In this document: in pieces, positions 1 to 64,000 of the stretch
Numbering within the stretch: the first letter of the stretch is position 1
Layout of the letters: each line of letters starts with the position of its first letter
Source: Aquimarina amphilecti
GTDB lineage: Bacteria; Bacteroidota; Bacteroidia; Flavobacteriales; Flavobacteriaceae
Direction of reading: 5' to 3'
NCBI RefSeq assembly: GCF_900109375.1
Contig: NZ_FOAB01000001.1
Coordinates: 806,001-870,000 of the forward strand
Length of the DNA: 64,000 nucleotides
Notes under the pieces: model-generated
The model's database searches: none
Told to the model about the DNA's origin: nothing
The model's input: the letters and a program-made list of their open reading frames with translations, nothing else
Position numbers and translations under genes: made by a program

Positions 1-637
1 TCTTATGGCCTTTAATTACATTAGCCGAAAATAAAACACCATGTTCCTCGAATACGATTACTTCATTCTCTAAACTCCCAAAAACTACCTGACCATCCTT
101 CAGGTTGTATGTTTCACCTGTTGTTTGTAAAGATCTACTTAATCGTATTACAACAGTTTCACATCCCGTTTGTTTTATTAAATGAGGTATGATCCAATTA
201 ATATATGGAAACCAAATATGAGAATATAGTTTTATTACCAAGACACTATCATAAACATCCGCTATAAAACCCGGCATTTGATCATTCTCACCAAACACTA
301 ATCTATAACTATTCGTTTTTGTTTCTAATAATTCTTTCCTAAGATTATAGGCACTTTGGATTCTATCACTGAACCACTCATTATTTATCTGAGCAGCTTT
401 CTTAAATTGAATCAATTTAATCCTAATTGGAGAATAAGGATCGTACAACCCAATCGCTATAATTGTGTTTTTTTTGTTATCATAAATTATAGCCAAATCA
501 CCTGCATTTCCCTGAATACTTTGCTTGACTATGCTATTCTCGAAAACCCAAGGATGTCCCCGTTTTACCATCTTTTCTGCAGAAGGCTTAAGTTTTATTG
601 CTAATCTTTGAGTGTTGATTTCCGGGACAATATTCAT
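1..637 (-). CDS. Class I SAM-dependent rRNA methyltransferase, RlmI-like (3' part outside window)
   Basis: About 212 residues are visible from the ATG at 637 before the gene runs off the left edge. Residues 20-35 (KRGHPWVFENSI) match the N-terminal PUA-type RNA-binding domain of the RlmI/RlmK family. FGENDQMPGFIADVYD at about 116-131 matches the conserved GE-D-xPG-hxxD segment after it. Characterised members methylate cytosine C5 in 23S rRNA in the cytoplasm, using S-adenosylmethionine. The Rossmann-fold catalytic domain lies outside the window, so neither its active-site cysteine nor the exact target base can be checked. A terminator-like hairpin at 689-720 separates it from upstream genes on the same strand. 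Confidence 0.85.
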   Translation of the reverse strand, partial: MNIVPEINTQRLAIKLKPSAEKMVKRGHPWVFENSIVKQSIQGNAGDLAIIYDNKKNTIIAIGLYDPYSPIRIKLIQFKKAAQINNEWFSDRIQSAYNLRKELLETKTNSYRLVFGENDQMPGFIADVYDSVLVIKLYSHIWFPYINWIIPHLIKQTGCETVVIRLSRSLQTTGETYNLKDGQVVFGSLENEVIVFEEHGVLFSANVIKGHK

Positions 638-688
638 AATATGCAAGAATAGTAATATTTTTTAGCATATAGGAGTTATAATAAATAA

Positions 689-720
689 AAACGGGATTGT
701 ATCTGGAAACAATCCCGTTT
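689..720 (-). terminator. Rho-independent terminator
   Basis: A perfect 12-bp stem (689-700 pairs with 709-720) surrounds an 8-nt loop. Read on the minus strand it is followed by a T-rich run just past the stem. It would end transcripts arriving from the lon side before the rRNA methyltransferase gene. Confidence 0.7.
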
Positions 721-971
721 AACCAAAACTTTTCTAGCTAATGAACCTATTGAGGAATCGTCATTTTAGACTGTTATATAGGTGTGACATTTTAACTTAA
801 GGTTTTAAGAGATTTTCATGTGTAATATATATGTTGGTTGACAAAAACATGAATTAATAAAATAAAGTCTGGTTTACATTTTAAAAGTAACACATTTATA
901 CAACTTACAGTTGCGTGTAAACCTCAAAAAAAGTAACCTAAAATAGTCTTATTTACCTTATTAAATTAGAA

Positions 972-1006
972 AAGCGCTCATCCCAAGGAGTATCAGGATA
1001 AACGCT
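972..1006 (-). repeat. Hairpin repeat element, copy 1
   Basis: The core at 979-999 reads CATCCCAAGGAGTATCAGGAT. It shares 18 of 20 aligned bases with a second copy at 1099-1119. Outer AGCG/CGCT and inner ATCC/GGAT arms can pair around a conserved loop. On the minus strand a T-rich stretch follows the stem, so it could act as a terminator, but conservation of the loop suggests more than that. Function unknown. Confidence 0.5.
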
Positions 1007-1089
1007 CAAAAAAATATTGTTCGAACTTGTAATTATTTAGTAAAGTGAATCTCGCTTTTTGATTGTAGTCAAATTAGATACTTTTTCTA

Positions 1090-1128
1090 AAAAGCATCAA
1101 TCCCAAGATGTATCAGGATTAATCCCCT
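1090..1128 (-). repeat. Hairpin repeat element, copy 2
   Basis: The core at 1099-1119 reads AATCCCAAGATGTATCAGGAT and is exactly 120 bp from copy 1. An AATCC/GGATT stem closes around the same loop positions. Sequence after both copies is also loosely alike (AAAATATTGTTCGAACTT versus AAGTATGTATTCAACTT), so this looks like an old tandem duplication of about 120 bp. Confidence 0.5.
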
Positions 1129-1347
1129 CTAAGTATGTATTCAACTTTTTTATCTAATAATAGATTTTGTTGATTTCTCTACTGTTTACATCTATATGAC
1201 GAACATCACTAAATATTGTTACACTAATTTGTTATTATTTTTAATTTTAATTCACTGAAAACTAAAAGAATCCATTGAGATCAAGAGCTACAGCGAATAA
1301 TTATTTTAATAAAAAAATAACTATTAGTTCTAAATGAAAATCAAAGA

Positions 1348-3798
1348 TTATAATTTCTTAGCATTCTTAACCTTACTTTTAGTTAAGGCCAATTCTAAAA
1401 CTTCACTCATTTCTTTAACATAATGAAACTTTAACCCTTTAAGGTATTCTGCTTTTATCTCATCTATATCCCTTTTATTGTCCGCACATAACAATATTTC
1501 TTTTATATGAGCTCTTTTTGCTGCTAAGATTTTTTCTTTAATTCCACCTACAGGTAAAACTTTACCTCTTAAAGTTATCTCACCAGTCATAGCAATACTT
1601 TTCTTTACCTTTCTTTGTGTAAACAATGACACTAAAGAAGTAAGCATAGTAATCCCTGCACTTGGACCATCTTTTGGAGTTGCTCCTTCCGGAACATGAA
1701 TATGAACGTTGTAATTACTAAAAATATCCTGATTAACCCCTAGAATATCCGCATTGGCTTTAATATACTCCATAGCTATTGTTGCAGATTCTTTCATTAC
1801 CTTTCCTAAATTACCTGTAATAGTAAGGCTACCTTTTCCTTTAGAAAGTATGGATTCTATGAATAATATATCTCCTCCTACACTAGTCCAAGCCAATCCT
1901 GTAACCACACCCGCTACTTCATTGTTTTCATATTTATCACGTTCTAATCTAGGAACACCCAAAACCTCTACGACATCATCATTACTTACTTTTACATTAT
2001 ACGACTCCTCCATTGCTATGTTTTTAGCAGCGAATCGTACCATTTTAGCAATTTGTTTTTCTAGTCCACGAACACCAGATTCTCTTGTATATCCTTCTAC
2101 AATTTTTTCTAATTGTACTTTTCCGATTTTTAAATGAGACTTATCAAGTCCGTGCTCCACCAATTGCTTAGGCAATAAATGTTGCTTAGCAATTTCAACT
2201 TTTTCCTCTATCGTATATCCAGTCACATTAATAATTTCCATACGATCTCTTAATGCTGGTTGTATAGTATTAAGGCTATTGGAAGTAGCAATAAACATTA
2301 CTTTAGAAAGATCAAATCCCATTTCTAAAAAATTATCATGGAACTCAGAGTTTTGTTCAGGATCAAGAACTTCTAATAAAGCAGAAGAAGGGTCTCCCTG
2401 ATTCCCAACAGAAAGCTTATCAATTTCATCCAAAACAAATACGGGGTTGCTAGTACCTGCTTTTTTAAGGCTTTGGATAATACGACCAGGCATTGCACCT
2501 ATATAAGTTTTTCTATGTCCTCTAATTTCTGCTTCATCACGTAATCCACCTAATGATATACGCACATATTCTCTTCCTAATGCTTCGGCGATAGATTTTC
2601 CTAACGAAGTCTTACCAACTCCTGGAGGGCCATAAAGACAAAGTATTGGTGATTTCATATCATTCCGAAGTTTTAGAACAGCTAAATACTCTATGATACG
2701 TTTTTTTACTTCATCCAATCCATAATGGTCTCTATCTAAAATTTTCTTTGCACGTTTTAGATCAAATTTATCTTTACTAAACTCATTCCAAGGTAGATCT
2801 AAAAATAGATCCAGATAATTACGTTGAATAGAATATTCAGCAACTTGCGGATTCATACGACGCATTTTGGACAATTCTTTGTCAAAATGTTTCTTTACTT
2901 TTTCATCCCAATTCTTATCCTTACTTCTTGCCTGCATCTCCTCTATCTCATCTTCATGAGATACACCACCTAACTCTTCTTGAATAGTTTTCATCTGTTG
3001 ATGAAGAAAATATTCGCGCTGTTGCTGACTCATGTCATGCTGAACCTTATTTTGTATATCATTTCTAAGTTCCAATTTTTGAAACTCTAAATTCATATAC
3101 TTTAACGTAGCAAGTGCTCTATCCTTAATATTATTTATTTCTAAAATTTTCTGTTTCTCTTCAACAGGTAAATTTAAATTGGAAGAAACAAAATTGATCA
3201 AGAAAGAATTACTCTCAATATTTTTTATTGCAAAAGATGCTTCAGAAGGAATATTAGGGCTTTCTTTTATTATTTCTAAAGCTAATTCCTTTATAGAATC
3301 AATAATAGTGTTAAACTCTTGATTCTCTTTAGAAGGTCTTGTTTCCGGAACTTCTAATACCCTTGCTTTTATATAAGGTTCCTCTTCTAAGATCTCATCT
3401 ATTTTAAATCTCTTTTTACCTTGAAGAATAACTGTTGTATTCCCATCAGGCATCTTAAGAACTCTTAAGATTCGAGCTACTACTCCAATCTTATTTATAT
3501 CCTTCGATGTAGGGTTTTCTACATCTTCTTCTTTTTGAGAAACAACTCCAATTGTTTTATTACCATTATTTGCTTCATTAAGAAGTTTAATTGATTTATC
3601 TCGACCAGCGGTAATTGGAATTACTACTCCTGGAAATAGAACCGTATTTCTCAATGGCAAAATAGGAAGTGTCTCGGGAAGTTCTTCTTTATCTATTTCT
3701 TCTTCATCTTCAGGAGTCATTAAAGGTATTAATTCTGCATCTTCATTTATTCCTTGAAATGACAAACTGTCAAGAGTCGTTAATTTGGATTTCGTCAT
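1348..3798 (-). CDS. lon: ATP-dependent Lon protease (endopeptidase La)
   Basis: 816 residues, full length for bacterial LonA. The N-terminal substrate-binding domain spans about 40-240, followed by a helical linker. The AAA+ ATPase has Walker [10 protein letters not shown] near 390 and Walker B VFVLDEID near 453. The C-terminal protease domain has the catalytic serine in KDGPSAG near 713 and the lysine in GGIKEK near 754, forming the Ser-Lys dyad. It degrades misfolded and regulatory proteins in the cytoplasm. The acidic N-terminal extension (about 20-40) is common in Bacteroidota Lon. It is monocistronic here, with 710 bp of non-coding DNA downstream. The ATG at 3798 is the natural start. 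No heat-shock operator is evident upstream. Confidence 0.98.
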
Positions 3799-3968
3799 AA
3801 GTATATATACAAAGTCATTTTGTCATCTAAGCAAAAGGACATTTTTTAAAAGTTTATTAAATCTAATTACAGAACCGATAACACTTACAAAATAAGGCAT
3901 TTGTATCTGATTCTACTTAAATAAGTCAATTGTTATGCCACAAACTTCAAAAAAAACATTTTTAAAAC

Positions 3969-4000
3969 TGTAACAAAAAAGATCTATCTATATCTTTATA
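3969..4000 (+). promoter_or_regulatory. Candidate ECF-type (autoregulated) promoter
   Basis: TGTAACAAAAAA at 3969-3980 is followed by a pyrimidine/AT-rich CTATCTATATCTTTATA at 3984-4000, about 20 bp before the sigma gene. TGTAAC-type upstream boxes are, as I recall, common before Bacteroidota ECF sigma genes. TATCTTTA at 3991-3998 differs from the housekeeping -7 box in one position, so either holoenzyme is possible. Confidence 0.3.
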
Positions 4001-4018
4001 TAAAGTAAACTGAAATTT

Positions 4019-4570
4019 TTGACACTAACCAAACTAAATACCGAGCAACTCATAGAAAGATGCCGTAGACAAGATCAAGGTGCGCAGATGGAAATTTATA
4101 ATAGATACTATAAAGCTATGTACAATACAGCTTATAGAATTATAAAAAACTCTGCAGAAGCTGAAGATGTTATGCAAGAAGCTTTCTTAACGGCATTTAC
4201 TAAATTATCAATGTTAGAAGATAGCAGTGTGTTTGGATCTTGGTTAAAAAGAATAGTTATTAATTCTAGCCTTACAATATCTCGTAAGCGTAATATATAC
4301 GGCGAAGTCCCTTTAGAAACCGTAGAATATGCACTTACAGATGAAACAGAAGGGATTGTAAGAGAAGATTTAACTAGTCTTAAGGCAAATGCAGTTTTAA
4401 ATACATTAAAAGAGTTAAAAGAAAGCTATAGCACTGCATTATCATTACACTTAATCGAGGGATATGATTATGAAGAGATTTGCGAAATTTTAAACATATC
4501 ATACTCTAATTGTCGTACACTCATTTCTCGCGCGAAAGAAAGTTTACGTAAAAAATTATTAGTTACATGA
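4019..4570 (+). CDS. ECF-family RNA polymerase sigma factor
   Basis: 183 residues, normal size for an ECF sigma factor. Region 2 (about 25-60) contains AMYNTAYRIIKNSAEAEDVMQEAF, including the typical D-x-x-Q core-binding helix. Region 4 (about 125-180) has a helix-turn-helix, GYDYEEICEILNISYSNCRTLISRAK. The reading frame starts at a TTG at 4019. The next ATG lies inside region 2, so TTG is preferred. It overlaps the following membrane-protein gene by 4 bp (ATGA), the usual layout for a sigma factor and its membrane-bound regulator. It probably directs transcription of this four-gene operon in response to an envelope signal; the signal cannot be read from sequence. Confidence 0.92.
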   Translation: MTLTKLNTEQLIERCRRQDQGAQMEIYNRYYKAMYNTAYRIIKNSAEAEDVMQEAFLTAFTKLSMLEDSSVFGSWLKRIVINSSLTISRKRNIYGEVPLETVEYALTDETEGIVREDLTSLKANAVLNTLKELKESYSTALSLHLIEGYDYEEICEILNISYSNCRTLISRAKESLRKKLLVT

Positions 4571-5130
4571 AAAAGGAAGATGAAATAGACAAATTATTTG
4601 AACGAATGGAAAATCAACTTGATGTATTTGAACCATCAACTGATCACAAAGTACATTTTTTAGAAAAATTGCAGAAGCAAAATAAAGTTGTGTCTCTAAA
4701 ACCTAAGAAGAGAAATTGGATAAAACCATTAGCCATTGCTGCTTCTATAGCGATATTGATAGGTACAATATCAATAGCTCCTATATTAAATACTAATAAG
4801 GAAGCCGATTTAGCAAGTGTATCTCCTCAAATGGAGAATACGCAGAATTTCTTTACGGTTGCAATAAAAACACAACTAGAAGAAATTAACAAAAATTCAT
4901 CGGCAGAAACAACTGAATTAGTTACAGATGCAATGAAGCAATTAGACAAATTAGAATCTAGTTATGAAGATCTAAAAAAAGATCTAGTAGAAAGTAGTAA
5001 TGATAAAAGAGTAATCAGCGCGATGATTAAGAATTTTCAGAAACGTGCTACTTTACTAGAAGAAGTATTAGACAAAATTAACAACATCAACAAATTAAAA
5101 TTAACAGAAAATGAAACCAATATACTATAA
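4567..5130 (+). CDS. Single-pass membrane protein, likely anti-sigma partner
   Basis: 187 residues. A charged cytoplasmic N-terminus (1-50) is followed by one membrane segment at about 52-72 (IKPLAIAASIAILIGTISIA). The rest is a mainly helical, Lys/Glu-rich extracytoplasmic part, probably coiled coil (about 100-180). The start overlaps the sigma gene stop, and its 3' end overlaps the next gene by 20 bp, so the three are translationally coupled. Position and topology suggest that it holds the sigma factor at the inner membrane. No zinc-binding anti-sigma HxxxCxxC motif is present, so the assignment rests on context. Confidence 0.6.
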   Translation: MKKEDEIDKLFERMENQLDVFEPSTDHKVHFLEKLQKQNKVVSLKPKKRNWIKPLAIAASIAILIGTISIAPILNTNKEADLASVSPQMENTQNFFTVAIKTQLEEINKNSSAETTELVTDAMKQLDKLESSYEDLKKDLVESSNDKRVISAMIKNFQKRATLLEEVLDKINNINKLKLTENETNIL

Positions 5131-6211
5131 AATAATATGCTTACTATTCCTTATACCTGCTATTTCTTTGGGCAATGGTGATCTTAGTAAGAAAGGAAAA
5201 TATACCAAAGAGAAATCTCTGAAAAAAGAATTTCCTGTTAGCAGTAATGCGTTATTAAAAATAAGTAACGATTATGGAAATCTGGATATTACTTCTTGGG
5301 ATCAGAATAAAATAGTAATGGAAATTAATATAAAAGTTAATGGAAATGATGAAGAAAAAGTAATTGAAAAACTTGAAAGTATAGGTGTTGATTTTGATGC
5401 ATCTTCGCAGGTAGTTAGCGCTAGGACAACATTTGATAAAGATGGGAAATCATGGTGGTCAAAATTCTCTGATAGTTGGGGTGGAAATAATCTGAAATTG
5501 GAAATCAATTATACAGTAAAAGTTCCAGCTACAAACAACGTAGATCTAAGTAATGACTATGGAAGTATTACTCTTGATAAAACCAAAGGAAATGCAAAAA
5601 TAAGTTGTGACTATGGTCAAGTCATTCTTGGAGAACTATTAGGAGAAGATAACTACATTGGCATCGACTACACCAATAATAGTACTATAAAATATATGAA
5701 AAATGGAAAAATTAATGCTGACTATTCCGATTTTACCTTAGAAATGGGAGGTGAAATTTTACTCAATGCAGATTACACAAAATCAAAAATCAAAAACGTT
5801 AAAGAACTTAATTACAACTGTGATTATGGAAGTTTAAAGGTGGAAAATGCAGGTGTATTTAAAGGAAATGGTGATTACTTGGATACCAACATTGGTAGTA
5901 TTAGTAATAGCGTAACCATTAATTCTGATTACGGGTCCATAGATATTAAAAACTTAGAATCTACAACTAATAATGTAAATATTAGAACTGATTATACCAG
6001 TGTAGGTATTGGGTATGATTCTAATCTAAATTTTGATTTTGTTATCAAAACTTCGTATGGAGGAATTAATCTTGATGACAGTATTAATGTAATGAAAAAG
6101 AATAAAGAAAACTCTAGTAAAGATTATAGAGGATATCACGGAGAAAAAAACAGTGGAAATTCTATCGATATTTCTACCAGTTATGGTGGAGTGAAACTAA
6201 GAAAAAATTAA
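5111..6211 (+). CDS. Exported repeat protein, DUF4097-like beta-solenoid
   Basis: 366 residues with a Sec signal peptide (1-22, KIICLLFLIPAISLGNG). The mature part carries about eleven irregular repeats built on an aromatic-glycine core: NDYGNLDI, NDYGSITL, CDYGQVIL, NADYSDFTL, CDYGSLKV, SDYGSIDI, TSYGGINL and TSYGGVKL. Period is about 20-30 residues. This is the pattern of adhesin-like right-handed solenoids (DUF4097 and relatives). It starts inside the end of the preceding gene and is followed 20 bp later by a head-GIN protein. It probably sits in the periplasm or on the surface as a structural or sensing component of the envelope-stress response. Its ligand is unknown. Confidence 0.7.
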   Translation: MKPIYYKIICLLFLIPAISLGNGDLSKKGKYTKEKSLKKEFPVSSNALLKISNDYGNLDITSWDQNKIVMEINIKVNGNDEEKVIEKLESIGVDFDASSQVVSARTTFDKDGKSWWSKFSDSWGGNNLKLEINYTVKVPATNNVDLSNDYGSITLDKTKGNAKISCDYGQVILGELLGEDNYIGIDYTNNSTIKYMKNGKINADYSDFTLEMGGEILLNADYTKSKIKNVKELNYNCDYGSLKVENAGVFKGNGDYLDTNIGSISNSVTINSDYGSIDIKNLESTTNNVNIRTDYTSVGIGYDSNLNFDFVIKTSYGGINLDDSINVMKKNKENSSKDYRGYHGEKNSGNSIDISTSYGGVKLRKN

Positions 6212-6230
6212 TTCAAACATTCAATCAATT

Positions 6231-6965
6231 ATGAGAACAGTAACAATCATTTTAGCCTTAGCATTATCTAGTATTACGTCAGTAAATGCACAATGGTGGG
6301 GAAAAGGCAAGAAAATAGAAGGTAATGGTAATGTGGTCACCAAAACAAGGAATCTTTCAAGTTATGATCAGATAAAGCTAAAAGGTAGTCTAGATGTAGC
6401 ATTAGTTTCTGGAACAGAAGGAAATATTAAAATAGAAGCTGAAAGTAATTTAATTCCACACGTAATGACCGAAGTTGATGGTGATGTTTTAAAAATCTAT
6501 GTGGAAAAAGAATATTATTTAAAGCCAAGTAGAAATAAAATAATACTAATAACAGTACCTTTTAAAGATATCTCTAAGGTAAGTTTATCTGGATCAGGTG
6601 ACATCTATTCTAAAGACATTATCAAAGCTGAATCTTTTGAAACCAGAGTATCTGGATCAGGAGATGTTGGTTTAGAAGTACAAGCTAAGGAATTAGAAGG
6701 GTCTGTTTCCGGTAGTGGCGATTTAACATTAAAAGGCTCTGCAGAAAACTTAGAATTAAACGTGACTGGTTCTGGAGATGTAAGAGCCTATGATTTAAAA
6801 GCAAAAAATGTAGATGCATCTGTAACAGGTTCTGGAGACATAAAACTAACATCAACTCATTTTCTAAAAGCTCGTGTAACGGGATCTGGAGATATTGATT
6901 ATCAAGGGAATCCAGAAAAAGAAGACAAAAAAGTTTCAGGGTCTGGAGATATTACTAGACATTAA
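6231..6965 (+). CDS. Head-GIN domain (DUF2807) exported protein
   Basis: 244 residues with a signal peptide ending near SVNA-QWW (about 20). Seven nearly identical S/T-G-S-G-D turns (VSGSGDIYS, VSGSGDVGL, VSGSGDLTL, VTGSGDVRA, VTGSGDIKL, VTGSGDIDY, VSGSGDITR) are spaced at 18-25 residues through the C-terminal two thirds. This is the signature of the DUF2807 'putative auto-transporter adhesin, head GIN' family, a beta-solenoid. There is no T9SS C-terminal domain. It is the last gene of the sigma operon and is followed by a hairpin terminator. Role unknown; envelope localisation is inferred from the signal peptide. Confidence 0.85.
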   Translation: MRTVTIILALALSSITSVNAQWWGKGKKIEGNGNVVTKTRNLSSYDQIKLKGSLDVALVSGTEGNIKIEAESNLIPHVMTEVDGDVLKIYVEKEYYLKPSRNKIILITVPFKDISKVSLSGSGDIYSKDIIKAESFETRVSGSGDVGLEVQAKELEGSVSGSGDLTLKGSAENLELNVTGSGDVRAYDLKAKNVDASVTGSGDIKLTSTHFLKARVTGSGDIDYQGNPEKEDKKVSGSGDITRH

Positions 6966-6990
6966 AAAGAAGCATATTTCAATAATCCGA

Positions 6991-7030
6991 AAACTGTTTA
7001 AGAGGTTTTACTTCCTAGGCAGTTTTTTTT
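6991..7030 (+). terminator. Rho-independent terminator of the sigma operon
   Basis: AAACTG (6991-6996) pairs with CAGTTT (7020-7025), with an inner AGG/CCT pairing. A run of eight T residues ends at 7030. It lies 26 bp after the head-GIN gene. Confidence 0.7.
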
Positions 7031-7045
7031 ACGTCTAATAATCTT

Positions 7046-7053
7046 TACTTTTG
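7046..7053 (+). promoter_or_regulatory. Candidate -7 promoter box for the CpsB-like gene
   Basis: TACTTTTG matches the Bacteroidota housekeeping -7 consensus TAnnTTTG exactly. A T-run about 20 bp upstream takes the place of the -33 TTTG box, which is weak. The leader would be about 85 nt. Confidence 0.45.
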
Positions 7054-7142
7054 TAAGTAACTTGATGTAAGCTATTAAGGGATACTTACATCTCAGATTA
7101 AAGTATATTACTTTAATTAACCCCAAAACAAGAACGAACACG

Positions 7143-7877
7143 TTGCATTTTTTATCAAAGAAAGAGATTCATCTTAAAGAAATCATTCCGCAAGGTTATG
7201 TAGATATACACTCCCATTTATTACCTAACATAGATGATGGAGTCAAAACGGTATATCAATCTGCCTACATCATTGAACAGTTTACTAACTTAGGAGTAAA
7301 AAAAATTATAACCACACCGCATGTTATGCAAGAGGTGTGGCCAAATACCACAGAAACAATAAAAAGCAAACATCTCGAAATGGAACGGATTTTATCTTCG
7401 TTAGATATCGATGTTGTTTTAGAAGCTAGTGCAGAGTACATGCTAGATGATTTATTCTACAAAAGAATAAAAGAAAAAGATATCATTGCCTTATATGAAA
7501 AATATGTATTGGTTGAAATGTCCACTTTTAGTGCTCCTATTAATTTAAATGAACTTCTTTTCGAAATCAAACTAGCAGGGTTCTCCCCCATTTTAGCACA
7601 TCCAGAACGTTATTCTTTTTATCAGGATCATATGGAGAAGTACACTGAATTAAAGGAATCTGGTTTTTTATTTCAACTTAATTTACTTTCAATTTCTGGA
7701 TTTTATGGAGAAAAAGTCAAGGATAAAGCTATAAAATTACTTACGGAAGGTTTTTATGATTTTGCCGGGTCTGATGTTCACAATTATCATCAGTTCGCAA
7801 TTCTTGAAAAAGGTTTTTTACCAAAAAATGCCGATAAAATATCGGCATTAATGAAAAAGAATCTCTCTTTTAGTTAG
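7143..7877 (+). CDS. CpsB/YwqE-type tyrosine-protein phosphatase (PHP domain)
   Basis: 244 residues. The metal-binding motif VDIHSHLLPNIDDG starts near residue 20. Further ligands are in TTPHVM (about 57-62), the HPERY segment and the final GSDVHNYH. These are the signatures of manganese-dependent PHP phosphatases such as CpsB and YwqE, which remove phosphate from tyrosine-rich tails of polysaccharide co-polymerase kinases. Its stop overlaps the stop of the Wzc-like kinase on the other strand by 4 bp, so the natural substrate is encoded next door. The start is a TTG at 7143, which leaves the usual short N-terminus before the PHP motif. The opposite transcription direction implies that kinase and phosphatase can be expressed separately. 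Confidence 0.9.
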   Translation: MHFLSKKEIHLKEIIPQGYVDIHSHLLPNIDDGVKTVYQSAYIIEQFTNLGVKKIITTPHVMQEVWPNTTETIKSKHLEMERILSSLDIDVVLEASAEYMLDDLFYKRIKEKDIIALYEKYVLVEMSTFSAPINLNELLFEIKLAGFSPILAHPERYSFYQDHMEKYTELKESGFLFQLNLLSISGFYGEKVKDKAIKLLTEGFYDFAGSDVHNYHQFAILEKGFLPKNADKISALMKKNLSFS

Positions 7878-10237
7878 TCTTTTGCTCCATATCCGTACCC
7901 ATATCCATACCCAACTTTATCACCTGCGGCATTTAGTAATACTGCCATATTAGGTAATCGTTTTTCTCTATAGAAATTTTCTGGAACTTGAAGTATTCTT
8001 TTATCTGAATAATTTTCTCTTACAATATAAATACTTAGATCAGCGAAATGTCCAATTAACAAGGTGTCAGTAACCAAACTCACTGGTGCGGTATCAACTA
8101 CGATATAATCATAATTATCGCCTAAATACTCGAACATTTCTTTAACTCGATCATTCATTAACAGTTCGGCCGGATTCGGAGGAATCACTCCAGAAGGAAT
8201 AACAAAAAGAGGATCGTTCTCCCCTTGCTCATAAACTACATCTTCTGGCTTGATATCTAAGTTCATAATAAAATTCGTGAACCCAGGAGTATCTTTACCC
8301 TTTTGCAGTTCAAAAAAGTTATGAAACTTCGGATCCCGGAAATCAGTTCCTAAATATGCCACCTTTTTCCCTGATATTGCTAATGTCTTCGCTAGATTAG
8401 ATGAAACCAAAGTTTTACCTTCTCCTGAGATAGTAGAAGTAACAAAAATAACTTTACCTGTTTTCTTATTTGTGCCTGCCATTAAGAAACCAAGATTTGT
8501 TCTTAGAATCCTAAATGCTTCAGCAATAGATGATCTACTATTTCTAGAGACTACAATTTTACTTTTCTTACTCTTAGTCTTTGGTATAGCTCCTAGAATT
8601 GGCATAGATAGTGATCTTTCTAAATCCTCTCTAGAATTTACTTTAGTATTGAACAGATCTAATAAATAAATAATCAAAAAAGGCAATGCAAATCCAAAAA
8701 ATATGGCTCCAAAATAAATCATTTTCTTATTTGGAGAAACTGGGTAAGAACCCAATGTAGAAGCTTTATCTATAACTCGTGCATTAGATAATGTGATATG
8801 ACTGGTAATTTCAGCTTCTTCACGTTTTTGCAATAAATATAAATACAACTGTTCTTTTATACCTTGTTCTCTACCAATAGCAGTTAATTCTTTTTGTCTT
8901 AATGGTGCATTATACAATTGACCACTAAAATATTTATCTTGAGTCCTTAAACTATTTAAACTAATATTAATAGAATTTTTTGCTCCATTTAAACTAGCAA
9001 TTAATCCTTGTCTTAAAGAACCTATTTGCTCATCTATATTGACAACCACCGGATTTTGTTCACTAGATGATTTTAATAATCTTTTACGTTGACTTATCAA
9101 ACCATTATAGCGAGCTACAGTAGATGTTATGGATGGATCATCAAAACCAAGTGTGGATGGTAATATGTCATATTTTCCATCTTGACTAAGTACAAAACGT
9201 CTTGTAGATTCAATTTTTCTTAATTGTGTTTCGTACCTATTAATTTCTTGCAGATTTCTTGAGTCGATATCAGCAACTCTTTGTGTTTGTGCAGACACAT
9301 CGTTAGTTAAGCCAAATTTTGACTTATACCCTGCTGCTTCATCATCCACTTCGGATAAATCTCCAGAGATTAGATCTAATCTTTCATTGATAAATCCTGC
9401 TGTTCGTGCAGATGTCAATTTCTTATTTTCAATAGTAGATTTATTATACTCCTCTACCAAATCATTAATTATATCTTTTGCCTTTTCTTTAACAGGGTCG
9501 TTTAACGATAATTTTACAATTGAAGATCCTTTACCAATTGTAATAACTGATAGTTTATTTCTATAACTCTGGGCTACTATATTTACAGGTGTAATCTTAA
9601 TATGAATTACCTTCCCCTTATTAGATTCTATACCATCCACATTTGGAGTAATTACAACATCCCCTATGCTTGTATTGATTGTTTTACCAAAAGAATGATC
9701 ACTTAATTTTTGTCCTTCTTTATCTACAAAAGAAAACGAAGTCTGCGAATTAATAAGTACTCTGAAATCTTTTGATTTTGTATGAACTATTGAATCCGCT
9801 GATAAAAAATTAATTTCAATCAGTGACTTTGGATAATTTTCAGATTCGACAACTCTTCCTTTAGTAAAATATTGAACATTTAGTTTCAAATTATTTACAA
9901 CATTAGTCAGAAGCGTTCTAGACTTTATTATCTGAATCTCATTTTCTATTTTATTCTTGGAATCATCAAGCAGCCCAAGATCCTTGAAAGCTGATAATTC
10001 TGACTCACTCACACTTTCTTCTTGAGAAATCAAAATTGTACCGGATACATTGTATTGAGGAATTGTATAACGTACGTGTAAATATGCTAAAGTTCCAAAA
10101 ACAATAACACTTAACAAAAACCAATACCATTTCTTTACATACTTTAAAATCTCATCTCTAAAATTGAAACTTGACTTTGGTGGATTTACAAAAGTGCTGT
10201 TATCAGTAATATTCTCGGGATTATTATTAGAAATCAT
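7874..10237 (-). CDS. Wzc-like polysaccharide co-polymerase / tyrosine autokinase
   Basis: 787 residues. The Wzz-type chain-length domain lies between membrane helices at about 36-57 and 505-528, with a long coiled-coil periplasmic part. The C-terminal BY-kinase has Walker A TSTISGEGKT at about 600-609, a divergent Walker A' (GTDFRDP, about 631-637, where DADLRxP is usual) and Walker B VVDTAP near 714. The tail is a GYGYGYGYG run, the expected autophosphorylation cluster. In this family phosphorylation cycles control polymer length and export at the inner membrane together with Wza. It lies 7 bp downstream of the Wza-like gene. The missing first aspartate in Walker A' is a variation worth noting. 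Confidence 0.93.
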   Translation of the reverse strand: MISNNNPENITDNSTFVNPPKSSFNFRDEILKYVKKWYWFLLSVIVFGTLAYLHVRYTIPQYNVSGTILISQEESVSESELSAFKDLGLLDDSKNKIENEIQIIKSRTLLTNVVNNLKLNVQYFTKGRVVESENYPKSLIEINFLSADSIVHTKSKDFRVLINSQTSFSFVDKEGQKLSDHSFGKTINTSIGDVVITPNVDGIESNKGKVIHIKITPVNIVAQSYRNKLSVITIGKGSSIVKLSLNDPVKEKAKDIINDLVEEYNKSTIENKKLTSARTAGFINERLDLISGDLSEVDDEAAGYKSKFGLTNDVSAQTQRVADIDSRNLQEINRYETQLRKIESTRRFVLSQDGKYDILPSTLGFDDPSITSTVARYNGLISQRKRLLKSSSEQNPVVVNIDEQIGSLRQGLIASLNGAKNSINISLNSLRTQDKYFSGQLYNAPLRQKELTAIGREQGIKEQLYLYLLQKREEAEITSHITLSNARVIDKASTLGSYPVSPNKKMIYFGAIFFGFALPFLIIYLLDLFNTKVNSREDLERSLSMPILGAIPKTKSKKSKIVVSRNSRSSIAEAFRILRTNLGFLMAGTNKKTGKVIFVTSTISGEGKTLVSSNLAKTLAISGKKVAYLGTDFRDPKFHNFFELQKGKDTPGFTNFIMNLDIKPEDVVYEQGENDPLFVIPSGVIPPNPAELLMNDRVKEMFEYLGDNYDYIVVDTAPVSLVTDTLLIGHFADLSIYIVRENYSDKRILQVPENFYREKRLPNMAVLLNAAGDKVGYGYGYGYGAKD

Positions 10238-10244
10238 ATATTGA

Positions 10245-11036
10245 CTATCTTAAAATAAGTGCTAATGCAGCTAAACCTACACTTATCACACTCAAAACAA
10301 TTCCTACTGTTTTATCCTGCCCTTTAGAGCTCTTTATTCTAGCATCATTAGGTTCTACATATAACACATCATTCTGAGCCAAATAATAAACTGGAGAATC
10401 AAAAATAGATTTAGAAGTAAGATCTACCTTATGATAGGTATTAACTCCATCATTCTCACGAATAACCATAACGTTACCTCTTTTCCCCATAATAGTTAAG
10501 TCTCCTGCTAAACCAATAGCTTCGATAATTGTTATTCTTTCATTAGGAATTGTGAAAGAACCTGGTTGTCCTACTTCACCAATAACTGTTATCTTAAAGT
10601 TTTTAAGCCTAACATTTACAATTGGATCTTTAATATATATCTTAAGTTTCTCCTTTAACATATCCTTAATCTGAACCCTAGTTAAACCAGATATCTTTAA
10701 TTTCCCTAACACTGGAAAATCAATATTTCCTTCTTCATCAATTAAATATGTCGGTTCTACTCCTCCATTTCCATTTGATGATCCTGTATTATCACCAGAC
10801 GGAGAAGGTAAACTAGCACCTTGCATTAAATTAAATGGTCTTGCAGCATCCATATCGGTTGCAGAAACTAAAATACTTACCACATCATCCACTTTAAAAA
10901 CTGGCGTAAATGAATTAGTAGATTTAATTTTTTCTAAATCTTTTGATTCCTGAAAATAGACAACGTCTGTAGGTGTTTTACAAGAAAAAACAAATGATGA
11001 TACTACTAATAAAAGTAAAAACTTGTATGAATGCAT
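10245..11036 (-). CDS. Wza-like polysaccharide export lipoprotein
   Basis: 263 residues. The N-terminal lipoprotein signal peptide ends in the lipobox FSCK, with cysteine near residue 19. The poly-export domain (about 45-135) includes IDEEGNIDFPVLGKLKISG, and an SLBB domain (about 148-230) starts at ITVIGEVGQPGSF. A hydrophobic C-terminal stretch (VGIVLSVISVGLAALALIL) would be the outer-membrane-spanning helix. It forms the outer-membrane exit channel for the polymer and should dock on the adjacent Wzc-like protein. It is shorter than E. coli Wza (one SLBB rather than two), as is usual in Bacteroidota. Confidence 0.92.
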   Translation of the reverse strand: MHSYKFLLLLVVSSFVFSCKTPTDVVYFQESKDLEKIKSTNSFTPVFKVDDVVSILVSATDMDAARPFNLMQGASLPSPSGDNTGSSNGNGGVEPTYLIDEEGNIDFPVLGKLKISGLTRVQIKDMLKEKLKIYIKDPIVNVRLKNFKITVIGEVGQPGSFTIPNERITIIEAIGLAGDLTIMGKRGNVMVIRENDGVNTYHKVDLTSKSIFDSPVYYLAQNDVLYVEPNDARIKSSKGQDKTVGIVLSVISVGLAALALILR

Positions 11037-11119
11037 ATTTTAAATTCTTTAGGGCATTTTGATCTACAAACAAAAGTATAATAATATTCTTGTTTATAGC
11101 AACTATTTTAAAAAGAAGA

Positions 11120-13048
11120 CTAAACTAGTACTTTTTGTTCTTTATTATCAATTTCGTTGTTTTTGATATCTATGCTTTCAAAAGTAGAATTCTTAGAAAT
11201 AAATTCTGGAACAATTTCTTTAAGCTTCCCTACAATTTTGTGATCCTGATTAAATAAGTTCATTATACATAGATCATCAATCTTATCCATTACTAATAGA
11301 CAATCATCATTATCATGCTTACTTATCATAATTTTTTTATGATACGTAGGTAAAGTATTCTCAGTATCAGCTAAAAGCTCTTCGTATAATTTTTCACCAG
11401 GTCTTAAACCAGTTATTTCTATATCAATATCATTTGGGTAATTAAGTCCAGATAATCGAATCATTTTTTTAGCTAAGTCAAATATTTTCACCGACTCTCC
11501 CATATCAAAAATAAAAATCTCACCTCCATTACCCATTGTACCAGCTTCAATTACTAATTGAGATGCTTCTGGAATGGTCATAAAGAAACGCGTAACGTCT
11601 TTATGCGTAACAGTAAGTGGACCTCCTTTATCTATTTGTTTCTTAAACAATGGAATCACAGAACCATTAGATCCTAGAACGTTTCCAAATCGCGTTGTAA
11701 TAAATTTAGTCTTGCTTGTTCTATGCAAACATTTTATATACATTTCAGCGACTCTTTTCGTAGCTCCCATTACATTTGTAGGATTAACAGCCTTATCTGT
11801 TGAAACGAACACAAATTTATCCACTCCATATTCACAAGATAAATCTGCCAATTTTCTAGTTCCTAAAACATTAATTTTAATTGCTTCACACGGATTATTT
11901 TCCATTAAAGGCACGTGTTTATATGCCGCAGCGTGAAATACCATATTAGGTTTAAACCTATCAAATATTGTTTCAATACGCTGATGATCTCTTATATCAG
12001 CAACAATTGGTGTAAAATTAGTAACCCCTTTACTTAATAATTCCTGTTGTAAATCATATAAAGGTGATTCTGCTTGATCTACTAATACTAGATGCTTATA
12101 AGTATAAAATGAAGCTTGTCTAACTATCTCACTTCCAATAGAACCAGCTGCACCTGTAATCAGAATAACCTTATTATCAAGTTCTCTTTTGATATTTTGG
12201 TTTTCTAAAGCAATCGGTGCTCTATCTAACAAGTCCTCAATTTGAATTTGTTTAATTTGAGAAACATTTAGTTTCCCATCAATCCAATCATTGATTGCAG
12301 GTATAATCTTAACTTTTACTGGTAACTTAAGTAAATTATCAGATATTTTAGACAAACGAAGTTTATCTATATGCGGAATAGAGACAACAATCTCTGTAAT
12401 ATTATGCTTTGTAATATAATTTTGAGTAATTGCTTCTGAACGATATACCTTGATACCATTAATAGTTTTCCCAACTTTTTGCGGGTTATCATCGATGAAT
12501 CCAACAACAGTAACAGATTTATGAGAATCATTTGTTATCGCTGCCAATGTTATCAAACCGGAATCTCCAGCACCATAAATCATAACTCTTGAAGAGTCTC
12601 CCAATTTTGATTTTACATATAAATAACAGTATTTAAAAATCAAACGACTTGTGGTAAGTGTGATAATATTTAATAAATAATGTACACATATAATGGAAAC
12701 TGGAATATTTAAAAGCTCAGGCATTAATGATAATCTACTAGAAACCATTAATGCTCCACTCAAAGCTATCAATATAGTAACAGCCAAAAACAGATTATAA
12801 GCATCTCTCATACCGGTATGTCTAACAACACCTTTATAAGATCCAATTAGTAAAAAACTAATTCCTGCTAAAGCAGTCATAACCGGAACCTGATATATAA
12901 AGTTAGTTAGATCAAAATCAAATGTAATTCCAAATCTAACTACGTAAGCTAAAAAGAAATTAAAAATAGTGATTGCAATATCAATAGATAATACAAGCCA
13001 TTTAGACGCGTGCTTATGCGAGTTATTAATTATGTAATCCTTAATCAT
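11120..13048 (-). CDS. UDP-GlcNAc 4,6-dehydratase, long membrane form (PglF/WbpM/CapD-like)
   Basis: 642 residues. Four membrane helices (about 15-130), a first Rossmann-like CoA-binding-type domain (GAGDSG near 159) and the catalytic SDR domain with ITGAAGSIGSE near 297. The active site reads STDKAVNPTNVMGATKR (about 416-432). The usual tyrosine is methionine (Ser-Met-Lys), as described for the large WbpM-type dehydratases. The reaction converts UDP-GlcNAc to UDP-4-keto-6-deoxy-GlcNAc, the first step towards bacillosamine or fucosamine-type sugars. Its start overlaps the aminotransferase stop by 4 bp, so both steps are coupled. Confidence 0.92.
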   Translation of the reverse strand: MIKDYIINNSHKHASKWLVLSIDIAITIFNFFLAYVVRFGITFDFDLTNFIYQVPVMTALAGISFLLIGSYKGVVRHTGMRDAYNLFLAVTILIALSGALMVSSRLSLMPELLNIPVSIICVHYLLNIITLTTSRLIFKYCYLYVKSKLGDSSRVMIYGAGDSGLITLAAITNDSHKSVTVVGFIDDNPQKVGKTINGIKVYRSEAITQNYITKHNITEIVVSIPHIDKLRLSKISDNLLKLPVKVKIIPAINDWIDGKLNVSQIKQIQIEDLLDRAPIALENQNIKRELDNKVILITGAAGSIGSEIVRQASFYTYKHLVLVDQAESPLYDLQQELLSKGVTNFTPIVADIRDHQRIETIFDRFKPNMVFHAAAYKHVPLMENNPCEAIKINVLGTRKLADLSCEYGVDKFVFVSTDKAVNPTNVMGATKRVAEMYIKCLHRTSKTKFITTRFGNVLGSNGSVIPLFKKQIDKGGPLTVTHKDVTRFFMTIPEASQLVIEAGTMGNGGEIFIFDMGESVKIFDLAKKMIRLSGLNYPNDIDIEITGLRPGEKLYEELLADTENTLPTYHKKIMISKHDNDDCLLVMDKIDDLCIMNLFNQDHKIVGKLKEIVPEFISKNSTFESIDIKNNEIDNKEQKVLV

Positions 13049-14193
13049 CTCAATACTTTTTTAATTACCGATACAATTCTAAATAAATCTTCTTCTTCAA
13101 GATTAGACCCGCTGGGTAAGCAAAGGCCTCGATCAAATAGGTCATCAGAAATTCCATTGAGGTAGACATCACAATCTGCAAAAACAGGTTGAAGATGCAT
13201 GGGTTTCCATAGTGGTCGGGATTCTATATTTTCTTTTCCTAAAGCTAACCTTAACTTTTCTCTTGTTTCAAAAGAAGAAGTTTCTATACAGGATAGCCAT
13301 CTATTAGAGTAAAAACCAGATGGTTCGTCCAAAAACTTAATTTCGTCAAAATCAACTAGGTTATTTTTATAAAAACTAAAATTATTCCGTCTATTAGTAA
13401 CATGTTTGTCTAATACTTCCATCTGCCCTCTTCCTATTCCTGCAATGATATTACTCATTCTATAGTTATGACCGATTTCAGTATGTTCATAATGTGGAGC
13501 ATTATCTCTTGCTTGTGTAGCTAGAAATATCGCTTTGTTTTTAAGCTCAAGATTTTTTGCAATTAATGCACCTCCTCCAGAAGTAGTAATTATTTTATTC
13601 CCATTAAAAGAAAGTATTGCAATATCTCCAAAGGTTCCACACTTTATATCGTGAAAAGAACTCCCTAAAGACTCTGCGCTATCTTCCAAAACTGGAATTT
13701 CGTATTCTGAAGCTATCTTATGGATTTCATCAACTTTATATGGCATACCATATAAATGAACAGCAATAATTGCTTTTGGTTTCTTACCTTTTTTTGCTAT
13801 CCTATCTTTTATAGCTATTTCTAACTGTTCAGGACAGATATTCCAAGTCTGTTCTTCACTATCAATAAAAATAGGTTTAGCACCAAGATACACTATAGGA
13901 TTTGCCGAAGCTGCAAACGTCATACTTTGACACAACACTTCATCTCCAGATGTTACTCCTAGTAACTTAAGTCCTAAATGCAGCGCTGCAGTCCCCGAAC
14001 TTAGAGCTGCTACATTAGTACTTTCTCCGAGATAATTCTCGATGTCATTTTCAAAACCATCAACGTTTGGTCCCAAAGGTGCTACCCAATTAGTATCAAA
14101 TGCCTGTTTAACATAGCTCTGTTCTGTCCCCCCCATATGTGGTGAAGAAAGCCATATCTTTTTGGACTCTACTGCATTCATAATTTTCCCCAT
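13045..14193 (-). CDS. PLP-dependent sugar aminotransferase (DegT/PglE-like)
   Basis: 382 residues. Typical DegT/DnrJ/EryC1/StrS fold: SSGTAALHLGLKLLGV (about 65-80), the cofactor-binding aspartate in EDSAESLGS (about 170) and the Schiff-base lysine in SFNGNK at about 200, followed by TTSGGGAL. It lies directly upstream of the 4,6-dehydratase in the same transcript, so its likely substrate is UDP-4-keto-6-deoxy-GlcNAc. The product would be UDP-4-amino-4,6-dideoxy-GlcNAc, as for PglE. An alternative start is the ATG four codons in. The upstream 676 bp are non-coding. Confidence 0.9.
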   Translation of the reverse strand: MGKIMNAVESKKIWLSSPHMGGTEQSYVKQAFDTNWVAPLGPNVDGFENDIENYLGESTNVAALSSGTAALHLGLKLLGVTSGDEVLCQSMTFAASANPIVYLGAKPIFIDSEEQTWNICPEQLEIAIKDRIAKKGKKPKAIIAVHLYGMPYKVDEIHKIASEYEIPVLEDSAESLGSSFHDIKCGTFGDIAILSFNGNKIITTSGGGALIAKNLELKNKAIFLATQARDNAPHYEHTEIGHNYRMSNIIAGIGRGQMEVLDKHVTNRRNNFSFYKNNLVDFDEIKFLDEPSGFYSNRWLSCIETSSFETREKLRLALGKENIESRPLWKPMHLQPVFADCDVYLNGISDDLFDRGLCLPSGSNLEEEDLFRIVSVIKKVLR

Positions 14194-14869
14194 TAATTAT
14201 TGAACAATAATTTATCCTCAATAATTATAACAAATGAGTTATAATCATCGATATCTTTTTAATTAATAATCTAAAATTTTCAGGAAGAAGGGGGTAGTAC
14301 TTCCAACTTGTATTTTTCTCTTACTTGCTTTAACCACCGCTAAAATAGTTTAGTTACATTTAATATCACCACAAAAACTCATATTTTAGATAGAATACTT
14401 AAAAAATGCGTTTAACAGCATAGCTGGTTTACAATTACTTCTTAAACAAGGGGTTTACCGTAAGAAAATTACTATATATTCTTACACGAGATACACGTAA
14501 AAACCTACAGTGAAAATCAAATAAACTAGCTGAACCACCTAAAAACAACTCTTTTAACATTTTTTAAACATATTTTATTAAAAAAAATATAAGTAATTTC
14601 CTACTTTCCATACACCTCCTACTCTATGCAATTATACTGGTAAAATTTGACAAATAAGAAAGGAATTACCTGTTTCTCACAAGGGGTTTTACCCCTCGTG
14701 AACATACAATTAAAAATAAAACACCTTATTTGAAAGGAGTTATTAAAAAAAATAAAATAATTCTTGATTTATTAAATTAAATAAATAAAATTTACACGCT
14801 TCAAAAAAAGAACTACCTAGATAATTATATTTAAATAAATCCCCCCGAATTTTATATTAATGATCACTC
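14194..14869. promoter_or_regulatory. Divergent intergenic region with repeated motif and hairpins
   Basis: These 676 bp separate the minus-strand aminotransferase operon from the plus-strand MBOAT operon and contain no supported ORF. The motif ACAAGGGGTTTACC occurs at 14446-14459 and, with one extra T, at 14679-14693. The second copy is part of a hairpin (14678-14687 with 14691-14700, one mismatch, TTT loop). GTAAGAA (14460-14466) can pair with TTCTTAC (14479-14485). No convincing TAnnTTTG box is visible for either operon. I read it as long leaders or operator sites for the polysaccharide genes; this is inference. Confidence 0.5.
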
Positions 14870-16321
14870 ATGTTATTTAATTCTTTAGATTTTTTCATTT
14901 TTTTACCAGTAGTATTTGTTATTTACTGGCTTTTATTTAATAAAAACCTAAAGCTTCAGAATTTTTTTATTCTGATGGCCAGTTATGTATTCTACGGAAT
15001 GTGGGATTGGCGTTTTTTATTTCTTATTTTGGCGAGTACAATTGTTGACTTTATAGTTGGGCAATTTATTTACAATAATGAATCTAAAATACTGAAAAAA
15101 AGATGGTTATGGATCAGTATTGTTTTTAATATTGGCCTATTAGGTTTTTTTAAATATTACAATTTCTTTATTGATTCTTGGATAGATTTGGTTACTATTT
15201 TTGGATACGAAATAAAAAGTTCTTGGACTTTAAGAATTATACTTCCGGTAGGAATATCTTTCTATACATTTCAAACAATGTCCTATTCCTTGGATATTTA
15301 TTACAAACGATTAACTCCTACTAAAGATTTTATATCATTTGCAACATTTGTAAGCTTTTTCCCCCAACTAGTAGCTGGACCAATTGAAAGAGCTTCTAAT
15401 TTACTTTCTCAAATTACCACAAAAAGAAAATTTAACTATACTCAATGTAAAGAAGGGTTAAAACTAATTATCTGGGGGCTTTTTAAGAAAGTGGTTATAG
15501 CAGATTCAATAGCTCCTATCGTAGATGACGTATTTGCTAATTACCAAAACTATCCAGCCTCTACACTTATCTTAGGTGTTACTCTCTTTAGCTTTCAAGT
15601 ATATGGAGATTTTAGCGGATATTCGGATATAGCAATAGGTACCTCTAAACTATTTGGAATCGAGTTAATGTCTAATTTTAAGTTTCCAAACTTTTCTAGA
15701 AATGTTGCTGAGTACTGGCAAAGATGGCATGTCTCTCTATCTACTTGGTTTAGACATTATGTATACATACCTCTTGGAGGAAGTAGAGTTAGCAAACTAA
15801 AATCCGTAAGAAATATCATTATCATTTTTTTAGTTAGTGGTTTTTGGCATGGAGCTAATTGGACCTTTATTGTTTGGGGAGCAATTCATGCAGTTTTGTA
15901 CATTCCGGTTTTTCTTATGGGGCGTAATAGAATCTATATGAACAATGTAGTTTCAGAAAATAGATGGTTTCCTTCTATCAAAGAAATATCTCAAATACTA
16001 CTCACCTTCTCTCTTATAACTTTCTCAAGAGTATTCTTTAGATCGGAATCAATTACAGATGCTTTTGGTTTCTTGAAACAATTATATAGCAATTTTAGTT
16101 TTGAAATATATGAACACCCACTAGGCTATCGTATGATAGATTATTTTATACTTTTAACTCTTTTTATTCTATACGAATTTAGAATAAGAAGGGATGAGAG
16201 AGCTCCTTTTAAATTTAAATCGAAGATAATTCGTTTCATAGCTTATGCTTTAGTAATCCTCGCAATGCTACTTTTCTTTGATGATAACATAGATCGGTCA
16301 TTTATTTATTTCCAATTTTAA
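14870..16321 (+). CDS. MBOAT O-acyltransferase (AlgI/DltB-like)
   Basis: 483 residues with about 10-12 membrane segments. Conserved MBOAT features are WQRWHVSLSTWFR (about 283-295), YIPLGGSR (about 299) and the catalytic histidine in VSGFWHGANWTF (His about 327). The family moves acyl groups across or at the inner membrane: AlgI acetylates alginate and DltB transfers D-alanine from a carrier protein to the outside. An SGNH protein follows 21 bp later. A carrier protein and an amino-acid-type adenylation enzyme are 6-8 kb away in the same locus, so a DltB-like role is possible. Simple O-acetylation remains the conservative reading. It is collinear with the second MBOAT at 32323-33738. Confidence 0.9.
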   Translation: MLFNSLDFFIFLPVVFVIYWLLFNKNLKLQNFFILMASYVFYGMWDWRFLFLILASTIVDFIVGQFIYNNESKILKKRWLWISIVFNIGLLGFFKYYNFFIDSWIDLVTIFGYEIKSSWTLRIILPVGISFYTFQTMSYSLDIYYKRLTPTKDFISFATFVSFFPQLVAGPIERASNLLSQITTKRKFNYTQCKEGLKLIIWGLFKKVVIADSIAPIVDDVFANYQNYPASTLILGVTLFSFQVYGDFSGYSDIAIGTSKLFGIELMSNFKFPNFSRNVAEYWQRWHVSLSTWFRHYVYIPLGGSRVSKLKSVRNIIIIFLVSGFWHGANWTFIVWGAIHAVLYIPVFLMGRNRIYMNNVVSENRWFPSIKEISQILLTFSLITFSRVFFRSESITDAFGFLKQLYSNFSFEIYEHPLGYRMIDYFILLTLFILYEFRIRRDERAPFKFKSKIIRFIAYALVILAMLLFFDDNIDRSFIYFQF

Positions 16322-16342
16322 AAACAAATAATCAATGCACAA

Positions 16343-17320
16343 ATGAAAAAACTTATCCTAAAAAGCGTATTATATTTCCTTCTTATACTAATTGTATTAG
16401 AAGTATTAGTTCGTGTTTTTCATTTAGCAAAAGATACTCCTACTCGTTTTCTGGACGAATCTAAAGTAGAAAAATGGGTGCCTAATCAAAAAGGGTTTTC
16501 TGTTACTGGAAATAGAAAACAAAATTTCTCGGAATATCATATAAATCAATCTGGATATAATTCTTATCGAGAGTTTACTCCAACAGATGATAAAATTGAA
16601 ATTGCACTTGTTGGGGATTCTTTTATAGAGGGATTTCATCAAAACTATTACAACTCTATTGGAAAGAAAATTGAGAATTCAATACCAGATATTGAAGTTT
16701 ACGAATATGGATACGCAGGGTATGATTTTGCTGATCAATTACACCTTGTTAATGCGTACAAGGAGCAATTTGATAAAATAGATCAAATAATTTTAGGAAT
16801 AAAGTTTTCTAATGATCTCAATCGAGGGAAATATGAAGTGGTAATGGGCCGTTTAGCGCTAGAATCTCCTATGAACAAGCTTCTTAAAAAGAGTAAGTTA
16901 TTAGTTTATTGCAAAAGCATTGGTATTCTAGATCCACCACAAAGATTAATGTATCGTTTAATGAATGTATTAAGACCAAATCCAAAGAAACGAGAATTAA
17001 ATAAACAAGAACTATTACAAATTAAGAAGGAGAAGGAAACTAAATATTTAGCAAATTTTAATAGCCTGATTAATGAATATGGATATGATAAAAATCGTTT
17101 TACATTATTATTGGATTCTAAAATAACAAGTCCTTTTTTTCTCTCTTATCTAAATGAAAATGGATTTAATTACATCGATTTTTCGGTATATTTCAGTAAT
17201 AGTAATAAATCAACAACACTTATTTATGATAGACATTGGAATAATCACGGAAGAGAACTAATAGCTAAAGCAATAAGTAAATATTTAATCGAGAAACCTT
17301 ACTTAAAAAAGAATGATTAG
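16343..17320 (+). CDS. SGNH/GDSL-type protein, partner of the MBOAT
   Basis: 325 residues. A signal anchor or signal peptide (about 5-25) is followed by an extracytoplasmic domain. The nucleophile motif VGDSFIEGF lies near residue 91-99 (Ser about 93), and the C-terminal DRHWNNHG (about 296-303) provides the Asp and His of the triad. The DxHW form resembles AlgJ/AlgX-type acyltransferases and DltD. It is probably the extracytoplasmic partner that completes acyl transfer begun by the MBOAT upstream. It ends in a 4-bp convergent overlap with the FemAB-like gene on the other strand. Confidence 0.75.
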   Translation: MKKLILKSVLYFLLILIVLEVLVRVFHLAKDTPTRFLDESKVEKWVPNQKGFSVTGNRKQNFSEYHINQSGYNSYREFTPTDDKIEIALVGDSFIEGFHQNYYNSIGKKIENSIPDIEVYEYGYAGYDFADQLHLVNAYKEQFDKIDQIILGIKFSNDLNRGKYEVVMGRLALESPMNKLLKKSKLLVYCKSIGILDPPQRLMYRLMNVLRPNPKKRELNKQELLQIKKEKETKYLANFNSLINEYGYDKNRFTLLLDSKITSPFFLSYLNENGFNYIDFSVYFSNSNKSTTLIYDRHWNNHGRELIAKAISKYLIEKPYLKKND

Positions 17321-18474
17321 CTTTTCAAAATCACTTTTTGCATCTTTGATTTCCCAACAATTAGATAACTATTTTCTTTTTCAGATACTTCTAGAACCTG
17401 AACATTGTTAACACTATCAATACTTTTATACAAGAAATCAAAAACTATCCTTCTAAGCCCTTTATATTTATCAATATTATAATCTATAGTAGGTAATCCT
17501 TTGTTATATATAGCTTCTTCTATTGGAGAGACCTCATACTCATCTATTAACACAACTGGAGTTTTCTTCTGTTTTGACTTATATTTTTTATATCGTACAT
17601 AAGTCTTTTTAAAAATAAACTCCTTAATTATTACTTTTGCATACTCGATATTCCCTTTAATATATCCCAGAACAGATTTTTTGGGATATATAATTTGATG
17701 TTCAAAATTATATATATGATTACACCACTCACGCTTATAGCTTAAATCTCCCATCCCCATTTCGTAAGATTTATGATCATTTTCTATCAACCAATCTAAT
17801 TTTTTATAAATCTCTACACTCCCTAAACTAAACTTAGAATAATCAATATCATAAGATGATATAGCACTGAATAACCTATTCTGAAAATGATGATTTAAGG
17901 AAACTATTATAGGCTGGTCATTATTAAATGCAACAAATAAAGATGCTTTTTTTTCATTAATTAGTGAGAAGTACATTTTCTTATAGTAATCCCATCTTAA
18001 AAGAGTTTGGCTTACATCATTACGCTCCTCAAACCTTCTAACTAGCATTTTTTCTAGGCAATCCATAAAAAGTTCATATTCCTCTTTTTCTATGGCTCCA
18101 TAGTATGTTTTATATTTAACATCAAAACACGTTTCTAATCTTTTAATTCTTCTTCGTATTCCTTTAGCATTACTTCTAAAACGATGTTTAATATAAGCAT
18201 CTGCACTACTGAAACCATTAAGAAAAATAGCATAACCTTTAAAAAATTGATCAACTTTTTTAACAGTCAGATTAGTAGTGTCTAAATTTGGTTTTAAATA
18301 ATCTGGAATAAAAAAAACAGAATACAGACTATCAGGGTTTTCTACCAAATTATTACTGAAATCCTGGTTGACAATAGGTTTCTCATCTTTTTCAGATTGT
18401 AGTTCCGAAAAAATCTTTGGTATTGTACATTTTTCATAAAGCTGAAAAAAATAATCTATACTTTCTTTTTTCAT
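17317..18474 (-). CDS. FemAB/GNAT-fold acyltransferase 2
   Basis: 385 residues, no signal peptide or membrane segment. The central part (about 95-250) has the GNAT_6/FemAB-like pattern: a basic HRFRSNAKGIRRRIKRLE helix, VAFNNDQPIIVSLNHHFQNRLFSAISSYD, then YKKLDWLIENDHKSYEMGMGDLSYKREW. Family members transfer aminoacyl or acyl groups to amino groups of envelope precursors. The start overlaps the stop of the other FemAB-like gene by 4 bp. The C-terminal 100 residues are not recognisable to me. Donor and acceptor are unknown; the nearby carrier protein is a candidate donor. Confidence 0.65.
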   Translation of the reverse strand: MKKESIDYFFQLYEKCTIPKIFSELQSEKDEKPIVNQDFSNNLVENPDSLYSVFFIPDYLKPNLDTTNLTVKKVDQFFKGYAIFLNGFSSADAYIKHRFRSNAKGIRRRIKRLETCFDVKYKTYYGAIEKEEYELFMDCLEKMLVRRFEERNDVSQTLLRWDYYKKMYFSLINEKKASLFVAFNNDQPIIVSLNHHFQNRLFSAISSYDIDYSKFSLGSVEIYKKLDWLIENDHKSYEMGMGDLSYKREWCNHIYNFEHQIIYPKKSVLGYIKGNIEYAKVIIKEFIFKKTYVRYKKYKSKQKKTPVVLIDEYEVSPIEEAIYNKGLPTIDYNIDKYKGLRRIVFDFLYKSIDSVNNVQVLEVSEKENSYLIVGKSKMQKVILKS

Positions 18475-19562
18475 CTATTATTCAATCTATAAAATGGAAA
18501 AAAGTAATTCTTTAAATCATCTTTGTCTACATTTTTATATTCTTCATTGGATGACAAACATAATTCATCATATATCTCTTTATTTACAATCTTCCTTCCG
18601 GTACAAAACATAACGTCATCATCTTTTGGAAAAAGAGACTTTTTATTTTTATACAAACCATCTCCATCCTTCATTCCTCCTCCAAGAACATAATGCCTTT
18701 TATCATTCTTAACAGCCCACTCTATAACCTTTACTCTTAAAAAATCATTAGGTCTATAACTAAAATATTCTGCATTGGTACCACCTAAAAATGCAAAAAT
18801 TATATCCTTATAGTTTATTATTAATTCTACAGAAATAGGTATATCTTCATAATACACTACAACGATAGAAAAATTATCCAAGTTTGATAATATTAGATCT
18901 TCAAAATAAGTACTAGAAAAAAAGTAAATGCTATCAGCATTATTTCTAGTCATGGTAGCTACATAAATATCATTAAAAATCGTTATAATTTCCTTAGTTA
19001 TTTGGTCTTTATGAAAAACCTTAAAATCCAAGTTATAATTTACTGCCTTTCTATAGTTATTTCTTACTTTAGGCAGAAATGCATTCCACTGATCTTCAAA
19101 ATTATCTAATAAAAGTCCTTTTACATTAGATAACGTTTTTATCAATGACCCAGAATAATTTTCATGATTTTCGTTTAAACTAAATCTTACAAACTCTGTT
19201 ACCACCATATTTTGGTTATACCAACTATCTACCTGTTTCCAAAACTCCACAAGATCATCTGAGGTAACATCCTCATTATAAAGCGGCCCACTATATCCGT
19301 ATGGGCTAATAACATCTTTATACGGATACTCTTTCTCATTTATTTTTATCCTTCTCAAGACAAAAGGCATCATTATGATTGGGGCATCATTTTTTTCAAA
19401 CAAAAAGCATCTCAATTCATCAGAATCTTTTTCGGAATGACGTAAATGCTCTATAGAATAATAGACATTGTTATTCCATTCTTTTTTAAGAAGTGATTTG
19501 TATTTCAAAACCTCTGAACCATCATCAAGATCTTTTATTAATATTTTGTAGTTTTTATCCAA
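18471..19562 (-). CDS. FemAB-like (GNAT-fold) acyltransferase 1
   Basis: 363 residues, cytoplasmic. DVISPYGYSGPLYNED (about 80-95) and the C-terminal half with RNNYRKAVNYNL and FLRVKVIEWAVKNDKRHYVLGGGMKDGDGLYKNKKSLFP match the lipid II:glycine glycyltransferase/BioF2-like family. FemAB enzymes classically use aminoacyl-tRNA, but polysaccharide-locus members have untested donors. It lies 46 bp after the flavin-type oxidoreductase and overlaps the next FemAB-like gene, so the three form one transcript. A role in attaching an amino acid or acyl group to a sugar amine is an inference. Confidence 0.7.
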   Translation of the reverse strand: MDKNYKILIKDLDDGSEVLKYKSLLKKEWNNNVYYSIEHLRHSEKDSDELRCFLFEKNDAPIIMMPFVLRRIKINEKEYPYKDVISPYGYSGPLYNEDVTSDDLVEFWKQVDSWYNQNMVVTEFVRFSLNENHENYSGSLIKTLSNVKGLLLDNFEDQWNAFLPKVRNNYRKAVNYNLDFKVFHKDQITKEIITIFNDIYVATMTRNNADSIYFFSSTYFEDLILSNLDNFSIVVVYYEDIPISVELIINYKDIIFAFLGGTNAEYFSYRPNDFLRVKVIEWAVKNDKRHYVLGGGMKDGDGLYKNKKSLFPKDDDVMFCTGRKIVNKEIYDELCLSSNEEYKNVDKDDLKNYFFPFYRLNNR

Positions 19563-19608
19563 TGCTAAGGTTGTTTATTAGTAATTCGTTTATTGATTGA
19601 TTCTTTTG

Positions 19609-21183
19609 CTATTCCTTCATTACTTTTTGATTAAAATAATTATATACTTTTCCAGCTAATAGATTTGAAAGCCATATAATTCTGCCGCAATGTTCGACAT
19701 GCCATACTGCTTTCCCATCAAAAATATTACCTGCTAATAAAGGACCAACTATGTGTAAATTCTCGGAAGCCTCTAGAGATTCATTAACATCAAAACCTAT
19801 ATTAGATTCATTAGGAACACATAACTTATTGGCAATAACTCTGCTCAGTAACGTGGGTATGTCTGAAGCATTTAACTTTGTACCACCAATACAATTAAAA
19901 ACAATATGTACCGGATCTTTACTTATCTTATTTGTTTTTGATTTTGTATCCAGATATTCTAAAGAGTATTGATGATCTGCACCTTTCTTAATATCAATAA
20001 ATCTTCCTGCGATATGCTCAAAACGACTTTCTTCCTTTAGAATATCAATAGTTTTAGAATAATGATATCCAGCACAACGTTGCCTTCTACCAATATCATT
20101 ACCATATAAACAGGCAAATTTCCTAAGTTCTTCTTCATTTAATTTTCTTAACAAAGAACCAAATGCACTAGAAATAATATCCACTGTTGATGCAGCTCCT
20201 AAATGAATTTCATCTGCTATATCTAAATCTTTATATGTAGCTTCTGCTATTTGTTCGGCACTTAAACTCTCATGATTACCAAGAGCTATTAAGTTTTCGG
20301 GAGAATATCTTTTTTTACCTTCTTCATCAATAATCGAATCCGGTGATAACCCCTGTGTAGAAAGCAATGTAAACTTATTGATTCTAGATTTTAGGTTTTC
20401 TAAATCATTTAACTTATAGAGCATTTCTAATCCACTGGCATTTGCCCCTACTATTAAAGCATTGACATCTTTTACTTCTTTATTTTCTAAGAAAGTATCA
20501 AGTTTTTTTAATACTTCTTTTAAACAAGGCTTGTAAGGATTATTAATAAAAATTAAATTGTCATCCGATATTAAATCCTCATTTTTCCATAATTGCAAAG
20601 TAGGCAGAGAACCAACAGAAAGAATTACTTTTTCTGAAATGATTTCTTCCTTGTTCTGAAGAGTTATCCTGTACTCATCTTTATTTTTCTCTAAATCAAT
20701 TACTTCAGAAGTAATATAATCTACAGAGATACTATTATTTTTTTGAGCTTCTTCAATATTATTTTTTATTTTTTGATCAATATAACATCCAAAAAAGCGT
20801 CGTGGTATAAATAAATTTTCCCATTCATTATTCTTTAATCTCTCTTTATGTGTAGAGAGCCATTCTAATGACAATTCTCCTCCATCAGATCTAAATTCTT
20901 CTAATAACCATTCTTTATTAAGATTTAGCCATTCTACAAACTTGGTCAATTCTGGTTCTGGCAAAAAATTCTTAAGAGAAGTAATTAATAAAACTGAAAA
21001 ACCTGATCTTATACCATATGGTATTCCTGTGTAAAATTCTGGATACTTATCTATAATTGTTAATGATATTTTCTTATCAATTGGGTTTTCTTTTAACTGA
21101 TCAAGAAAATGCAAAATGGTAAATGACGATGAGATACCAGATCCAATAAAAGTGATATCTGTGTGGTTCGTTTCAAAATCCAT
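19609..21183 (-). CDS. FAD/NAD(P)-binding oxidoreductase (COG4529-like)
   Basis: 524 residues. The N-terminal dinucleotide-binding site ITFIGSGISSSFTILHFL (about 10-27) is followed by a second nucleotide-binding-like segment ALIVGANASGLEML (about 242-255). A late FNCIGGTKL and LHIVGPLLAGNIFDG segment are typical of the FAD/NAD(P)-binding domain family that includes YdhS. Such proteins are poorly characterised. Its place 3 bp after the NeuD-like acetyltransferase and before two FemAB-like transferases suggests that it oxidises a sugar, an amino acid or a carrier-bound acyl group used by the locus. The substrate cannot be read from sequence. Confidence 0.7.
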   Translation of the reverse strand: MDFETNHTDITFIGSGISSSFTILHFLDQLKENPIDKKISLTIIDKYPEFYTGIPYGIRSGFSVLLITSLKNFLPEPELTKFVEWLNLNKEWLLEEFRSDGGELSLEWLSTHKERLKNNEWENLFIPRRFFGCYIDQKIKNNIEEAQKNNSISVDYITSEVIDLEKNKDEYRITLQNKEEIISEKVILSVGSLPTLQLWKNEDLISDDNLIFINNPYKPCLKEVLKKLDTFLENKEVKDVNALIVGANASGLEMLYKLNDLENLKSRINKFTLLSTQGLSPDSIIDEEGKKRYSPENLIALGNHESLSAEQIAEATYKDLDIADEIHLGAASTVDIISSAFGSLLRKLNEEELRKFACLYGNDIGRRQRCAGYHYSKTIDILKEESRFEHIAGRFIDIKKGADHQYSLEYLDTKSKTNKISKDPVHIVFNCIGGTKLNASDIPTLLSRVIANKLCVPNESNIGFDVNESLEASENLHIVGPLLAGNIFDGKAVWHVEHCGRIIWLSNLLAGKVYNYFNQKVMKE

Positions 21184-21186
21184 AAA

Positions 21187-21831
21187 CTATGGTTTTTTTG
21201 TTTTTATTACGCGAGCTGGATTACCAACTACAGTCGTATATTCTGGAACATCTTTAATTATTACTGTTCCTGCCCCTATTAATGTTTCTTTCCCTATTTC
21301 TTTAACACCTGTCATAGCAGTTACTCCCATACCAACATACGCATTTTTTCTTACATTTATTAAAGCACCTATATTAACCCCAGAAGACATAAAAACTCCA
21401 TCCTCTAGCGTAACATGATGAGCAATAGTACTATCCATATTAATCATTATGTAATTGCCAATAGTAGTATGAGGCATTACAATATTGCCAGCTAACATAT
21501 AGACTGCTTCTCCTATTGTGACATCAGGAGCTATGGACACAGTATGATGTAAAAAACCTGGTATACCATATCCTTCTTTTTTTAAGGTAGATAAATATTC
21601 TACTCTTACAGCATTCACACCTATAGGACAATAGACATCTTGAATTTTGTTTTTGAACTCATCCAAAAATAAATCCTTATACTTACCTATAACAGGTATA
21701 TTAATAACATCTTTTCCTATTAAATCTGGGTTATCATCAATAAAACCGATAATATTTACTCCAGCTTCTTTTAGGTAAGATGCATATACCTGACCTTGAG
21801 TTCCTGCTCCAATTATTACAGCATTTTTCAC
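21187..21831 (-). CDS. NeuD/PglD-family sugar O/N-acyltransferase
   Basis: 214 residues. An N-terminal Rossmann-like part (VIIGAGTQGQVYASYLKEAG) and a C-terminal left-handed beta-helix of hexapeptide repeats (IGEAVYMLAGNIVMPHTTIGNYIMINMDSTI and following) end in VVGNPARVI. The histidine pair in STIAHHVTLEDGV (His about 137-138) is where PglD has its catalytic base. With the PglF-like and PglE-like enzymes encoded at 11120-14193 it could complete UDP-N,N'-diacetylbacillosamine. It could also use a different acyl donor. It is encoded just after a PglC-like transferase, as in Campylobacter pgl-type order. Confidence 0.85.
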   Translation of the reverse strand: MKNAVIIGAGTQGQVYASYLKEAGVNIIGFIDDNPDLIGKDVINIPVIGKYKDLFLDEFKNKIQDVYCPIGVNAVRVEYLSTLKKEGYGIPGFLHHTVSIAPDVTIGEAVYMLAGNIVMPHTTIGNYIMINMDSTIAHHVTLEDGVFMSSGVNIGALINVRKNAYVGMGVTAMTGVKEIGKETLIGAGTVIIKDVPEYTTVVGNPARVIKTKKP

Positions 21832-21872
21832 TTTATTATAATATTGTTTTTAGTGGTTTCTTATTCTATTGG

Positions 21873-22478
21873 TTAATTATTACCTGTAAAAGTAGGCATA
21901 TTTACATTTTCGCCGTTATTTATATCTTCTTTGAACAGGACCTTTCTTATGGTCATTAAAATAATCTTCAAATCAAGTTTAAAACTTCTGTTTTCAGTAT
22001 ACCAAACATCCAATTTAAACTTCTCGTCCCAAGAAATCGCATTACGCCCATTTACCTGTGCCCATCCTGTTATACCTGGCCTAACATCATGTCTTTTTTT
22101 CTGAAATTCATTGTATAGAGGTAAATATTTTACTAAAAGAGGTCTGGGTCCTATCAAACTCATATCACCCTTAATTACATTAAACAACTGTGGTATTTCA
22201 TCTAAAGAATATTTTCTTATGAACTTACCTGTTTTTGTAATTCTCTTTTCAAAAGGTAGTAATTCTCCATGTTCATCCTTTTTATCATTCATACTTTTAA
22301 ACTTGATAATCTTGAAAATCCTTTCATTTTTACCAGGTCTTGATTGAAAAAAGAATGGTTTGCCATTATTTACTATCATTAACAATACTATTAAAAGTAA
22401 TATTAATGGGGATAGCATAAGGACACCTATAAAACAAAGTGCAAAATCTATAAAACGTTTTATAAATGAATTATACAT
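21873..22478 (-). CDS. PglC-like phosphoglycosyl transferase (initiating sugar transferase) A
   Basis: 201 residues, the compact monotopic form. A re-entrant N-terminal membrane helix (about 10-33) is followed by KFKSMND, the catalytic Asp-Glu pair in YSLDEIPQL, then GDMSLIGPRPLL and RPGITGWAQVNGRN. This family transfers a sugar phosphate from UDP-sugar to undecaprenyl phosphate and starts repeat-unit synthesis at the inner membrane. Together with the PglD-like neighbour, UDP-diNAcBac is the likely substrate. It lies 6 bp after the carrier-protein gene. A close paralogue is encoded at 25394-25999. Confidence 0.93.
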   Translation of the reverse strand: MYNSFIKRFIDFALCFIGVLMLSPLILLLIVLLMIVNNGKPFFFQSRPGKNERIFKIIKFKSMNDKKDEHGELLPFEKRITKTGKFIRKYSLDEIPQLFNVIKGDMSLIGPRPLLVKYLPLYNEFQKKRHDVRPGITGWAQVNGRNAISWDEKFKLDVWYTENRSFKLDLKIILMTIRKVLFKEDINNGENVNMPTFTGNN

Positions 22479-22484
22479 ATAAAT

Positions 22485-22733
22485 CTAAGCTTGTAATTCA
22501 GATTCTATACTATTAATCAAATCTCCAACATTATTCATATTCATCAAATCCATTAACTTGAATTTGATATTAAATGTTTTTTCTACCTCAGTAATAATCA
22601 TCATATGCGTAATAGATTCCCATCCATCTACATCATTTGCTGTAGTTTCATCAGAAAGTTGAAAATTTTCATGTTCTAACACAGAAACAAATGCTGTTTT
22701 TACTTTAGATAAAATCTCTTCTCTACTCATCAA
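22485..22733 (-). CDS. Acyl/aminoacyl carrier protein (DltC-like)
   Basis: 82 residues, acidic, four-helix carrier protein. The 4'-phosphopantetheine attachment serine is in VDGWESITHMMII (Ser about 40). Here Glu precedes the serine where Asp is most common, and the W-[DE]-S-x-x-H form is that of stand-alone carrier proteins rather than the fatty-acid AcpP (DSL). It lies 20 bp after an adenylation enzyme in the same transcript, so it is most likely loaded by it. No phosphopantetheinyl transferase gene is in the window, so a genomic one would be needed. Confidence 0.9.
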   Translation of the reverse strand: MMSREEILSKVKTAFVSVLEHENFQLSDETTANDVDGWESITHMMIITEVEKTFNIKFKLMDLMNMNNVGDLINSIESELQA

Positions 22734-22753
22734 TTGGTCTTTTTTTTAGTTGT

Positions 22754-24250
22754 TTAATTTATATTAAAATGTTTTCTTAATTCTTTTCTATCAATCTTTC
22801 CATTAATACTATGCGGAAATTCTTTTATAAATCGAACATGCATAGGTATCATATAAGATGGCATTTTTATTTTCATGTAATCAAAGATATATTCACTATC
22901 AAATTCTTCAGATTCGATAGCTAAACCCAATTCAGCATTACCTAAAGCATTCGTTATATCTAGCGCTACCATATTTACTTTCTGCTCTGATTTAAATTTT
23001 GCATGAAATTCAATTTCAGCAAGTTCTACTCTGTATCCTCTAATTTTAACTTGAAAATCTGCTCTACCAACATACAAAAAATCTCCTTCTTCATCCTTCA
23101 GACACAAATCTCCTGTTTTATAATATCTAACGCTTTTCCCATTTTCATTCTTCATAAAAAAACTTTGAGCATTTCGTTCTTCATTCTTCCAGTACCCAGG
23201 TGTGATTTGAGGTCCTCCTAAACATAATTCACCAGTTTCGCCGATAACAACCTCTTCATTATTTTCATCTACAACAAGATACAATGTATCTTGTTGTGGA
23301 GTACCGATTGCTATTATACCATTATGTGACTTCGTATCTGTATTTTTGTGATAAGGATAAAAACCACTATACACAGTAAACTCGGTTGGACCGTAGTAAT
23401 TGAATATTTTACAATTAGGAAGACAGTCACTCCATTCTTTTGCTATATCACTATGCAACGCTCCACCACCAAAACTACAATACCTAACATCAGGAGCATT
23501 TATCTCTCCAAAATAAGGGCGTAAATAATTTATAATTGATGGTACCATTGTTAGCACAGTAAGTTTTTCTTCATTAATTAATTTAAAAATATAAAAATAC
23601 TTAATTGCTCCTTTAGGAATAGTATACATGCACGATCCTGATAACAATGGAAACAAATAAGTAACTACAGAAAAATCAAAAGTAAGTTCGAACATTTGTA
23701 AACATCGATCTGAAGGAATCAGGTTGAATGTTGATTCTACATCAATTGCTCCTACTAAAGCTTGTACATTATCAAAAGTTATTGGCACACCTTTAGGTAA
23801 ACCTGTAGTTCCGGATGTAAAGAGAATATACGCCAATTGATCGCCAGAAAACTGCTTTGGTGTTAAATTTATTTCTGTATCTACAATTCCTTTAGAAGCA
23901 ATAACGCGATAATCCTTATATACTGAATTGTCAGAAGAATCTAATACATATTTTGTTTCTGTAAGTTCAAATACTTTAGCATTTCTCTCAAAAGGAACTT
24001 CTGGATTTACAGGTACATACGCCTTCCCCTCTAACCACAGCGCTATAATACTGGCATATGTTAGGAGATCATCATTAGTAACTAAACCAATGAGTTTTTC
24101 TGAATCCTCAATTTCAGTTGTAATCGCTAATCTAATTTTGGATATTTCTAAAGCAAAATCTTGATAAGTATAGAAAACACCATTAATACACAACACATTA
24201 TGATCTACATGCTTTTCTATTGATTCTTGTAATCTTTTTACGAACTCCAT
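22754..24250 (-). CDS. Amino-acid-type adenylation enzyme (DltA/AlmE-like)
   Basis: 498 residues, a free-standing A domain. P-loop ILFTSGTTGLPKG (about 142-154), aromatic/binding motif NYYGPTEFTVY (about 284-294), YKTGD (about 377-381) and GRADFQVKIRGYRVE (about 395-409), with the catalytic lysine in SINGKIDRKE near 485. In the A4 region FELTFDFSVV the aspartate near residue 192 aligns with the residue that holds the alpha-amino group in amino-acid A domains. It should therefore activate an amino acid rather than a fatty acid and load it on the carrier protein encoded next. Substrate identity is not decided by the sequence alone. Confidence 0.85.
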   Translation of the reverse strand: MEFVKRLQESIEKHVDHNVLCINGVFYTYQDFALEISKIRLAITTEIEDSEKLIGLVTNDDLLTYASIIALWLEGKAYVPVNPEVPFERNAKVFELTETKYVLDSSDNSVYKDYRVIASKGIVDTEINLTPKQFSGDQLAYILFTSGTTGLPKGVPITFDNVQALVGAIDVESTFNLIPSDRCLQMFELTFDFSVVTYLFPLLSGSCMYTIPKGAIKYFYIFKLINEEKLTVLTMVPSIINYLRPYFGEINAPDVRYCSFGGGALHSDIAKEWSDCLPNCKIFNYYGPTEFTVYSGFYPYHKNTDTKSHNGIIAIGTPQQDTLYLVVDENNEEVVIGETGELCLGGPQITPGYWKNEERNAQSFFMKNENGKSVRYYKTGDLCLKDEEGDFLYVGRADFQVKIRGYRVELAEIEFHAKFKSEQKVNMVALDITNALGNAELGLAIESEEFDSEYIFDYMKIKMPSYMIPMHVRFIKEFPHSINGKIDRKELRKHFNIN

Positions 24251-24274
24251 TTGCTTGTTTATTATTCAATTGGT

Positions 24275-25372
24275 TTAATAAAAATGACCATCTCGATTTA
24301 ACATTTCAAAATTCTCTGAATCTATTGTTGTATCGTTATGTGCTAATCCTTTTTTAGTCACTTTATGAGTAAAAATTGTCCTGTATCTTTTAGTGATATT
24401 ATCGGATAATTTAGTGTCATCCGTGAATATGAATGTCCTTTTTTGTTTCACAAAATTTTCCATCAACGCATCAACACAAGCATCGTAATTCTGATCATCC
24501 TTAACCAAAAAATACTTTATATTAAACTCATTATAATTAATAACATAAGATAAAAAACCAATAATTTCTTTTCCTCTAACAATTTTTAAATTATGAAGAT
24601 AAATATTATTACTAATACCCGTCTGTAATGATTTATGTGGATGTTTATCTGGTACTGGAGTTTGTAAATATTGATTAGCATCAATCTGCCAATTAACATA
24701 CTCTTTACTCTTATAAATCAGATCACTATCCAAAAGAGGCTTTATAAATTCCCAAGTTTCATTATCTAACTGGTTTACAAACTCATATGAAAGCGAACTT
24801 ACACTTTTCTTGAATTTAGATGTATTTAATAATCTAATTGCCCATCCTGTAAAACTATCAAACCTATCTAATATAAATTTAAATGATTTTAAAAACTTAA
24901 ACCTTCCTATCAACATAGACGCATCTAAGCTAAAAAATATGGTATACCTTAATCTTGAAGCGATTACTTTAAAAGGTTGTTTCTCATAAAATGTAGTAAC
25001 ATTTTCGGCGTATGATTTTATTAAAACTTGTTTACCGGTAAGGTTAACAGCTTCATTATAGATATAAGTCCCTAATACTGTGTCTTTATATGATTTATGC
25101 ACCCACCAAGAAATCATCCAATACACTTTTTTAGGATCTCCATCCTTTACATTCAATAAATCCGGAAACATGAAAATAAAAGAAATCATCTTTTCTCTTT
25201 CATATCCAATTACGCCGCAATAATCATCTTCCTGAATTCTATTATTAGCAACTAACCACAAAGCCTTACTTTTAGGTAATGGAGCTAAATCATTTTTCCA
25301 ATAAGTATTTTTATCAATAGCTTCACGTAACATCTTTTTCGTTAAGCCTATAACTTGTAAATCCTTACTCAT
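24275..25372 (-). CDS. GNAT-like protein of the decoration module
   Basis: 365 residues, no signal peptide. Residues about 65-150 (SWWVHKSYKDTVLGTYIYNEA, then SYAENVTTFYEKQPFKVI) resemble GNAT motif A and the following helix, with the 'end of molecule' YEKxxFKV feature. The C-terminal half may be a second, degenerate GNAT domain (ILYLHNLKIVRGKEIIGFLSYVI-like strand order). It lies between a phosphoglycosyl transferase and the adenylation enzyme with short gaps, so it is co-transcribed. An N-acyltransferase acting on a sugar nucleotide is likely, but the assignment is by pattern only. Confidence 0.5.
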   Translation of the reverse strand: MSKDLQVIGLTKKMLREAIDKNTYWKNDLAPLPKSKALWLVANNRIQEDDYCGVIGYEREKMISFIFMFPDLLNVKDGDPKKVYWMISWWVHKSYKDTVLGTYIYNEAVNLTGKQVLIKSYAENVTTFYEKQPFKVIASRLRYTIFFSLDASMLIGRFKFLKSFKFILDRFDSFTGWAIRLLNTSKFKKSVSSLSYEFVNQLDNETWEFIKPLLDSDLIYKSKEYVNWQIDANQYLQTPVPDKHPHKSLQTGISNNIYLHNLKIVRGKEIIGFLSYVINYNEFNIKYFLVKDDQNYDACVDALMENFVKQKRTFIFTDDTKLSDNITKRYRTIFTHKVTKKGLAHNDTTIDSENFEMLNRDGHFY

Positions 25373-25393
25373 TTTTTTATTACTATAATATAA

Positions 25394-25999
25394 CTAATTA
25401 GTACCATTAAACCACTCTGATGTTAGTTCTTTGGACAAATTAACATCTTCTTTTTTTAATACTTTCTTTAAAGTAAGCCCTAATATCTTTAGATCAAACA
25501 AAAAACTATAATTCTCTACATACCAAACATCATATTCGAATTTCTTTTTCCAAGTAATAGAATTTCTACCATTAACTTGTGCCCATCCTGTGATTCCTGG
25601 TCGTACATTGTGTCTTTTCTTCTGCGTTTCGTTATAAACAGGTAAGTATTCAATAATAAGTGGTCTCGGACCAATTAAAGACATATCACCTTTTAACACA
25701 TTTATAAGTTGAGGAATTTCATCAAGCGAGGTTTTCCTAACGAAGGTACCCACGGTAGTCATTCTATCCTTATCGGGTAATAAATTACCTTGATCATCTT
25801 TTAGATCATTCATCGTTTTAAACTTAATGATACTAAATATTTTTTCTGATTTACCAGGACGTCTTTGTACAAAAAATGGTTTTCCATTATTGGCTATTGC
25901 CAGAAACATTACTAACAACAAAAATATAGGACCAATACATATCAATAGCATCAAAGAAATACTAAAATCAAAAACCCTTTTAAAAAAATACTTATACAC
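25394..25999 (-). CDS. PglC-like phosphoglycosyl transferase (initiating sugar transferase) B
   Basis: 201 residues, same length and architecture as the enzyme at 21873-22478. N-terminal membrane helix, KFKTMND, TSLDEIPQL, GDMSLIGPRPLI and RPGITGWAQVNGRN. The two are clearly recent paralogues, with near-identical motifs throughout. Having two initiating enzymes in one transcript suggests two repeat units, two sugar substrates, or redundancy. A -7 box at 26163-26170 would give it its own promoter and a leader of about 160 nt. Confidence 0.92.
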   Translation of the reverse strand: MYKYFFKRVFDFSISLMLLICIGPIFLLLVMFLAIANNGKPFFVQRRPGKSEKIFSIIKFKTMNDLKDDQGNLLPDKDRMTTVGTFVRKTSLDEIPQLINVLKGDMSLIGPRPLIIEYLPVYNETQKKRHNVRPGITGWAQVNGRNSITWKKKFEYDVWYVENYSFLFDLKILGLTLKKVLKKEDVNLSKELTSEWFNGTN

Positions 26000-26162
26000 C
26001 TTTTTTCTAGTTAAAAATGACTACAATAAAAACCACGGAATAAACTCCATGTCATACTTTTATACTTAAAAAACGGGGGAAATAAAATAGATAAACGATT
26101 AATAGCTGTCAGGGGGGATGCAGTGATCATCATATCTATAATTCTATCGTTAGAATCGCTGG

Positions 26163-26170
26163 CAAATATA
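26163..26170 (-). promoter_or_regulatory. Candidate promoter for the module 25999 to 17317
   Basis: CAAATATA on the plus strand reads TATATTTG on the minus strand, an exact TAnnTTTG -7 box. A -33 TTTG is not obvious. The resulting leader of about 155 nt contains G-runs (GGGGGAAAT and AGGGGGGATG) that could form structure. Confidence 0.4.
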
Positions 26171-26255
26171 CAATGTATATTTTACTTTTTTAACTTAAAT
26201 TAACTACTTTTTAATAAAAAACAATAAGCGAATAAAATTTATTTTCCTAAACTAA

Positions 26256-27560
26256 TCAAGCATTAAATTCATTGATAATTGCTCTTTGTTTACCTGAGTT
26301 TAGCAAAGGGATTTCAGAAACATATTCTAATTTAACCATTGCATCTTCTCCAAGATATTCTTTGAATTCTTCCACAAATTCAATTTCCTTTTCGAACACA
26401 TCATTTTCTATTTTCAATTTAATAAGGTATTGGTTAGCTGTTTTCTGAATAATTTGTCTTTGCTTAACCTCTTTATACTTATTAATCACTAAAAGAATAC
26501 TTGTTGATAATATCTCTCCAGATGTACTACGTATCATATCCATCTTTCTTCCTTCAACTTTGGTCAAAACAGGTTTTGTTATATCATCTTCTTCATAATT
26601 CATAACACCTATATCTCCAGTATCATATCGAATCATTGGGGTGTCAAAATTAAATAAATCTGTAATTACAATTCTTCCTAATACACCAGGTTCCACCCTA
26701 GTATCGCTATTAAAATCTAAAATCTCTACAAAATAACTAGCCCAGTTTATGATGAAATATTCTTTTTGATTAGGTTGTTGAGCAATCATACCATTCTCTG
26801 CATTAGAATACCTAGAGACCATATCTACATCAAAGTATTTCTTCATCAATCTCTTAGTTAACGGATCTAAACGTTCAGACATTCCTATTGCAGATTTTAA
26901 TTTGCAATTTATTGGTTCAGAATTTATTGACTCTAGGTACTTACATATTTTATCAAATGATGATGCATACCCTAGCATTCCTTTATTTGATTTATCTTTC
27001 TTTAGAACATTAACTAAATCTTTAACTGAATCTGGTGATAAATCAAATACGTCAATTGCTGTAATATTTTGAAAAAAGGATGCAAACTTATTTTTCTTCT
27101 TAAACATACTCCAAAAACGTAAATAGAATAGTTTATATCCGATATTAAATCCGCACACTTCAGAAAAGTAAATGATATCAGCGGTGTTTCTAGCCTTTTT
27201 ATTGAGATCTTGATATACAGTAAAAGAAGCACCTGTAGATCCGCTTGTAGACACTCCTATTTTTTTTCTATCCTTATGTTTTTGAGATTGAATTTTTGGA
27301 TAAGAAGATCTTACAATTTCTTTATTTACTACAGGGAAATTCAGAAGGCTCTCTGGATTTATATCCTTATAAAATATAGTGGATGTTACAGCATGTTCTA
27401 ATATATCCTTTAAAAATTCTGATCGCTTATTAAGTACAGTATCATCTAATGGGTTTTCTATAATATTTTTGATATCAAGATAATGTCTTTTTACTTTTCC
27501 TCCAGAAACAAAATCAACTATCCAAAAAGAAATATTCCTAATCTTTTCGTTAACTCTCAT
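26256..27560 (-). CDS. CapK/phenylacetate-CoA ligase-like adenylate-forming protein A
   Basis: 434 residues. STSGSTGASFTVYQD (about 104-118) is the P-loop-like nucleotide-binding motif. GMSERLDP, SRYSNAENGMIAQQ and RYDTGDIGVM are the later ANL-superfamily motifs, and PLLNSGKQR near the C-terminus carries the usual catalytic lysine position. CapK-type proteins occur widely in capsule loci but their reaction is not established; activation of an acyl or amino acid is the usual proposal. It is separated from the second phosphoglycosyl transferase by 257 bp containing a candidate promoter. Confidence 0.8.
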   Translation of the reverse strand: MRVNEKIRNISFWIVDFVSGGKVKRHYLDIKNIIENPLDDTVLNKRSEFLKDILEHAVTSTIFYKDINPESLLNFPVVNKEIVRSSYPKIQSQKHKDRKKIGVSTSGSTGASFTVYQDLNKKARNTADIIYFSEVCGFNIGYKLFYLRFWSMFKKKNKFASFFQNITAIDVFDLSPDSVKDLVNVLKKDKSNKGMLGYASSFDKICKYLESINSEPINCKLKSAIGMSERLDPLTKRLMKKYFDVDMVSRYSNAENGMIAQQPNQKEYFIINWASYFVEILDFNSDTRVEPGVLGRIVITDLFNFDTPMIRYDTGDIGVMNYEEDDITKPVLTKVEGRKMDMIRSTSGEILSTSILLVINKYKEVKQRQIIQKTANQYLIKLKIENDVFEKEIEFVEEFKEYLGEDAMVKLEYVSEIPLLNSGKQRAIINEFNA

Positions 27561-27757
27561 ATTCTCTATTTACTCTTAATAAATAAAGCCCCGAAATAAT
27601 CAAAATCACACTATTGTGCTTAAAAAAAGATGTAACTAAGAATAAAATATATTATGAGTAGTAATATATAATACCTATTTAATTATGACGATGTTATTTA
27701 CTTTTTTTGTTGTGTGTAAAATAAGAAATTGTTTCTAATATCTAAAGAAAAAACAAG

Positions 27758-28912
27758 TTACAATTGTCGATATTCTTCTAAAATTGCATTCCATACATGT
27801 TTCCGTTCATATCGTTGACAAATCAACTCCCTAGCTTTCTGAGATAATTGACTAGCATATCTTTTATCTGAAACAAATTTATTCATTGCTTTATTAAGTG
27901 CTTCAGAACTTTTTACTGGAATAATAGTACCGTTTACATCTTCAGAAACAATTTCATTACATCCATTAATATCAGTAACAATACTTGGTAATCCCATAGA
28001 CCCCGCTTGCATAACAACATTAGGGAAACCCTCTCTATAGCTTGGAAACGCTAAAGCATCAGAAATTGAAAAAAATGGCCTCACGTCATTTTGCCAACCA
28101 ACAGAAATAATATTAGGGTTATTATCAATCTCACTTTCTGTTTCTGGTAATAGAGGATCAAGCTCTCTCTCATATGTTCCTACGAGTAATAATTTTGTTT
28201 CCTTATTTTCAGTATTCAATTTCTTAAATGAGGTGATCAACTCATTGATTCCTTTATCCTTTACAAATCTTCCAACAAATACAAAAACAAAATCATTCTC
28301 ATCAATACTAAGCTCTTTACGTAACTTTGCGTTATCTTGATCGGTATACCTAGAAGGATCAAAATGAGCTGTATCTATGCCATTAGAGCTTCCCTCTCCA
28401 ATTACCTTTAATTTTTTTGCTCGAGTATATTTGTTTTCTAAAATGATATCATTGAGGCCAAAAGAATTAGGATATATCATTGTTGCACAAGCATATGTGA
28501 TTTTTTCTACGGTATCCAACAATAACCTTTTAGAACCTGTGGCTTCTAACAATGGTAACCCAGCAATAGTATGTAATCTATGTTTAACTCCAGCCAATCT
28601 TGCAGCCAACATGGATAATGTTCCGGCTTTAGGAGTATGACTATGAACAATATCAGGTTTTTCTCTTCTAAAAACCTTGTATAGTTTATAAACTGCTTTT
28701 AAATCTTGAATTGGAGTAATTTTACGAGTCATTTCAATAGGAATAACTTCTATCCCTTCCTGTTTAGCTACTCGATCTAAAATATTTTCATCTTTGCTAG
28801 AAACACCTATCACTTCATAATATTGTGACATAAACTTTAGTTGTCCCTGAAGTAATCCTCCTAGAGACCTAGGAACAGTGGTTACGCGAATAATTTTACC
28901 CTTATTTTTCAC
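27758..28912 (-). CDS. GT4-family glycosyltransferase
   Basis: 384 residues, GT-B fold. N-terminal RSLGGLLQGQLKFM, central HTIAGLP (about 118), FVFVGRFVKDKGI (about 210-222) and the donor-site segment SYREGFPNVVMQAG. In that segment the second glutamate of the usual E-x7-E is glutamine. Closest family picture is a WecA/PglA-type retaining transferase acting on a lipid-linked sugar, in the cytoplasm at the membrane. It is the first gene after a candidate promoter at 28942-28949 and would head the 28912-to-17317 transcript. The acceptor is probably the first sugar placed by a PglC-like enzyme. Confidence 0.88.
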   Translation of the reverse strand: MKNKGKIIRVTTVPRSLGGLLQGQLKFMSQYYEVIGVSSKDENILDRVAKQEGIEVIPIEMTRKITPIQDLKAVYKLYKVFRREKPDIVHSHTPKAGTLSMLAARLAGVKHRLHTIAGLPLLEATGSKRLLLDTVEKITYACATMIYPNSFGLNDIILENKYTRAKKLKVIGEGSSNGIDTAHFDPSRYTDQDNAKLRKELSIDENDFVFVFVGRFVKDKGINELITSFKKLNTENKETKLLLVGTYERELDPLLPETESEIDNNPNIISVGWQNDVRPFFSISDALAFPSYREGFPNVVMQAGSMGLPSIVTDINGCNEIVSEDVNGTIIPVKSSEALNKAMNKFVSDKRYASQLSQKARELICQRYERKHVWNAILEEYRQL

Positions 28913-29342
28913 TTGTATATTAAAAATGTATGTTTTCGTTGCAAATATATAGATATAACAAGGGATTAAAGTTTTTATTTATATTCTTTTTTAACATATA
29001 TATTATATATATATTGAAAAATATTTTAGCCCTAAAGATTTAAATCACAACAGAAAAGAAAGAAAAAACTCACAAACACATTCCTTTTATTGGGGAATAA
29101 ACCCATAAAATTTATGACTCAAATACCCTCCACCTGTAATCACATAACTTTTTCTAATTTCAAAACGGATTTTGATGTAGACATTATTAAGAATTATGGT
29201 TTTACCATAATCCTTTAATTGTTTAGTTATCAATTATTTAAGATTTGTAAATTTTAACATATTTTTTCGACATAATACACAATAGTATCGATGAAACTCC
29301 GTTAAAAATGAAATTAAAAACCAGAAACACCCCCCAACCAAA
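28913..29342. other. Divergent intergenic region
   Basis: These 430 bp lie between the GT4 gene (minus) and the beta-helix lipoprotein gene (plus). A minus-strand promoter box is at 28942-28949, and a hairpin ATTATGGT/ACCATAAT (29193-29200 with 29204-29211) is present. I see no clear plus-strand -7 box and no ORF. Confidence 0.5.
28942..28949 (-). promoter_or_regulatory. Candidate promoter of the GT4-headed operon
   Basis: CAAATATA on the plus strand gives TATATTTG on the minus strand, an exact TAnnTTTG -7 box. A start near 28935 would give a leader of about 23 nt before the ATG at 28912. The -33 position has only CTTTAAT. Confidence 0.5.
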
Positions 29343-31325
29343 ATGAAAAAGTTACCCTATTTTCTATTAATTGTATTTGCTATAAGCTTATTTGCTTGTA
29401 GTACGGAGAACATCGAAGATGTAATTTCTGAGGAAGAAGAAGTTATTGATGAAGATGATGATGACCAAGAAGAGGAAGAAGATGATGAGATTATCTCAGA
29501 CACACTATGTGATTTTGATATCTCTAGTTTAGCTGCTAATTCTACAGTAACTATTGATTGTTTATTAGATTTAGAAGGACAAACTATTAATCTGCCACCT
29601 AATATCACATTTGATTTCGATGGTGGTGATATCTTTAATGGTACTCTAGTTTTTTCTGGAGGAACCATTGATGGTAGACTTTTAAACTCTAAATTAGGAA
29701 CCGAAGGTAATGTAAATCTTAAAAACCCAGTATTTAAGTTTACAGCTACTAGATGGGAAAATATTGTTCAAGGACAAACAACATCTGACATCGCTTTGAA
29801 AAACACTGCGGAGTTCGAAAATTTAATGATCCGTATCAAGGAAATGGGCGGAACGACTTTTGAAACTAATGTTTTTGATGCCTTCTTTCAAACTACTATT
29901 GTAACTAGCACAACAGCGGATCAAAATTTTTATGCATCTGTAGAAGCTATTAATGTACCATCTGATTTTCATTTAAAAATGTCAAATAGTACCAATTTGC
30001 GTCAATTTCCTGCTGCAGGAGGTATAGAAAATGGAACCGTAATAGCCGTTAGGGATTCTGACAATGTTACTATATCGGGAGGAAATATAATTGGTGATAG
30101 AAATGATCGTATTTATTCTCCACAAGATGTTGGATTAGAAGGTACTCATCTTCTTCACGTTCACTCGGGAAGAAATGTAACAATAGATGGAGTTAATTTT
30201 ATAGAAGGTTCTAAAGGAGCTATCGCTATTTATTCTTTAGGTTTTAGATTTAACCCTGATTATGTTCCAACCTATGGTGTAAAAGTTATCAATTGTTCTT
30301 TTACAAATATTAGAAGAATGGGGATTGCTCTTACTGATGGTAGTGATATTCTTATTGAAGGAAATACATTTACCAATGTTGGTCAGCCCATGTCTGGATC
30401 TGATGGTGGTGAAGTTGGATATGCTATCAATATAGAAGCATTTAGAACTAGAGATGACAATGGTGTTCTTATGGAAAATGAAAGAGCTTTTGATATTCTT
30501 ATAACTAGAAATACGGAAATTAATAGTAGAGTTGGTTTTACAGCTGCAACTATTGGTCAGGATATTACTATCGATGATAATGATATCGAAACTAGATGTA
30601 TTATTTCATTAGCTTCTGGAACTAAAATAACTAATAACAGATTTAATGCATCTGCAGCTGCTGCCGAAAGGTTCGCCATTTTCGCCGCAGGTAGTCACAG
30701 TGAAACTGTTTTTGATAATGAAATAGCTAATAATAGTATCGTTGGATATGCTATAGGAATTGCTACCGACACTAATGACATTAATGTTCACGACAATACA
30801 ATTACTAATGGGGAAATAGGAATTCAATTAAAAGATACTTCAGATTCTATGTTTCATAATAATATTATTAATGTTAATGGTACAGGGATTAGTGCTACTA
30901 ATACTTTTGTAAACAATACTAGCATCAATGAAAATGAAGTTACGGCTGGTGGATTTCACTTGTTCCTTACAGGATTTAATAATACTACAGAATCTAATGG
31001 ATATACAATTTCTTTGGAAAGAAATAAATTTTTGAATTCTAAAAAGATTACTATCAATAATGCTAATGGTATTACATTTAAGAATAATGAAGTAACGGGT
31101 GGTATTGAATTAGGGACATCTAACAATATCGACATCTCGTCTAATACTAAAATAGATCCTAATGATAGTGATGGAATCAGATTATACGGAACACATTCTG
31201 ATGTTTCTATTACTAATAATAATATCTTAGAACCGTCTGGAGCTGATAGATTTGATTGTATTAATAATAATTCTGATACTCCTAATGCTATTGTATTAAG
31301 CGGTAATACTTGTGCTACTAGATAG
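29343..31325 (+). CDS. Right-handed beta-helix lipoprotein
   Basis: 660 residues. The lipoprotein signal peptide ends in LFACS (Cys about 19). A highly acidic linker (about 28-55, mostly Asp/Glu) follows, then a parallel beta-helix with many N-N-x-I/F turns (VKVINCSFTNI, ILIEGNTFTNV, ITIDDNDIET, NIDISSNTKI, VSITNNNIL). This is the fold of pectin-lyase-like polysaccharide lyases and epimerases. It is the only plus-strand gene in this part of the locus and shares a bidirectional terminator with the next operon. It may act on the exported polymer at the cell surface; the acidic linker suggests surface exposure, as acidic stretches behind the lipid cysteine often mark surface lipoproteins in Bacteroidota. 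No catalytic residues can be assigned. Confidence 0.8.
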   Translation: MKKLPYFLLIVFAISLFACSTENIEDVISEEEEVIDEDDDDQEEEEDDEIISDTLCDFDISSLAANSTVTIDCLLDLEGQTINLPPNITFDFDGGDIFNGTLVFSGGTIDGRLLNSKLGTEGNVNLKNPVFKFTATRWENIVQGQTTSDIALKNTAEFENLMIRIKEMGGTTFETNVFDAFFQTTIVTSTTADQNFYASVEAINVPSDFHLKMSNSTNLRQFPAAGGIENGTVIAVRDSDNVTISGGNIIGDRNDRIYSPQDVGLEGTHLLHVHSGRNVTIDGVNFIEGSKGAIAIYSLGFRFNPDYVPTYGVKVINCSFTNIRRMGIALTDGSDILIEGNTFTNVGQPMSGSDGGEVGYAINIEAFRTRDDNGVLMENERAFDILITRNTEINSRVGFTAATIGQDITIDDNDIETRCIISLASGTKITNNRFNASAAAAERFAIFAAGSHSETVFDNEIANNSIVGYAIGIATDTNDINVHDNTITNGEIGIQLKDTSDSMFHNNIINVNGTGISATNTFVNNTSINENEVTAGGFHLFLTGFNNTTESNGYTISLERNKFLNSKKITINNANGITFKNNEVTGGIELGTSNNIDISSNTKIDPNDSDGIRLYGTHSDVSITNNNILEPSGADRFDCINNNSDTPNAIVLSGNTCATR

Positions 31326-31347
31326 TAGTCAAACAAACTTATTATAA

Positions 31348-31383
31348 CTAAAAAAGGATGTCAAATTTGACATCCTTTTTTAG
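31348..31383. terminator. Bidirectional rho-independent terminator
   Basis: A perfect 36-nt palindrome (31348-31365 with 31366-31383) with A-run and T-run on opposite sides works for both strands. It ends the beta-helix transcript and the long minus-strand operon. The SGNH gene's stop codon lies inside it. Confidence 0.9.
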
Positions 31384-32312
31384 TTATTAAGTTTTTCTTT
31401 AATTATACGTTCAGAAACGAGTTTGGTAAAATACTTAGCTCCAGTATCATTAAGGTGTGATGGATCATGAAACCAATCTAACTTATCCTTAAAATTTTTA
31501 TCATCCAAAAAATTTAATATGGGTACCTCCTCTTTATCTGCTATTTCATTAATCATCCCTAATGATTTATTATTAGAATTTATGTTTCTTAATGTTGGTG
31601 AGATTACAAAAACTAAATCAACATTATTTGATTTCGAATTATTGATAAATTCTTTTAAAGCTAAAACAAAGTTTTCATCAATTTCTTTAACTTGGTCATT
31701 GACCTCCATTAATTTAGAAGTAATGTGATCATTAGTAACTGTTCCATTAAGAGGTCTATAACCTTTATAATCCAATTGAGGAGAGATATAGTACCGAAGT
31801 ATATGAACTATTGTAGAATTCAACAAATATGATTTAAAAAACATTTCTACATCTACAAATTCAGATTTTAGTTTAAATATAGGCCTTAGGTCATCACCAT
31901 ATTCGCTATAATGAGGATGTAAATCATTAAGCCTATCATAAGCTATATCAGAGGAGTACAAAAAATCTTCATCTATATTCAGAATAAACAAATTAGGTTT
32001 CTTACGTTTTAACACCATTTTCTGTAGCGCTAAATGATATAATAATTGTTGTCCTTCGGCGCCAGCATTATATGCAGTAGTGTTTAACTGTTTTTCTAAA
32101 ACCTCAGGTACATAGTGTCTATGTGCATGTGAGCTTCCAAAAATTAGTACTTCTGCTTCTGTTTCATAAATCACAAGATTAGCACGAGCATATTTACCTG
32201 TTTTTTGCAGAAAGAATAAATGATTGCTAACTATCCCAAAAATTACATCTACGATCAAAACAATTATCACAAACTTCATAATCTTTGAAAACGTAGTAAT
32301 ATATCTTTTCAT
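31380..32312 (-). CDS. SGNH-type protein, partner of the second MBOAT
   Basis: 310 residues. A membrane anchor/signal segment (about 12-30) is followed by the nucleophile region VLIFGSSHAHRH (about 55-66) and a C-terminal DPSHLNDTG (Asp about 283, His about 286) supplying the triad. It follows the second MBOAT gene by 10 bp. By analogy with AlgI/AlgJ and DltB/DltD pairs it should be the extracytoplasmic acyltransferase partner. Its sequence is distinct from that of the protein at 16343-17320 outside the catalytic motifs. Confidence 0.72.
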   Translation of the reverse strand: MKRYITTFSKIMKFVIIVLIVDVIFGIVSNHLFFLQKTGKYARANLVIYETEAEVLIFGSSHAHRHYVPEVLEKQLNTTAYNAGAEGQQLLYHLALQKMVLKRKKPNLFILNIDEDFLYSSDIAYDRLNDLHPHYSEYGDDLRPIFKLKSEFVDVEMFFKSYLLNSTIVHILRYYISPQLDYKGYRPLNGTVTNDHITSKLMEVNDQVKEIDENFVLALKEFINNSKSNNVDLVFVISPTLRNINSNNKSLGMINEIADKEEVPILNFLDDKNFKDKLDWFHDPSHLNDTGAKYFTKLVSERIIKEKLNN

Positions 32313-32322
32313 AAATAAATCT

Positions 32323-33738
32323 TTAAAATTGAAAATATATAAATTGACTATGCCCGAAAACTCCTAAATAGAGAATTAAATATATCAATGTAGCATACAT
32401 AAACATGCGTCCTATTTCTTTTTTAGTAAAGAAGTTTATAATTGTAATATTTTGCAAATATTCCCTTTTAAATTCAATGATCACCAACAAAAAGATAGCT
32501 AATACCGCGTACAATGACGCAGCGATATCATCACCACTACCTATATATAGCTTACCTGGTTCAGTAAAAATTTTATTGATAATGTAAAAAGCATCATTAA
32601 CACTATTCGCTCTAAAAAATATCCAAGCAAAACTTATAAAACAAAAAGTACTTATAATATTAAGAATACCTTTCCTTTTCTTACCATTACAAAGTATTTC
32701 TATAATCAAATAAATCCCATTAATAGCGCCCCAGATAACAAACGTCCATTTAGCACCATGCCATAAACCACTTATTAAAAATGTAATAAATAAATTAAAA
32801 AACCACCTGTATCTACCAACACGGTTTCCTCCTAACGGTATATATAAATAATCCCGAAACCAAGTGGATAAGGAAATATGCCATCTATTCCAGAATTCAT
32901 GTATAGAACCCGAAAAATAAGGTCTTCTAAAATTAGTCATCAAATCAAATCCAAAAAGTTTCGCAGTACCAATTGCTATTAAAGAATAACCAGCAAAATC
33001 TCCGTAAATCTGAAAAGCAAATAAAATGGTGGCAAAAATCAAACTAAGACCATCATGATATTCTACATTATTATAAACTGAATTTACATAGATAGCTGTT
33101 CTATCCGCAAGAACTAATTTTAAGAAAAACCCCCAAATAATAAGTTTAATACCATAAGATATAGATTCTTTGGAATACTTCCTTTCTTTCAAAAACTGAG
33201 GAAGCAAATGTGTAGCTCTTTCAATTGGTCCTGCAACTAATTGTGGAAAAAAAGAAACGAAAGCCGCAAATGAAATAAAATCCTTGGTAGGTTTCAACTT
33301 ATCACGATAAACATCAATAGTATATGACATCGTCTGAAAAGTATAGAAAGAAATACCAACCGGAAGAATAATATTTAATGTAGTAACATCCTTAATATCA
33401 TAACCTATAGAATTACATAAATCTACCCAAGAATCAATAAAGAAATGACAATACTTAAAAAAAGATAATACCCCTAAATTAAAAAAGATACTCACTAAAA
33501 GCCATCTTTTTTTTAGTTTATCAGTGTCACAAAGACTTATTCTAATACCAACAAAATAATCCACTAAGGTGCTTAATCCAATTAGAGATAAAAACCTCCA
33601 GTCCCACCAACCGTAAAAAACATAACTTGCTATTAACAATATTACATTTTGAAAACGAATTTTACGCTTTTCGAATAACCAATAAGCAACAAAAACTATT
33701 GGAAGAAAAATTAAAAAATCAAACGAATTGAAATACAT
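32323..33738 (-). CDS. MBOAT O-acyltransferase (AlgI-like), second copy
   Basis: 471 residues, multi-pass. FWNRWHISLSTWFRDYLYIPLGG (segments near 282-304) and the catalytic histidine in ISGLWHGAKWTF (His about 327) are clear. The residue numbering of these motifs is the same as in the MBOAT at 14870-16321, and SFYTFQTMSY and VSFFPQLVAGPIERA are identical between them, so they are paralogues. It most likely O-acylates the polymer or a lipid-linked unit with its SGNH partner. Confidence 0.92.
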   Translation of the reverse strand: MYFNSFDFLIFLPIVFVAYWLFEKRKIRFQNVILLIASYVFYGWWDWRFLSLIGLSTLVDYFVGIRISLCDTDKLKKRWLLVSIFFNLGVLSFFKYCHFFIDSWVDLCNSIGYDIKDVTTLNIILPVGISFYTFQTMSYTIDVYRDKLKPTKDFISFAAFVSFFPQLVAGPIERATHLLPQFLKERKYSKESISYGIKLIIWGFFLKLVLADRTAIYVNSVYNNVEYHDGLSLIFATILFAFQIYGDFAGYSLIAIGTAKLFGFDLMTNFRRPYFSGSIHEFWNRWHISLSTWFRDYLYIPLGGNRVGRYRWFFNLFITFLISGLWHGAKWTFVIWGAINGIYLIIEILCNGKKRKGILNIISTFCFISFAWIFFRANSVNDAFYIINKIFTEPGKLYIGSGDDIAASLYAVLAIFLLVIIEFKREYLQNITIINFFTKKEIGRMFMYATLIYLILYLGVFGHSQFIYFQF

Positions 33739-33754
33739 GATTTAAACAAGTTAT

Positions 33755-35158
33755 CTATATCTCAATTGCAAAATTTCTTTTAACCGCATCAAACTTTCCA
33801 TTTGGTCCTAAAGGAATATCTTCTACAATATTTATTTGATAGTTTATACTTTGTCCCAACCTATCTTGCATATTGTATACTAGTTTTTCTTTCATTTGAT
33901 CATCAAAATTTTGATCAGCAATTAAATTAACTATAATCTCACCCGGACTTTCTTGTATAATTTGACTTTTTACGATTCCTTCTAAGCCTTTATAGGCCGT
34001 ATCCATTCTACCAACATATCCTTTTTCTTTAGTCCAAAGTATATCATCCTCTCTACCTGTCAATTTCTCTATCATGGGCATTACACAACCACAACTACAG
34101 GTTTTTCCTTCTTCAGAGAGTAATACTGTATCCTCTATATTGTATCTAATCAAAGGTGTCTTAAGATTAGTAAAACTTGTAACCACCAATTGAGCTACTT
34201 CACCTGCTTTTGCTTTTTCTCCTTTATTGTTTACAAATTCAAAAACTCCTGAATCTATATTTAGATGTAAGTTCCCTTGAGTACATTCCGTAATAAACGG
34301 ACTTCCTTCGCTAGAAGCGTACTGATTATATACATGACAATTAAACGCTTTCTCAATTTCTAATCTCTGATAATCATACAAAGTTTCTGCAGTTACCGCA
34401 ATTGCTTTTGGAGTAAAATTTAACGTCAAATTATTCTTATTAATAAACCTACTTATAATATAAATAGCGGATGGATACCCATCTAGCAAAATAGGTTTAA
34501 AACGATTTAATTTTTTTACATAATTACCTAAGTTATCATCCGTTAAATGATAAGTAGACATTAATAATTGATTTTCGAAATAGTTATAAACCCAAAATGG
34601 TGGTTTTTTCGAGTCTGGTTTTACAATTAATCTCCCTGAGAATCTCACTTGTTTCACCCTTTTAGTCTCTAAACCAATCGCTTTATGAAATCTTCTCCAT
34701 AAAGCAAAGGATCTATTTATAGATTCCTTATCTAAATAATTAATGGTTGGCGCACCTGATGTTCCACTTGTATAACCAACACCATCAGTATCTCGGTTTT
34801 TATTTACTATTAACTGCGGATTTGTTTTGCGTTCTGACTTGGTAAGTATCGGCATTTTCTGAAGCACATTATAAGGATTTTCTTCTATATCCTTAATTGT
34901 TATACCCAACTTATTCATTTTCTCACTATACCAATCAGAATATTGAAAAGCCTCAGACAACAGGAGTACTAGTTTATTTCTTTGATATGTATTTATTCTA
35001 GAAGTATCCGCATTCCATAAATCAACATATTCCTTTAAAAAAGTATCAAATTCTTTAGTATATCGTTGTTTAGAATTTTGAAAAGCCTTTATGTTAAGTA
35101 ATACAAACTTAAAAGGATAAGGTAAACTGTTATAAATTTTTTCTTGCATCTTTCCCAT
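33755..35158 (-). CDS. CapK/phenylacetate-CoA ligase-like adenylate-forming protein B
   Basis: 467 residues. GVGYTSGTSGAPTINY (about 126-141) is the nucleotide-binding loop. YNQYASSEGSPFITEC and RYNIEDTV are later ANL motifs, and GPNGKFDAVKR near the end holds the catalytic-lysine position. A cysteine-rich CSCGCVMP segment matches the C-x-C-G element seen in many CapK proteins. Reaction not established. It sits between a GT4 gene and the second MBOAT, so the acyl group it activates might feed that MBOAT; this is inference. Confidence 0.82.
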   Translation of the reverse strand: MGKMQEKIYNSLPYPFKFVLLNIKAFQNSKQRYTKEFDTFLKEYVDLWNADTSRINTYQRNKLVLLLSEAFQYSDWYSEKMNKLGITIKDIEENPYNVLQKMPILTKSERKTNPQLIVNKNRDTDGVGYTSGTSGAPTINYLDKESINRSFALWRRFHKAIGLETKRVKQVRFSGRLIVKPDSKKPPFWVYNYFENQLLMSTYHLTDDNLGNYVKKLNRFKPILLDGYPSAIYIISRFINKNNLTLNFTPKAIAVTAETLYDYQRLEIEKAFNCHVYNQYASSEGSPFITECTQGNLHLNIDSGVFEFVNNKGEKAKAGEVAQLVVTSFTNLKTPLIRYNIEDTVLLSEEGKTCSCGCVMPMIEKLTGREDDILWTKEKGYVGRMDTAYKGLEGIVKSQIIQESPGEIIVNLIADQNFDDQMKEKLVYNMQDRLGQSINYQINIVEDIPLGPNGKFDAVKRNFAIEI

Positions 35159-35160
35159 AG

Positions 35161-36303
35161 CTACAGTCCTACTTGTTCTTTATAAAATTCCTGAATCTTT
35201 AAGGTATTAGAAATAATATCGTAATCGCCTTTTATTATTTTTTCTGTATTATTATTCTTTTTGGAAGCATCAACCTCTAATATCTTACTAGCCCAATATT
35301 CGGCTGGTCTTTCAATAGAAAGAAACTCAATATCATTGGTAAGACTTACCTCTGTAGTAATACTATCCGAAGCAAACACTTTAATTCCTGCAGCTTGTGC
35401 CTCAATCAATGTAACCGGCAATCCTTCATAAAAAGACGGAAAAACGAACACATCAAACATTTGAAATAATTCAGGGACGTCTGCTCGTACTCCTAAAAAA
35501 TGCACATTATCATTGACTCCTAAGTTATTAGCTTCTTTTTCCATTACTTTTCTAAGAGGACCATCCCCTATCATAACTAAATCACAATCTGATTTTTCTT
35601 TTAACAAAGCAGCAAAAACACGTAATAGAAATGCATGATTTTTTTGACTTGCAAAACGTCCGACATGACCTATAACTAGACGACTCTGCAAACCAAATTC
35701 TTCTTTGTATTGTTTCGCAACCTCTTTATTATGAGAAAAAACTGCTGTATCGATAGCATTATTCATAGTTGTAAACGAGTTATTTTCTCCAAACAACCAT
35801 TTACCAGCTTTATCCCCACAAGAAAATAAATGCGTAGCATCTTTCTTTACCTTCTTTTTAAGTTGAAGTTTAATTAGCTTCTTAAAAGTTTCTTTTTTAC
35901 TTTCTTTATTAGAGAATAGTGAAGCAAAACTAACATCATCGATAGCAATATGTGCATGTGCTATTCTACAAGGAATATTAAATTCTTTAGCTATTTTTAA
36001 TGGAAAACAACTAAACGTATTTAAATGAGAGTGTACTATTGAATACTCTTTATGTTCACTAAAAAAAGATCTTAACTTTTTATAATAATCTCCTGGAAAA
36101 AGTGGATTGATCGGATCAAATCTATATATCTTACCTCCTAGATTCTCTATTTCTTCATCAAAAGCAGCTTTTTCTTTTCTATGAACTAAAAAATCAAATT
36201 GTATTTTTTCTCTATCAACTTTCCTGTAATAATTCATGATCATAGACTCGGCTCCTCCTCTATTCATGATTGTAAATACTTGCAAAACTCGTATTGCTGC
36301 CAT
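35161..36303 (-). CDS. GT4-family glycosyltransferase
   Basis: 380 residues, GT-B fold. N-terminal VFTIMNRGGAESMIMNYYR is the classical start of EpsF/CapH-type GT4 enzymes. GHVGRFASQKNH (about 217) and PSFYEGLPVTLIEAQAAG carry the donor-binding region with an intact E-x7-E. The gene overlaps the preceding GT2 gene by one base, so it is co-translated. It adds a sugar to the lipid-linked repeat unit in the cytoplasm; donor and linkage cannot be predicted. Confidence 0.9.
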   Translation of the reverse strand: MAAIRVLQVFTIMNRGGAESMIMNYYRKVDREKIQFDFLVHRKEKAAFDEEIENLGGKIYRFDPINPLFPGDYYKKLRSFFSEHKEYSIVHSHLNTFSCFPLKIAKEFNIPCRIAHAHIAIDDVSFASLFSNKESKKETFKKLIKLQLKKKVKKDATHLFSCGDKAGKWLFGENNSFTTMNNAIDTAVFSHNKEVAKQYKEEFGLQSRLVIGHVGRFASQKNHAFLLRVFAALLKEKSDCDLVMIGDGPLRKVMEKEANNLGVNDNVHFLGVRADVPELFQMFDVFVFPSFYEGLPVTLIEAQAAGIKVFASDSITTEVSLTNDIEFLSIERPAEYWASKILEVDASKKNNNTEKIIKGDYDIISNTLKIQEFYKEQVGL

Positions 36304-37193
36304 TAGAATTCTCCTTTTGTTTTATACCGTATATACAAGTTTAATAGCACTCCAAATGGTATTGCCAAAATGGTAGTTAACTTCTTTGGTGATTCACTAA
36401 TAAAAGATCCATTTTTAGTAAAAATAGCACTAGAAACATAATGAATTGCATTCTTAAATTGATCTTTAAAATTCTCAGCAAGCTTCATTCTACTCTTCCT
36501 AGAAAATGCAAAACCTTTAGGATGTCTTCTATATTGTTTTAAAATATTCATACTAGATCCATCTTGCATATACTCTACCTCACATAAGACATCGTTAATT
36601 GGCAATAATTTATAATCTTGATCAATTAATTGATATAAATAACCAAGTGGCACAAAACGTTCTCCTTCAAAAATAGGATATGCAGGGTATTTCTTTACAA
36701 CTTCTGTTCTATACACTAATTTTTTATCTCCTAATACTTTGTGTACATTATACAAATCATATAATGTAGTTTCTTTTATATGCTCTGGAATCTTGGTTCC
36801 AATTATTTTTCCTTCGGGATCAGCATCTAATCCTACCAATCCTGCAAATTCTGGTTTGTCTTTTATTTTTTCCCAAGCGACAAGTATCTTTTCTATGGCC
36901 TCTTCGCCTATACAGTCATCACTATCAACACATACGTTTAAAGTAGTTTCGGTCAATCTATAAGCAGCATTATGACCTCCATGCATTCCTTGATTTTCTT
37001 GATAATGATACTGTATATCAATTTTTCCTTCTTTAATCCAAGAAGCTACTAACGTTTCTGTATCATCAGTTGAACCATCATCTATAATTAACCAAACAAA
37101 ATCTTGATTAGACTGTTTTATTAAACTCTCATAACACTTATTTAGACAATAAGCCCTGTTATAAGTTGGTGTAAATACGGTTATAGTTTTCAT
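36303..37193 (-). CDS. GT2-family (GT-A fold) glycosyltransferase
   Basis: 296 residues. VFTPTYNRAYCLNKCYESL at the N-terminus, IIDDGSTDDTETLV (about 36-49) and the metal-binding DSDD (about 90-93, in NVCVDSDDCIGEEA) define the nucleotide-sugar site. The C-terminal tail has a hydrophobic stretch (LAIPFGVLLNLYIR) that may touch the membrane. It probably adds a beta-linked sugar to the growing unit. It lies just downstream of the EpsG-like polymerase gene. Confidence 0.9.
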   Translation of the reverse strand: MKTITVFTPTYNRAYCLNKCYESLIKQSNQDFVWLIIDDGSTDDTETLVASWIKEGKIDIQYHYQENQGMHGGHNAAYRLTETTLNVCVDSDDCIGEEAIEKILVAWEKIKDKPEFAGLVGLDADPEGKIIGTKIPEHIKETTLYDLYNVHKVLGDKKLVYRTEVVKKYPAYPIFEGERFVPLGYLYQLIDQDYKLLPINDVLCEVEYMQDGSSMNILKQYRRHPKGFAFSRKSRMKLAENFKDQFKNAIHYVSSAIFTKNGSFISESPKKLTTILAIPFGVLLNLYIRYKTKGEF

Positions 37194-37216
37194 TAGTTAA
37201 TTTGTTGTTAGTGTGA

Positions 37217-38311
37217 TTATCCCCAATATAAATAGTACATCATATATGTAAATGAAAAATAAGCCAGCATAACTTTCCCAATCATAAAATGCTGATCTTT
37301 AAAAAATTCTTTCTTTAAAAATGGATATATGATTATAATTGCCATCATAAACCAAGATAGATATGCAAATCTATTAGAATAGTTTGCCTTGATTACTAAA
37401 ATCCAAAAACTATTACAAATCAAATATGTATTAAGCAACTGGTAGTAAAATTTATCCTCAAATTTCTTTTTATAAATAAAGTACCATCCTGCAAATACTG
37501 CGAAAGCACTATGAAATAGAAAATCCCATCGAAATCCAGTACTCGCAAAAGCGTTAGCATCTACCTCAGATGTTAAATACCCTGTAAGTCGATCATCTCC
37601 AAAACCTAAACTAGCGAAAAGCGTAACCCATAAACTTCCCATTACTAGTGACAATGGAATACAAGCCAACCAGCCTTTAAAAAACACCTTAGGGTTGTTA
37701 TAAAAATTAGTAATTACATACGCAAAAATTGGTAAAAACAATGTTTTATGAAAAAACGTTGCTGCAAGAAAAAACAACGCCATAACAACCTTATTCCTAT
37801 GGTAACATAGCCCCCATAAAAAAAGTGATGTAGCAGCTCCATTACGCATACCATTAACTCCATATGTCCAAAATGAAAATGAAACAATAAACATCACGAA
37901 TGAATAATACCAATATTGTCCAAACAGTGTTTTGGATATTTTATAAAGTGGAAAAATGTATATAAATGCACAAATTGTAAAAAAAGTATGTGCGGATACA
38001 ATTTGCGCTAATGTTTTCATGAATACATGCCAACCGTAATCATTTACTTCCGGTATCTCCCCTCCTAACCTATATCTATCGAATGTGACTATATAATTGA
38101 CAGTATCTCCAAAAATACCACTAATAGGGCGTTGACCGATATATAGAATCAAAAAAATCAATAGAAAATAACCAGAAAAATTAATAAACACAATGTTTTT
38201 ATGTTCATTAATTTGCAAGAGTCGGGTGTGTAATAATGTAAAAACAACCAAAAAGAAGCATAAATTAATATACAACGGATAGTAAAATTCTAAGGGCACA
38301 AAAGTGTTCAT
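37217..38311 (-). CDS. EpsG-family membrane protein, probable Wzy polymerase
   Basis: 364 residues with about ten membrane helices. The pattern ISGIFGDTVNYIVTFDRY (about 66-83), a Gly/Asp-Tyr loop after the second helix, and SFWTYGVNGMRNGAATSLFLWG (R about 153) matches the EpsG family, which takes the Wzy role in many Bacteroidota and Firmicutes loci. It is the only polymerase candidate in the locus, so it should join repeat units at the periplasmic face after the flippase. Wzy-type proteins are poorly conserved, so the call rests on topology and the R-N-G segment. Confidence 0.82.
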   Translation of the reverse strand: MNTFVPLEFYYPLYINLCFFLVVFTLLHTRLLQINEHKNIVFINFSGYFLLIFLILYIGQRPISGIFGDTVNYIVTFDRYRLGGEIPEVNDYGWHVFMKTLAQIVSAHTFFTICAFIYIFPLYKISKTLFGQYWYYSFVMFIVSFSFWTYGVNGMRNGAATSLFLWGLCYHRNKVVMALFFLAATFFHKTLFLPIFAYVITNFYNNPKVFFKGWLACIPLSLVMGSLWVTLFASLGFGDDRLTGYLTSEVDANAFASTGFRWDFLFHSAFAVFAGWYFIYKKKFEDKFYYQLLNTYLICNSFWILVIKANYSNRFAYLSWFMMAIIIIYPFLKKEFFKDQHFMIGKVMLAYFSFTYMMYYLYWG

Positions 38312-38395
38312 TTTACTTATTAATTTTAACCGTTATGTTACTACTATTACGTTTCACCTTTTAAGATCTACTCTTTTTTTTACTAAAGTATAAAA

Positions 38396-38968
38396 TTATA
38401 CCTTTTCACCATCTTGTTTAATAATTCTTGCTGGATTTCCAACTACTACACAATTATCAGGAACATCCTTAACAACTACAGAACCAGCGCCTATAGAACA
38501 ATTATTACCGATCTTAATATCTCCAATAATAATAGCACCGGTATAGATCGATACATTATCTCCTATTGTAGGTCTTTTTCCATTTACTTCTCCTACAGTA
38601 ACCAAATGATTTACATATAAATTTTCTCCTATTGAATCTGCATTTAAAATAGTACTATATGGATGTCCTGTTAACACACCACCTCCTAATTTTGTACTAA
38701 TATCAATTCTAAAATACTTTTCCTTCTTACAATATATATTCAACAAACTAGATAAAACGCCTCTATTTCTAAAATAAAACAACGTTCTAAAATCTGGAGA
38801 ATTTGCTAAAAAAATTAAAAGTAAAGTCACCTTACCTCCTTTTGTTCCCTTGGCAGTTGCCCACCTTTCTAGATCCTTATCAATGACAGCTTTGTTCTTA
38901 CTTGTCTGATATACAAGTACATGTGGTAATAAAAAGATCTTATATATATTTAAAATTAATGATCTCAT
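38396..38968 (-). CDS. Serine acetyltransferase-like (LbH hexapeptide) acyltransferase
   Basis: 190 residues. The C-terminal half is a left-handed beta-helix of hexapeptide repeats (IGENLYVNHLVTVGEVNG, IGDNVSIYTGAIIIGDIKIG) ending in VVVGNPARIIKQ. The histidine in YVNHLVTVG takes the CysE catalytic position. CysE relatives within polysaccharide loci usually O-acetylate a sugar using acetyl-CoA. It overlaps the upstream GT4 stop by 4 bp. A real serine acetyltransferase for cysteine synthesis is less likely in this setting. Confidence 0.85.
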   Translation of the reverse strand: MRSLILNIYKIFLLPHVLVYQTSKNKAVIDKDLERWATAKGTKGGKVTLLLIFLANSPDFRTLFYFRNRGVLSSLLNIYCKKEKYFRIDISTKLGGGVLTGHPYSTILNADSIGENLYVNHLVTVGEVNGKRPTIGDNVSIYTGAIIIGDIKIGNNCSIGAGSVVVKDVPDNCVVVGNPARIIKQDGEKV

Positions 38969-40086
38969 TTTTTGTGTATTAAATCATTAAACATTTCTTG
39001 CCAAAGCTTCATCACTACATCAAGTTGATACTTTTTTGAGTTTTCGCGAGCCTTTTTACCCATATTTTGTATTCGATCAGTGTCATTAAGTAAATTATCT
39101 AACTGATCAACAAATGAGTCATTATCATATGGAGTTATTAGAACTCCTGTGTTTTTATCTATAATATTTCTTGGCCCATACGGACAATCAAAAGATACAA
39201 TCGGCAAACCACAAGCTTGTGCTTCTAATAATACCAGAGGGAAACATTCATTATGTGATGTCATCACAAATACTGAAGATTGGATCATCTCCTCTTTAAT
39301 TTCATTTGTAGATCCCATCAATTTAATAGTATCCTGAATACCTGCGCTATTAATTTTATCCTGAAGCATTTTTACATAACTCGGTTCCCCGTTACCAAAA
39401 ATAAGAAGTTGCCAATCTTTTCTAATTTTTGTAAACTCTTCCCAAATATCAATCAAAATATCATGTCCTTTTACTGCAGCAATTCTTCCTGCTGTAATAA
39501 TTGTATTATTTGAAAGTTCAGATACTTTATCCGGATAAAACGTTAATGGATTCGGAATTACCACCGTATTATCAGTCTTATAATAGTCAGACTCATCTTT
39601 ATTTAGAATGACTAATTTATCATATTTCGACTCTACATAATCAGCAAACTTGAAAAAATACTTTTTAAAAAGACTTGGTTTCTTCCTTTTATCTTTTTCA
39701 ATAAACCTTGAATAATGAAACTCTTTAACTTTAGGAATATCTTTTACAATAAATGGAACGAAATAAGTGTCTACACTATGACTACAAACCACTACAATAT
39801 CAGGATTTATAGTTTTTAGCACAGCCTTAGTTCTTGAAATATGTTTAGGTAATTTTTTAAGATTTTTAGGGTGGAAATAAGATTTTCGACGATTATAATT
39901 AATCCCTAAATCCCGGAAAATTATATTTTTATCAAAAGCATAACAAGGAATCTCCTCTTTTTGCTCAGTAGTAATAATATGAACCTTATTACCTTCCTGT
40001 TGAGCTAAATAATTTGCTTTAATAGAAAGTACTCTTTCTATACCACCATGCAAATACACTTGATCAATGATAAAAACTATATTCAT
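38965..40086 (-). CDS. GT4-family glycosyltransferase, tandem paralogue A
   Basis: 373 residues, GT-B. VYLHGGIERVLSIKANYLAQ at the N-terminus, ITAGRIAAVKGHD (about 203) and SHNECFPLVLLEAQACGLPIVSFDCPYGP (segments near 283-312) at the donor site. The neighbouring gene at 40083-41195 encodes a protein with the same ERVLSIKA and SFDCPYGP signatures, so the two arose by tandem duplication and diverged. They probably add consecutive sugars. The genes overlap by 4 bp. Confidence 0.9.
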   Translation of the reverse strand: MNIVFIIDQVYLHGGIERVLSIKANYLAQQEGNKVHIITTEQKEEIPCYAFDKNIIFRDLGINYNRRKSYFHPKNLKKLPKHISRTKAVLKTINPDIVVVCSHSVDTYFVPFIVKDIPKVKEFHYSRFIEKDKRKKPSLFKKYFFKFADYVESKYDKLVILNKDESDYYKTDNTVVIPNPLTFYPDKVSELSNNTIITAGRIAAVKGHDILIDIWEEFTKIRKDWQLLIFGNGEPSYVKMLQDKINSAGIQDTIKLMGSTNEIKEEMIQSSVFVMTSHNECFPLVLLEAQACGLPIVSFDCPYGPRNIIDKNTGVLITPYDNDSFVDQLDNLLNDTDRIQNMGKKARENSKKYQLDVVMKLWQEMFNDLIHKK

Positions 40087-41195
40087 TTTAATCTTGTATT
40101 CGTTAAATTGGTGAATAACTCATTCCATTCTTCTGCAATAGTCTCCGGTAAATATTTCCTTACCGCCACTTTTGCTTTTATTCCCATGGATTTTCTTTTC
40201 TCTTCATTTTCAATTAAAAAAATTATCCCTTTAGCAAAAGCATCAATATCACCATTTTCTATTAAAAGTCCATCTTCTTTATTTGTAATAATATCTGAAG
40301 GGCCATATGGACAATCAAATGAAATACAAGGAACACCATAAGCCATAGCCTCTGTTAGTACCATTCCAAAACCTTCAAATCTAGAGGACATTGTGTAAAT
40401 GGACGACTCTTCATATTTTTCTGCTATATTTTTTACCGGAGGATAAAAATTAATAGTTTTAGCTATATCTAGTTTTTTTGCTAATGTTGCTAAACCTTCT
40501 TCATCACTAATGGTTCCATATATATCTAGAGTCCAATCTGGATGTTTTTCTATAACTTGTTTCCAACTATTTAAAAGTCGATCATAGCCTTTCTGAAAAC
40601 TGTGTTTACCTACCGCAAGTACCTTCTTATTATCTAATGTGCTTTTTTCTTCTGGATAAAACGATAAAGGATTAGGAATTACTTTAATCTTTTTAAAAGA
40701 CCATTCATTAAGGTTTCCATTTGTTAATACTATGAAATTATCATAATATTTACCTCCAAAATTCATCAAACCAAACTTAACTCCAGTTCCAATTCGTTTT
40801 ATTAATGATCTCTTACCTTTTTTGATCTCGACACTTCTAGAAACGTGTCGTTCATAAATCATAGGACAAGGTTTCCCTAAGATTAAAGGAACAAAAAAAC
40901 CTTTTAGACCATCATCACACACCGCAATTATATCTGGCCCTAATTGTTTAATGATACTACGTAGACCAGATGCATATCGGTACATTCTTGAGAACGGATT
41001 ACCTTTTGCTCTAACATTATGATAAGAAATTTTAGAGCTAAAATCATAGAATAATTCATCGGTATCTTGATTTAAAGTAATTACGTGTATATCATAATCA
41101 TATTCTTCAGCAAGTTTACTCGCTTTTATAGAAAGTACCCTTTCCAATCCACCAGGACCATCAATACGATTAACAATATATACAAGTTTCATCAA
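40083..41195 (-). CDS. GT4-family glycosyltransferase, tandem paralogue B
   Basis: 370 residues, GT-B. DGPGGLERVLSIKASKLAEE near the N-terminus, VLAVGKHSFQKGYDRLL (about 192) and SSRFEGFGMVLTEAMAYG (about 275) with the E-x7-E. This GalNAc-alpha-GalNAc-type or PglJ/PglH-like set is a common family match for ERVL-type GT4 proteins, but donor assignment is not safe. It lies 32 bp downstream of the methyltransferase gene. Confidence 0.9.
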   Translation of the reverse strand: MMKLVYIVNRIDGPGGLERVLSIKASKLAEEYDYDIHVITLNQDTDELFYDFSSKISYHNVRAKGNPFSRMYRYASGLRSIIKQLGPDIIAVCDDGLKGFFVPLILGKPCPMIYERHVSRSVEIKKGKRSLIKRIGTGVKFGLMNFGGKYYDNFIVLTNGNLNEWSFKKIKVIPNPLSFYPEEKSTLDNKKVLAVGKHSFQKGYDRLLNSWKQVIEKHPDWTLDIYGTISDEEGLATLAKKLDIAKTINFYPPVKNIAEKYEESSIYTMSSRFEGFGMVLTEAMAYGVPCISFDCPYGPSDIITNKEDGLLIENGDIDAFAKGIIFLIENEEKRKSMGIKAKVAVRKYLPETIAEEWNELFTNLTNTRLK

Positions 41196-41227
41196 GGTTT
41201 ACTTTAGAAAGTGTCTGATTTATTTAA

Positions 41228-42187
41228 TTATTTTTTTATTACAATATCTAAATATGGATAACAGAATCCACTAGTTAAATTTTTATTCAGTGATTTTAAA
41301 AACTTAATATATCGAAGTCCTTTAAAACCTACTTTTAAAAAAGCAGATTTTTCAAATTTCATCAAACTACTAACCACATTCATTTCTTTTAATGGCGCGA
41401 TCGCTACCTCAAACTCGTGATAACTAGCTCCTCTTCCCCATCTCTTAAATTTCATCATACTTTCATCATCTATTTCTCTATAGGAATCTTTAAAGTTTTT
41501 TCTAGAAGAAAATTTAGAATAATAATATCCTAAATCATCAGGAAGCCAGTCATAAAATGGTAGTGCAGCGGTATGCGAGTCATAATACCATAATCTATTT
41601 GGAGTTTCAATAATAGCAAGATATCCTCCTTTAGATAACATTCTCCAAGCTTGCTTTAAAGATTCTAATCGTTCACTAACAGTCATATGCTCTAGAACAG
41701 CGTAATAGATAATAAAATCGAATTTTCTATCCTTAAAATTCTCTTCAATCTCCTCTCCATTGACATGATGTAATTCTGCATCATATCCAGCAATCCGCAT
41801 TCTATCTTTTGCTACTTCCAATGCTCCGGCATCTACATCTACACCAACAACGTTAGCACCTTGTTCACTTAATGCTAATGTAGAAATTCCCGTTCCACAT
41901 CCAATTTCTAAAATACTAGCCCCCTTTAAATCCTTTACATTATGTAACCAAGGAGCAATTCTATTTCTGTTGTAATACAAACGTTCAAAAAGCTGTCCAC
42001 TTATTGCTTTATTATATTCTTCTGTGGATAATCTACTTTTAGTATTTCCCCGGTCCAAATAATTTTCTTTAAGCGATTTCGTTAGATCTTCTAATTGCTC
42101 TTTGCTAAATGCTGTGTGTTTTTGTTGCATTTTTTTTGGAGCTGTAAAGAATCTATCTTTTAGCAGTTTTTTGAATACCCTTTTCAT
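41228..42187 (-). CDS. Class I SAM-dependent methyltransferase
   Basis: 319 residues. The SAM-binding motif I ILEIGCGTGISTLA lies near 92-105, followed by the acidic end of strand 2 (VVGVDVDAGALEVA) and motif post-I. FDFIIYYAVLEHMTVSERLESLKQAWRMLSKGGYLAI is the usual motif IV to VI region. The 90-residue N-terminal helix and C-terminal extension are not recognisable to me. In this locus it most likely methylates a sugar hydroxyl or caps a chain; a capping role is inference. Confidence 0.82.
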   Translation of the reverse strand: MKRVFKKLLKDRFFTAPKKMQQKHTAFSKEQLEDLTKSLKENYLDRGNTKSRLSTEEYNKAISGQLFERLYYNRNRIAPWLHNVKDLKGASILEIGCGTGISTLALSEQGANVVGVDVDAGALEVAKDRMRIAGYDAELHHVNGEEIEENFKDRKFDFIIYYAVLEHMTVSERLESLKQAWRMLSKGGYLAIIETPNRLWYYDSHTAALPFYDWLPDDLGYYYSKFSSRKNFKDSYREIDDESMMKFKRWGRGASYHEFEVAIAPLKEMNVVSSLMKFEKSAFLKVGFKGLRYIKFLKSLNKNLTSGFCYPYLDIVIKK

Positions 42188-42202
42188 CGTTTGTGTGATT
42201 GA

Positions 42203-43168
42203 TTAGATTTTATTAGTTACTTTTTCTTTCAATGCATTGGCAAGTTCGTGGTGTTTTTCGAGGTTTTTTACGGTTGTATTGTTGGTTATTTTTCCTTCTA
42301 ATCCAAAATTAGAAGTATATGATCCAGTTTTACTATCAATGTCAATTCTATTAAACAATTCTAGAATCCCATCAAATCGACAAGAATCTACAAAACTATC
42401 AAAACCATTTACAAAAATTACAGGTGTCCCCATGGCTAGACATGGTAAAGCACAATGAATTCTAGAGGTTATAACAAGTTTTGCTTTTGCATACTTATTA
42501 AGCAATTCAACAGCCATGTCGAATTTCTCTTCATCAGTATATGTATTAGAAGGAGGTTCTTGGTTAATAAAAGTTGCGGTTTCCAACAATTCTTTACTTA
42601 TAAACTTTTTTATATGCTTATTTTTCTTGCCTAACTTAAAAGCGGATCCATTTAGAATATTTTTAATGGTAATTTTAGTATTGTAAAATACTTTTTCTGC
42701 ACGTGGATAACTATATAAAGGATCTACGATATAAATATCATCTCCTCTTTCAGAATCATCTACTTTATAAGAATCTAGGGTTAATGTAAGACAACCTGTA
42801 AAATGTGCATCAATGCCTTTTGCCTTAAGTGTATCAGCAGTAAACTGATCTCTACAACCTATAGGTTCATGCTTTTTTAAATATGCAATACCTTTTTCAC
42901 TTAACATTGCTGGTGCAGCAGTGTTATTCATATGAAAAGAAACAAATATAGGATCTATATCCTCTGATGGCACCCAATTATGAATATTGTGTGTAAACCA
43001 TCCATTCATAATTAACTTGATAGGATCTCCTTTATAATCACCTAATCGCTCTCTGTTTAATAGCGTATCAACCTTTGGTAAATATTGTTTAGCCGCTAAA
43101 CTTTGAATATTATCCCCAACATTAAAGAAATTCTTATTCTCATCGTATGTAAGTAGTCCGTATTTCAT
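42203..43168 (-). CDS. Polysaccharide pyruvyl transferase family protein
   Basis: 321 residues. N-terminal NVGDNIQSLAAKQYLP, central GCRDQFTADTLKAKGIDAHFTGCLTLTLD (segments near 118-148) and RIHCALPCLAMGTPVIFVNG match the CsaB/PssM/WcaK family (PF04230). These enzymes transfer a pyruvate ketal from phosphoenolpyruvate to a sugar, adding negative charge to the polymer. It follows the PP-loop protein gene with a 28-bp gap. Some family members do not transfer pyruvate, so the exact product is not certain. Confidence 0.85.
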   Translation of the reverse strand: MKYGLLTYDENKNFFNVGDNIQSLAAKQYLPKVDTLLNRERLGDYKGDPIKLIMNGWFTHNIHNWVPSEDIDPIFVSFHMNNTAAPAMLSEKGIAYLKKHEPIGCRDQFTADTLKAKGIDAHFTGCLTLTLDSYKVDDSERGDDIYIVDPLYSYPRAEKVFYNTKITIKNILNGSAFKLGKKNKHIKKFISKELLETATFINQEPPSNTYTDEEKFDMAVELLNKYAKAKLVITSRIHCALPCLAMGTPVIFVNGFDSFVDSCRFDGILELFNRIDIDSKTGSYTSNFGLEGKITNNTTVKNLEKHHELANALKEKVTNKI

Positions 43169-43196
43169 GAATTCTACAATTTACCTAGTTTTTTAT

Positions 43197-44477
43197 CTAT
43201 TTTAATTTTCTATATATCTTTTGCATCCAAGGAAACTTATTTCTAATAATAAACTTAATTCTATTCGTTCCTTTATTTGCATTGTTTATTTTTTCTTCCA
43301 GAAGTCTATCTACCTTTCCTCCTCTAAACTCATCCATATGTCTGGTCTCTGTTTCAATATCATCAAAAACAAAAAAAGTATCTACATTCTTTGCTTTCTC
43401 CATCAATTCCCACCAAAAATATTTCACTCCTTTACTTCCTGAACCTATATGCAGAATTTGATAAATCTTATCATAAACACTACCATCAACTTTAAATCCA
43501 TATTCATTAGGGTTTTGATTATTAAGTATCAGCCCTAATATTGTTCTAAAACATTTTTCACAGTAACTACAATTAAACTCTGTTCTTTTTTCAGAATAAC
43601 AAACGCGCAATCGAAATCTTTTATCTTTCTCCGAAGCAAATTTGGCTATCAAATCTACTTTATCTTGTCTTTTTAGTTCATAACCATCATGAAATACCTG
43701 AAAACCCGATCCCCAAGTGATTTTTTCATCAATCTCTGGTGTTGACCCCCAATCAATATCAATATGATCAGTATAAGAAGACGCAATATGCACTGAGCTA
43801 TATTGGTTTACAAATGACAAAGGAGCAATTGAGCCTACTAGCGCTAACCCATGTTGTACTTTTCCCCACCAACCAATATCTTTTAATAAAAGTTCTACCT
43901 GGTAGGTGTAAAAATCTCTAAGATTTGTTTCTATAAATTCCTTACTATTTTCATTTAAAAGCTCCTCATTCTCAATAAAATCTGTAAAATCAGTCCATTG
44001 CTCTTTATCTTTGATAGTAATATCAGCTCCATGAAGTGTTATTAAATCTGGTGTTTTGTCATAGATTCTGATATATGTCGCAAATGCATCTACTCCACCA
44101 CTAAAAAGCATTGCTGACTTAGACTTTTCTATTGAGTTTTTAATCAATTTCTTTGCAACCAATGTTCCTTCGAAACTATTAGCAGTATCTCTTTTAGCGA
44201 ATTCTTGTTTTATTTTTTCCTGCGCTTGATAAAAATCTTCATCTACTTCATCTACTTCAATAGTAAAACCTGCAAACCAAGCCATTGGCAATATGTTCGA
44301 TAAAAAAGGGATTACAGAAATACTTTCGGGAGTAGTACTTACATCTATTTGATATTTAGAATAAAAGGATTCATTCTCTTCAAATAGCTTCTGGATATTG
44401 GCATCCACCGAATACTCATAATTAATCTTACGACCATTATCTGAATATGTAATTGAATGTAACTTTAATGTATCCAT
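43197..44477 (-). CDS. PP-loop ATPase-like protein with QueC-type cysteine cluster
   Basis: 426 residues. MLFSGGVDAFAT (about 123-134) is the PP-loop (SGGxDS/A) of ATP pyrophosphatases. C293, C303, C306 and C309 (CYSEKRTEFNCSYCEKCFRT) form a C-x9-C-x2-C-x2-C cluster like the zinc site of QueC. The first 110 residues are not recognisable to me. PP-loop enzymes adenylate a carbonyl or carboxylate for amide, nitrile or thio group formation. In polysaccharide loci the known PP-loop family is the WbpG-type amidotransferase, but this protein is not of that type by its cysteine motif. Substrate unknown. Confidence 0.65.
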   Translation of the reverse strand: MDTLKLHSITYSDNGRKINYEYSVDANIQKLFEENESFYSKYQIDVSTTPESISVIPFLSNILPMAWFAGFTIEVDEVDEDFYQAQEKIKQEFAKRDTANSFEGTLVAKKLIKNSIEKSKSAMLFSGGVDAFATYIRIYDKTPDLITLHGADITIKDKEQWTDFTDFIENEELLNENSKEFIETNLRDFYTYQVELLLKDIGWWGKVQHGLALVGSIAPLSFVNQYSSVHIASSYTDHIDIDWGSTPEIDEKITWGSGFQVFHDGYELKRQDKVDLIAKFASEKDKRFRLRVCYSEKRTEFNCSYCEKCFRTILGLILNNQNPNEYGFKVDGSVYDKIYQILHIGSGSKGVKYFWWELMEKAKNVDTFFVFDDIETETRHMDEFRGGKVDRLLEEKINNANKGTNRIKFIIRNKFPWMQKIYRKLK

Positions 44478-44485
44478 TCTTTAAT

Positions 44486-46027
44486 TTATTTTCGTTTAAG
44501 TAATGAAACTATAGGTTTTCTAAATAATTCTCTTTCATATTCTAACATACCAACAAAATACATCATAATCACAAAAACAATTGTATATGAGATACCTTTA
44601 GCTATAAAATTAAACCATCCTTCACCAGGAATATAATTGATAAAATATCCTGCAGCTATTACCAATAGTACTACCAACAAAACTTTATGAAATAACTCTT
44701 TAAAAAAACGTATAATATTTAAACCAATTTTATTATGGTAATAAAAATTCATCACATTTTGAACAATCATCCAACCACCTACAAGCCCTATCATCATTCC
44801 GATAGCACTATATTCCATTGCCAAAAATCCACCAGCGATAACTCCCAATATCATAAATACAAGATAAAGAATTGCTTTAAATGATAATTTGTTTTTCGCC
44901 TCCAATATAGAATTTCCAAAAGCTTGTAATAAAGGAAGTGTATATCCAATCATAATAATAAGAGCAATCATATAAATCTCTCTACATTCTTCTAAACCAT
45001 ATCGACCATCTGCAGTAGAGTCTCCTCCTCCAACCCAAAGGTTTATGAATTGTTCTCCATATAACATAAATGCTCCAAAAATGTACATAAGTATAATAAA
45101 AGACAGCCTTCCAAGCTTTATCATCATGTCAGTCAACTCTTCTCCACTAGCATTATTAACAGACATCTGTGTAGCTCTAGGTAAAAACACACTAGAAATT
45201 GCTGTTGAAAAAGCACCATAATACGTTCCTAATGCTATTCCGATTCCATAAATACCTAATACTTTAGGCACACTAACCGCTCCTAAAACCCAACTACCAG
45301 ATTTCCATTGAAGCATATTTACAATTGCAAAAAGAAAGATCCAGCTAGAGTACTTAAAAATTTCTCTAACAAAATCTTTAGAAAATTGATGTAACTTAAA
45401 TCTAACCTTCAATTTCACTAATACATAGTAAGCTGATATCGAAATCGTAAGAATATTAAATATGGTATCTACAATAACCAAAGCAATTGCTCTTCCACCA
45501 AAAAACAAAACAGCGACTATCGTTAAAGATCTTAAAATATATCTAACAATCCCTACAGATTCTGGAAAGACAAATTTTTCATATCCTTTACAAATACCCG
45601 TAAATATCATACCTGGTAATTGAATCGCCAAATTGAAAACCAGAATAACAAACATCATTTTTGCTATGCTTAATTCTTCTGCATTAAACTTGGTAAAGTA
45701 AGTATCTATAAAGAAGTAAAATATAGTTCCGGAAATAACTACCAATGTAGAAACCGCAAAGTAAAGTATCCTGACCGTTCCTAAGAAATTCTCTTCACCT
45801 TCTTTATCTTTCTCTGCTCTATACTTAGCTACAAAACGAACTACTGTATTGGTCAGTCCGAAATCGAGCAATGCAATTGTACCTATTAAAGCACCAATAG
45901 CATTAAAAATCCCGTACTCATCCTTCCCTAAGTAACTAACGATCAATGGAGTTATCATAATTCCAATAACGTTAATCAAAAAGATTTTTAAATACGTAAG
46001 TAAAGCTCCTTTTTTTAGTTGGCTCAA
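44486..46027 (-). CDS. Wzx-type lipopolysaccharide/polysaccharide flippase
   Basis: 513 residues with about 12-14 membrane helices. The N-terminal LLTYLKIFLINVIGIMITPLIVSYLGKDEYGIFNAIGALIG region (in shorter segments at about 7-47) is the typical start of MATE/MOP-superfamily polysaccharide flippases. It should move undecaprenyl-linked repeat units across the inner membrane. It is the only flippase in the locus, so it would serve units begun by both PglC-like enzymes. It is encoded 9 bp before the PP-loop gene. Confidence 0.92.
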   Translation of the reverse strand: MSQLKKGALLTYLKIFLINVIGIMITPLIVSYLGKDEYGIFNAIGALIGTIALLDFGLTNTVVRFVAKYRAEKDKEGEENFLGTVRILYFAVSTLVVISGTIFYFFIDTYFTKFNAEELSIAKMMFVILVFNLAIQLPGMIFTGICKGYEKFVFPESVGIVRYILRSLTIVAVLFFGGRAIALVIVDTIFNILTISISAYYVLVKLKVRFKLHQFSKDFVREIFKYSSWIFLFAIVNMLQWKSGSWVLGAVSVPKVLGIYGIGIALGTYYGAFSTAISSVFLPRATQMSVNNASGEELTDMMIKLGRLSFIILMYIFGAFMLYGEQFINLWVGGGDSTADGRYGLEECREIYMIALIIMIGYTLPLLQAFGNSILEAKNKLSFKAILYLVFMILGVIAGGFLAMEYSAIGMMIGLVGGWMIVQNVMNFYYHNKIGLNIIRFFKELFHKVLLVVLLVIAAGYFINYIPGEGWFNFIAKGISYTIVFVIMMYFVGMLEYERELFRKPIVSLLKRK

Positions 46028-46078
46028 TGCGGTTGGTTTATGGTTATTTATGTTGCTTTATATAACAGACAATTTCTG

Positions 46079-47362
46079 TTACAATCTTCCGTGTACTTCA
46101 TCTTCTTTTAATATACCTTTAACATCATACAAGACACCGTTTGGTTTTAGTAATGATTTTAAATCTATATCTAAATATTCTTTATGTGCAACAGTTAACA
46201 CAACAGCATCAAATTTAGAATCCGGCAACTTGGTTATAATTTCCAGACCGTATTCATGAGCTACTTCCGAAGGACTTGCCCATGGATCATAAATATCGAT
46301 GTCAGTACCAAAATCTTTAAGGTTTTGTATCACATCGACTGCTCTAGTATTTCTTACATCTGGGCAATTTTCTTTAAAAGTAATTCCTAATACTAATATG
46401 TTAGCACCTTTGATTTTAATATCATGATTAACCATTAATTTAATAACCTCGGAAGCGACATATTGTCCCATACTATCATTTAGTCTTCTACCGGCTAGTA
46501 TAATCTCTGGATGATATCCAAACTCTTGCGCTCTTTGAGCTAAATAATAAGGATCGACTCCAATACAATGTCCACCTACTAAACCAGGTTTAAAAGGCAA
46601 GAAATTCCATTTTGTACCTGCTGCTTTCAAAACTTCATTAGTATCGATATCCATCAGGTTAAAAATCTTCGCCAGCTCATTAACAAACGCTATATTAATG
46701 TCACGCTGAGAGTTCTCTATTACCTTAGCTGCTTCTGCTACCTTTATAGTTGGAGCCAAATGAGTTCCTGCCGTAATCACAGAAGCATAAAGAGCATCTA
46801 CCTTTTCACCTATCTCTGGTGTAGAACCTGCAGTAACTTTCAATATTTTTTCTACAGTATGTAATTTATCTCCAGGATTGATACGCTCTGGAGAATATCC
46901 TGCATAAAAATCTTTATTAAACTTTAGTCCACTTATTTTCTCTAAAACTGGAATACATTCTTCTTCTGTAACACCTGGATATACTGTAGATTCATATATC
47001 ACAATATCTCCTTTTTTCAATACCTTCCCAACAGTTTCACTTGATTTATATAAAGGCGTAAGATCTGGTCTATTATTTTTATCAACTGGAGTAGGAACTG
47101 TTACGATATAATAATTACAATCTTTAATATCCTCCAGGTCATCAGAACAATATAATCCCTGATCCATCATAGAATCTTTTTTTAACACCGACTGTAATAC
47201 ATTATCTTCAACTTCTAGCGTAGTATCTTTTCCTGATCTTAATTCATTAATCCTGTTTTGATTTATATCAAAACCAATAACAGGAAATTTAGTTGCAAAT
47301 AATCTGGCTAAAGGAAGTCCTACATATCCTAAACCGATAATTCCTATTTTTATATTTTGCAT
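46079..47362 (-). CDS. UDP-N-acetylhexosamine 6-dehydrogenase (TviB/VipA-like)
   Basis: 427 residues. NAD-binding GIIGLGYVGLPLARLFA at the N-terminus, VTVPTPVD (about 87-94), AAKVIENSQRDINIAF (about 211) and the catalytic cysteine in GLVGGHCIGVDPYYLA (Cys about 266). The family oxidises C6 of UDP-GlcNAc or UDP-GalNAc to the uronic acid with two NAD+. The neighbouring TviC-like epimerase makes UDP-GalNAcA the likely end product, an acidic sugar that gives a charged polymer. The gap to the epimerase gene is 41 bp. Confidence 0.93.
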   Translation of the reverse strand: MQNIKIGIIGLGYVGLPLARLFATKFPVIGFDINQNRINELRSGKDTTLEVEDNVLQSVLKKDSMMDQGLYCSDDLEDIKDCNYYIVTVPTPVDKNNRPDLTPLYKSSETVGKVLKKGDIVIYESTVYPGVTEEECIPVLEKISGLKFNKDFYAGYSPERINPGDKLHTVEKILKVTAGSTPEIGEKVDALYASVITAGTHLAPTIKVAEAAKVIENSQRDINIAFVNELAKIFNLMDIDTNEVLKAAGTKWNFLPFKPGLVGGHCIGVDPYYLAQRAQEFGYHPEIILAGRRLNDSMGQYVASEVIKLMVNHDIKIKGANILVLGITFKENCPDVRNTRAVDVIQNLKDFGTDIDIYDPWASPSEVAHEYGLEIITKLPDSKFDAVVLTVAHKEYLDIDLKSLLKPNGVLYDVKGILKEDEVHGRL

Positions 47363-47403
47363 TTTTTTACATATTTTAATTTATATACTGATAACCTATA
47401 AAA

Positions 47404-48402
47404 TTACTTTAGATTATCCCAATACCATTTTACTGCCTCTTTCAATCCCGATTTTATATCAAATTTTGGATCATAGTCAAGTAGTGTTTTCGCCTTATCT
47501 ACAGAAGCTAAAGAATGCGGCACATCTCCTTTACGTTCTGGCCCTTTTTTAACTTCTACATCACTTATTTTTGAATCAAAATCAGAAAGATATTCTTTTA
47601 ATAATGTAACCAATTCATTTAGAGTAGTTCTTTCTCCGAAAGCAGTATTATATACGTTATTTAAAGCTTTTTCATTATCAGAAACGATAGCTCTCAGATT
47701 CATTTGAATTACATTATCTATATAGGTGAAATCTCTAGAGAAAGATCCATCACCATTTATTACTGGTGATTCATATTTCATAAATTGCATTACGAACTTT
47801 GGAATCACAGCAGCATATGCTCCATTAGGGTCTTGTTTTCTACCAAAAACATTAAAATATCGTAATCCCACAGTATCTAAATCATATGTCCTTTTAAAAT
47901 TATCAGCATATAATTCATTTACATACTTTGTGATTGCATAAGGAGATAATGGTTTTCCTATTTTATCCTCTACTTTGGGTAATGCTTCCGAATCCCCATA
48001 AGTAGAAGAACTTGCTGCATAAATAAATCGCTTAACCCCTGCATCTCTTGCTGCAACTAACATATTAAGAAAGCCTCCAACATTAACATCATTACTAGTA
48101 ATTGGATCATTAATGGATCTAGGTACAGACCCTAAAGCGGCTTGATGCAATATATAATCTACTCCATCACAAGCTTTATGACAATCATCTAGATTTCTTA
48201 TATCACCTTCTATAAATGTAAAATTTGGATGTTCGTTTAATGCGGTTAGATTTTTCTTATGCCCAGTTGCAAAATTATCTAAACCGATAACTGTACTGTT
48301 TTTTTCTAATAGTGCTTCGCATAGATTTGACCCTATGAAACCTGCCGCTCCTGTAACTAAAACAGTAGAAGAACTAAGTAGTTCTAATTGGTTAGTTTTC
48401 AT
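47404..48402 (-). CDS. UDP-N-acetylhexosamine 4-epimerase (TviC/WbpP-like SDR)
   Basis: 332 residues, extended [21 protein letters not shown] (about 15-32) binds NAD+. Active site is SSSTYGDS (about 131-138) and [13 protein letters not shown] with Tyr about 155 and Lys about 159. The [10 protein letters not shown] segment (about 91-100) is typical of the WbpP/TviC group that prefers N-acetylated substrates. It interconverts UDP-GlcNAc(A) and UDP-GalNAc(A). It is the first gene of the long minus-strand operon, which runs to 31380 (15 genes), after a promoter near 48596. Confidence 0.92.
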
Positions 48403-48595
48403 GTATTTTTATTTACCCCTTGATTTTTAATCCCCTACGCTATGTTTTCCACATAGACTGCGCGAAATTAATATTTAACAATAGAACACACAACTTATAC
48501 TCGAGGGGATTTTAACCCTTAATATACTCTATAATGTTCCGTCATCCCATAAAAAAATCGATTCATCGACTAAAAATTCATAAAACACTGTAAAT
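48403..48595 (-). promoter_or_regulatory. Long structured leader of the right-hand polysaccharide operon
   Basis: If transcription starts near 48589, the leader is about 187 nt. It can form a hairpin CTATGT/ACATAG (48440-48445 with 48451-48456) and contains AGGG/CCCT arms at 48505-48520 (plus strand GAGGGGATTTTAACCCTT). The latter resembles the ACAAGGGGTTTTACC motif at 14679-14693 read on the other strand. A leader with structure before a polysaccharide operon could serve antitermination of the UpxY/RfaH kind, but no such regulator gene is in the window. Confidence 0.4.
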
Positions 48596-48631
48596 CAAAT
48601 ATATAAATTCTTGCTCATTTTTATTAACAAA
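48596..48631 (-). promoter_or_regulatory. Candidate promoter of the right-hand polysaccharide operon
   Basis: The minus strand has TATATTTG at 48603-48596 (exact TAnnTTTG) and TTTTG upstream (48631-48628 as TTTG), 24 bp away. The spacing is slightly longer than the usual range for this promoter type. The -33 element lies in the T-run of the E1 terminator. Confidence 0.55.
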
Positions 48632-48654
48632 AACGTTTTCGAAACCTAAAAACG
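48628..48654 (-). terminator. Terminator of the E1 dehydrogenase gene
   Basis: On the minus strand CGTTTT (48654-48649) pairs with AAAACG (48639-48634), followed by TTTTTG. It begins 5 nt after the E1 stop codon. The stem is short and AT-rich, so efficiency may be modest. Confidence 0.5.
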
Positions 48655-48658
48655 GGTA

Positions 48659-50656
48659 TTAATACGTGCAAAGTTTGATCAACTCTTTTTCGAATCTATT
48701 TTTTGCTAAATATTGAGATTCTAAGCCCGGCTCAAAAGGAATTGGCGTTTCTAAACTAGATACTCTTTTTACTGGAGCATCTAAATATTCGAAACAATTT
48801 TCCATAATCATCGCAGAAATATCTGAAGCTATACCTCCGAACATAGAATCTTCTTGTAAAATTATTGCTCTACCGGTTTTTTTCACTGATTCGAAAATAG
48901 TATCTACATCTAATGGTTGTAAGGTTCTTAGATCTATCAGGTCAGCATTTATTTCGATATTATTTTCTAACACCTCTAACGCCCAGTGCACACCAGCTCC
49001 ATAGCTGACAATAGTTATTTGATTACCTTCTTTTATTTTAGAAGCCTTCCCGAACGGAATAGTATAATACCCTTCCGGAACCTCTTGTCTAATACTTCTA
49101 TACAAAGCTTTATGCTCGAAAAACAGAACTGGATTAGGATCTTCTAATGAAGTTAAAAGTAGTCCTTTTGCATCCAAAGGAAATGCAGGATAAACAACTT
49201 TCAAACCTGGAGTTTTTGTAAACCAAGCTTCGTTTGTTTGACTATGAAACGGTCCTGCTCCCACTCCACCTCCACAAGGCATTCTCACTAACACATCTAC
49301 AGATTGACTCCAACGATAATTGGATTTGGCTAGTAAATTTACAATCGGATTAAATCCGGAAGAAACAAAATCTGCAAATTGCATCTCGACTACGGCTTTA
49401 GTATTATTAATCGATAATCCATAAGCTGTAGAAATAATACCAGATTCACAAATCGGTGTATTACGTACTCTATCTTTACCAAATTCTTCCACAAAACCTT
49501 CGGTAATTTTAAAAACACCTCCATAATCCGCTATATCTTGTCCCATAATAACAAGATCCTTATATTTCCGCATCCCTTCTTTTAAACCATCAGAAATAGC
49601 ATCGATTAATCTAATTTCCTTGGTTAATGAAGTAGCTTTTATTTCTTTAAAATCAAATGCTTTATAAACATCTCCCAGTTCCTTATTGACATCAACTTTA
49701 ACAACCTCTTCGGTATTAGTTCGCAGCCAATGTGACTCTATTTCTTTCTTTAAAACAAATTTTTCTTTATCATCCTCCTCCTCCTTAAGTATTTTATTTT
49801 CTGTCAAATATTCCCTGTAATTATCTATTGGATCTTTTAAAATCCAATGATTCATCAATTCTTCGGGAACATATTTAGTGCCACTAGCCTCTTCATGACC
49901 ACGCATTCTAAAAGTTTTAAATTCTAATAGAACAGGCCTAGGATTCTTACGAATACTTTTTGCAATGGTGTTTACTTTATCATAAACCTCCAAAATATTA
50001 TTACCATCTATTATGCACGATTCTAAGCCATATCCAAGTCCACGATCTGCTAGGTTTTTACAGTTATATTGCTCACTAGTTGGAGTAGATAATCCATATC
50101 CGTTATTTTCAATACAAAAAATCACAGGTAAACTCCACACAGAGGCTATATTTAAAGCTTCATGAAAATCTCCTTCACTGGTACCTCCTTCTCCTGTAAA
50201 TACAGCAGTAGCTTTATTATTGTTTTTTAAAAGATTACCCAGGGCAATACCACAAGCAACTCCTAACTGAGGGCCAAGATGTGAAATCATCCCAACGATA
50301 TTATATTCTTGTGTACCAAAGTGAAATGATCTATCTCGACCATTGGTAAAACCATTAGCTTTTCCTTGCCATTGACTAAAAAGTTTATACAAAGGAATAT
50401 CTCTACTAGTAAAAACTCCTAAATTACGGTGCATAGGTAAGACATATTCATTTTGATCAAGAGCAGCAGTAACACCAACAGAAATTGCTTCTTGACCAAT
50501 ACCACTAAACCATTTAGAGATTTTTCCTTGTCTTAACAGAATGAGCATTTTTTCCTCAATCAACCTAGGTTTCAACATTTTGAAATACAAAGAAATTAAT
50601 AGTTCGTCACTATATTCTTTCTTATCATAATTAAATAATAATTTCTCTTCTGCCAT
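48659..50656 (-). CDS. Fused E1 alpha/beta 2-oxoacid dehydrogenase
   Basis: 665 residues joining the alpha and beta subunits. The alpha half (1-320) has the thiamine diphosphate motif GEGGTSEGDFHEALNIASVW (about 155-174) closing at ENNGYGLSTP, and RMRGHEEASG. The beta half (about 340-665) has IMGQDIADYGGVFKITEG and EMQFADF. This fusion is the usual E1 of branched-chain 2-oxoacid dehydrogenase in Flavobacteria and decarboxylates 2-oxoisovalerate-type acids before transfer to E2 lipoamide. E2 and E3 are not in the window. It is monocistronic and lies back-to-back with the 2OG oxygenase. Confidence 0.92.
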   Translation of the reverse strand: MAEEKLLFNYDKKEYSDELLISLYFKMLKPRLIEEKMLILLRQGKISKWFSGIGQEAISVGVTAALDQNEYVLPMHRNLGVFTSRDIPLYKLFSQWQGKANGFTNGRDRSFHFGTQEYNIVGMISHLGPQLGVACGIALGNLLKNNNKATAVFTGEGGTSEGDFHEALNIASVWSLPVIFCIENNGYGLSTPTSEQYNCKNLADRGLGYGLESCIIDGNNILEVYDKVNTIAKSIRKNPRPVLLEFKTFRMRGHEEASGTKYVPEELMNHWILKDPIDNYREYLTENKILKEEEDDKEKFVLKKEIESHWLRTNTEEVVKVDVNKELGDVYKAFDFKEIKATSLTKEIRLIDAISDGLKEGMRKYKDLVIMGQDIADYGGVFKITEGFVEEFGKDRVRNTPICESGIISTAYGLSINNTKAVVEMQFADFVSSGFNPIVNLLAKSNYRWSQSVDVLVRMPCGGGVGAGPFHSQTNEAWFTKTPGLKVVYPAFPLDAKGLLLTSLEDPNPVLFFEHKALYRSIRQEVPEGYYTIPFGKASKIKEGNQITIVSYGAGVHWALEVLENNIEINADLIDLRTLQPLDVDTIFESVKKTGRAIILQEDSMFGGIASDISAMIMENCFEYLDAPVKRVSSLETPIPFEPGLESQYLAKNRFEKELIKLCTY

Positions 50657-50947
50657 ACTGCTAAAAAATCAGTTAATTCAAATAAGTTAATGGTTTCCCA
50701 AAGCAAAAACCATTAGTAAATGTAATTATTTTTATCTCAGAAAAACAACCAATATCACAATACTATTAAGCACTTGTTAATTTATCACAAACAATTCTAA
50801 GAATTAATTAAATTTACTATGTTTTAATAGTTATTTGTTAAAATATAATTATTTTGACAGTTATGGGTACTATTTAAAAAAAAGACCTAATTCATAATGT
50901 CTTTTTAATGAAATACATCTATTTTAGTTAAAGAAAACAATACCACC

Positions 50948-51898
50948 ATGAATAATATACCAAGTGTAGATCTTGCAGATTTTTTATCTGATGATCCATC
51001 ACGTAAACAAAAGTTTGTTGATGAAATAGGAAAAGCCTATGAAGAAATAGGTTTTGTAGCTTTAAAAAATCATTTTTTAAGCGATAATTTAGTAGAACAA
51101 TTATATAAAGAGGTAAAAGAGTTTTTTGCTTTACCGGTAGAAAAAAAGCAAAACTACGAGATTGAAGGATTAGGAGGGCAAAGAGGTTACATATCATTCG
51201 GAAAAGAACACGCGAAAGGTAAAAAAGAAGGAGACCTAAAAGAGTTTTGGCATTTTGGTCAAGAACCTTCAGAAGATGCTAATTTAATAGAGGAATACCC
51301 TCCCAATGTTATTGTAGAAGAATTAAAAGATTTCAATAATACTGGTATGGAAGCGTACAGAATGCTTGAAAAAACTGGGATTCATGTTCTAAGAGCTTTA
51401 GCTATATATATTGGCTTAGATGAACATTATTTTGATCATTGGGCAAGTAATGGAAATAGTATTTTACGTCCTATACATTATCCGCCAATAAAAGAAGAAC
51501 CAAAAGGTGCTGTACGAGCTGGTGCGCATGGAGATATCAACTTGATCACACTACTGATGGGAGCTTCTACAGGAGGCCTACAAGTACAACGTAAAGATGG
51601 AGAATGGATTGATGCAATACCACAAGAGGATGAACTGGTTATCAATGTAGGAGATATGCTAGAACGTCACACCAATAATAAATTACGATCCACTATTCAT
51701 CGAGTGATTAATCCACCAAAAGAACAGTGGGGCAAACCTAGATATTCTATACCTTTCTTTATGCATCCAAGGAGTGACATGAAATTAAATTGTTTAGATG
51801 AATGTATTACTGAAGATAATCCAAAACAATATGATGATATTACAGCTGGAGATTTTCTTCATCAACGTCTAGTAGAAATTGGTTTGATTAAGAAATAA
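50948..51898 (+). CDS. 2-oxoglutarate/Fe(II)-dependent dioxygenase (isopenicillin N synthase family)
   Basis: 316 residues. N-terminal DIOX_N domain (IPSVDLADFL), then the 2OG-FeII_Oxy domain. Iron ligands are His194 and Asp196 in GAHGDINLITLL and His251 in STIHRVINP. The 2-oxoglutarate anchor is RYSIPFF (Arg about 265, Ser about 267). The family hydroxylates or cyclises small molecules; the substrate is not predictable. It leads a plus-strand run with SUI1 and DUF1835 genes. The start is the ATG at 50948. Confidence 0.92.
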   Translation: MNNIPSVDLADFLSDDPSRKQKFVDEIGKAYEEIGFVALKNHFLSDNLVEQLYKEVKEFFALPVEKKQNYEIEGLGGQRGYISFGKEHAKGKKEGDLKEFWHFGQEPSEDANLIEEYPPNVIVEELKDFNNTGMEAYRMLEKTGIHVLRALAIYIGLDEHYFDHWASNGNSILRPIHYPPIKEEPKGAVRAGAHGDINLITLLMGASTGGLQVQRKDGEWIDAIPQEDELVINVGDMLERHTNNKLRSTIHRVINPPKEQWGKPRYSIPFFMHPRSDMKLNCLDECITEDNPKQYDDITAGDFLHQRLVEIGLIKK

Positions 51899-51907
51899 TT
51901 ATTACAA

Positions 51908-52237
51908 ATGGATTTAAAAGATCAATTAAAAAATTTATTCCCCGATCACGAACATACTGAAGAGGAGAAAGATCTAACAAATGAAAATGACATATGGATG
52001 CAAGATGATCCTATCATCTGTAAATATGAAAAAAGAAAAGGAAAACCAATCACGATATTAGAAGGATATACTGGAGCTGATAAAGATTTTAAGAAACTTG
52101 CTAAAGAAATAAAAACCAAATTAAGTGTTGGAGGAAGTTTTAAAGATGACCGAATTATTATTCAGGGTGATTATCGAAATAAAATTATGGAAATTCTTAA
52201 GGAAAAAGGATTTAAAGTAAAAAGAGTTGGTGGATAG
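51908..52237 (+). CDS. SUI1/eIF1-like translation factor (YciH family)
   Basis: 109 residues. The C-terminal SUI1 domain is clear: KYEKRKGKPITILEGYTG, then KLAKEIKTKLSVGGSFKDDRIIIQGDYRNKIMEILKEKGF. An acidic N-terminal 40 residues precede it. Bacterial members resemble eukaryotic eIF1 and bind the small ribosomal subunit near the P site; their physiological role is not settled. It starts 9 bp after the oxygenase gene, so the two are probably co-transcribed. Confidence 0.95.
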   Translation: MDLKDQLKNLFPDHEHTEEEKDLTNENDIWMQDDPIICKYEKRKGKPITILEGYTGADKDFKKLAKEIKTKLSVGGSFKDDRIIIQGDYRNKIMEILKEKGFKVKRVGG

Positions 52238-52270
52238 AATTAGTAAATAACATATTGAAAACATAAATAA

Positions 52271-53209
52271 TTGGGGGCTAAAACATTACATATTTCTAAC
52301 GGCGATAGTTTGACTGATCGCTTAAAAGAATTACATCTTGTAAATGGAGAAATCATAACTTGGCGTGAAATGCTTTGTGAAGGTCCAACAAGTGTAAAAA
52401 TTGAAACCGAAAAAGCAATAGCAAAACGAAAGGAATTTCTTAATAAATATTATAGAATCCCTCCAGCTGACTATCAAAAAAAGTTTGTCTCCCAACTTGA
52501 AAAATTAAGCAGTCCTGTAAAGTATGATGAAATTATACTTTGGTTTGAATATGATTTATTTTGTCATATAAATATGATTGCTGTAATCAGTTTATTACTT
52601 AGAAAAAAAATCAAAGACACGCCAGTTTATCTAATATGTAGTGGTAGAGTAGAAAATTCTAAAAAACACCTAGGACTTTGTGAATTATCCGATGTGCAGC
52701 TAAAACAACACTTTGAAAATAAAGTCTTATTAAATATAAACGATTTAGAACTTGCTTCTCATATATGGACTTTGTATTGTGAATCAAATCCTCAAAAAAT
52801 TGCTGGTCAAATTAAGAAGCAATCATCATTTGAATATTTATCCATATGCCTCAGAGCTCATCTACAGCGATTTCCTAATATGCTTACTGGACTAAACATA
52901 TTAGAACATAATATTCTAGAAATGGTAGATACCTATCAGATTAAAAACATAAAGCAATTAATGGGATATGCTCTGGAATACCAAGGATTTTATGGGTATG
53001 GTGATATGCAAATGAAACGTGTGCTTGCAAGACTCTTTCAATTTTTTGATCAAACCAAAGATCGTCTTTTATTATCTGAAAGAGGAACCCTCGCATTACA
53101 ACAAAAAAAGAATTTTTACAACACGCAGATGCTAGATTGGCACTATGGAGGAGTCAAAAAATATGACTATTTATACAATAACGAAACACATAATTTACTA
53201 AAATTATAA
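52271..53209 (+). CDS. DUF1835-domain protein
   Basis: 312 residues. TLHISNGDSLTDRLKEL and GEIITWREMLCEGPTS at the N-terminus are the DUF1835 signature, and FGYGDMQMKRVLARLF-like sequence near the end belongs to the linked C-terminal domain. The start is a TTG at 52271, since the signature begins at once and no ATG precedes it. The function of the family is unknown. It is followed one base later by the nucleoside phosphorylase gene, so a nucleotide-related role is possible. Confidence 0.85.
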   Translation: MGAKTLHISNGDSLTDRLKELHLVNGEIITWREMLCEGPTSVKIETEKAIAKRKEFLNKYYRIPPADYQKKFVSQLEKLSSPVKYDEIILWFEYDLFCHINMIAVISLLLRKKIKDTPVYLICSGRVENSKKHLGLCELSDVQLKQHFENKVLLNINDLELASHIWTLYCESNPQKIAGQIKKQSSFEYLSICLRAHLQRFPNMLTGLNILEHNILEMVDTYQIKNIKQLMGYALEYQGFYGYGDMQMKRVLARLFQFFDQTKDRLLLSERGTLALQQKKNFYNTQMLDWHYGGVKKYDYLYNNETHNLLKL

Positions 53210-53210
53210 T

Positions 53211-54089
53211 ATGGCTATAGCCGAATCTGAACTTATTCTCAATAAAGACGGTAGTATTTATCATCTAAATATTAAACCAGAACATCTAGCAGAAACTATA
53301 ATAACTGTTGGTGATCCGGATCGTGTAAATATTGTTACTCAATACTTTGATACAATAGAGTGCAAAATAACTAAGAGGGAATTCCATACACAAACCGGAA
53401 CATATAAAGGAAAAAGAATTACTGTTATATCTACAGGAATTGGCACAGACAACATAGATATTGTTTTTAATGAACTAGATGCATTGGTAAATATTGATCT
53501 AGAAACAAGAAAGCCAAAGACACATCACACGTCTCTTAATATTATTCGTATTGGTACTTCTGGAGCAATTCAACCAGAAATCCCAATCGATAGTTTTATT
53601 GTTTCGGAACTTGCTATTGGTTTTGATAGTTTATTACATTTTTATGACAGTAAAGATATTCAGTTCCCTCAAATATCAGAACCCTTAATGAAACATCTAA
53701 ATTGGAGTGAAAATAAATCAACACCTTATGTAGTTTCTTTCGACAAAAAACTCGGAAGACACTTACAAAGTGATGAAACTAGTAAAGGGTTTACAATTAC
53801 AAATGTTGGTTTTTACGGTCCCCAGGGGAGAGTATTAAGACTGCCACTCTTTGATACCAATTTAAACGAAAAGATAGGAAGTTTTTCTTATGCAGATAAA
53901 AAAATCACAAATTTAGAAATGGAAACTGCCGGTATATACGGAATGGCAAAATTACTTGGTCACCGCGCGGTATCTATGAATGCTATGATTGCTAATCGCG
54001 CAACAGGAAAATTTAGTACTAATCCAGAAGGCGCGGTTACTAAACTTATCAAATATACTTTAGATAAAATTGTTAGTTATTCTGATTAG
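53211..54089 (+). CDS. Nucleoside phosphorylase (uridine phosphorylase-like)
   Basis: 292 residues, PNP_UDP_1 fold. ITVGDPDRVNIVTQYF (about 30-45) binds phosphate, KGKRITVISTGIGTDNIDI is the second conserved block, RIGTSGAIQPEIP the third, and NLEMETAGIYGMAKLLGHRAV (about 243-263) binds ribose. It cleaves a nucleoside with phosphate to base and ribose-1-phosphate in salvage. Substrate could be uridine or purine nucleoside. It is the last gene of the operon. Confidence 0.9.
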   Translation: MAIAESELILNKDGSIYHLNIKPEHLAETIITVGDPDRVNIVTQYFDTIECKITKREFHTQTGTYKGKRITVISTGIGTDNIDIVFNELDALVNIDLETRKPKTHHTSLNIIRIGTSGAIQPEIPIDSFIVSELAIGFDSLLHFYDSKDIQFPQISEPLMKHLNWSENKSTPYVVSFDKKLGRHLQSDETSKGFTITNVGFYGPQGRVLRLPLFDTNLNEKIGSFSYADKKITNLEMETAGIYGMAKLLGHRAVSMNAMIANRATGKFSTNPEGAVTKLIKYTLDKIVSYSD

Positions 54090-54139
54090 ATTTAACTTTT
54101 AGTTAAAACTAAACTATATAGGATAATTTAATTTTAAAT

Positions 54140-56215
54140 ATGGATCTAAACAAATACCCTTTTAAAGACAGAGATGTAAACTGGCTAAGCTTTAACGAAC
54201 GTGTATTACAAGAAGCTGAAGACCAATCCAATCCTCTTTATGAAAGGTTAAAGTTTTTAGCAATCTTTTCGTCTAATCTTGATGAATTTTTTAGGGTAAG
54301 AGTTTCTCGATTACGTCAAATAAAAAAAATAGATAAACAGCTTAGAAAAAAGCTCGCTTTGAAACCAAACAAGCGAGTAAAAGAAATTCTACAACGCGTA
54401 AAACAACAACAAGAACGATTTGGTGAAATTTTCCACAAAGAACTAATTCCTGAACTAGCCAAACATAACACCTATTTAGTTCAAGAAAAAAACTTTGATT
54501 TTAGTCAACTTGCATTTGCAACCGAATATTTTATTTCCAAAATCCTACCTTTAGTTACTGCAGAAATTATAGACTTATCTGAAGCTAAGAACGTATTTTT
54601 AGAAAACAATAAATTATATTTTCTAGTAACATTCGAAGAACAAGATAACTTCGGACTTGTCAACATCCCTTCAGATGAATTAGGGAGGTTTATATGCCTT
54701 CCGTCAGAAAACAATACATCCATTGCTTTTTTAGATGATATAATACACCTTAATATTGATCAAATATTTGATGAACAGAAAGTCAGCGGTTGTTTTGAAA
54801 TCAAATTATCTAGAGACGCTGAATTATACATTGAAGATGAATTTGAAGGTGTCTTAGCTGAAAAAATAAAAGAATCTTTATCGCAGCGTAACGATGGACA
54901 GCCAACTCGTCTTTTATACGATTCTGCAATGCCTAAAGAGGTTAAAAGAAAAGTTCGTAAGTTTTTTGGTTTAGGTAAAATTGACATGATGCCAGGAGGA
55001 AGATATCATAACTTCAGTGATTTTTTTGGTTTTCCAGATCCAACTAATAATCCTATTTTACATTATCAACCTGCAAATGAAATAAAACATAAAGCTTTTA
55101 ATAATAATACAGATTATTTCGATGTGATTTCTCAGAGGGATCAATTAGTACATTTTCCCTATATGTCATTTAACTATGTGCAAAAATTTATAAATCAGGC
55201 CGCTACAGATAAAAACGTAACTGAGATTAAAATCTCATTATACAGAGTAGCTAAACAATCAGAATTAACAACCTCTATACTAAAGGCCTTAGAAAATGGA
55301 AAAAAAGTTACTGTCTTTGTAGAAGCTAAGGCACGTTTTGACGAAGAAAACAATCTAAAATGGGGTAAAATATTTGAAGAAAAAGGGGCTTCGGTCTTCT
55401 ATAGCTACCCTAAAATCAAAGTGCACTCTAAAATATTATTAATCAACAGAAAAGAAGGAAATAACATTGCGTCTTATGCCTACATTGGTACAGGAAATTT
55501 TAATGCGAAAACATCAAAAATTTATTGCGATCATGGATTGTTTACAGCAAATCCAAAAATCACAAAAGACTTAATAGACGTTTTTGAAGTATTATCTGGC
55601 AAAATGATATTACCACGACCAAAACATTTACTTGTATCACCCTTTACTACTAGAAAAACCTTTGAAGAACTTATAAATAATGAAATAAATAATGCTAAAA
55701 ACGGTAAAATAGCCATCATAAAAGCAAAATTAAATAGTTTAGAGGATAAACATATTATTAAAAAATTATACGAAGCAAATAACGCTGGTGTAAAAATAGA
55801 ATTATTAGTTAGAGGTTTTTCTTGTTTGATTCCCGGATTAGATGGAATAAGCGAAAATATTACAATAACTAGTATTATTGATAGATACCTAGAACACGGC
55901 AGAATTTACTATTTCGAAAACAATGGAGAGCCTAGGTTATATATTGGAAGTGCCGATTGGATGACCCGTAATCTAGATAAGCGTATTGAAGTATTAGTAC
56001 CTATGCTAAATAACAATTGTAAGCGAGAATTAATAGAGATATTAAATATCCAATTAAATGATACAATAAAAGCCAGAATACAGGATAACGAAGAAAATAA
56101 TAATTACAAAAAGAAAATGGACGATAAGCCGTCCATACAATCTCAATATCAAATAAGAGAATATCTTAATGAAAGACATTCTCCTAAAAATATGTTATCC
56201 GAACAATATTTTTAA
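54140..56215 (+). CDS. ppk1: Polyphosphate kinase 1
   Basis: 691 residues, normal length for PPK1. The N-terminal and head domains (DVNWLSFNERVLQEAED at 12-28) are followed by two phospholipase-D-like catalytic domains. The autophosphorylated histidine is in IKVHSKILLI (His about 429), and the second catalytic histidine is in RYLEHGRIYYF (His about 586). It reversibly makes polyphosphate from ATP. It has its own transcript start region of about 50 bp. Its 3' end overlaps a small minus-strand ORF by 21 bp. Confidence 0.97.
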   Translation: MDLNKYPFKDRDVNWLSFNERVLQEAEDQSNPLYERLKFLAIFSSNLDEFFRVRVSRLRQIKKIDKQLRKKLALKPNKRVKEILQRVKQQQERFGEIFHKELIPELAKHNTYLVQEKNFDFSQLAFATEYFISKILPLVTAEIIDLSEAKNVFLENNKLYFLVTFEEQDNFGLVNIPSDELGRFICLPSENNTSIAFLDDIIHLNIDQIFDEQKVSGCFEIKLSRDAELYIEDEFEGVLAEKIKESLSQRNDGQPTRLLYDSAMPKEVKRKVRKFFGLGKIDMMPGGRYHNFSDFFGFPDPTNNPILHYQPANEIKHKAFNNNTDYFDVISQRDQLVHFPYMSFNYVQKFINQAATDKNVTEIKISLYRVAKQSELTTSILKALENGKKVTVFVEAKARFDEENNLKWGKIFEEKGASVFYSYPKIKVHSKILLINRKEGNNIASYAYIGTGNFNAKTSKIYCDHGLFTANPKITKDLIDVFEVLSGKMILPRPKHLLVSPFTTRKTFEELINNEINNAKNGKIAIIKAKLNSLEDKHIIKKLYEANNAGVKIELLVRGFSCLIPGLDGISENITITSIIDRYLEHGRIYYFENNGEPRLYIGSADWMTRNLDKRIEVLVPMLNNNCKRELIEILNIQLNDTIKARIQDNEENNNYKKKMDDKPSIQSQYQIREYLNERHSPKNMLSEQYF

Positions 56216-56341
56216 ACTGATTAAAAAATTAGCCGCTAAGAGTAAGGCTATAAAAACAACAATTCCGTTTTCTAATGTATTACTTTTTAACTTGGCTACC
56301 TTAACTTGAGCATTTTTATTCCTTAAAAAATTCTTTTTCAT
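56195..56341 (-). CDS. Small membrane protein (48 aa)
   Basis: An ATG at 56341 opens a 48-codon frame: a strongly basic N-terminus (MKKNFLRNKNAQVKVAKLK), then one hydrophobic segment (IVVFIALLLAANFLISL, about 27-43). The stop lies inside the end of ppk1 on the other strand. Positive-inside topology would place the N-terminus in the cytoplasm. No homologue is known to me. Basic start and well-placed membrane helix make it more than chance, but I cannot show that it is expressed. Confidence 0.45.
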   Translation of the reverse strand: MKKNFLRNKNAQVKVAKLKSNTLENGIVVFIALLLAANFLISLKILFG

Positions 56342-56497
56342 AGCAAATATTGTTTTATTTGGGTTTAATTACTCTAAATATAGTCGGAATTATCAGATTT
56401 ATATTTCAAAAGTAATGATATTATTTATAATTCAACGATAAAAAACATATAAAATCGATGAAATACACTTTTTTAACATTTCTGAAATCCTAATAAC

Positions 56498-57349
56498 ATG
56501 CATACTATAAAAATTGGTGGCGTTCCTGAGCACTTCAACTTACCTTGGCATTTAACCATAGAAGAAGGAGCTTATTTAGAAAAAGATATTGAACTAGAAT
56601 GGATCGATTTCCCTGGAGGGACTGGAGCTATGTGTGAGGCCTTAAGAAATAATGATATCGATATCGCTATTATCCTTACAGAAGGAATTATAAAAGATAT
56701 TATTGCCGGTAGCCCTACTAAAATTGTACAAACGTATATCCAATCCCCATTAGTATGGGGTATTCATGTAGGACACAGTTCAAAATATACTAACCTAAGC
56801 GATCTACAAAATACTTCGGCAGCGATCAGTAGATATGGATCTGGATCTCATTTAATGGCATATGTGAATGCTCAAAATAATGGTTGGGACACTTCTGCAC
56901 TACAATTCGAAGTAGTTAAAAATCTAGATGGAGCGGTAAAAGCTCTAACGGATGGTAATGCTGATTATTTCATGTGGGAACATTTTACTACAAAACCGTT
57001 AGTAGATAATAAGACATTTAGACGTATTGCCGATTGCCCTACTCCTTGGCCCTGTTTTGTAATTGCAGTAAGAGAGGAAATTTTAGACACAAAAAAAGAT
57101 CGGGTAAAAGATATTCTACAAATTATTAATAATACAACTGTCGATTTTAAACAAATCCCTAGTATAGATAAAACACTTTCACTCAGATACGATCAACAAT
57201 TACAAGATATTAGAGATTGGATCCAAATTACTGAATGGAGTCAATCTTTAATAAAATCTAAAACACTAAATCAAATTCAGAATCAATTATTTAAGTTAGA
57301 TATCATCGATAAAATTATTGATCCTAAAGATTTAATTTCTGAAATCTAA
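56498..57349 (+). CDS. Periplasmic-binding-protein-fold protein without signal peptide (NMT1/THI5-like)
   Basis: 283 residues. IGGVPEHFNLPWHLTIEEGAYLEKDIEL, FPGGTGAMCEALRNNDIDIAIILTEGII and SRYGSGSHLMAYVNA (segments up to about 120) match substrate-binding domains of the SsuA/THI5/NMT1 group. There is no signal peptide or lipobox and no transporter genes lie nearby. It is therefore probably cytoplasmic, acting as an enzyme or sensor rather than as a transport component. It is a single gene with 280 bp upstream. Confidence 0.75.
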   Translation: MHTIKIGGVPEHFNLPWHLTIEEGAYLEKDIELEWIDFPGGTGAMCEALRNNDIDIAIILTEGIIKDIIAGSPTKIVQTYIQSPLVWGIHVGHSSKYTNLSDLQNTSAAISRYGSGSHLMAYVNAQNNGWDTSALQFEVVKNLDGAVKALTDGNADYFMWEHFTTKPLVDNKTFRRIADCPTPWPCFVIAVREEILDTKKDRVKDILQIINNTTVDFKQIPSIDKTLSLRYDQQLQDIRDWIQITEWSQSLIKSKTLNQIQNQLFKLDIIDKIIDPKDLISEI

Positions 57350-57404
57350 GCAACCTTTTTATTATTTGTACATCTTGTTTACGTAGGAAAACAATTAATT
57401 TATT

Positions 57405-58007
57405 ATGAAACAAATACTAATAATAGCTACTATATTATTCTCATTTCAGATTTCTTTTGCCCAAGACCAGACTGATCTACCTAAAAGAGATATTAAAAAA
57501 AATGAAATTAGTATTAATCCCTTTAATATAGTTGTATTTGGAGCTCTTGACTTAGGTTATGAAAGAATACTTTCCAGTAACAACACATTAGGTTTTGACT
57601 TATTTTATCGTTTGACAGATGACGATGATAATGATGATGATAATGATGATGATTTTATAGACACCGATGATGTATTTGACAAAGAAATAGCATTTACTAC
57701 ACGTTTTAAATATTTTTTTGGAGATAGAATTGCCAGAGGTTTCTATATAGAAGCATTTGGAATGCTATCCTTTGGTGAACATGAAGAATATGTTGAAGTT
57801 TTTGATAATCAAGGAAACTTTATTAGTTCTAATTATGTAGATCAAGAGTATACAGATTTTGCTTTAGGATTTGCAGTAGGTGGAAAATTTGTAACCCGCA
57901 ACGGTTTCTTTATAGACATTGGTTTCGGAATTGGAAGGAATTTATTTAGTGACAAAAGCCCAGAAATTATTGTAAGACCTAATTTATACTTGGGATATCG
58001 CTTTTAA
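57405..58007 (+). CDS. Outer-membrane beta-barrel protein A (DUF3575-like)
   Basis: 200 residues. Signal peptide (1-19, ending in ISFAQ) and then alternating beta strands: NEISINPFNIVVFGALDLGYERIL, LGFDLFYRL, FTTRFKYFFGDRIARGFYIEAFGML and DFALGFAVGGKFVTRNGFFIDIGFGIGR (given in pieces), ending in LYLGYRF with the C-terminal aromatic typical of Bam substrates. An Asp-rich loop (about 71-87) lies between strands and could bind calcium. The next gene encodes a paralogue. Confidence 0.8.
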   Translation: MKQILIIATILFSFQISFAQDQTDLPKRDIKKNEISINPFNIVVFGALDLGYERILSSNNTLGFDLFYRLTDDDDNDDDNDDDFIDTDDVFDKEIAFTTRFKYFFGDRIARGFYIEAFGMLSFGEHEEYVEVFDNQGNFISSNYVDQEYTDFALGFAVGGKFVTRNGFFIDIGFGIGRNLFSDKSPEIIVRPNLYLGYRF

Positions 58008-58188
58008 TTAATATTATTTCGACATTAATTAAATATTCATAAACACTTTTCTCTAATTCTTGGTAGGGTATTTTTTTATTGGTTTGTTTTAAGAAGGAAA
58101 TCAGGTCAATTTTAGAATAAAATTAGTTCCCTAATACTTTCCCGATTTTAAAAATTAATTACTAATAACAAATTTAATAAACGAACGA

Positions 58189-58776
58189 ATGAAACTTTTT
58201 TTCACAATAGTTGCTCTTATTTTTACATTGCAGATGACTGCACAAGATCAATCTGATTTACCAGCAAGGGATATCAATAAAAATGAAATTAGCTTAAGCC
58301 CTGTAAATATAATAGCTTTTGGTGCATTAGATATTGGTTATGAAAGGGTACTTAATAACAATACTACCTTAGGATTAGACTTCTTTTACAGATTTAGTGA
58401 TGGAATAGATAATGATGATGATATCATCGATAGAGATGGAATTTTCGATAAAGAAATTGCCTTAACTGTACGTTATAAATATTTCTTTGGAAACAGAATT
58501 GCAAGAGGATTTTACATTGAAGGATTTGGTATGTTGTCTGATGGAGAACATGAAGAATTTGTAGAATTAACAAATGTGGCAGGGGATTTCATTGGTGGTA
58601 CTAATGTAGATATGGAATATACCGATTTTGCTTTAGGGTTTGGAGTTGGAGGCAAATTTGTCACGAAAAAAGGATTCTTTTTAGATATTGGATTTGGTAT
58701 CGGTAGAAATTTATTTCATAAAAACAGCCCTGATATCATCGTTAGACCTAACTTATATGTAGGATATAGATTTTAA
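58189..58776 (+). CDS. Outer-membrane beta-barrel protein B (paralogue of A)
   Basis: 195 residues. Signal peptide ends at TLQMTAQ. The barrel has the same strand order as protein A (NEISLSPVNIIAFGALDIGYERVL, ARGFYIEGFGMLSDGEHEEFVEL, DFALGFGVGGKFV) and ends in LYVGYRF. The acidic loop is shorter (DGIDNDDDIIDRDG). The two arose by tandem duplication. The 181-bp gap suggests separate promoters. Function unknown; DUF3575-type barrels are common in Flavobacteria. Confidence 0.8.
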   Translation: MKLFFTIVALIFTLQMTAQDQSDLPARDINKNEISLSPVNIIAFGALDIGYERVLNNNTTLGLDFFYRFSDGIDNDDDIIDRDGIFDKEIALTVRYKYFFGNRIARGFYIEGFGMLSDGEHEEFVELTNVAGDFIGGTNVDMEYTDFALGFGVGGKFVTKKGFFLDIGFGIGRNLFHKNSPDIIVRPNLYVGYRF

Positions 58777-58914
58777 AAGTAGGGTATTCTATTACATAAA
58801 CGTTATATAATAAAGCGGTATTGATGGTAAATGTTCAAATTTTTAATATTTTTTTATAATTAGTTAAATCAAATGGAATAAATATTTAAGATATGTTTAA
58901 AACACACATCTTAT

Positions 58915-58932
58915 GGGGTTTCCGTAAGAAAA
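58915..58932 (+). promoter_or_regulatory. GGGGTTTCCGTAAGAAAA motif upstream of promoter
   Basis: This 18-mer differs by one inserted A from GGGGTTTACCGTAAGAAAA at 14450-14468. It ends 16 bp before a TAnnTTTG box (58949-58956), a suitable position for an activator site. I cannot name the regulator. Confidence 0.45.
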
Positions 58933-58948
58933 GATTTAAATATTTTTG

Positions 58949-58956
58949 TACATTTG
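58949..58956 (+). promoter_or_regulatory. Candidate -7 promoter box for the 56-aa protein
   Basis: TACATTTG fits TAnnTTTG exactly, and TATTTTTG at 58941-58948 fits as well. The leader would be about 80 nt. No TTTG is seen at -33; the GGGGTTTCCGTAAGAAAA motif lies there instead. Confidence 0.5.
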
Positions 58957-59041
58957 CCTCGCCTACCCCAATAAACCAATTATTAAAGTGTACGCAACCT
59001 TTTGAGGTAATTGCATCTAATAATTAACTAACAAATCAGAC

Positions 59042-59212
59042 ATGGCAACATTTTTATTAATTCTTGGAGGGCTTATAGCATTCAATTTTATTCTTTTAAA
59101 ATTCAGTATGCAATCAGTTGATTCTGATAAGAAAAAAGCTAAAGCAGTAAAATCTGTAACAAATTCAAACATTACCAAAACTAAAACTACGAGAATCCCA
59201 AAGGCTGCATAA
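59042..59212 (+). CDS. Small membrane protein (56 aa)
   Basis: The frame from the ATG at 59042 encodes an N-terminal hydrophobic helix (MATFLLILGGLIAFNFILL, 1-19) and then a basic, Lys/Thr-rich tail (SDKKKAKAVKSVTNSNITK). It has a good promoter box upstream and ends 4 bp before the end of ung on the other strand. The C-terminus is probably cytoplasmic by the positive-inside rule. No known family. Similar short basic-tailed membrane proteins are common in Flavobacteria but uncharacterised. Confidence 0.6.
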   Translation: MATFLLILGGLIAFNFILLKFSMQSVDSDKKKAKAVKSVTNSNITKTKTTRIPKAA

Positions 59213-59216
59213 TTAC

Positions 59217-59882
59217 TTACCAATCTATAGGTAATCGATTTGTACTCTTAAGATACTCATTGGTTTTTCCAAAGTGTTTATTTCCGAACCAATACCCTCG
59301 GTTTGCACTTAAAGGAGAAGGATGTCCACTGTTTAAAACAAAATGTTTATCCTTATCAATTTTTGCACCTTTTTTCTTTGCAAATCCTCCCCACAGTAAA
59401 AAAACAACATCTTTCTTGTTGTCGGAAATACATCGAATTACAGCGTCAGTAAATTTTTCCCATCCTTTACCTTGATGAGATCCTGCATGATTTGCTCTCA
59501 CCGTTAAGGTCGCATTTAATAACAAAACACCTTGCTTAGCCCAACGTGTTAAGTTCCCATTGGAAGGAAAAGGGATATTTAGATCAGATTCAATTTCTTT
59601 AAAAACATTTATTAATGAAGGTGGAATATTAATATCTTTATTTACAGAAAAACAGAGTCCGTGAGCCTGTTCAATACCATGATATGGATCTTGACCAATG
59701 ATCACAACCTTAACATCATCAAAACTACAGTAATCAAAGGCAGAAAAAATTTCTGATTCAGGCGGGAAACAAGTCTCTTTTTCATATTCTAATTCAATAA
59801 AATCAATTAAACTCTTAAAATATGGTTTATCAAACTCTTGTTCTAATCGTGTTCTCCAACTATTCTCAATATTTACATTCAT
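59217..59882 (-). CDS. ung: Uracil-DNA glycosylase, family 1
   Basis: 221 residues. VVIIGQDPYHGIEQAHGLCFSV (in part, about 59-80) carries the catalytic aspartate (about 65), LLLNATLTV the water-activating region, and LNSGHPSPLSANRG the histidine of the second motif. It removes uracil from DNA as the first step of base excision repair. Single gene on the minus strand, divergent from mutS2. The start is the ATG at 59882. Confidence 0.98.
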   Translation of the reverse strand: MNVNIENSWRTRLEQEFDKPYFKSLIDFIELEYEKETCFPPESEIFSAFDYCSFDDVKVVIIGQDPYHGIEQAHGLCFSVNKDINIPPSLINVFKEIESDLNIPFPSNGNLTRWAKQGVLLLNATLTVRANHAGSHQGKGWEKFTDAVIRCISDNKKDVVFLLWGGFAKKKGAKIDKDKHFVLNSGHPSPLSANRGYWFGNKHFGKTNEYLKSTNRLPIDW

Positions 59883-59910
59883 CTTAGTATCAAAAAAAAA
59901 TGCAATTGTT

Positions 59911-59918
59911 TACATTTG
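59911..59918 (+). promoter_or_regulatory. Candidate -7 promoter box for mutS2
   Basis: TACATTTG matches TAnnTTTG. A leader of about 100 nt would precede the mutS2 ATG at 60027. No strong -33 box is visible. Confidence 0.4.
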
Positions 59919-60026
59919 CTCACGTATAAAATTATAACAAATACTTTTCTAAAAGTAAACTCATACTGAGTTTTATAATAAAGAAATTAACATAAAAGAA
60001 TATCTCCTAAAAGCTAGGATAACACC

Positions 60027-62198
60027 ATGATCCGAATTTCAGAAAAAACACTTAAAGATCTAGAATTCCATACAATACTTAGTCATATAGTTGATCTATG
60101 CAATACAGATTACGGAAAAACAAAAGCTCTACAAATTGTACCGTTATCAACAAAAGAAAAATTACATATTTCATTACAACAAGTATCTGAATATAAATCT
60201 TCTTATTTAAATGATTCCAAGATACCCAATCATGGATTTGATAGTATCGATAAAGAATTACAACTATTAGGGATAGAAAACACTTTTTTAGAAACTTTTA
60301 ATCTAAAGAAAATTATATCTATCAGTATCACTACAAATGATTTACTGAGCTTTTTTAGAAAGTTTAAAGAACTATATCCTGTGCTACATGAAACATCTTC
60401 TCAGGTACCTTTTACTAAAGAAGTAATTAACTGTATTGAGATCGTAGTTGACAAATTTGGGGAGATTAAAGATAACGCCTCTCCCACTCTCAGTATACTT
60501 AGAAAAGATATACAAGAAGTACAAGGTAAATTAAACGGAAGTTTTGGTCGTGACCTCACCAGATACAATAGCTTCGGATATTTAGATGATATTAAAGAAA
60601 GTGTTGTTGATAATAGACGAGTATTAGCTGTAAAAGCAATGTATCGCCGTAAGGTGAAAGGGGCAATAATGGGTAATTCCAAAACTGGTAGTATCGTATA
60701 TATAGAACCGGAAGCGACATTACAATTTAGTAGAACTTTAAGCAATCTGCAATATGAAGAACGAGAAGAAATTGTCAAAATACTTAAAGATCTTACAAAT
60801 AAAATAAGACCTTTTTCTGAACTACTGACACAATACCAGGAATACCTTAGTAACATTGATATTGTAGCTGCTAAAACAAAATACGCTAATAAATTTAATG
60901 GAGTATTACCAAAAATAACAGAGGATCGAGAACTAACTATAAAAGATGCATACCATCCTCTACTATATCTTAATAATCAAGAAAAAGGCGAGAAAACATA
61001 CCCTCAGACAATTTCTTTAGATAAAAATAATAGAATTATCGTTATATCTGGTCCAAATGCGGGAGGAAAAAGTATTACCTTAAAAACTGTTGGGTTATTA
61101 CAGATTATGCTCCAAAGTGGTATGCTAATACCAGTTCATGAATACAGTAGAATGTCACTGTTTAATACTATTCTTACAGATATAGGAGATAATCAATCTA
61201 TAGAAAATCATTTAAGTACCTATAGCTATAGACTAAAGAATATGAATTACTTCCTTAGGAAATGTAACGATAAAACGTTATTTCTTATTGATGAATTTGG
61301 AACTGGAAGTGATCCAGAATTAGGTGGTGCATTAGCTGAAGCTTTTCTAGAGGTTTTTTATGAACGTGAGTCTTTTGGTATAATTACAACTCATTATGCA
61401 AATCTAAAAATGCTAGCAAATGAATTGCCAAATATGACAAATGCTAATATGCTTTTTGATTCTAAAACATTAGAACCTTTATTTAAATTATACCTAGGAG
61501 AAGCAGGAAGTTCCTTCACTTTTGAAGTAGCACAAAAAAATGGAATCCCGTATAGTCTAATTAATAAAGCTAAGAAAAAGGTAGAACGTGGTAAAATTCG
61601 TTTTGACAAGAGTATAGCCAATTTACAAAAGGAAAGATCAAAGCTCCAAAAAACAACTTCATCTTTAAAAACAAAAGAACAAAAAACTGAAGATGAAAAA
61701 GAACGATTGGATAAAATCAACAAAAAACTACAAAACAAGTTAGAAAGCTATCAAGAATTATATGATAGTAATCAACGTATGATTTACTTAGGACAAAAAC
61801 TAAATGAGATCAGCGAAAAATATTTTCATAATAAAAAGAAAAGAGAACTTATCGATGAATTTATGAAAATAGTGCAAGTAGAAAACTCTAAAAGAACAAA
61901 ACAAACCACTAAACAAAGAAGAGCTAAAAAAGCTAAAGAAGAACGAGTAGTTAAAGAGGTAGAGAAAAAAGTTGAGGTAATCCGCGAAAAGAAAAAAGAG
62001 CTAAAGAAAAAAGAAGAAAAGTTAGAGAAGGAAAAACCTAAAGTAGTTCTCAAAATTGGCGACAGAGTAAGAATGATTGACGGCAAATCAATTGGAACCA
62101 TTGATATTCTAGAGAAAGGAAAGGCAGTAGTTAATTATGGCATATTCACTACTAACGTTGCAATTGACCAATTAGAATTTGTAGAACGAAAAAAGTAG
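60027..62198 (+). CDS. mutS2: MutS2 family ATPase (no visible Smr domain)
   Basis: 723 residues. N-terminal clamp/lever region, Walker A ISGPNAGGKSITLK near 340-353, Walker B LFLIDEFGTGSDP near 420, then ITTHYANLK. A long Lys/Glu-rich coiled coil covers about 510-670. The chain ends in KIGDRVRMIDGKSIGTIDIL, a KOW-like barrel. The Smr nuclease domain that ends most MutS2 proteins, with its DLHG motif, is absent, so a nuclease activity should not be assumed. Related proteins act on branched DNA or collided ribosomes. It is followed by a strong terminator. Confidence 0.92.
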   Translation: MIRISEKTLKDLEFHTILSHIVDLCNTDYGKTKALQIVPLSTKEKLHISLQQVSEYKSSYLNDSKIPNHGFDSIDKELQLLGIENTFLETFNLKKIISISITTNDLLSFFRKFKELYPVLHETSSQVPFTKEVINCIEIVVDKFGEIKDNASPTLSILRKDIQEVQGKLNGSFGRDLTRYNSFGYLDDIKESVVDNRRVLAVKAMYRRKVKGAIMGNSKTGSIVYIEPEATLQFSRTLSNLQYEEREEIVKILKDLTNKIRPFSELLTQYQEYLSNIDIVAAKTKYANKFNGVLPKITEDRELTIKDAYHPLLYLNNQEKGEKTYPQTISLDKNNRIIVISGPNAGGKSITLKTVGLLQIMLQSGMLIPVHEYSRMSLFNTILTDIGDNQSIENHLSTYSYRLKNMNYFLRKCNDKTLFLIDEFGTGSDPELGGALAEAFLEVFYERESFGIITTHYANLKMLANELPNMTNANMLFDSKTLEPLFKLYLGEAGSSFTFEVAQKNGIPYSLINKAKKKVERGKIRFDKSIANLQKERSKLQKTTSSLKTKEQKTEDEKERLDKINKKLQNKLESYQELYDSNQRMIYLGQKLNEISEKYFHNKKKRELIDEFMKIVQVENSKRTKQTTKQRRAKKAKEERVVKEVEKKVEVIREKKKELKKKEEKLEKEKPKVVLKIGDRVRMIDGKSIGTIDILEKGKAVVNYGIFTTNVAIDQLEFVERKK

Positions 62199-62229
62199 TC
62201 ATCAAAGGAAAGTTCTTATTTAACAAAAT

Positions 62230-62265
62230 AAAAAGCCCACTATCTTATAAGTTAGTGGGCTTTTT
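62230..62265. terminator. Bidirectional terminator after mutS2
   Basis: Thirteen-base arms (62230-62242 with 62253-62265), including AGCCCACTA/TAGTGGGCT, flank a 10-nt loop with an A-run before and T-run after. It serves mutS2 and the convergent minus-strand gene at 62289. Confidence 0.9.
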
Positions 62266-62288
62266 CGTAGGTTAAGTTCAATCGATTA

Positions 62289-62648
62289 TTACTTCCCTCC
62301 CGCTAATAAGACAAAAGAATTTGCCGATAAAGGAGATACATTATAACTTTTTACTTTTTGTAAAGTCTTTATATACTTTTCTGCTTCTACAAATGCTAGT
62401 TCCATACCGCTCGAAGACATTCCCTCATTAATCTCAATCGTCTTAGAAATAACATCTCCATTAGTATACTCTACTGTCATTTTCCATTTCTTAATGGAGT
62501 GAAAATTTCTAGACACCAAAGTATTCACTTCATTGTCTTTCTTATTTTCTTTTTTACTCTTTTCCTTCTCGTTTATTGGATTTGAATCTAAAGAACCTGC
62601 ATATCCGAGTGTTACGCAGAACATTGCAATTACTAGTGAGAGTTTCAT
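62289..62648 (-). CDS. Small secreted protein (unknown function)
   Basis: 119 residues. Signal peptide 1-18 (LSLVIAMFCVTLGYAGS), then a very charged linker (NEKEKSKKENKKDNE) and an 80-residue domain starting at SIKKWKMTVEYTNGDVISKTIEI. I do not recognise the domain. It is transcribed divergently from a small HTH protein, and the gap between them carries palindromic sites, so it may be the target of that regulator. It is convergent with mutS2. Confidence 0.65.
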   Translation of the reverse strand: MKLSLVIAMFCVTLGYAGSLDSNPINEKEKSKKENKKDNEVNTLVSRNFHSIKKWKMTVEYTNGDVISKTIEINEGMSSSGMELAFVEAEKYIKTLQKVKSYNVSPLSANSFVLLAGGK

Positions 62649-62661
62649 TTTTAGAGGTTTT

Positions 62662-62734
62662 GATTTGTATGATTCGAATATACAAATATTATTTGATTAT
62701 ACAAATATTTTTTTAATAAAAATTTATTTGTATA
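62662..62734. promoter_or_regulatory. Palindromic operator-like sites between divergent genes
   Basis: ATTTGTAT occurs at 62663-62670 and ATACAAAT at 62680-62687, forming a 25-bp inverted repeat. TATACAAATA at 62698-62707 and TATTTGTATA at 62725-62734 form a second, wider inverted repeat. All four half-sites are the same octamer in either orientation. They fill the 112-bp gap between the secreted-protein gene and the HTH gene. Confidence 0.6.
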
Positions 62735-62760
62735 TTTATTTCGTATAAGCATATTAATAT

Positions 62761-62973
62761 ATGATTAACAAGAAATTAAAAAGATTACTTAAAAAAAGTA
62801 AAGGAGCTAAAACCGTTTACGGTATATCAAAAGTATTGGGCATTAGTCCACAAGCTGGAGATTATATTGTAAAGCGAAAAAACTTAGCAAAAGACTTCGA
62901 ACGATTGCAAAAAATTGCTGATTATATGGATGTTGACATTATTGATATTGTCGATTACAAAAAGAAAAAGTAG
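62761..62973 (+). CDS. Small helix-turn-helix DNA-binding protein (Cro/CI-like)
   Basis: 70 residues, highly basic. GAKTVYGISKVLGISPQAGDYIVKRKNLAKDFERLQKIADYMDVDIIDI (pieces within about 15-63) is a helix-turn-helix arrangement of the XRE type, with a recognition helix around SPQAGDYIVKR. There is no effector domain. Four half-sites in the upstream gap point to autoregulation and control of the divergent gene. Phage origin is possible but nothing phage-like lies nearby. Confidence 0.75.
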   Translation: MINKKLKRLLKKSKGAKTVYGISKVLGISPQAGDYIVKRKNLAKDFERLQKIADYMDVDIIDIVDYKKKK

Positions 62974-63045
62974 TTACAGGTCTTCTAGCATTCATTTAAT
63001 GTTTTTTACTATAAACTCAAACCAATTATTCTGAATGGTTTTCTT

Positions 63046-63053
63046 TATTTTTG
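63046..63053 (+). promoter_or_regulatory. Candidate -7 promoter box for the symporter gene
   Basis: TATTTTTG matches TAnnTTTG, 22 bp before the ATG at 63075. No -33 TTTG is seen. Confidence 0.35.
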
Positions 63054-63074
63054 AAACATAGCAAATCACTTTAC

Positions 63075-64000
63075 ATGGATATTTACCTTTACCTAGTTTC
63101 TTACATTATCTTAATTATTGGTTTATCTATTTATACTTCAAGATCTTCTAATACAGAAGACTTCTTAATTGGTGGAAGAAATCGTAATGGATTAACAATT
63201 TTGTTTTCAAAATTTGCTGGTGCAATTGGAGTAAGTACATTAATCACATATACTGGATATGCTTATAAATTTGGCTGGGGACTTTTTGCTATGTCTATTG
63301 GCTCTGTAATTGGCTACATCCTATTTGCCTTTTGGGCAGCGCCAAAAATCAAGAAACTATCTATGCAAGGTGGGTTTTATACACAAGGAGATGTACCTAC
63401 ATTTGTTACCAATAATAAAACAACAGGACTGGTTACCAATGGTATAACTATAATTGTACAATTTTTTTGGGTACTTCTTTCTTTGGCTGGAGGAGCTAAA
63501 GTAATAGCATACTTTGATTTATTCTCATATGACATTGCATTACTAATTACAACATCAGTAGTATTAATTTATGTATTAGTATCTGGATATAAAGCAGTAA
63601 TACTAACAGATATTATTCAAGCTATTATTATCATAGTTTTTTTATGCCTTCTAATTTTTGGAATACTAGACATAAAAGATTTTAATACTATCTTGACTAC
63701 ATCTACTAGCGAAACTGTTCAATTAGGTAGTATTATTGGTCTTATACTATATGGCGGATTATCTGTATTTGGATTAGCGGATAGATACCAATTATGTTAT
63801 GCTGCCAAGGATATTAAGTCCTTAAAAAAAGGCTTAGGTTTAGCAATCATTCCCGTACTTTTAATAGCATTTTTATTATTGATTATTGGGTTATATGTGT
63901 ATAACCACAATCCTACTCTTGATCCAGATACAGTATTTATATTTGCAATGCAAAACCTCGTTAACCAATCATGGGTACCTCTGTTATTAGTACTTTTCTT
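63075..64000 (+). CDS. Sodium/solute symporter family protein (3' end outside window)
   Basis: 308 residues are visible from the ATG at 63075 before the window ends. The N-terminus IYLYLVSYIILIIGLSIYTSR is the first helix, followed by TEDFLIGGRNRNGLTILFSKFAGAIGVSTLITYTGYAY, the SSS-family start. SGYKAVILTDIIQAIII (about 174-190) is the conserved helix-6 region. At least eight helices are visible. It imports a solute with Na+, but the substrate (sugar, amino acid, vitamin or proline) cannot be told. It is not in a transcript with other visible genes. Confidence 0.9.
   Translation, partial: MDIYLYLVSYIILIIGLSIYTSRSSNTEDFLIGGRNRNGLTILFSKFAGAIGVSTLITYTGYAYKFGWGLFAMSIGSVIGYILFAFWAAPKIKKLSMQGGFYTQGDVPTFVTNNKTTGLVTNGITIIVQFFWVLLSLAGGAKVIAYFDLFSYDIALLITTSVVLIYVLVSGYKAVILTDIIQAIIIIVFLCLLIFGILDIKDFNTILTTSTSETVQLGSIIGLILYGGLSVFGLADRYQLCYAAKDIKSLKKGLGLAIIPVLLIAFLLLIIGLYVYNHNPTLDPDTVFIFAMQNLVNQSWVPLLLVLF

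Follow-up and report, generated by a model that had tools for sequence, protein, structure and literature searches.

A predicted QueC/QatC-superfamily PP-loop enzyme encoded among surface-polysaccharide assembly genes

The window analyzed here is a 64,000-nucleotide stretch of the Aquimarina amphilecti genome, and it contains a polysaccharide cluster that includes a gene for a PP-loop enzyme (Table 1). Along the minus strand, the order is TviC-like gene, TviB-like gene, flippase, enzyme, pyruvyl transferase (PPT), methyltransferase, glycosyltransferases, polymerase and acetyltransferase. The flippase, enzyme and PPT genes are separated by gaps of 8 and 28 bases, and the enzyme gene is single-copy in the genome. 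The first-pass annotation had placed the gene between a flippase and a pyruvyl transferase and had pointed to SGGVDA and to Cys293, Cys303, Cys306 and Cys309; the profile matches of both neighbors bear out the position, and the residues are present as described in the 426-residue open reading frame. An MBOAT acyltransferase gene (32323-33738) lies beside genes for a weakly DUF1574-like protein (31380-32312) and an unassigned 467-aa protein (33755-35158), and this group (31380-35158) probably serves O-acylation of the same polymer.

Table 1. Genes and sequence features at the locus; positions are those of the window.
Feature	Positions	Strand	Basis
QueC/QatC-superfamily PP-loop enzyme (predicted), 426 aa, ATG start	43197..44477	-	fold and motifs
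N-terminal domain, residues 1-118, absent from QueC	44124..44477	-	pLDDT 95.4 when modeled alone
PP-loop SGGVDA, residues 126-131	44085..44102	-	conserved (37-row subset)
Family motif WGSTPEID, residues 243-250	43728..43751	-	S245 37/37, D250 36/37
Predicted zinc site C293(x9)C303xxC306xxC309, with invariant N302 and K308	43551..43601	-	
Flippase, Wzx-like, upstream neighbor	44486-46027	-	PF01943, E 9.7e-17
Pyruvyl transferase family partner (PPT), downstream neighbor	42203-43168	-	PF04230, E 9.4e-19
TviB-like UDP-sugar C-6 dehydrogenase (uronate supply)	46079-47362	-	546 bits, model cut-off 592
TviC-like C-4 epimerase	47404-48402	-	415 bits, model cut-off 760
Methyltransferase, same cluster	41228..42187	-	homologues in 9 family loci including the window's own
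Remaining assembly genes, including four glycosyltransferases	35161..41195	-	Pfam/NCBIfam
EpsG-type polymerase	37217-38311	-	
Hexapeptide acetyltransferase	38396-38968	-	

Residue conservation was read from an alignment of 43 diverse members, made up of 43 representatives minus L071, L085, L087 and the second L075 copy (L numbers denote loci), plus P0001, L005, L009 and one more L004 copy. G128, D130, R270, C293, N302, C303, C306, K308 and C309 are invariant across these members, and the motifs that contain them are therefore not chance occurrences. A loosened PP-loop pattern, [ST][GSL]GxD[AS], matches 43/43 members; 18/43 carry the strict SGGxDS form, and the window member has SGGVDA. The putative zinc motif C(x)6-12CxxCxxC is likewise found in 43/43, with a first spacing of 8 or 9 in 41/43. 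A 37-row subset has S126, G128 and D130 in every row, G127 in 35/37, and alanine (22 rows) or serine (15 rows) at residue 131. R270, K273 and all four cysteines are present in 37/37 rows. Two PP-loop deviants lie outside the alignments, SGGVNS in L071 and SCGVDS in the second L075 copy.

The QueC motifs VPxRN and YPDC were found in 0/43 members, compared with 7/7 control QueC proteins for both. YxQxHxxE is absent from the 43 members and also from the seven controls, so it offers no fair test. The family motif W243-G244-S245-x-P-x-x-D250 occupies the region where QueC has the substrate-binding YPDC, and in a low-confidence profile alignment YPDC falls just before WGSTPEID. Taking P247 as the YPDC proline, there is no tyrosine at 246 in the 37 rows and no aspartate at 248 among the 35 of 37 residues listed, a mapping of our own that the profile alignment does not support and that deserves little weight.

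The window protein reached no Pfam or NCBIfam model at cut-off and had no match in phage records. The single-protein matches to Pfam HUN (E 0.005) and to I-MsoI in the PDB (E 0.027) were treated as chance, and TilS, the sole match of the 43-member profile against PDB sequences (E 0.31), was set aside. PF06508 (QueC) matched 1/43 members at E 0.0059, short of the gathering cut-off. NCBIfam models gave an argininosuccinate-synthase-related match in one member (E 0.00034) and two stray matches. Csx21 was the only defense-model match (1/43, E 0.0066) and was rejected. A loose scan of seven members returned weak QueC matches in four, all below cut-off and each located on the PP-loop or the zinc motif. 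L003, L008 and L009 have weak matches to DUF6395 (PF19932) over the zinc-motif region, and DUF6395 may be a related family.

An AlphaFold model built with 37 sequences has a pLDDT of 93.4 and a pTM of 0.92. Structure alignment ranks QatC at the top (Z 12.9, rmsd 4.7-5.0 over 298-303 residues), and QatC is the only one of 50 entries listed that covers model residues 1..396. QueC (Z 11.2 over 184 residues) and Cap9 (Z 10.0 over 168) are followed by YcfA, LarE, ThiI, TilS, MnmA and the nitrile synthetase ArtA at Z 8.8 and below; LarE, ThiI, TtuA and MnmA share the common fold core at Z 7.3-7.9. Foldseek returned two QueC entries at probability 0.99, with no E-value ≤ 0.001. Profile-profile comparison gave probabilities of 78.5 % for QatC, 46.3 % for a long QatC-like group, 36.8 % for canonical QueC and 17.6 % for another QueC-like group, compared with 0.2-1.2 % for five control families. 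The N-terminal domain on its own had a best PDB match of Z 5.5 to an unrelated protein, with no QatC row in the list. The domain is included in the full-length QatC alignment, and since it has no confident match when taken alone, its kinship to the QatC extension is unproven. The predicted fold and the hallmark motifs place the enzyme in the QueC superfamily, in agreement with the QueC resemblance seen at first pass. Its family forms a new branch within the QueC/QatC superfamily, and a widespread one. Five QatC-like proteins of 452-656 aa that score below the QatC cut-off (L134, L135, L136, L137 and L145; four of at least 575 aa) possibly form another branch.

QatC, from the qatABCD anti-phage system, resembles the enzyme in that a QueC core is flanked on both its N- and C-terminal sides and in lacking YPDC. 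PMC13279940 describes QatC as having lost the Tyr and Asp that read the nucleobase. The two differ in that NF041925 has no match at E 0.01 among the 43 members, the QatC zinc variant C(x)19CGxCxxRR, scanned in two CGxC forms, occurs in 0/43, and the enzyme is encoded among polysaccharide genes whereas QatC belongs to a defense operon. Of each neighbor tally 25 families were listed, a part of the whole, and these do not include qatA, qatB or qatD. QueC itself shares the PP-loop, the C(x)8-9CxxCxxC zinc site and the Rossmann-type core, but the enzyme has about 200 extra residues and no VPxRN or YPDC, and no queD or radical SAM family is among the 25 neighbor families listed. Cap9 of type IV CBASS has the QueC fold and supplies, through its ATP-driven amide formation, the model borrowed below. 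Its minimal core of ~185 aa, which keeps the canonical QueC active site (PMC13329287), contrasts with the 426 aa of the enzyme, and its gene context is different. WbpG-type N-acetyl sugar amidotransferases are also PP-loop enzymes, of O-antigen synthesis. The earlier view that the enzyme differs from WbpG holds: CxxC(x)6CxC and SGGxDSxY, patterns scanned without a WbpG control, occur in 0/43 members, and no WbpG-type NCBIfam model matched. The literature searched yielded no description of a QueC-like protein in polysaccharide clusters, and the accessible part of PMC13329287, which discusses WbpG and lipopolysaccharide, contains no word starting 'pyruvyl' or 'polysaccharide'.

The family is large, has no name and occurs in bacteria and haloarchaea, in few Bacteroidota or Bacillota. 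A genome-collection scan with a 9-member alignment gave at least 490 confirmed places, from which 80 loci were kept. Taxa among the matches listed include Flavobacteriaceae, Moraxellaceae, Opitutae, Geothrix, Bacillaceae, Cohnella, Erysipelotrichaceae, haloarchaea and one Bathyarchaeote, with more distant members in Gloeothece and Azospirillum. The closest relatives among the matches listed are from Aquimarina (85-91 % identity). Family members were found in 3/395 Bacteroidota genomes (single-protein query, own genome counted), in 2/299 genomes of the phylum of Cohnella (center genome counted) and in 56/194 genomes of the class of Natrinema (haloarchaea). The best 20 homologues in plasmid records carry the annotation "hypothetical".

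A PPT profile match lies within 1.5 kb of the enzyme gene in 47/83 loci. These comprise 37/40 flavobacterial-type and 10/22 other bacterial loci (47/62 bacterial); none was found at that distance in 20 haloarchaeal loci or at one Bathyarchaeote locus, and the enzyme family is therefore not tied to pyruvate. The 12 remaining loci of the other bacterial group include nine in which a PPT lies farther off in the examined stretch. Many of the 83 loci are from the genus Aquimarina and hence not independent, and six of 89 loci (L006, L009, L057, L073, L083 and L089) were left out of the counts because the family gene is absent from the ORF calls; L009 has a PPT by annotation. Flippase control loci had a PPT within 1.5 kb in 1/30 cases. 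The contrast between 47/83 and 1/30 is an upper estimate, because the controls include flippases outside polysaccharide loci (neighbors such as dUTPase, ATP synthase and EF-Tu), control flanks were counted from the flippase match and so reach less far past the gene, and the PPTs used to build the profile were themselves family-linked. A Pfam tally is less biased: PPT is the commonest family, at 14/86 hand-picked neighbors from 24 self-chosen bacterial loci, compared with at most 1/76 in the control. This tally includes a few Flavobacteriales (L043, L048, L050 and L054), and its 127 neighbor ORFs were trimmed to 86, mostly within two genes, with some very long ORFs dropped.

Among the immediate neighbors, 44/47 enzyme-PPT pairs are on the same strand, and all of these 44 except one (L004) have gaps below 110 bases. 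Single-linkage similarity clustering divides the 47 adjacent PPTs into groups of 41, 5 and 1. The PPT is upstream, not downstream, in 4/5 loci of the second cluster (L004, L008, L059 and L063), and the separate clusters and the changed order suggest, short of proof, that enzyme and PPT came together on more than one occasion. The Azospirillum pair lies away from other genes for sugar polymers. R106, R236 and H238 are invariant in 47/47 adjacent PPTs and were matched by motif reading to the PEP-site residues R148, R306 and H308 of CsaB. In CsaB itself, R148 and H308 proved critical, and docking pointed to R306 (PMC10435577). CsaB K328 differs in having no evident equivalent in the window's PPT subtype, as judged from sequence reading. 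Identity correlations over 37 loci were 0.81 for enzyme-PPT versus 0.79 for enzyme-flippase, and 0.30 versus 0.49 for distant pairs; by this measure, co-evolution does not single out the PPT.

TviB-like genes lie near 31/40 flavobacterial-type loci and elsewhere, within the stored flanks, only at L058, L077 and L085. TviC-like matches, to a generic epimerase family, occur at seven further loci, and L004 has an annotated UDP-glucose/GDP-mannose dehydrogenase of another kind than TviB. Haloarchaeal neighborhoods (L005, L006, L056, L060, L082, L085 and others) contain a recurrent ~600-aa protein, at 19 loci by clustering. The L005 copy is without a Pfam match, and DUF6541 is annotated at that place in L006. 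A phosphodiesterase-family gene (PF01663) accounts for 6/49 haloarchaeal neighbors scanned, a set trimmed from 68 ORFs. A distant member in a Bacteroidota genome (L003 / L196) stands alone beside complex I (NuoL-like) and pirin genes.

One locus from a single Firmicutes metagenome-assembled genome encodes a fusion. The 666-aa ORF at L071:7188-9188 joins an ABC-transporter ATPase domain (PF00005) to a QueC-like domain, with an ABC-2 permease gene directly upstream and a PPT gene three genes further along. The ATPase probably serves polysaccharide export, and by inference the fusion puts the activity close to that step. The SGGVNS PP-loop has Asn in place of Asp, and the fused member may therefore be altered or inactive. 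L004, L046 and L084 have two nearby copies each. L075 also has two QueC-like copies, the second of them divergent, and between them lie an opine-dehydrogenase-like gene and a gene of the TupA-like ATP-grasp kind (L075:9297-12895); both families make amino-acid-type products.

A queuosine role for the enzyme was rejected. The first-pass annotation had named a confident tRNA- or queuosine-type match, together with a nucleoside gene set elsewhere in the genome, as evidence against a polysaccharide role; a QueC search of the genome finds nothing at E 1e-3, and the single match to the QueF profile is below cut-off and by its motif resembles the GTP cyclohydrolase FolE. A QueE-like radical SAM gene is present at C16:124042-124659 (L110:1534-2181), below the model cut-off. 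The 7-carboxy-7-deazaguanine (CDG) made in this pathway could thus exist without a known consumer. QueC is rare in the bacterial family of the window, with one strong full-length match in 60 genomes, so its absence alone says little. Among 38 family-bearing genomes (L045 left out), the QueE profile matches from model positions 1-4 in 28, matches only partially in five (including Aquibacillus halophilus and a Halovivax) and has no match in five, including the isolate Cohnella mopanensis. The model detects 10/14 controls, and it may miss divergent QueE; several of the genomes are small MAGs.

We lean toward an enzyme of the QueC superfamily that activates a carboxylate with ATP, forms an amide and acts in surface-glycan assembly. 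QueC and Cap9 use ATP to adenylate a carboxylate, which ammonia or an amine then attacks to form an amide (PMC13279940). The conserved PP-loop and zinc site suggest the same adenylation chemistry here, and the linkage to glycan genes points to an acid carried by a glycan. The PP-loop would bind ATP, and a carboxylate of a surface-polysaccharide intermediate would be adenylated. Ammonia or a larger amine would then attack the acyl-adenylate, so that an amide forms and AMP and pyrophosphate are released. The zinc site with its four cysteines would be structural, as supposed in QueC. The carboxylate, that of the pyruvate ketal added by the PPT or of a uronic acid, would most likely be carried by a lipid-linked glycan during or close to its export. 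The PPT linkage favors the ketal in bacteria, and the TviB/TviC linkage favors the uronic acid in Flavobacteriaceae. We infer the amide chemistry, the zinc, the substrate and the timing alike. Counting against amide formation, relatives of the same fold carry out other chemistry (sulfur transfer in LarE, MnmA, argininosuccinate synthase). The reading as a whole is further weakened by the lack of a sequence match above any curated cut-off, by the PPT-free haloarchaeal loci, which show that this partner is not obligatory, by the 12/22 other bacterial loci with no PPT within 1.5 kb, by a co-evolution result no better for the PPT than for the flippase, by the many loci from one genus, by the complex I and pirin setting of L003 and by the origin of the fusion in one MAG, with an altered PP-loop.

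Two substrate ideas lead within the amide-forming reading, and we make no choice between them. A two-step glycan mark is possible, if doubtful: the PPT would add a pyruvate ketal, and the QueC-like enzyme would activate the ketal carboxylate with ATP and convert it to a free or amine-linked amide. The amide would neutralize or extend the mark, perhaps as a chain cap at export, and the same enzyme without a PPT would amidate other glycan acids in haloarchaea. No description of such a mark was found in the literature, nor of an amidated pyruvate ketal, the accessible part of PMC6801904 included. The other idea, which overlaps with the favored reading and is itself tentative, is that a GalNAcA-type uronic acid from the TviB/TviC-like enzymes is converted to a uronamide, either at the sugar-nucleotide stage or within the repeat unit. 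Both genes lie in the window operon, TviB-like genes accompany most flavobacterial-type members, L004 has its own dehydrogenase, and GalNAcAN is a term used in the literature on Francisella and Plesiomonas O-antigens. Against it, TviB-like genes are confined to three loci outside the flavobacterial type, with TviC-like matches at seven more, and the PPT is the wider bacterial partner. The first-pass proposal of uronate activation for amidation therefore survives in part: amide formation may be retained as sound, and GalNAcA as the substrate is unproven, because TviB-like genes accompany the enzyme mainly in Flavobacteriaceae.

Modification of a partner protein rather than a sugar, as by Cap9 and probably QatC, is unlikely. 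No structure matches the full length of the model better than QatC, and Cap9 couples a nucleobase acid to the N-terminus of a protein (PMC13279940), but the acceptor in both systems is an N-terminal glycine, and Gly2 is found in 0/47 adjacent PPTs with starts taken from the ORF calls. The absence of QatC zinc-motif forms, the glycan-gene neighbors and a defense signal limited to the Csx21 match speak against a protein target as well. Sulfur transfer or another PP-loop reaction, on a glycan or a cofactor, is very unlikely: LarE, ThiI, TtuA and MnmA have the same fold core, but they rank below QueC, QatC and Cap9, and the four cysteines are arranged as in QueC, whereas LarE has an iron-sulfur site of three cysteines (PMC13329287). 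Least credible is the use of CDG to attach deazaguanine to a glycan or carrier, which we regard as highly improbable. CDG is the substrate of QueC and Cap9, the window genome has a QueE-like gene without QueC, and most family-bearing genomes match QueE from the model start. The deazaguanine-reading YPDC is nevertheless missing from every member, and QueE is missing or partial in 10/38 genomes, which, subject to the detection limit given above, argues against CDG as a common substrate.

The QueC scaffold is known from tRNA base synthesis and, in papers of 2025-26, from anti-phage protein modification. With a separate branch, found in more than a quarter of the haloarchaeal genomes sampled and in scattered bacterial phyla, this chemistry would extend to surface polysaccharides. 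This provides a function lead for proteins now annotated as hypothetical, and the specific partner and the expected mass change make the question of the substrate testable.
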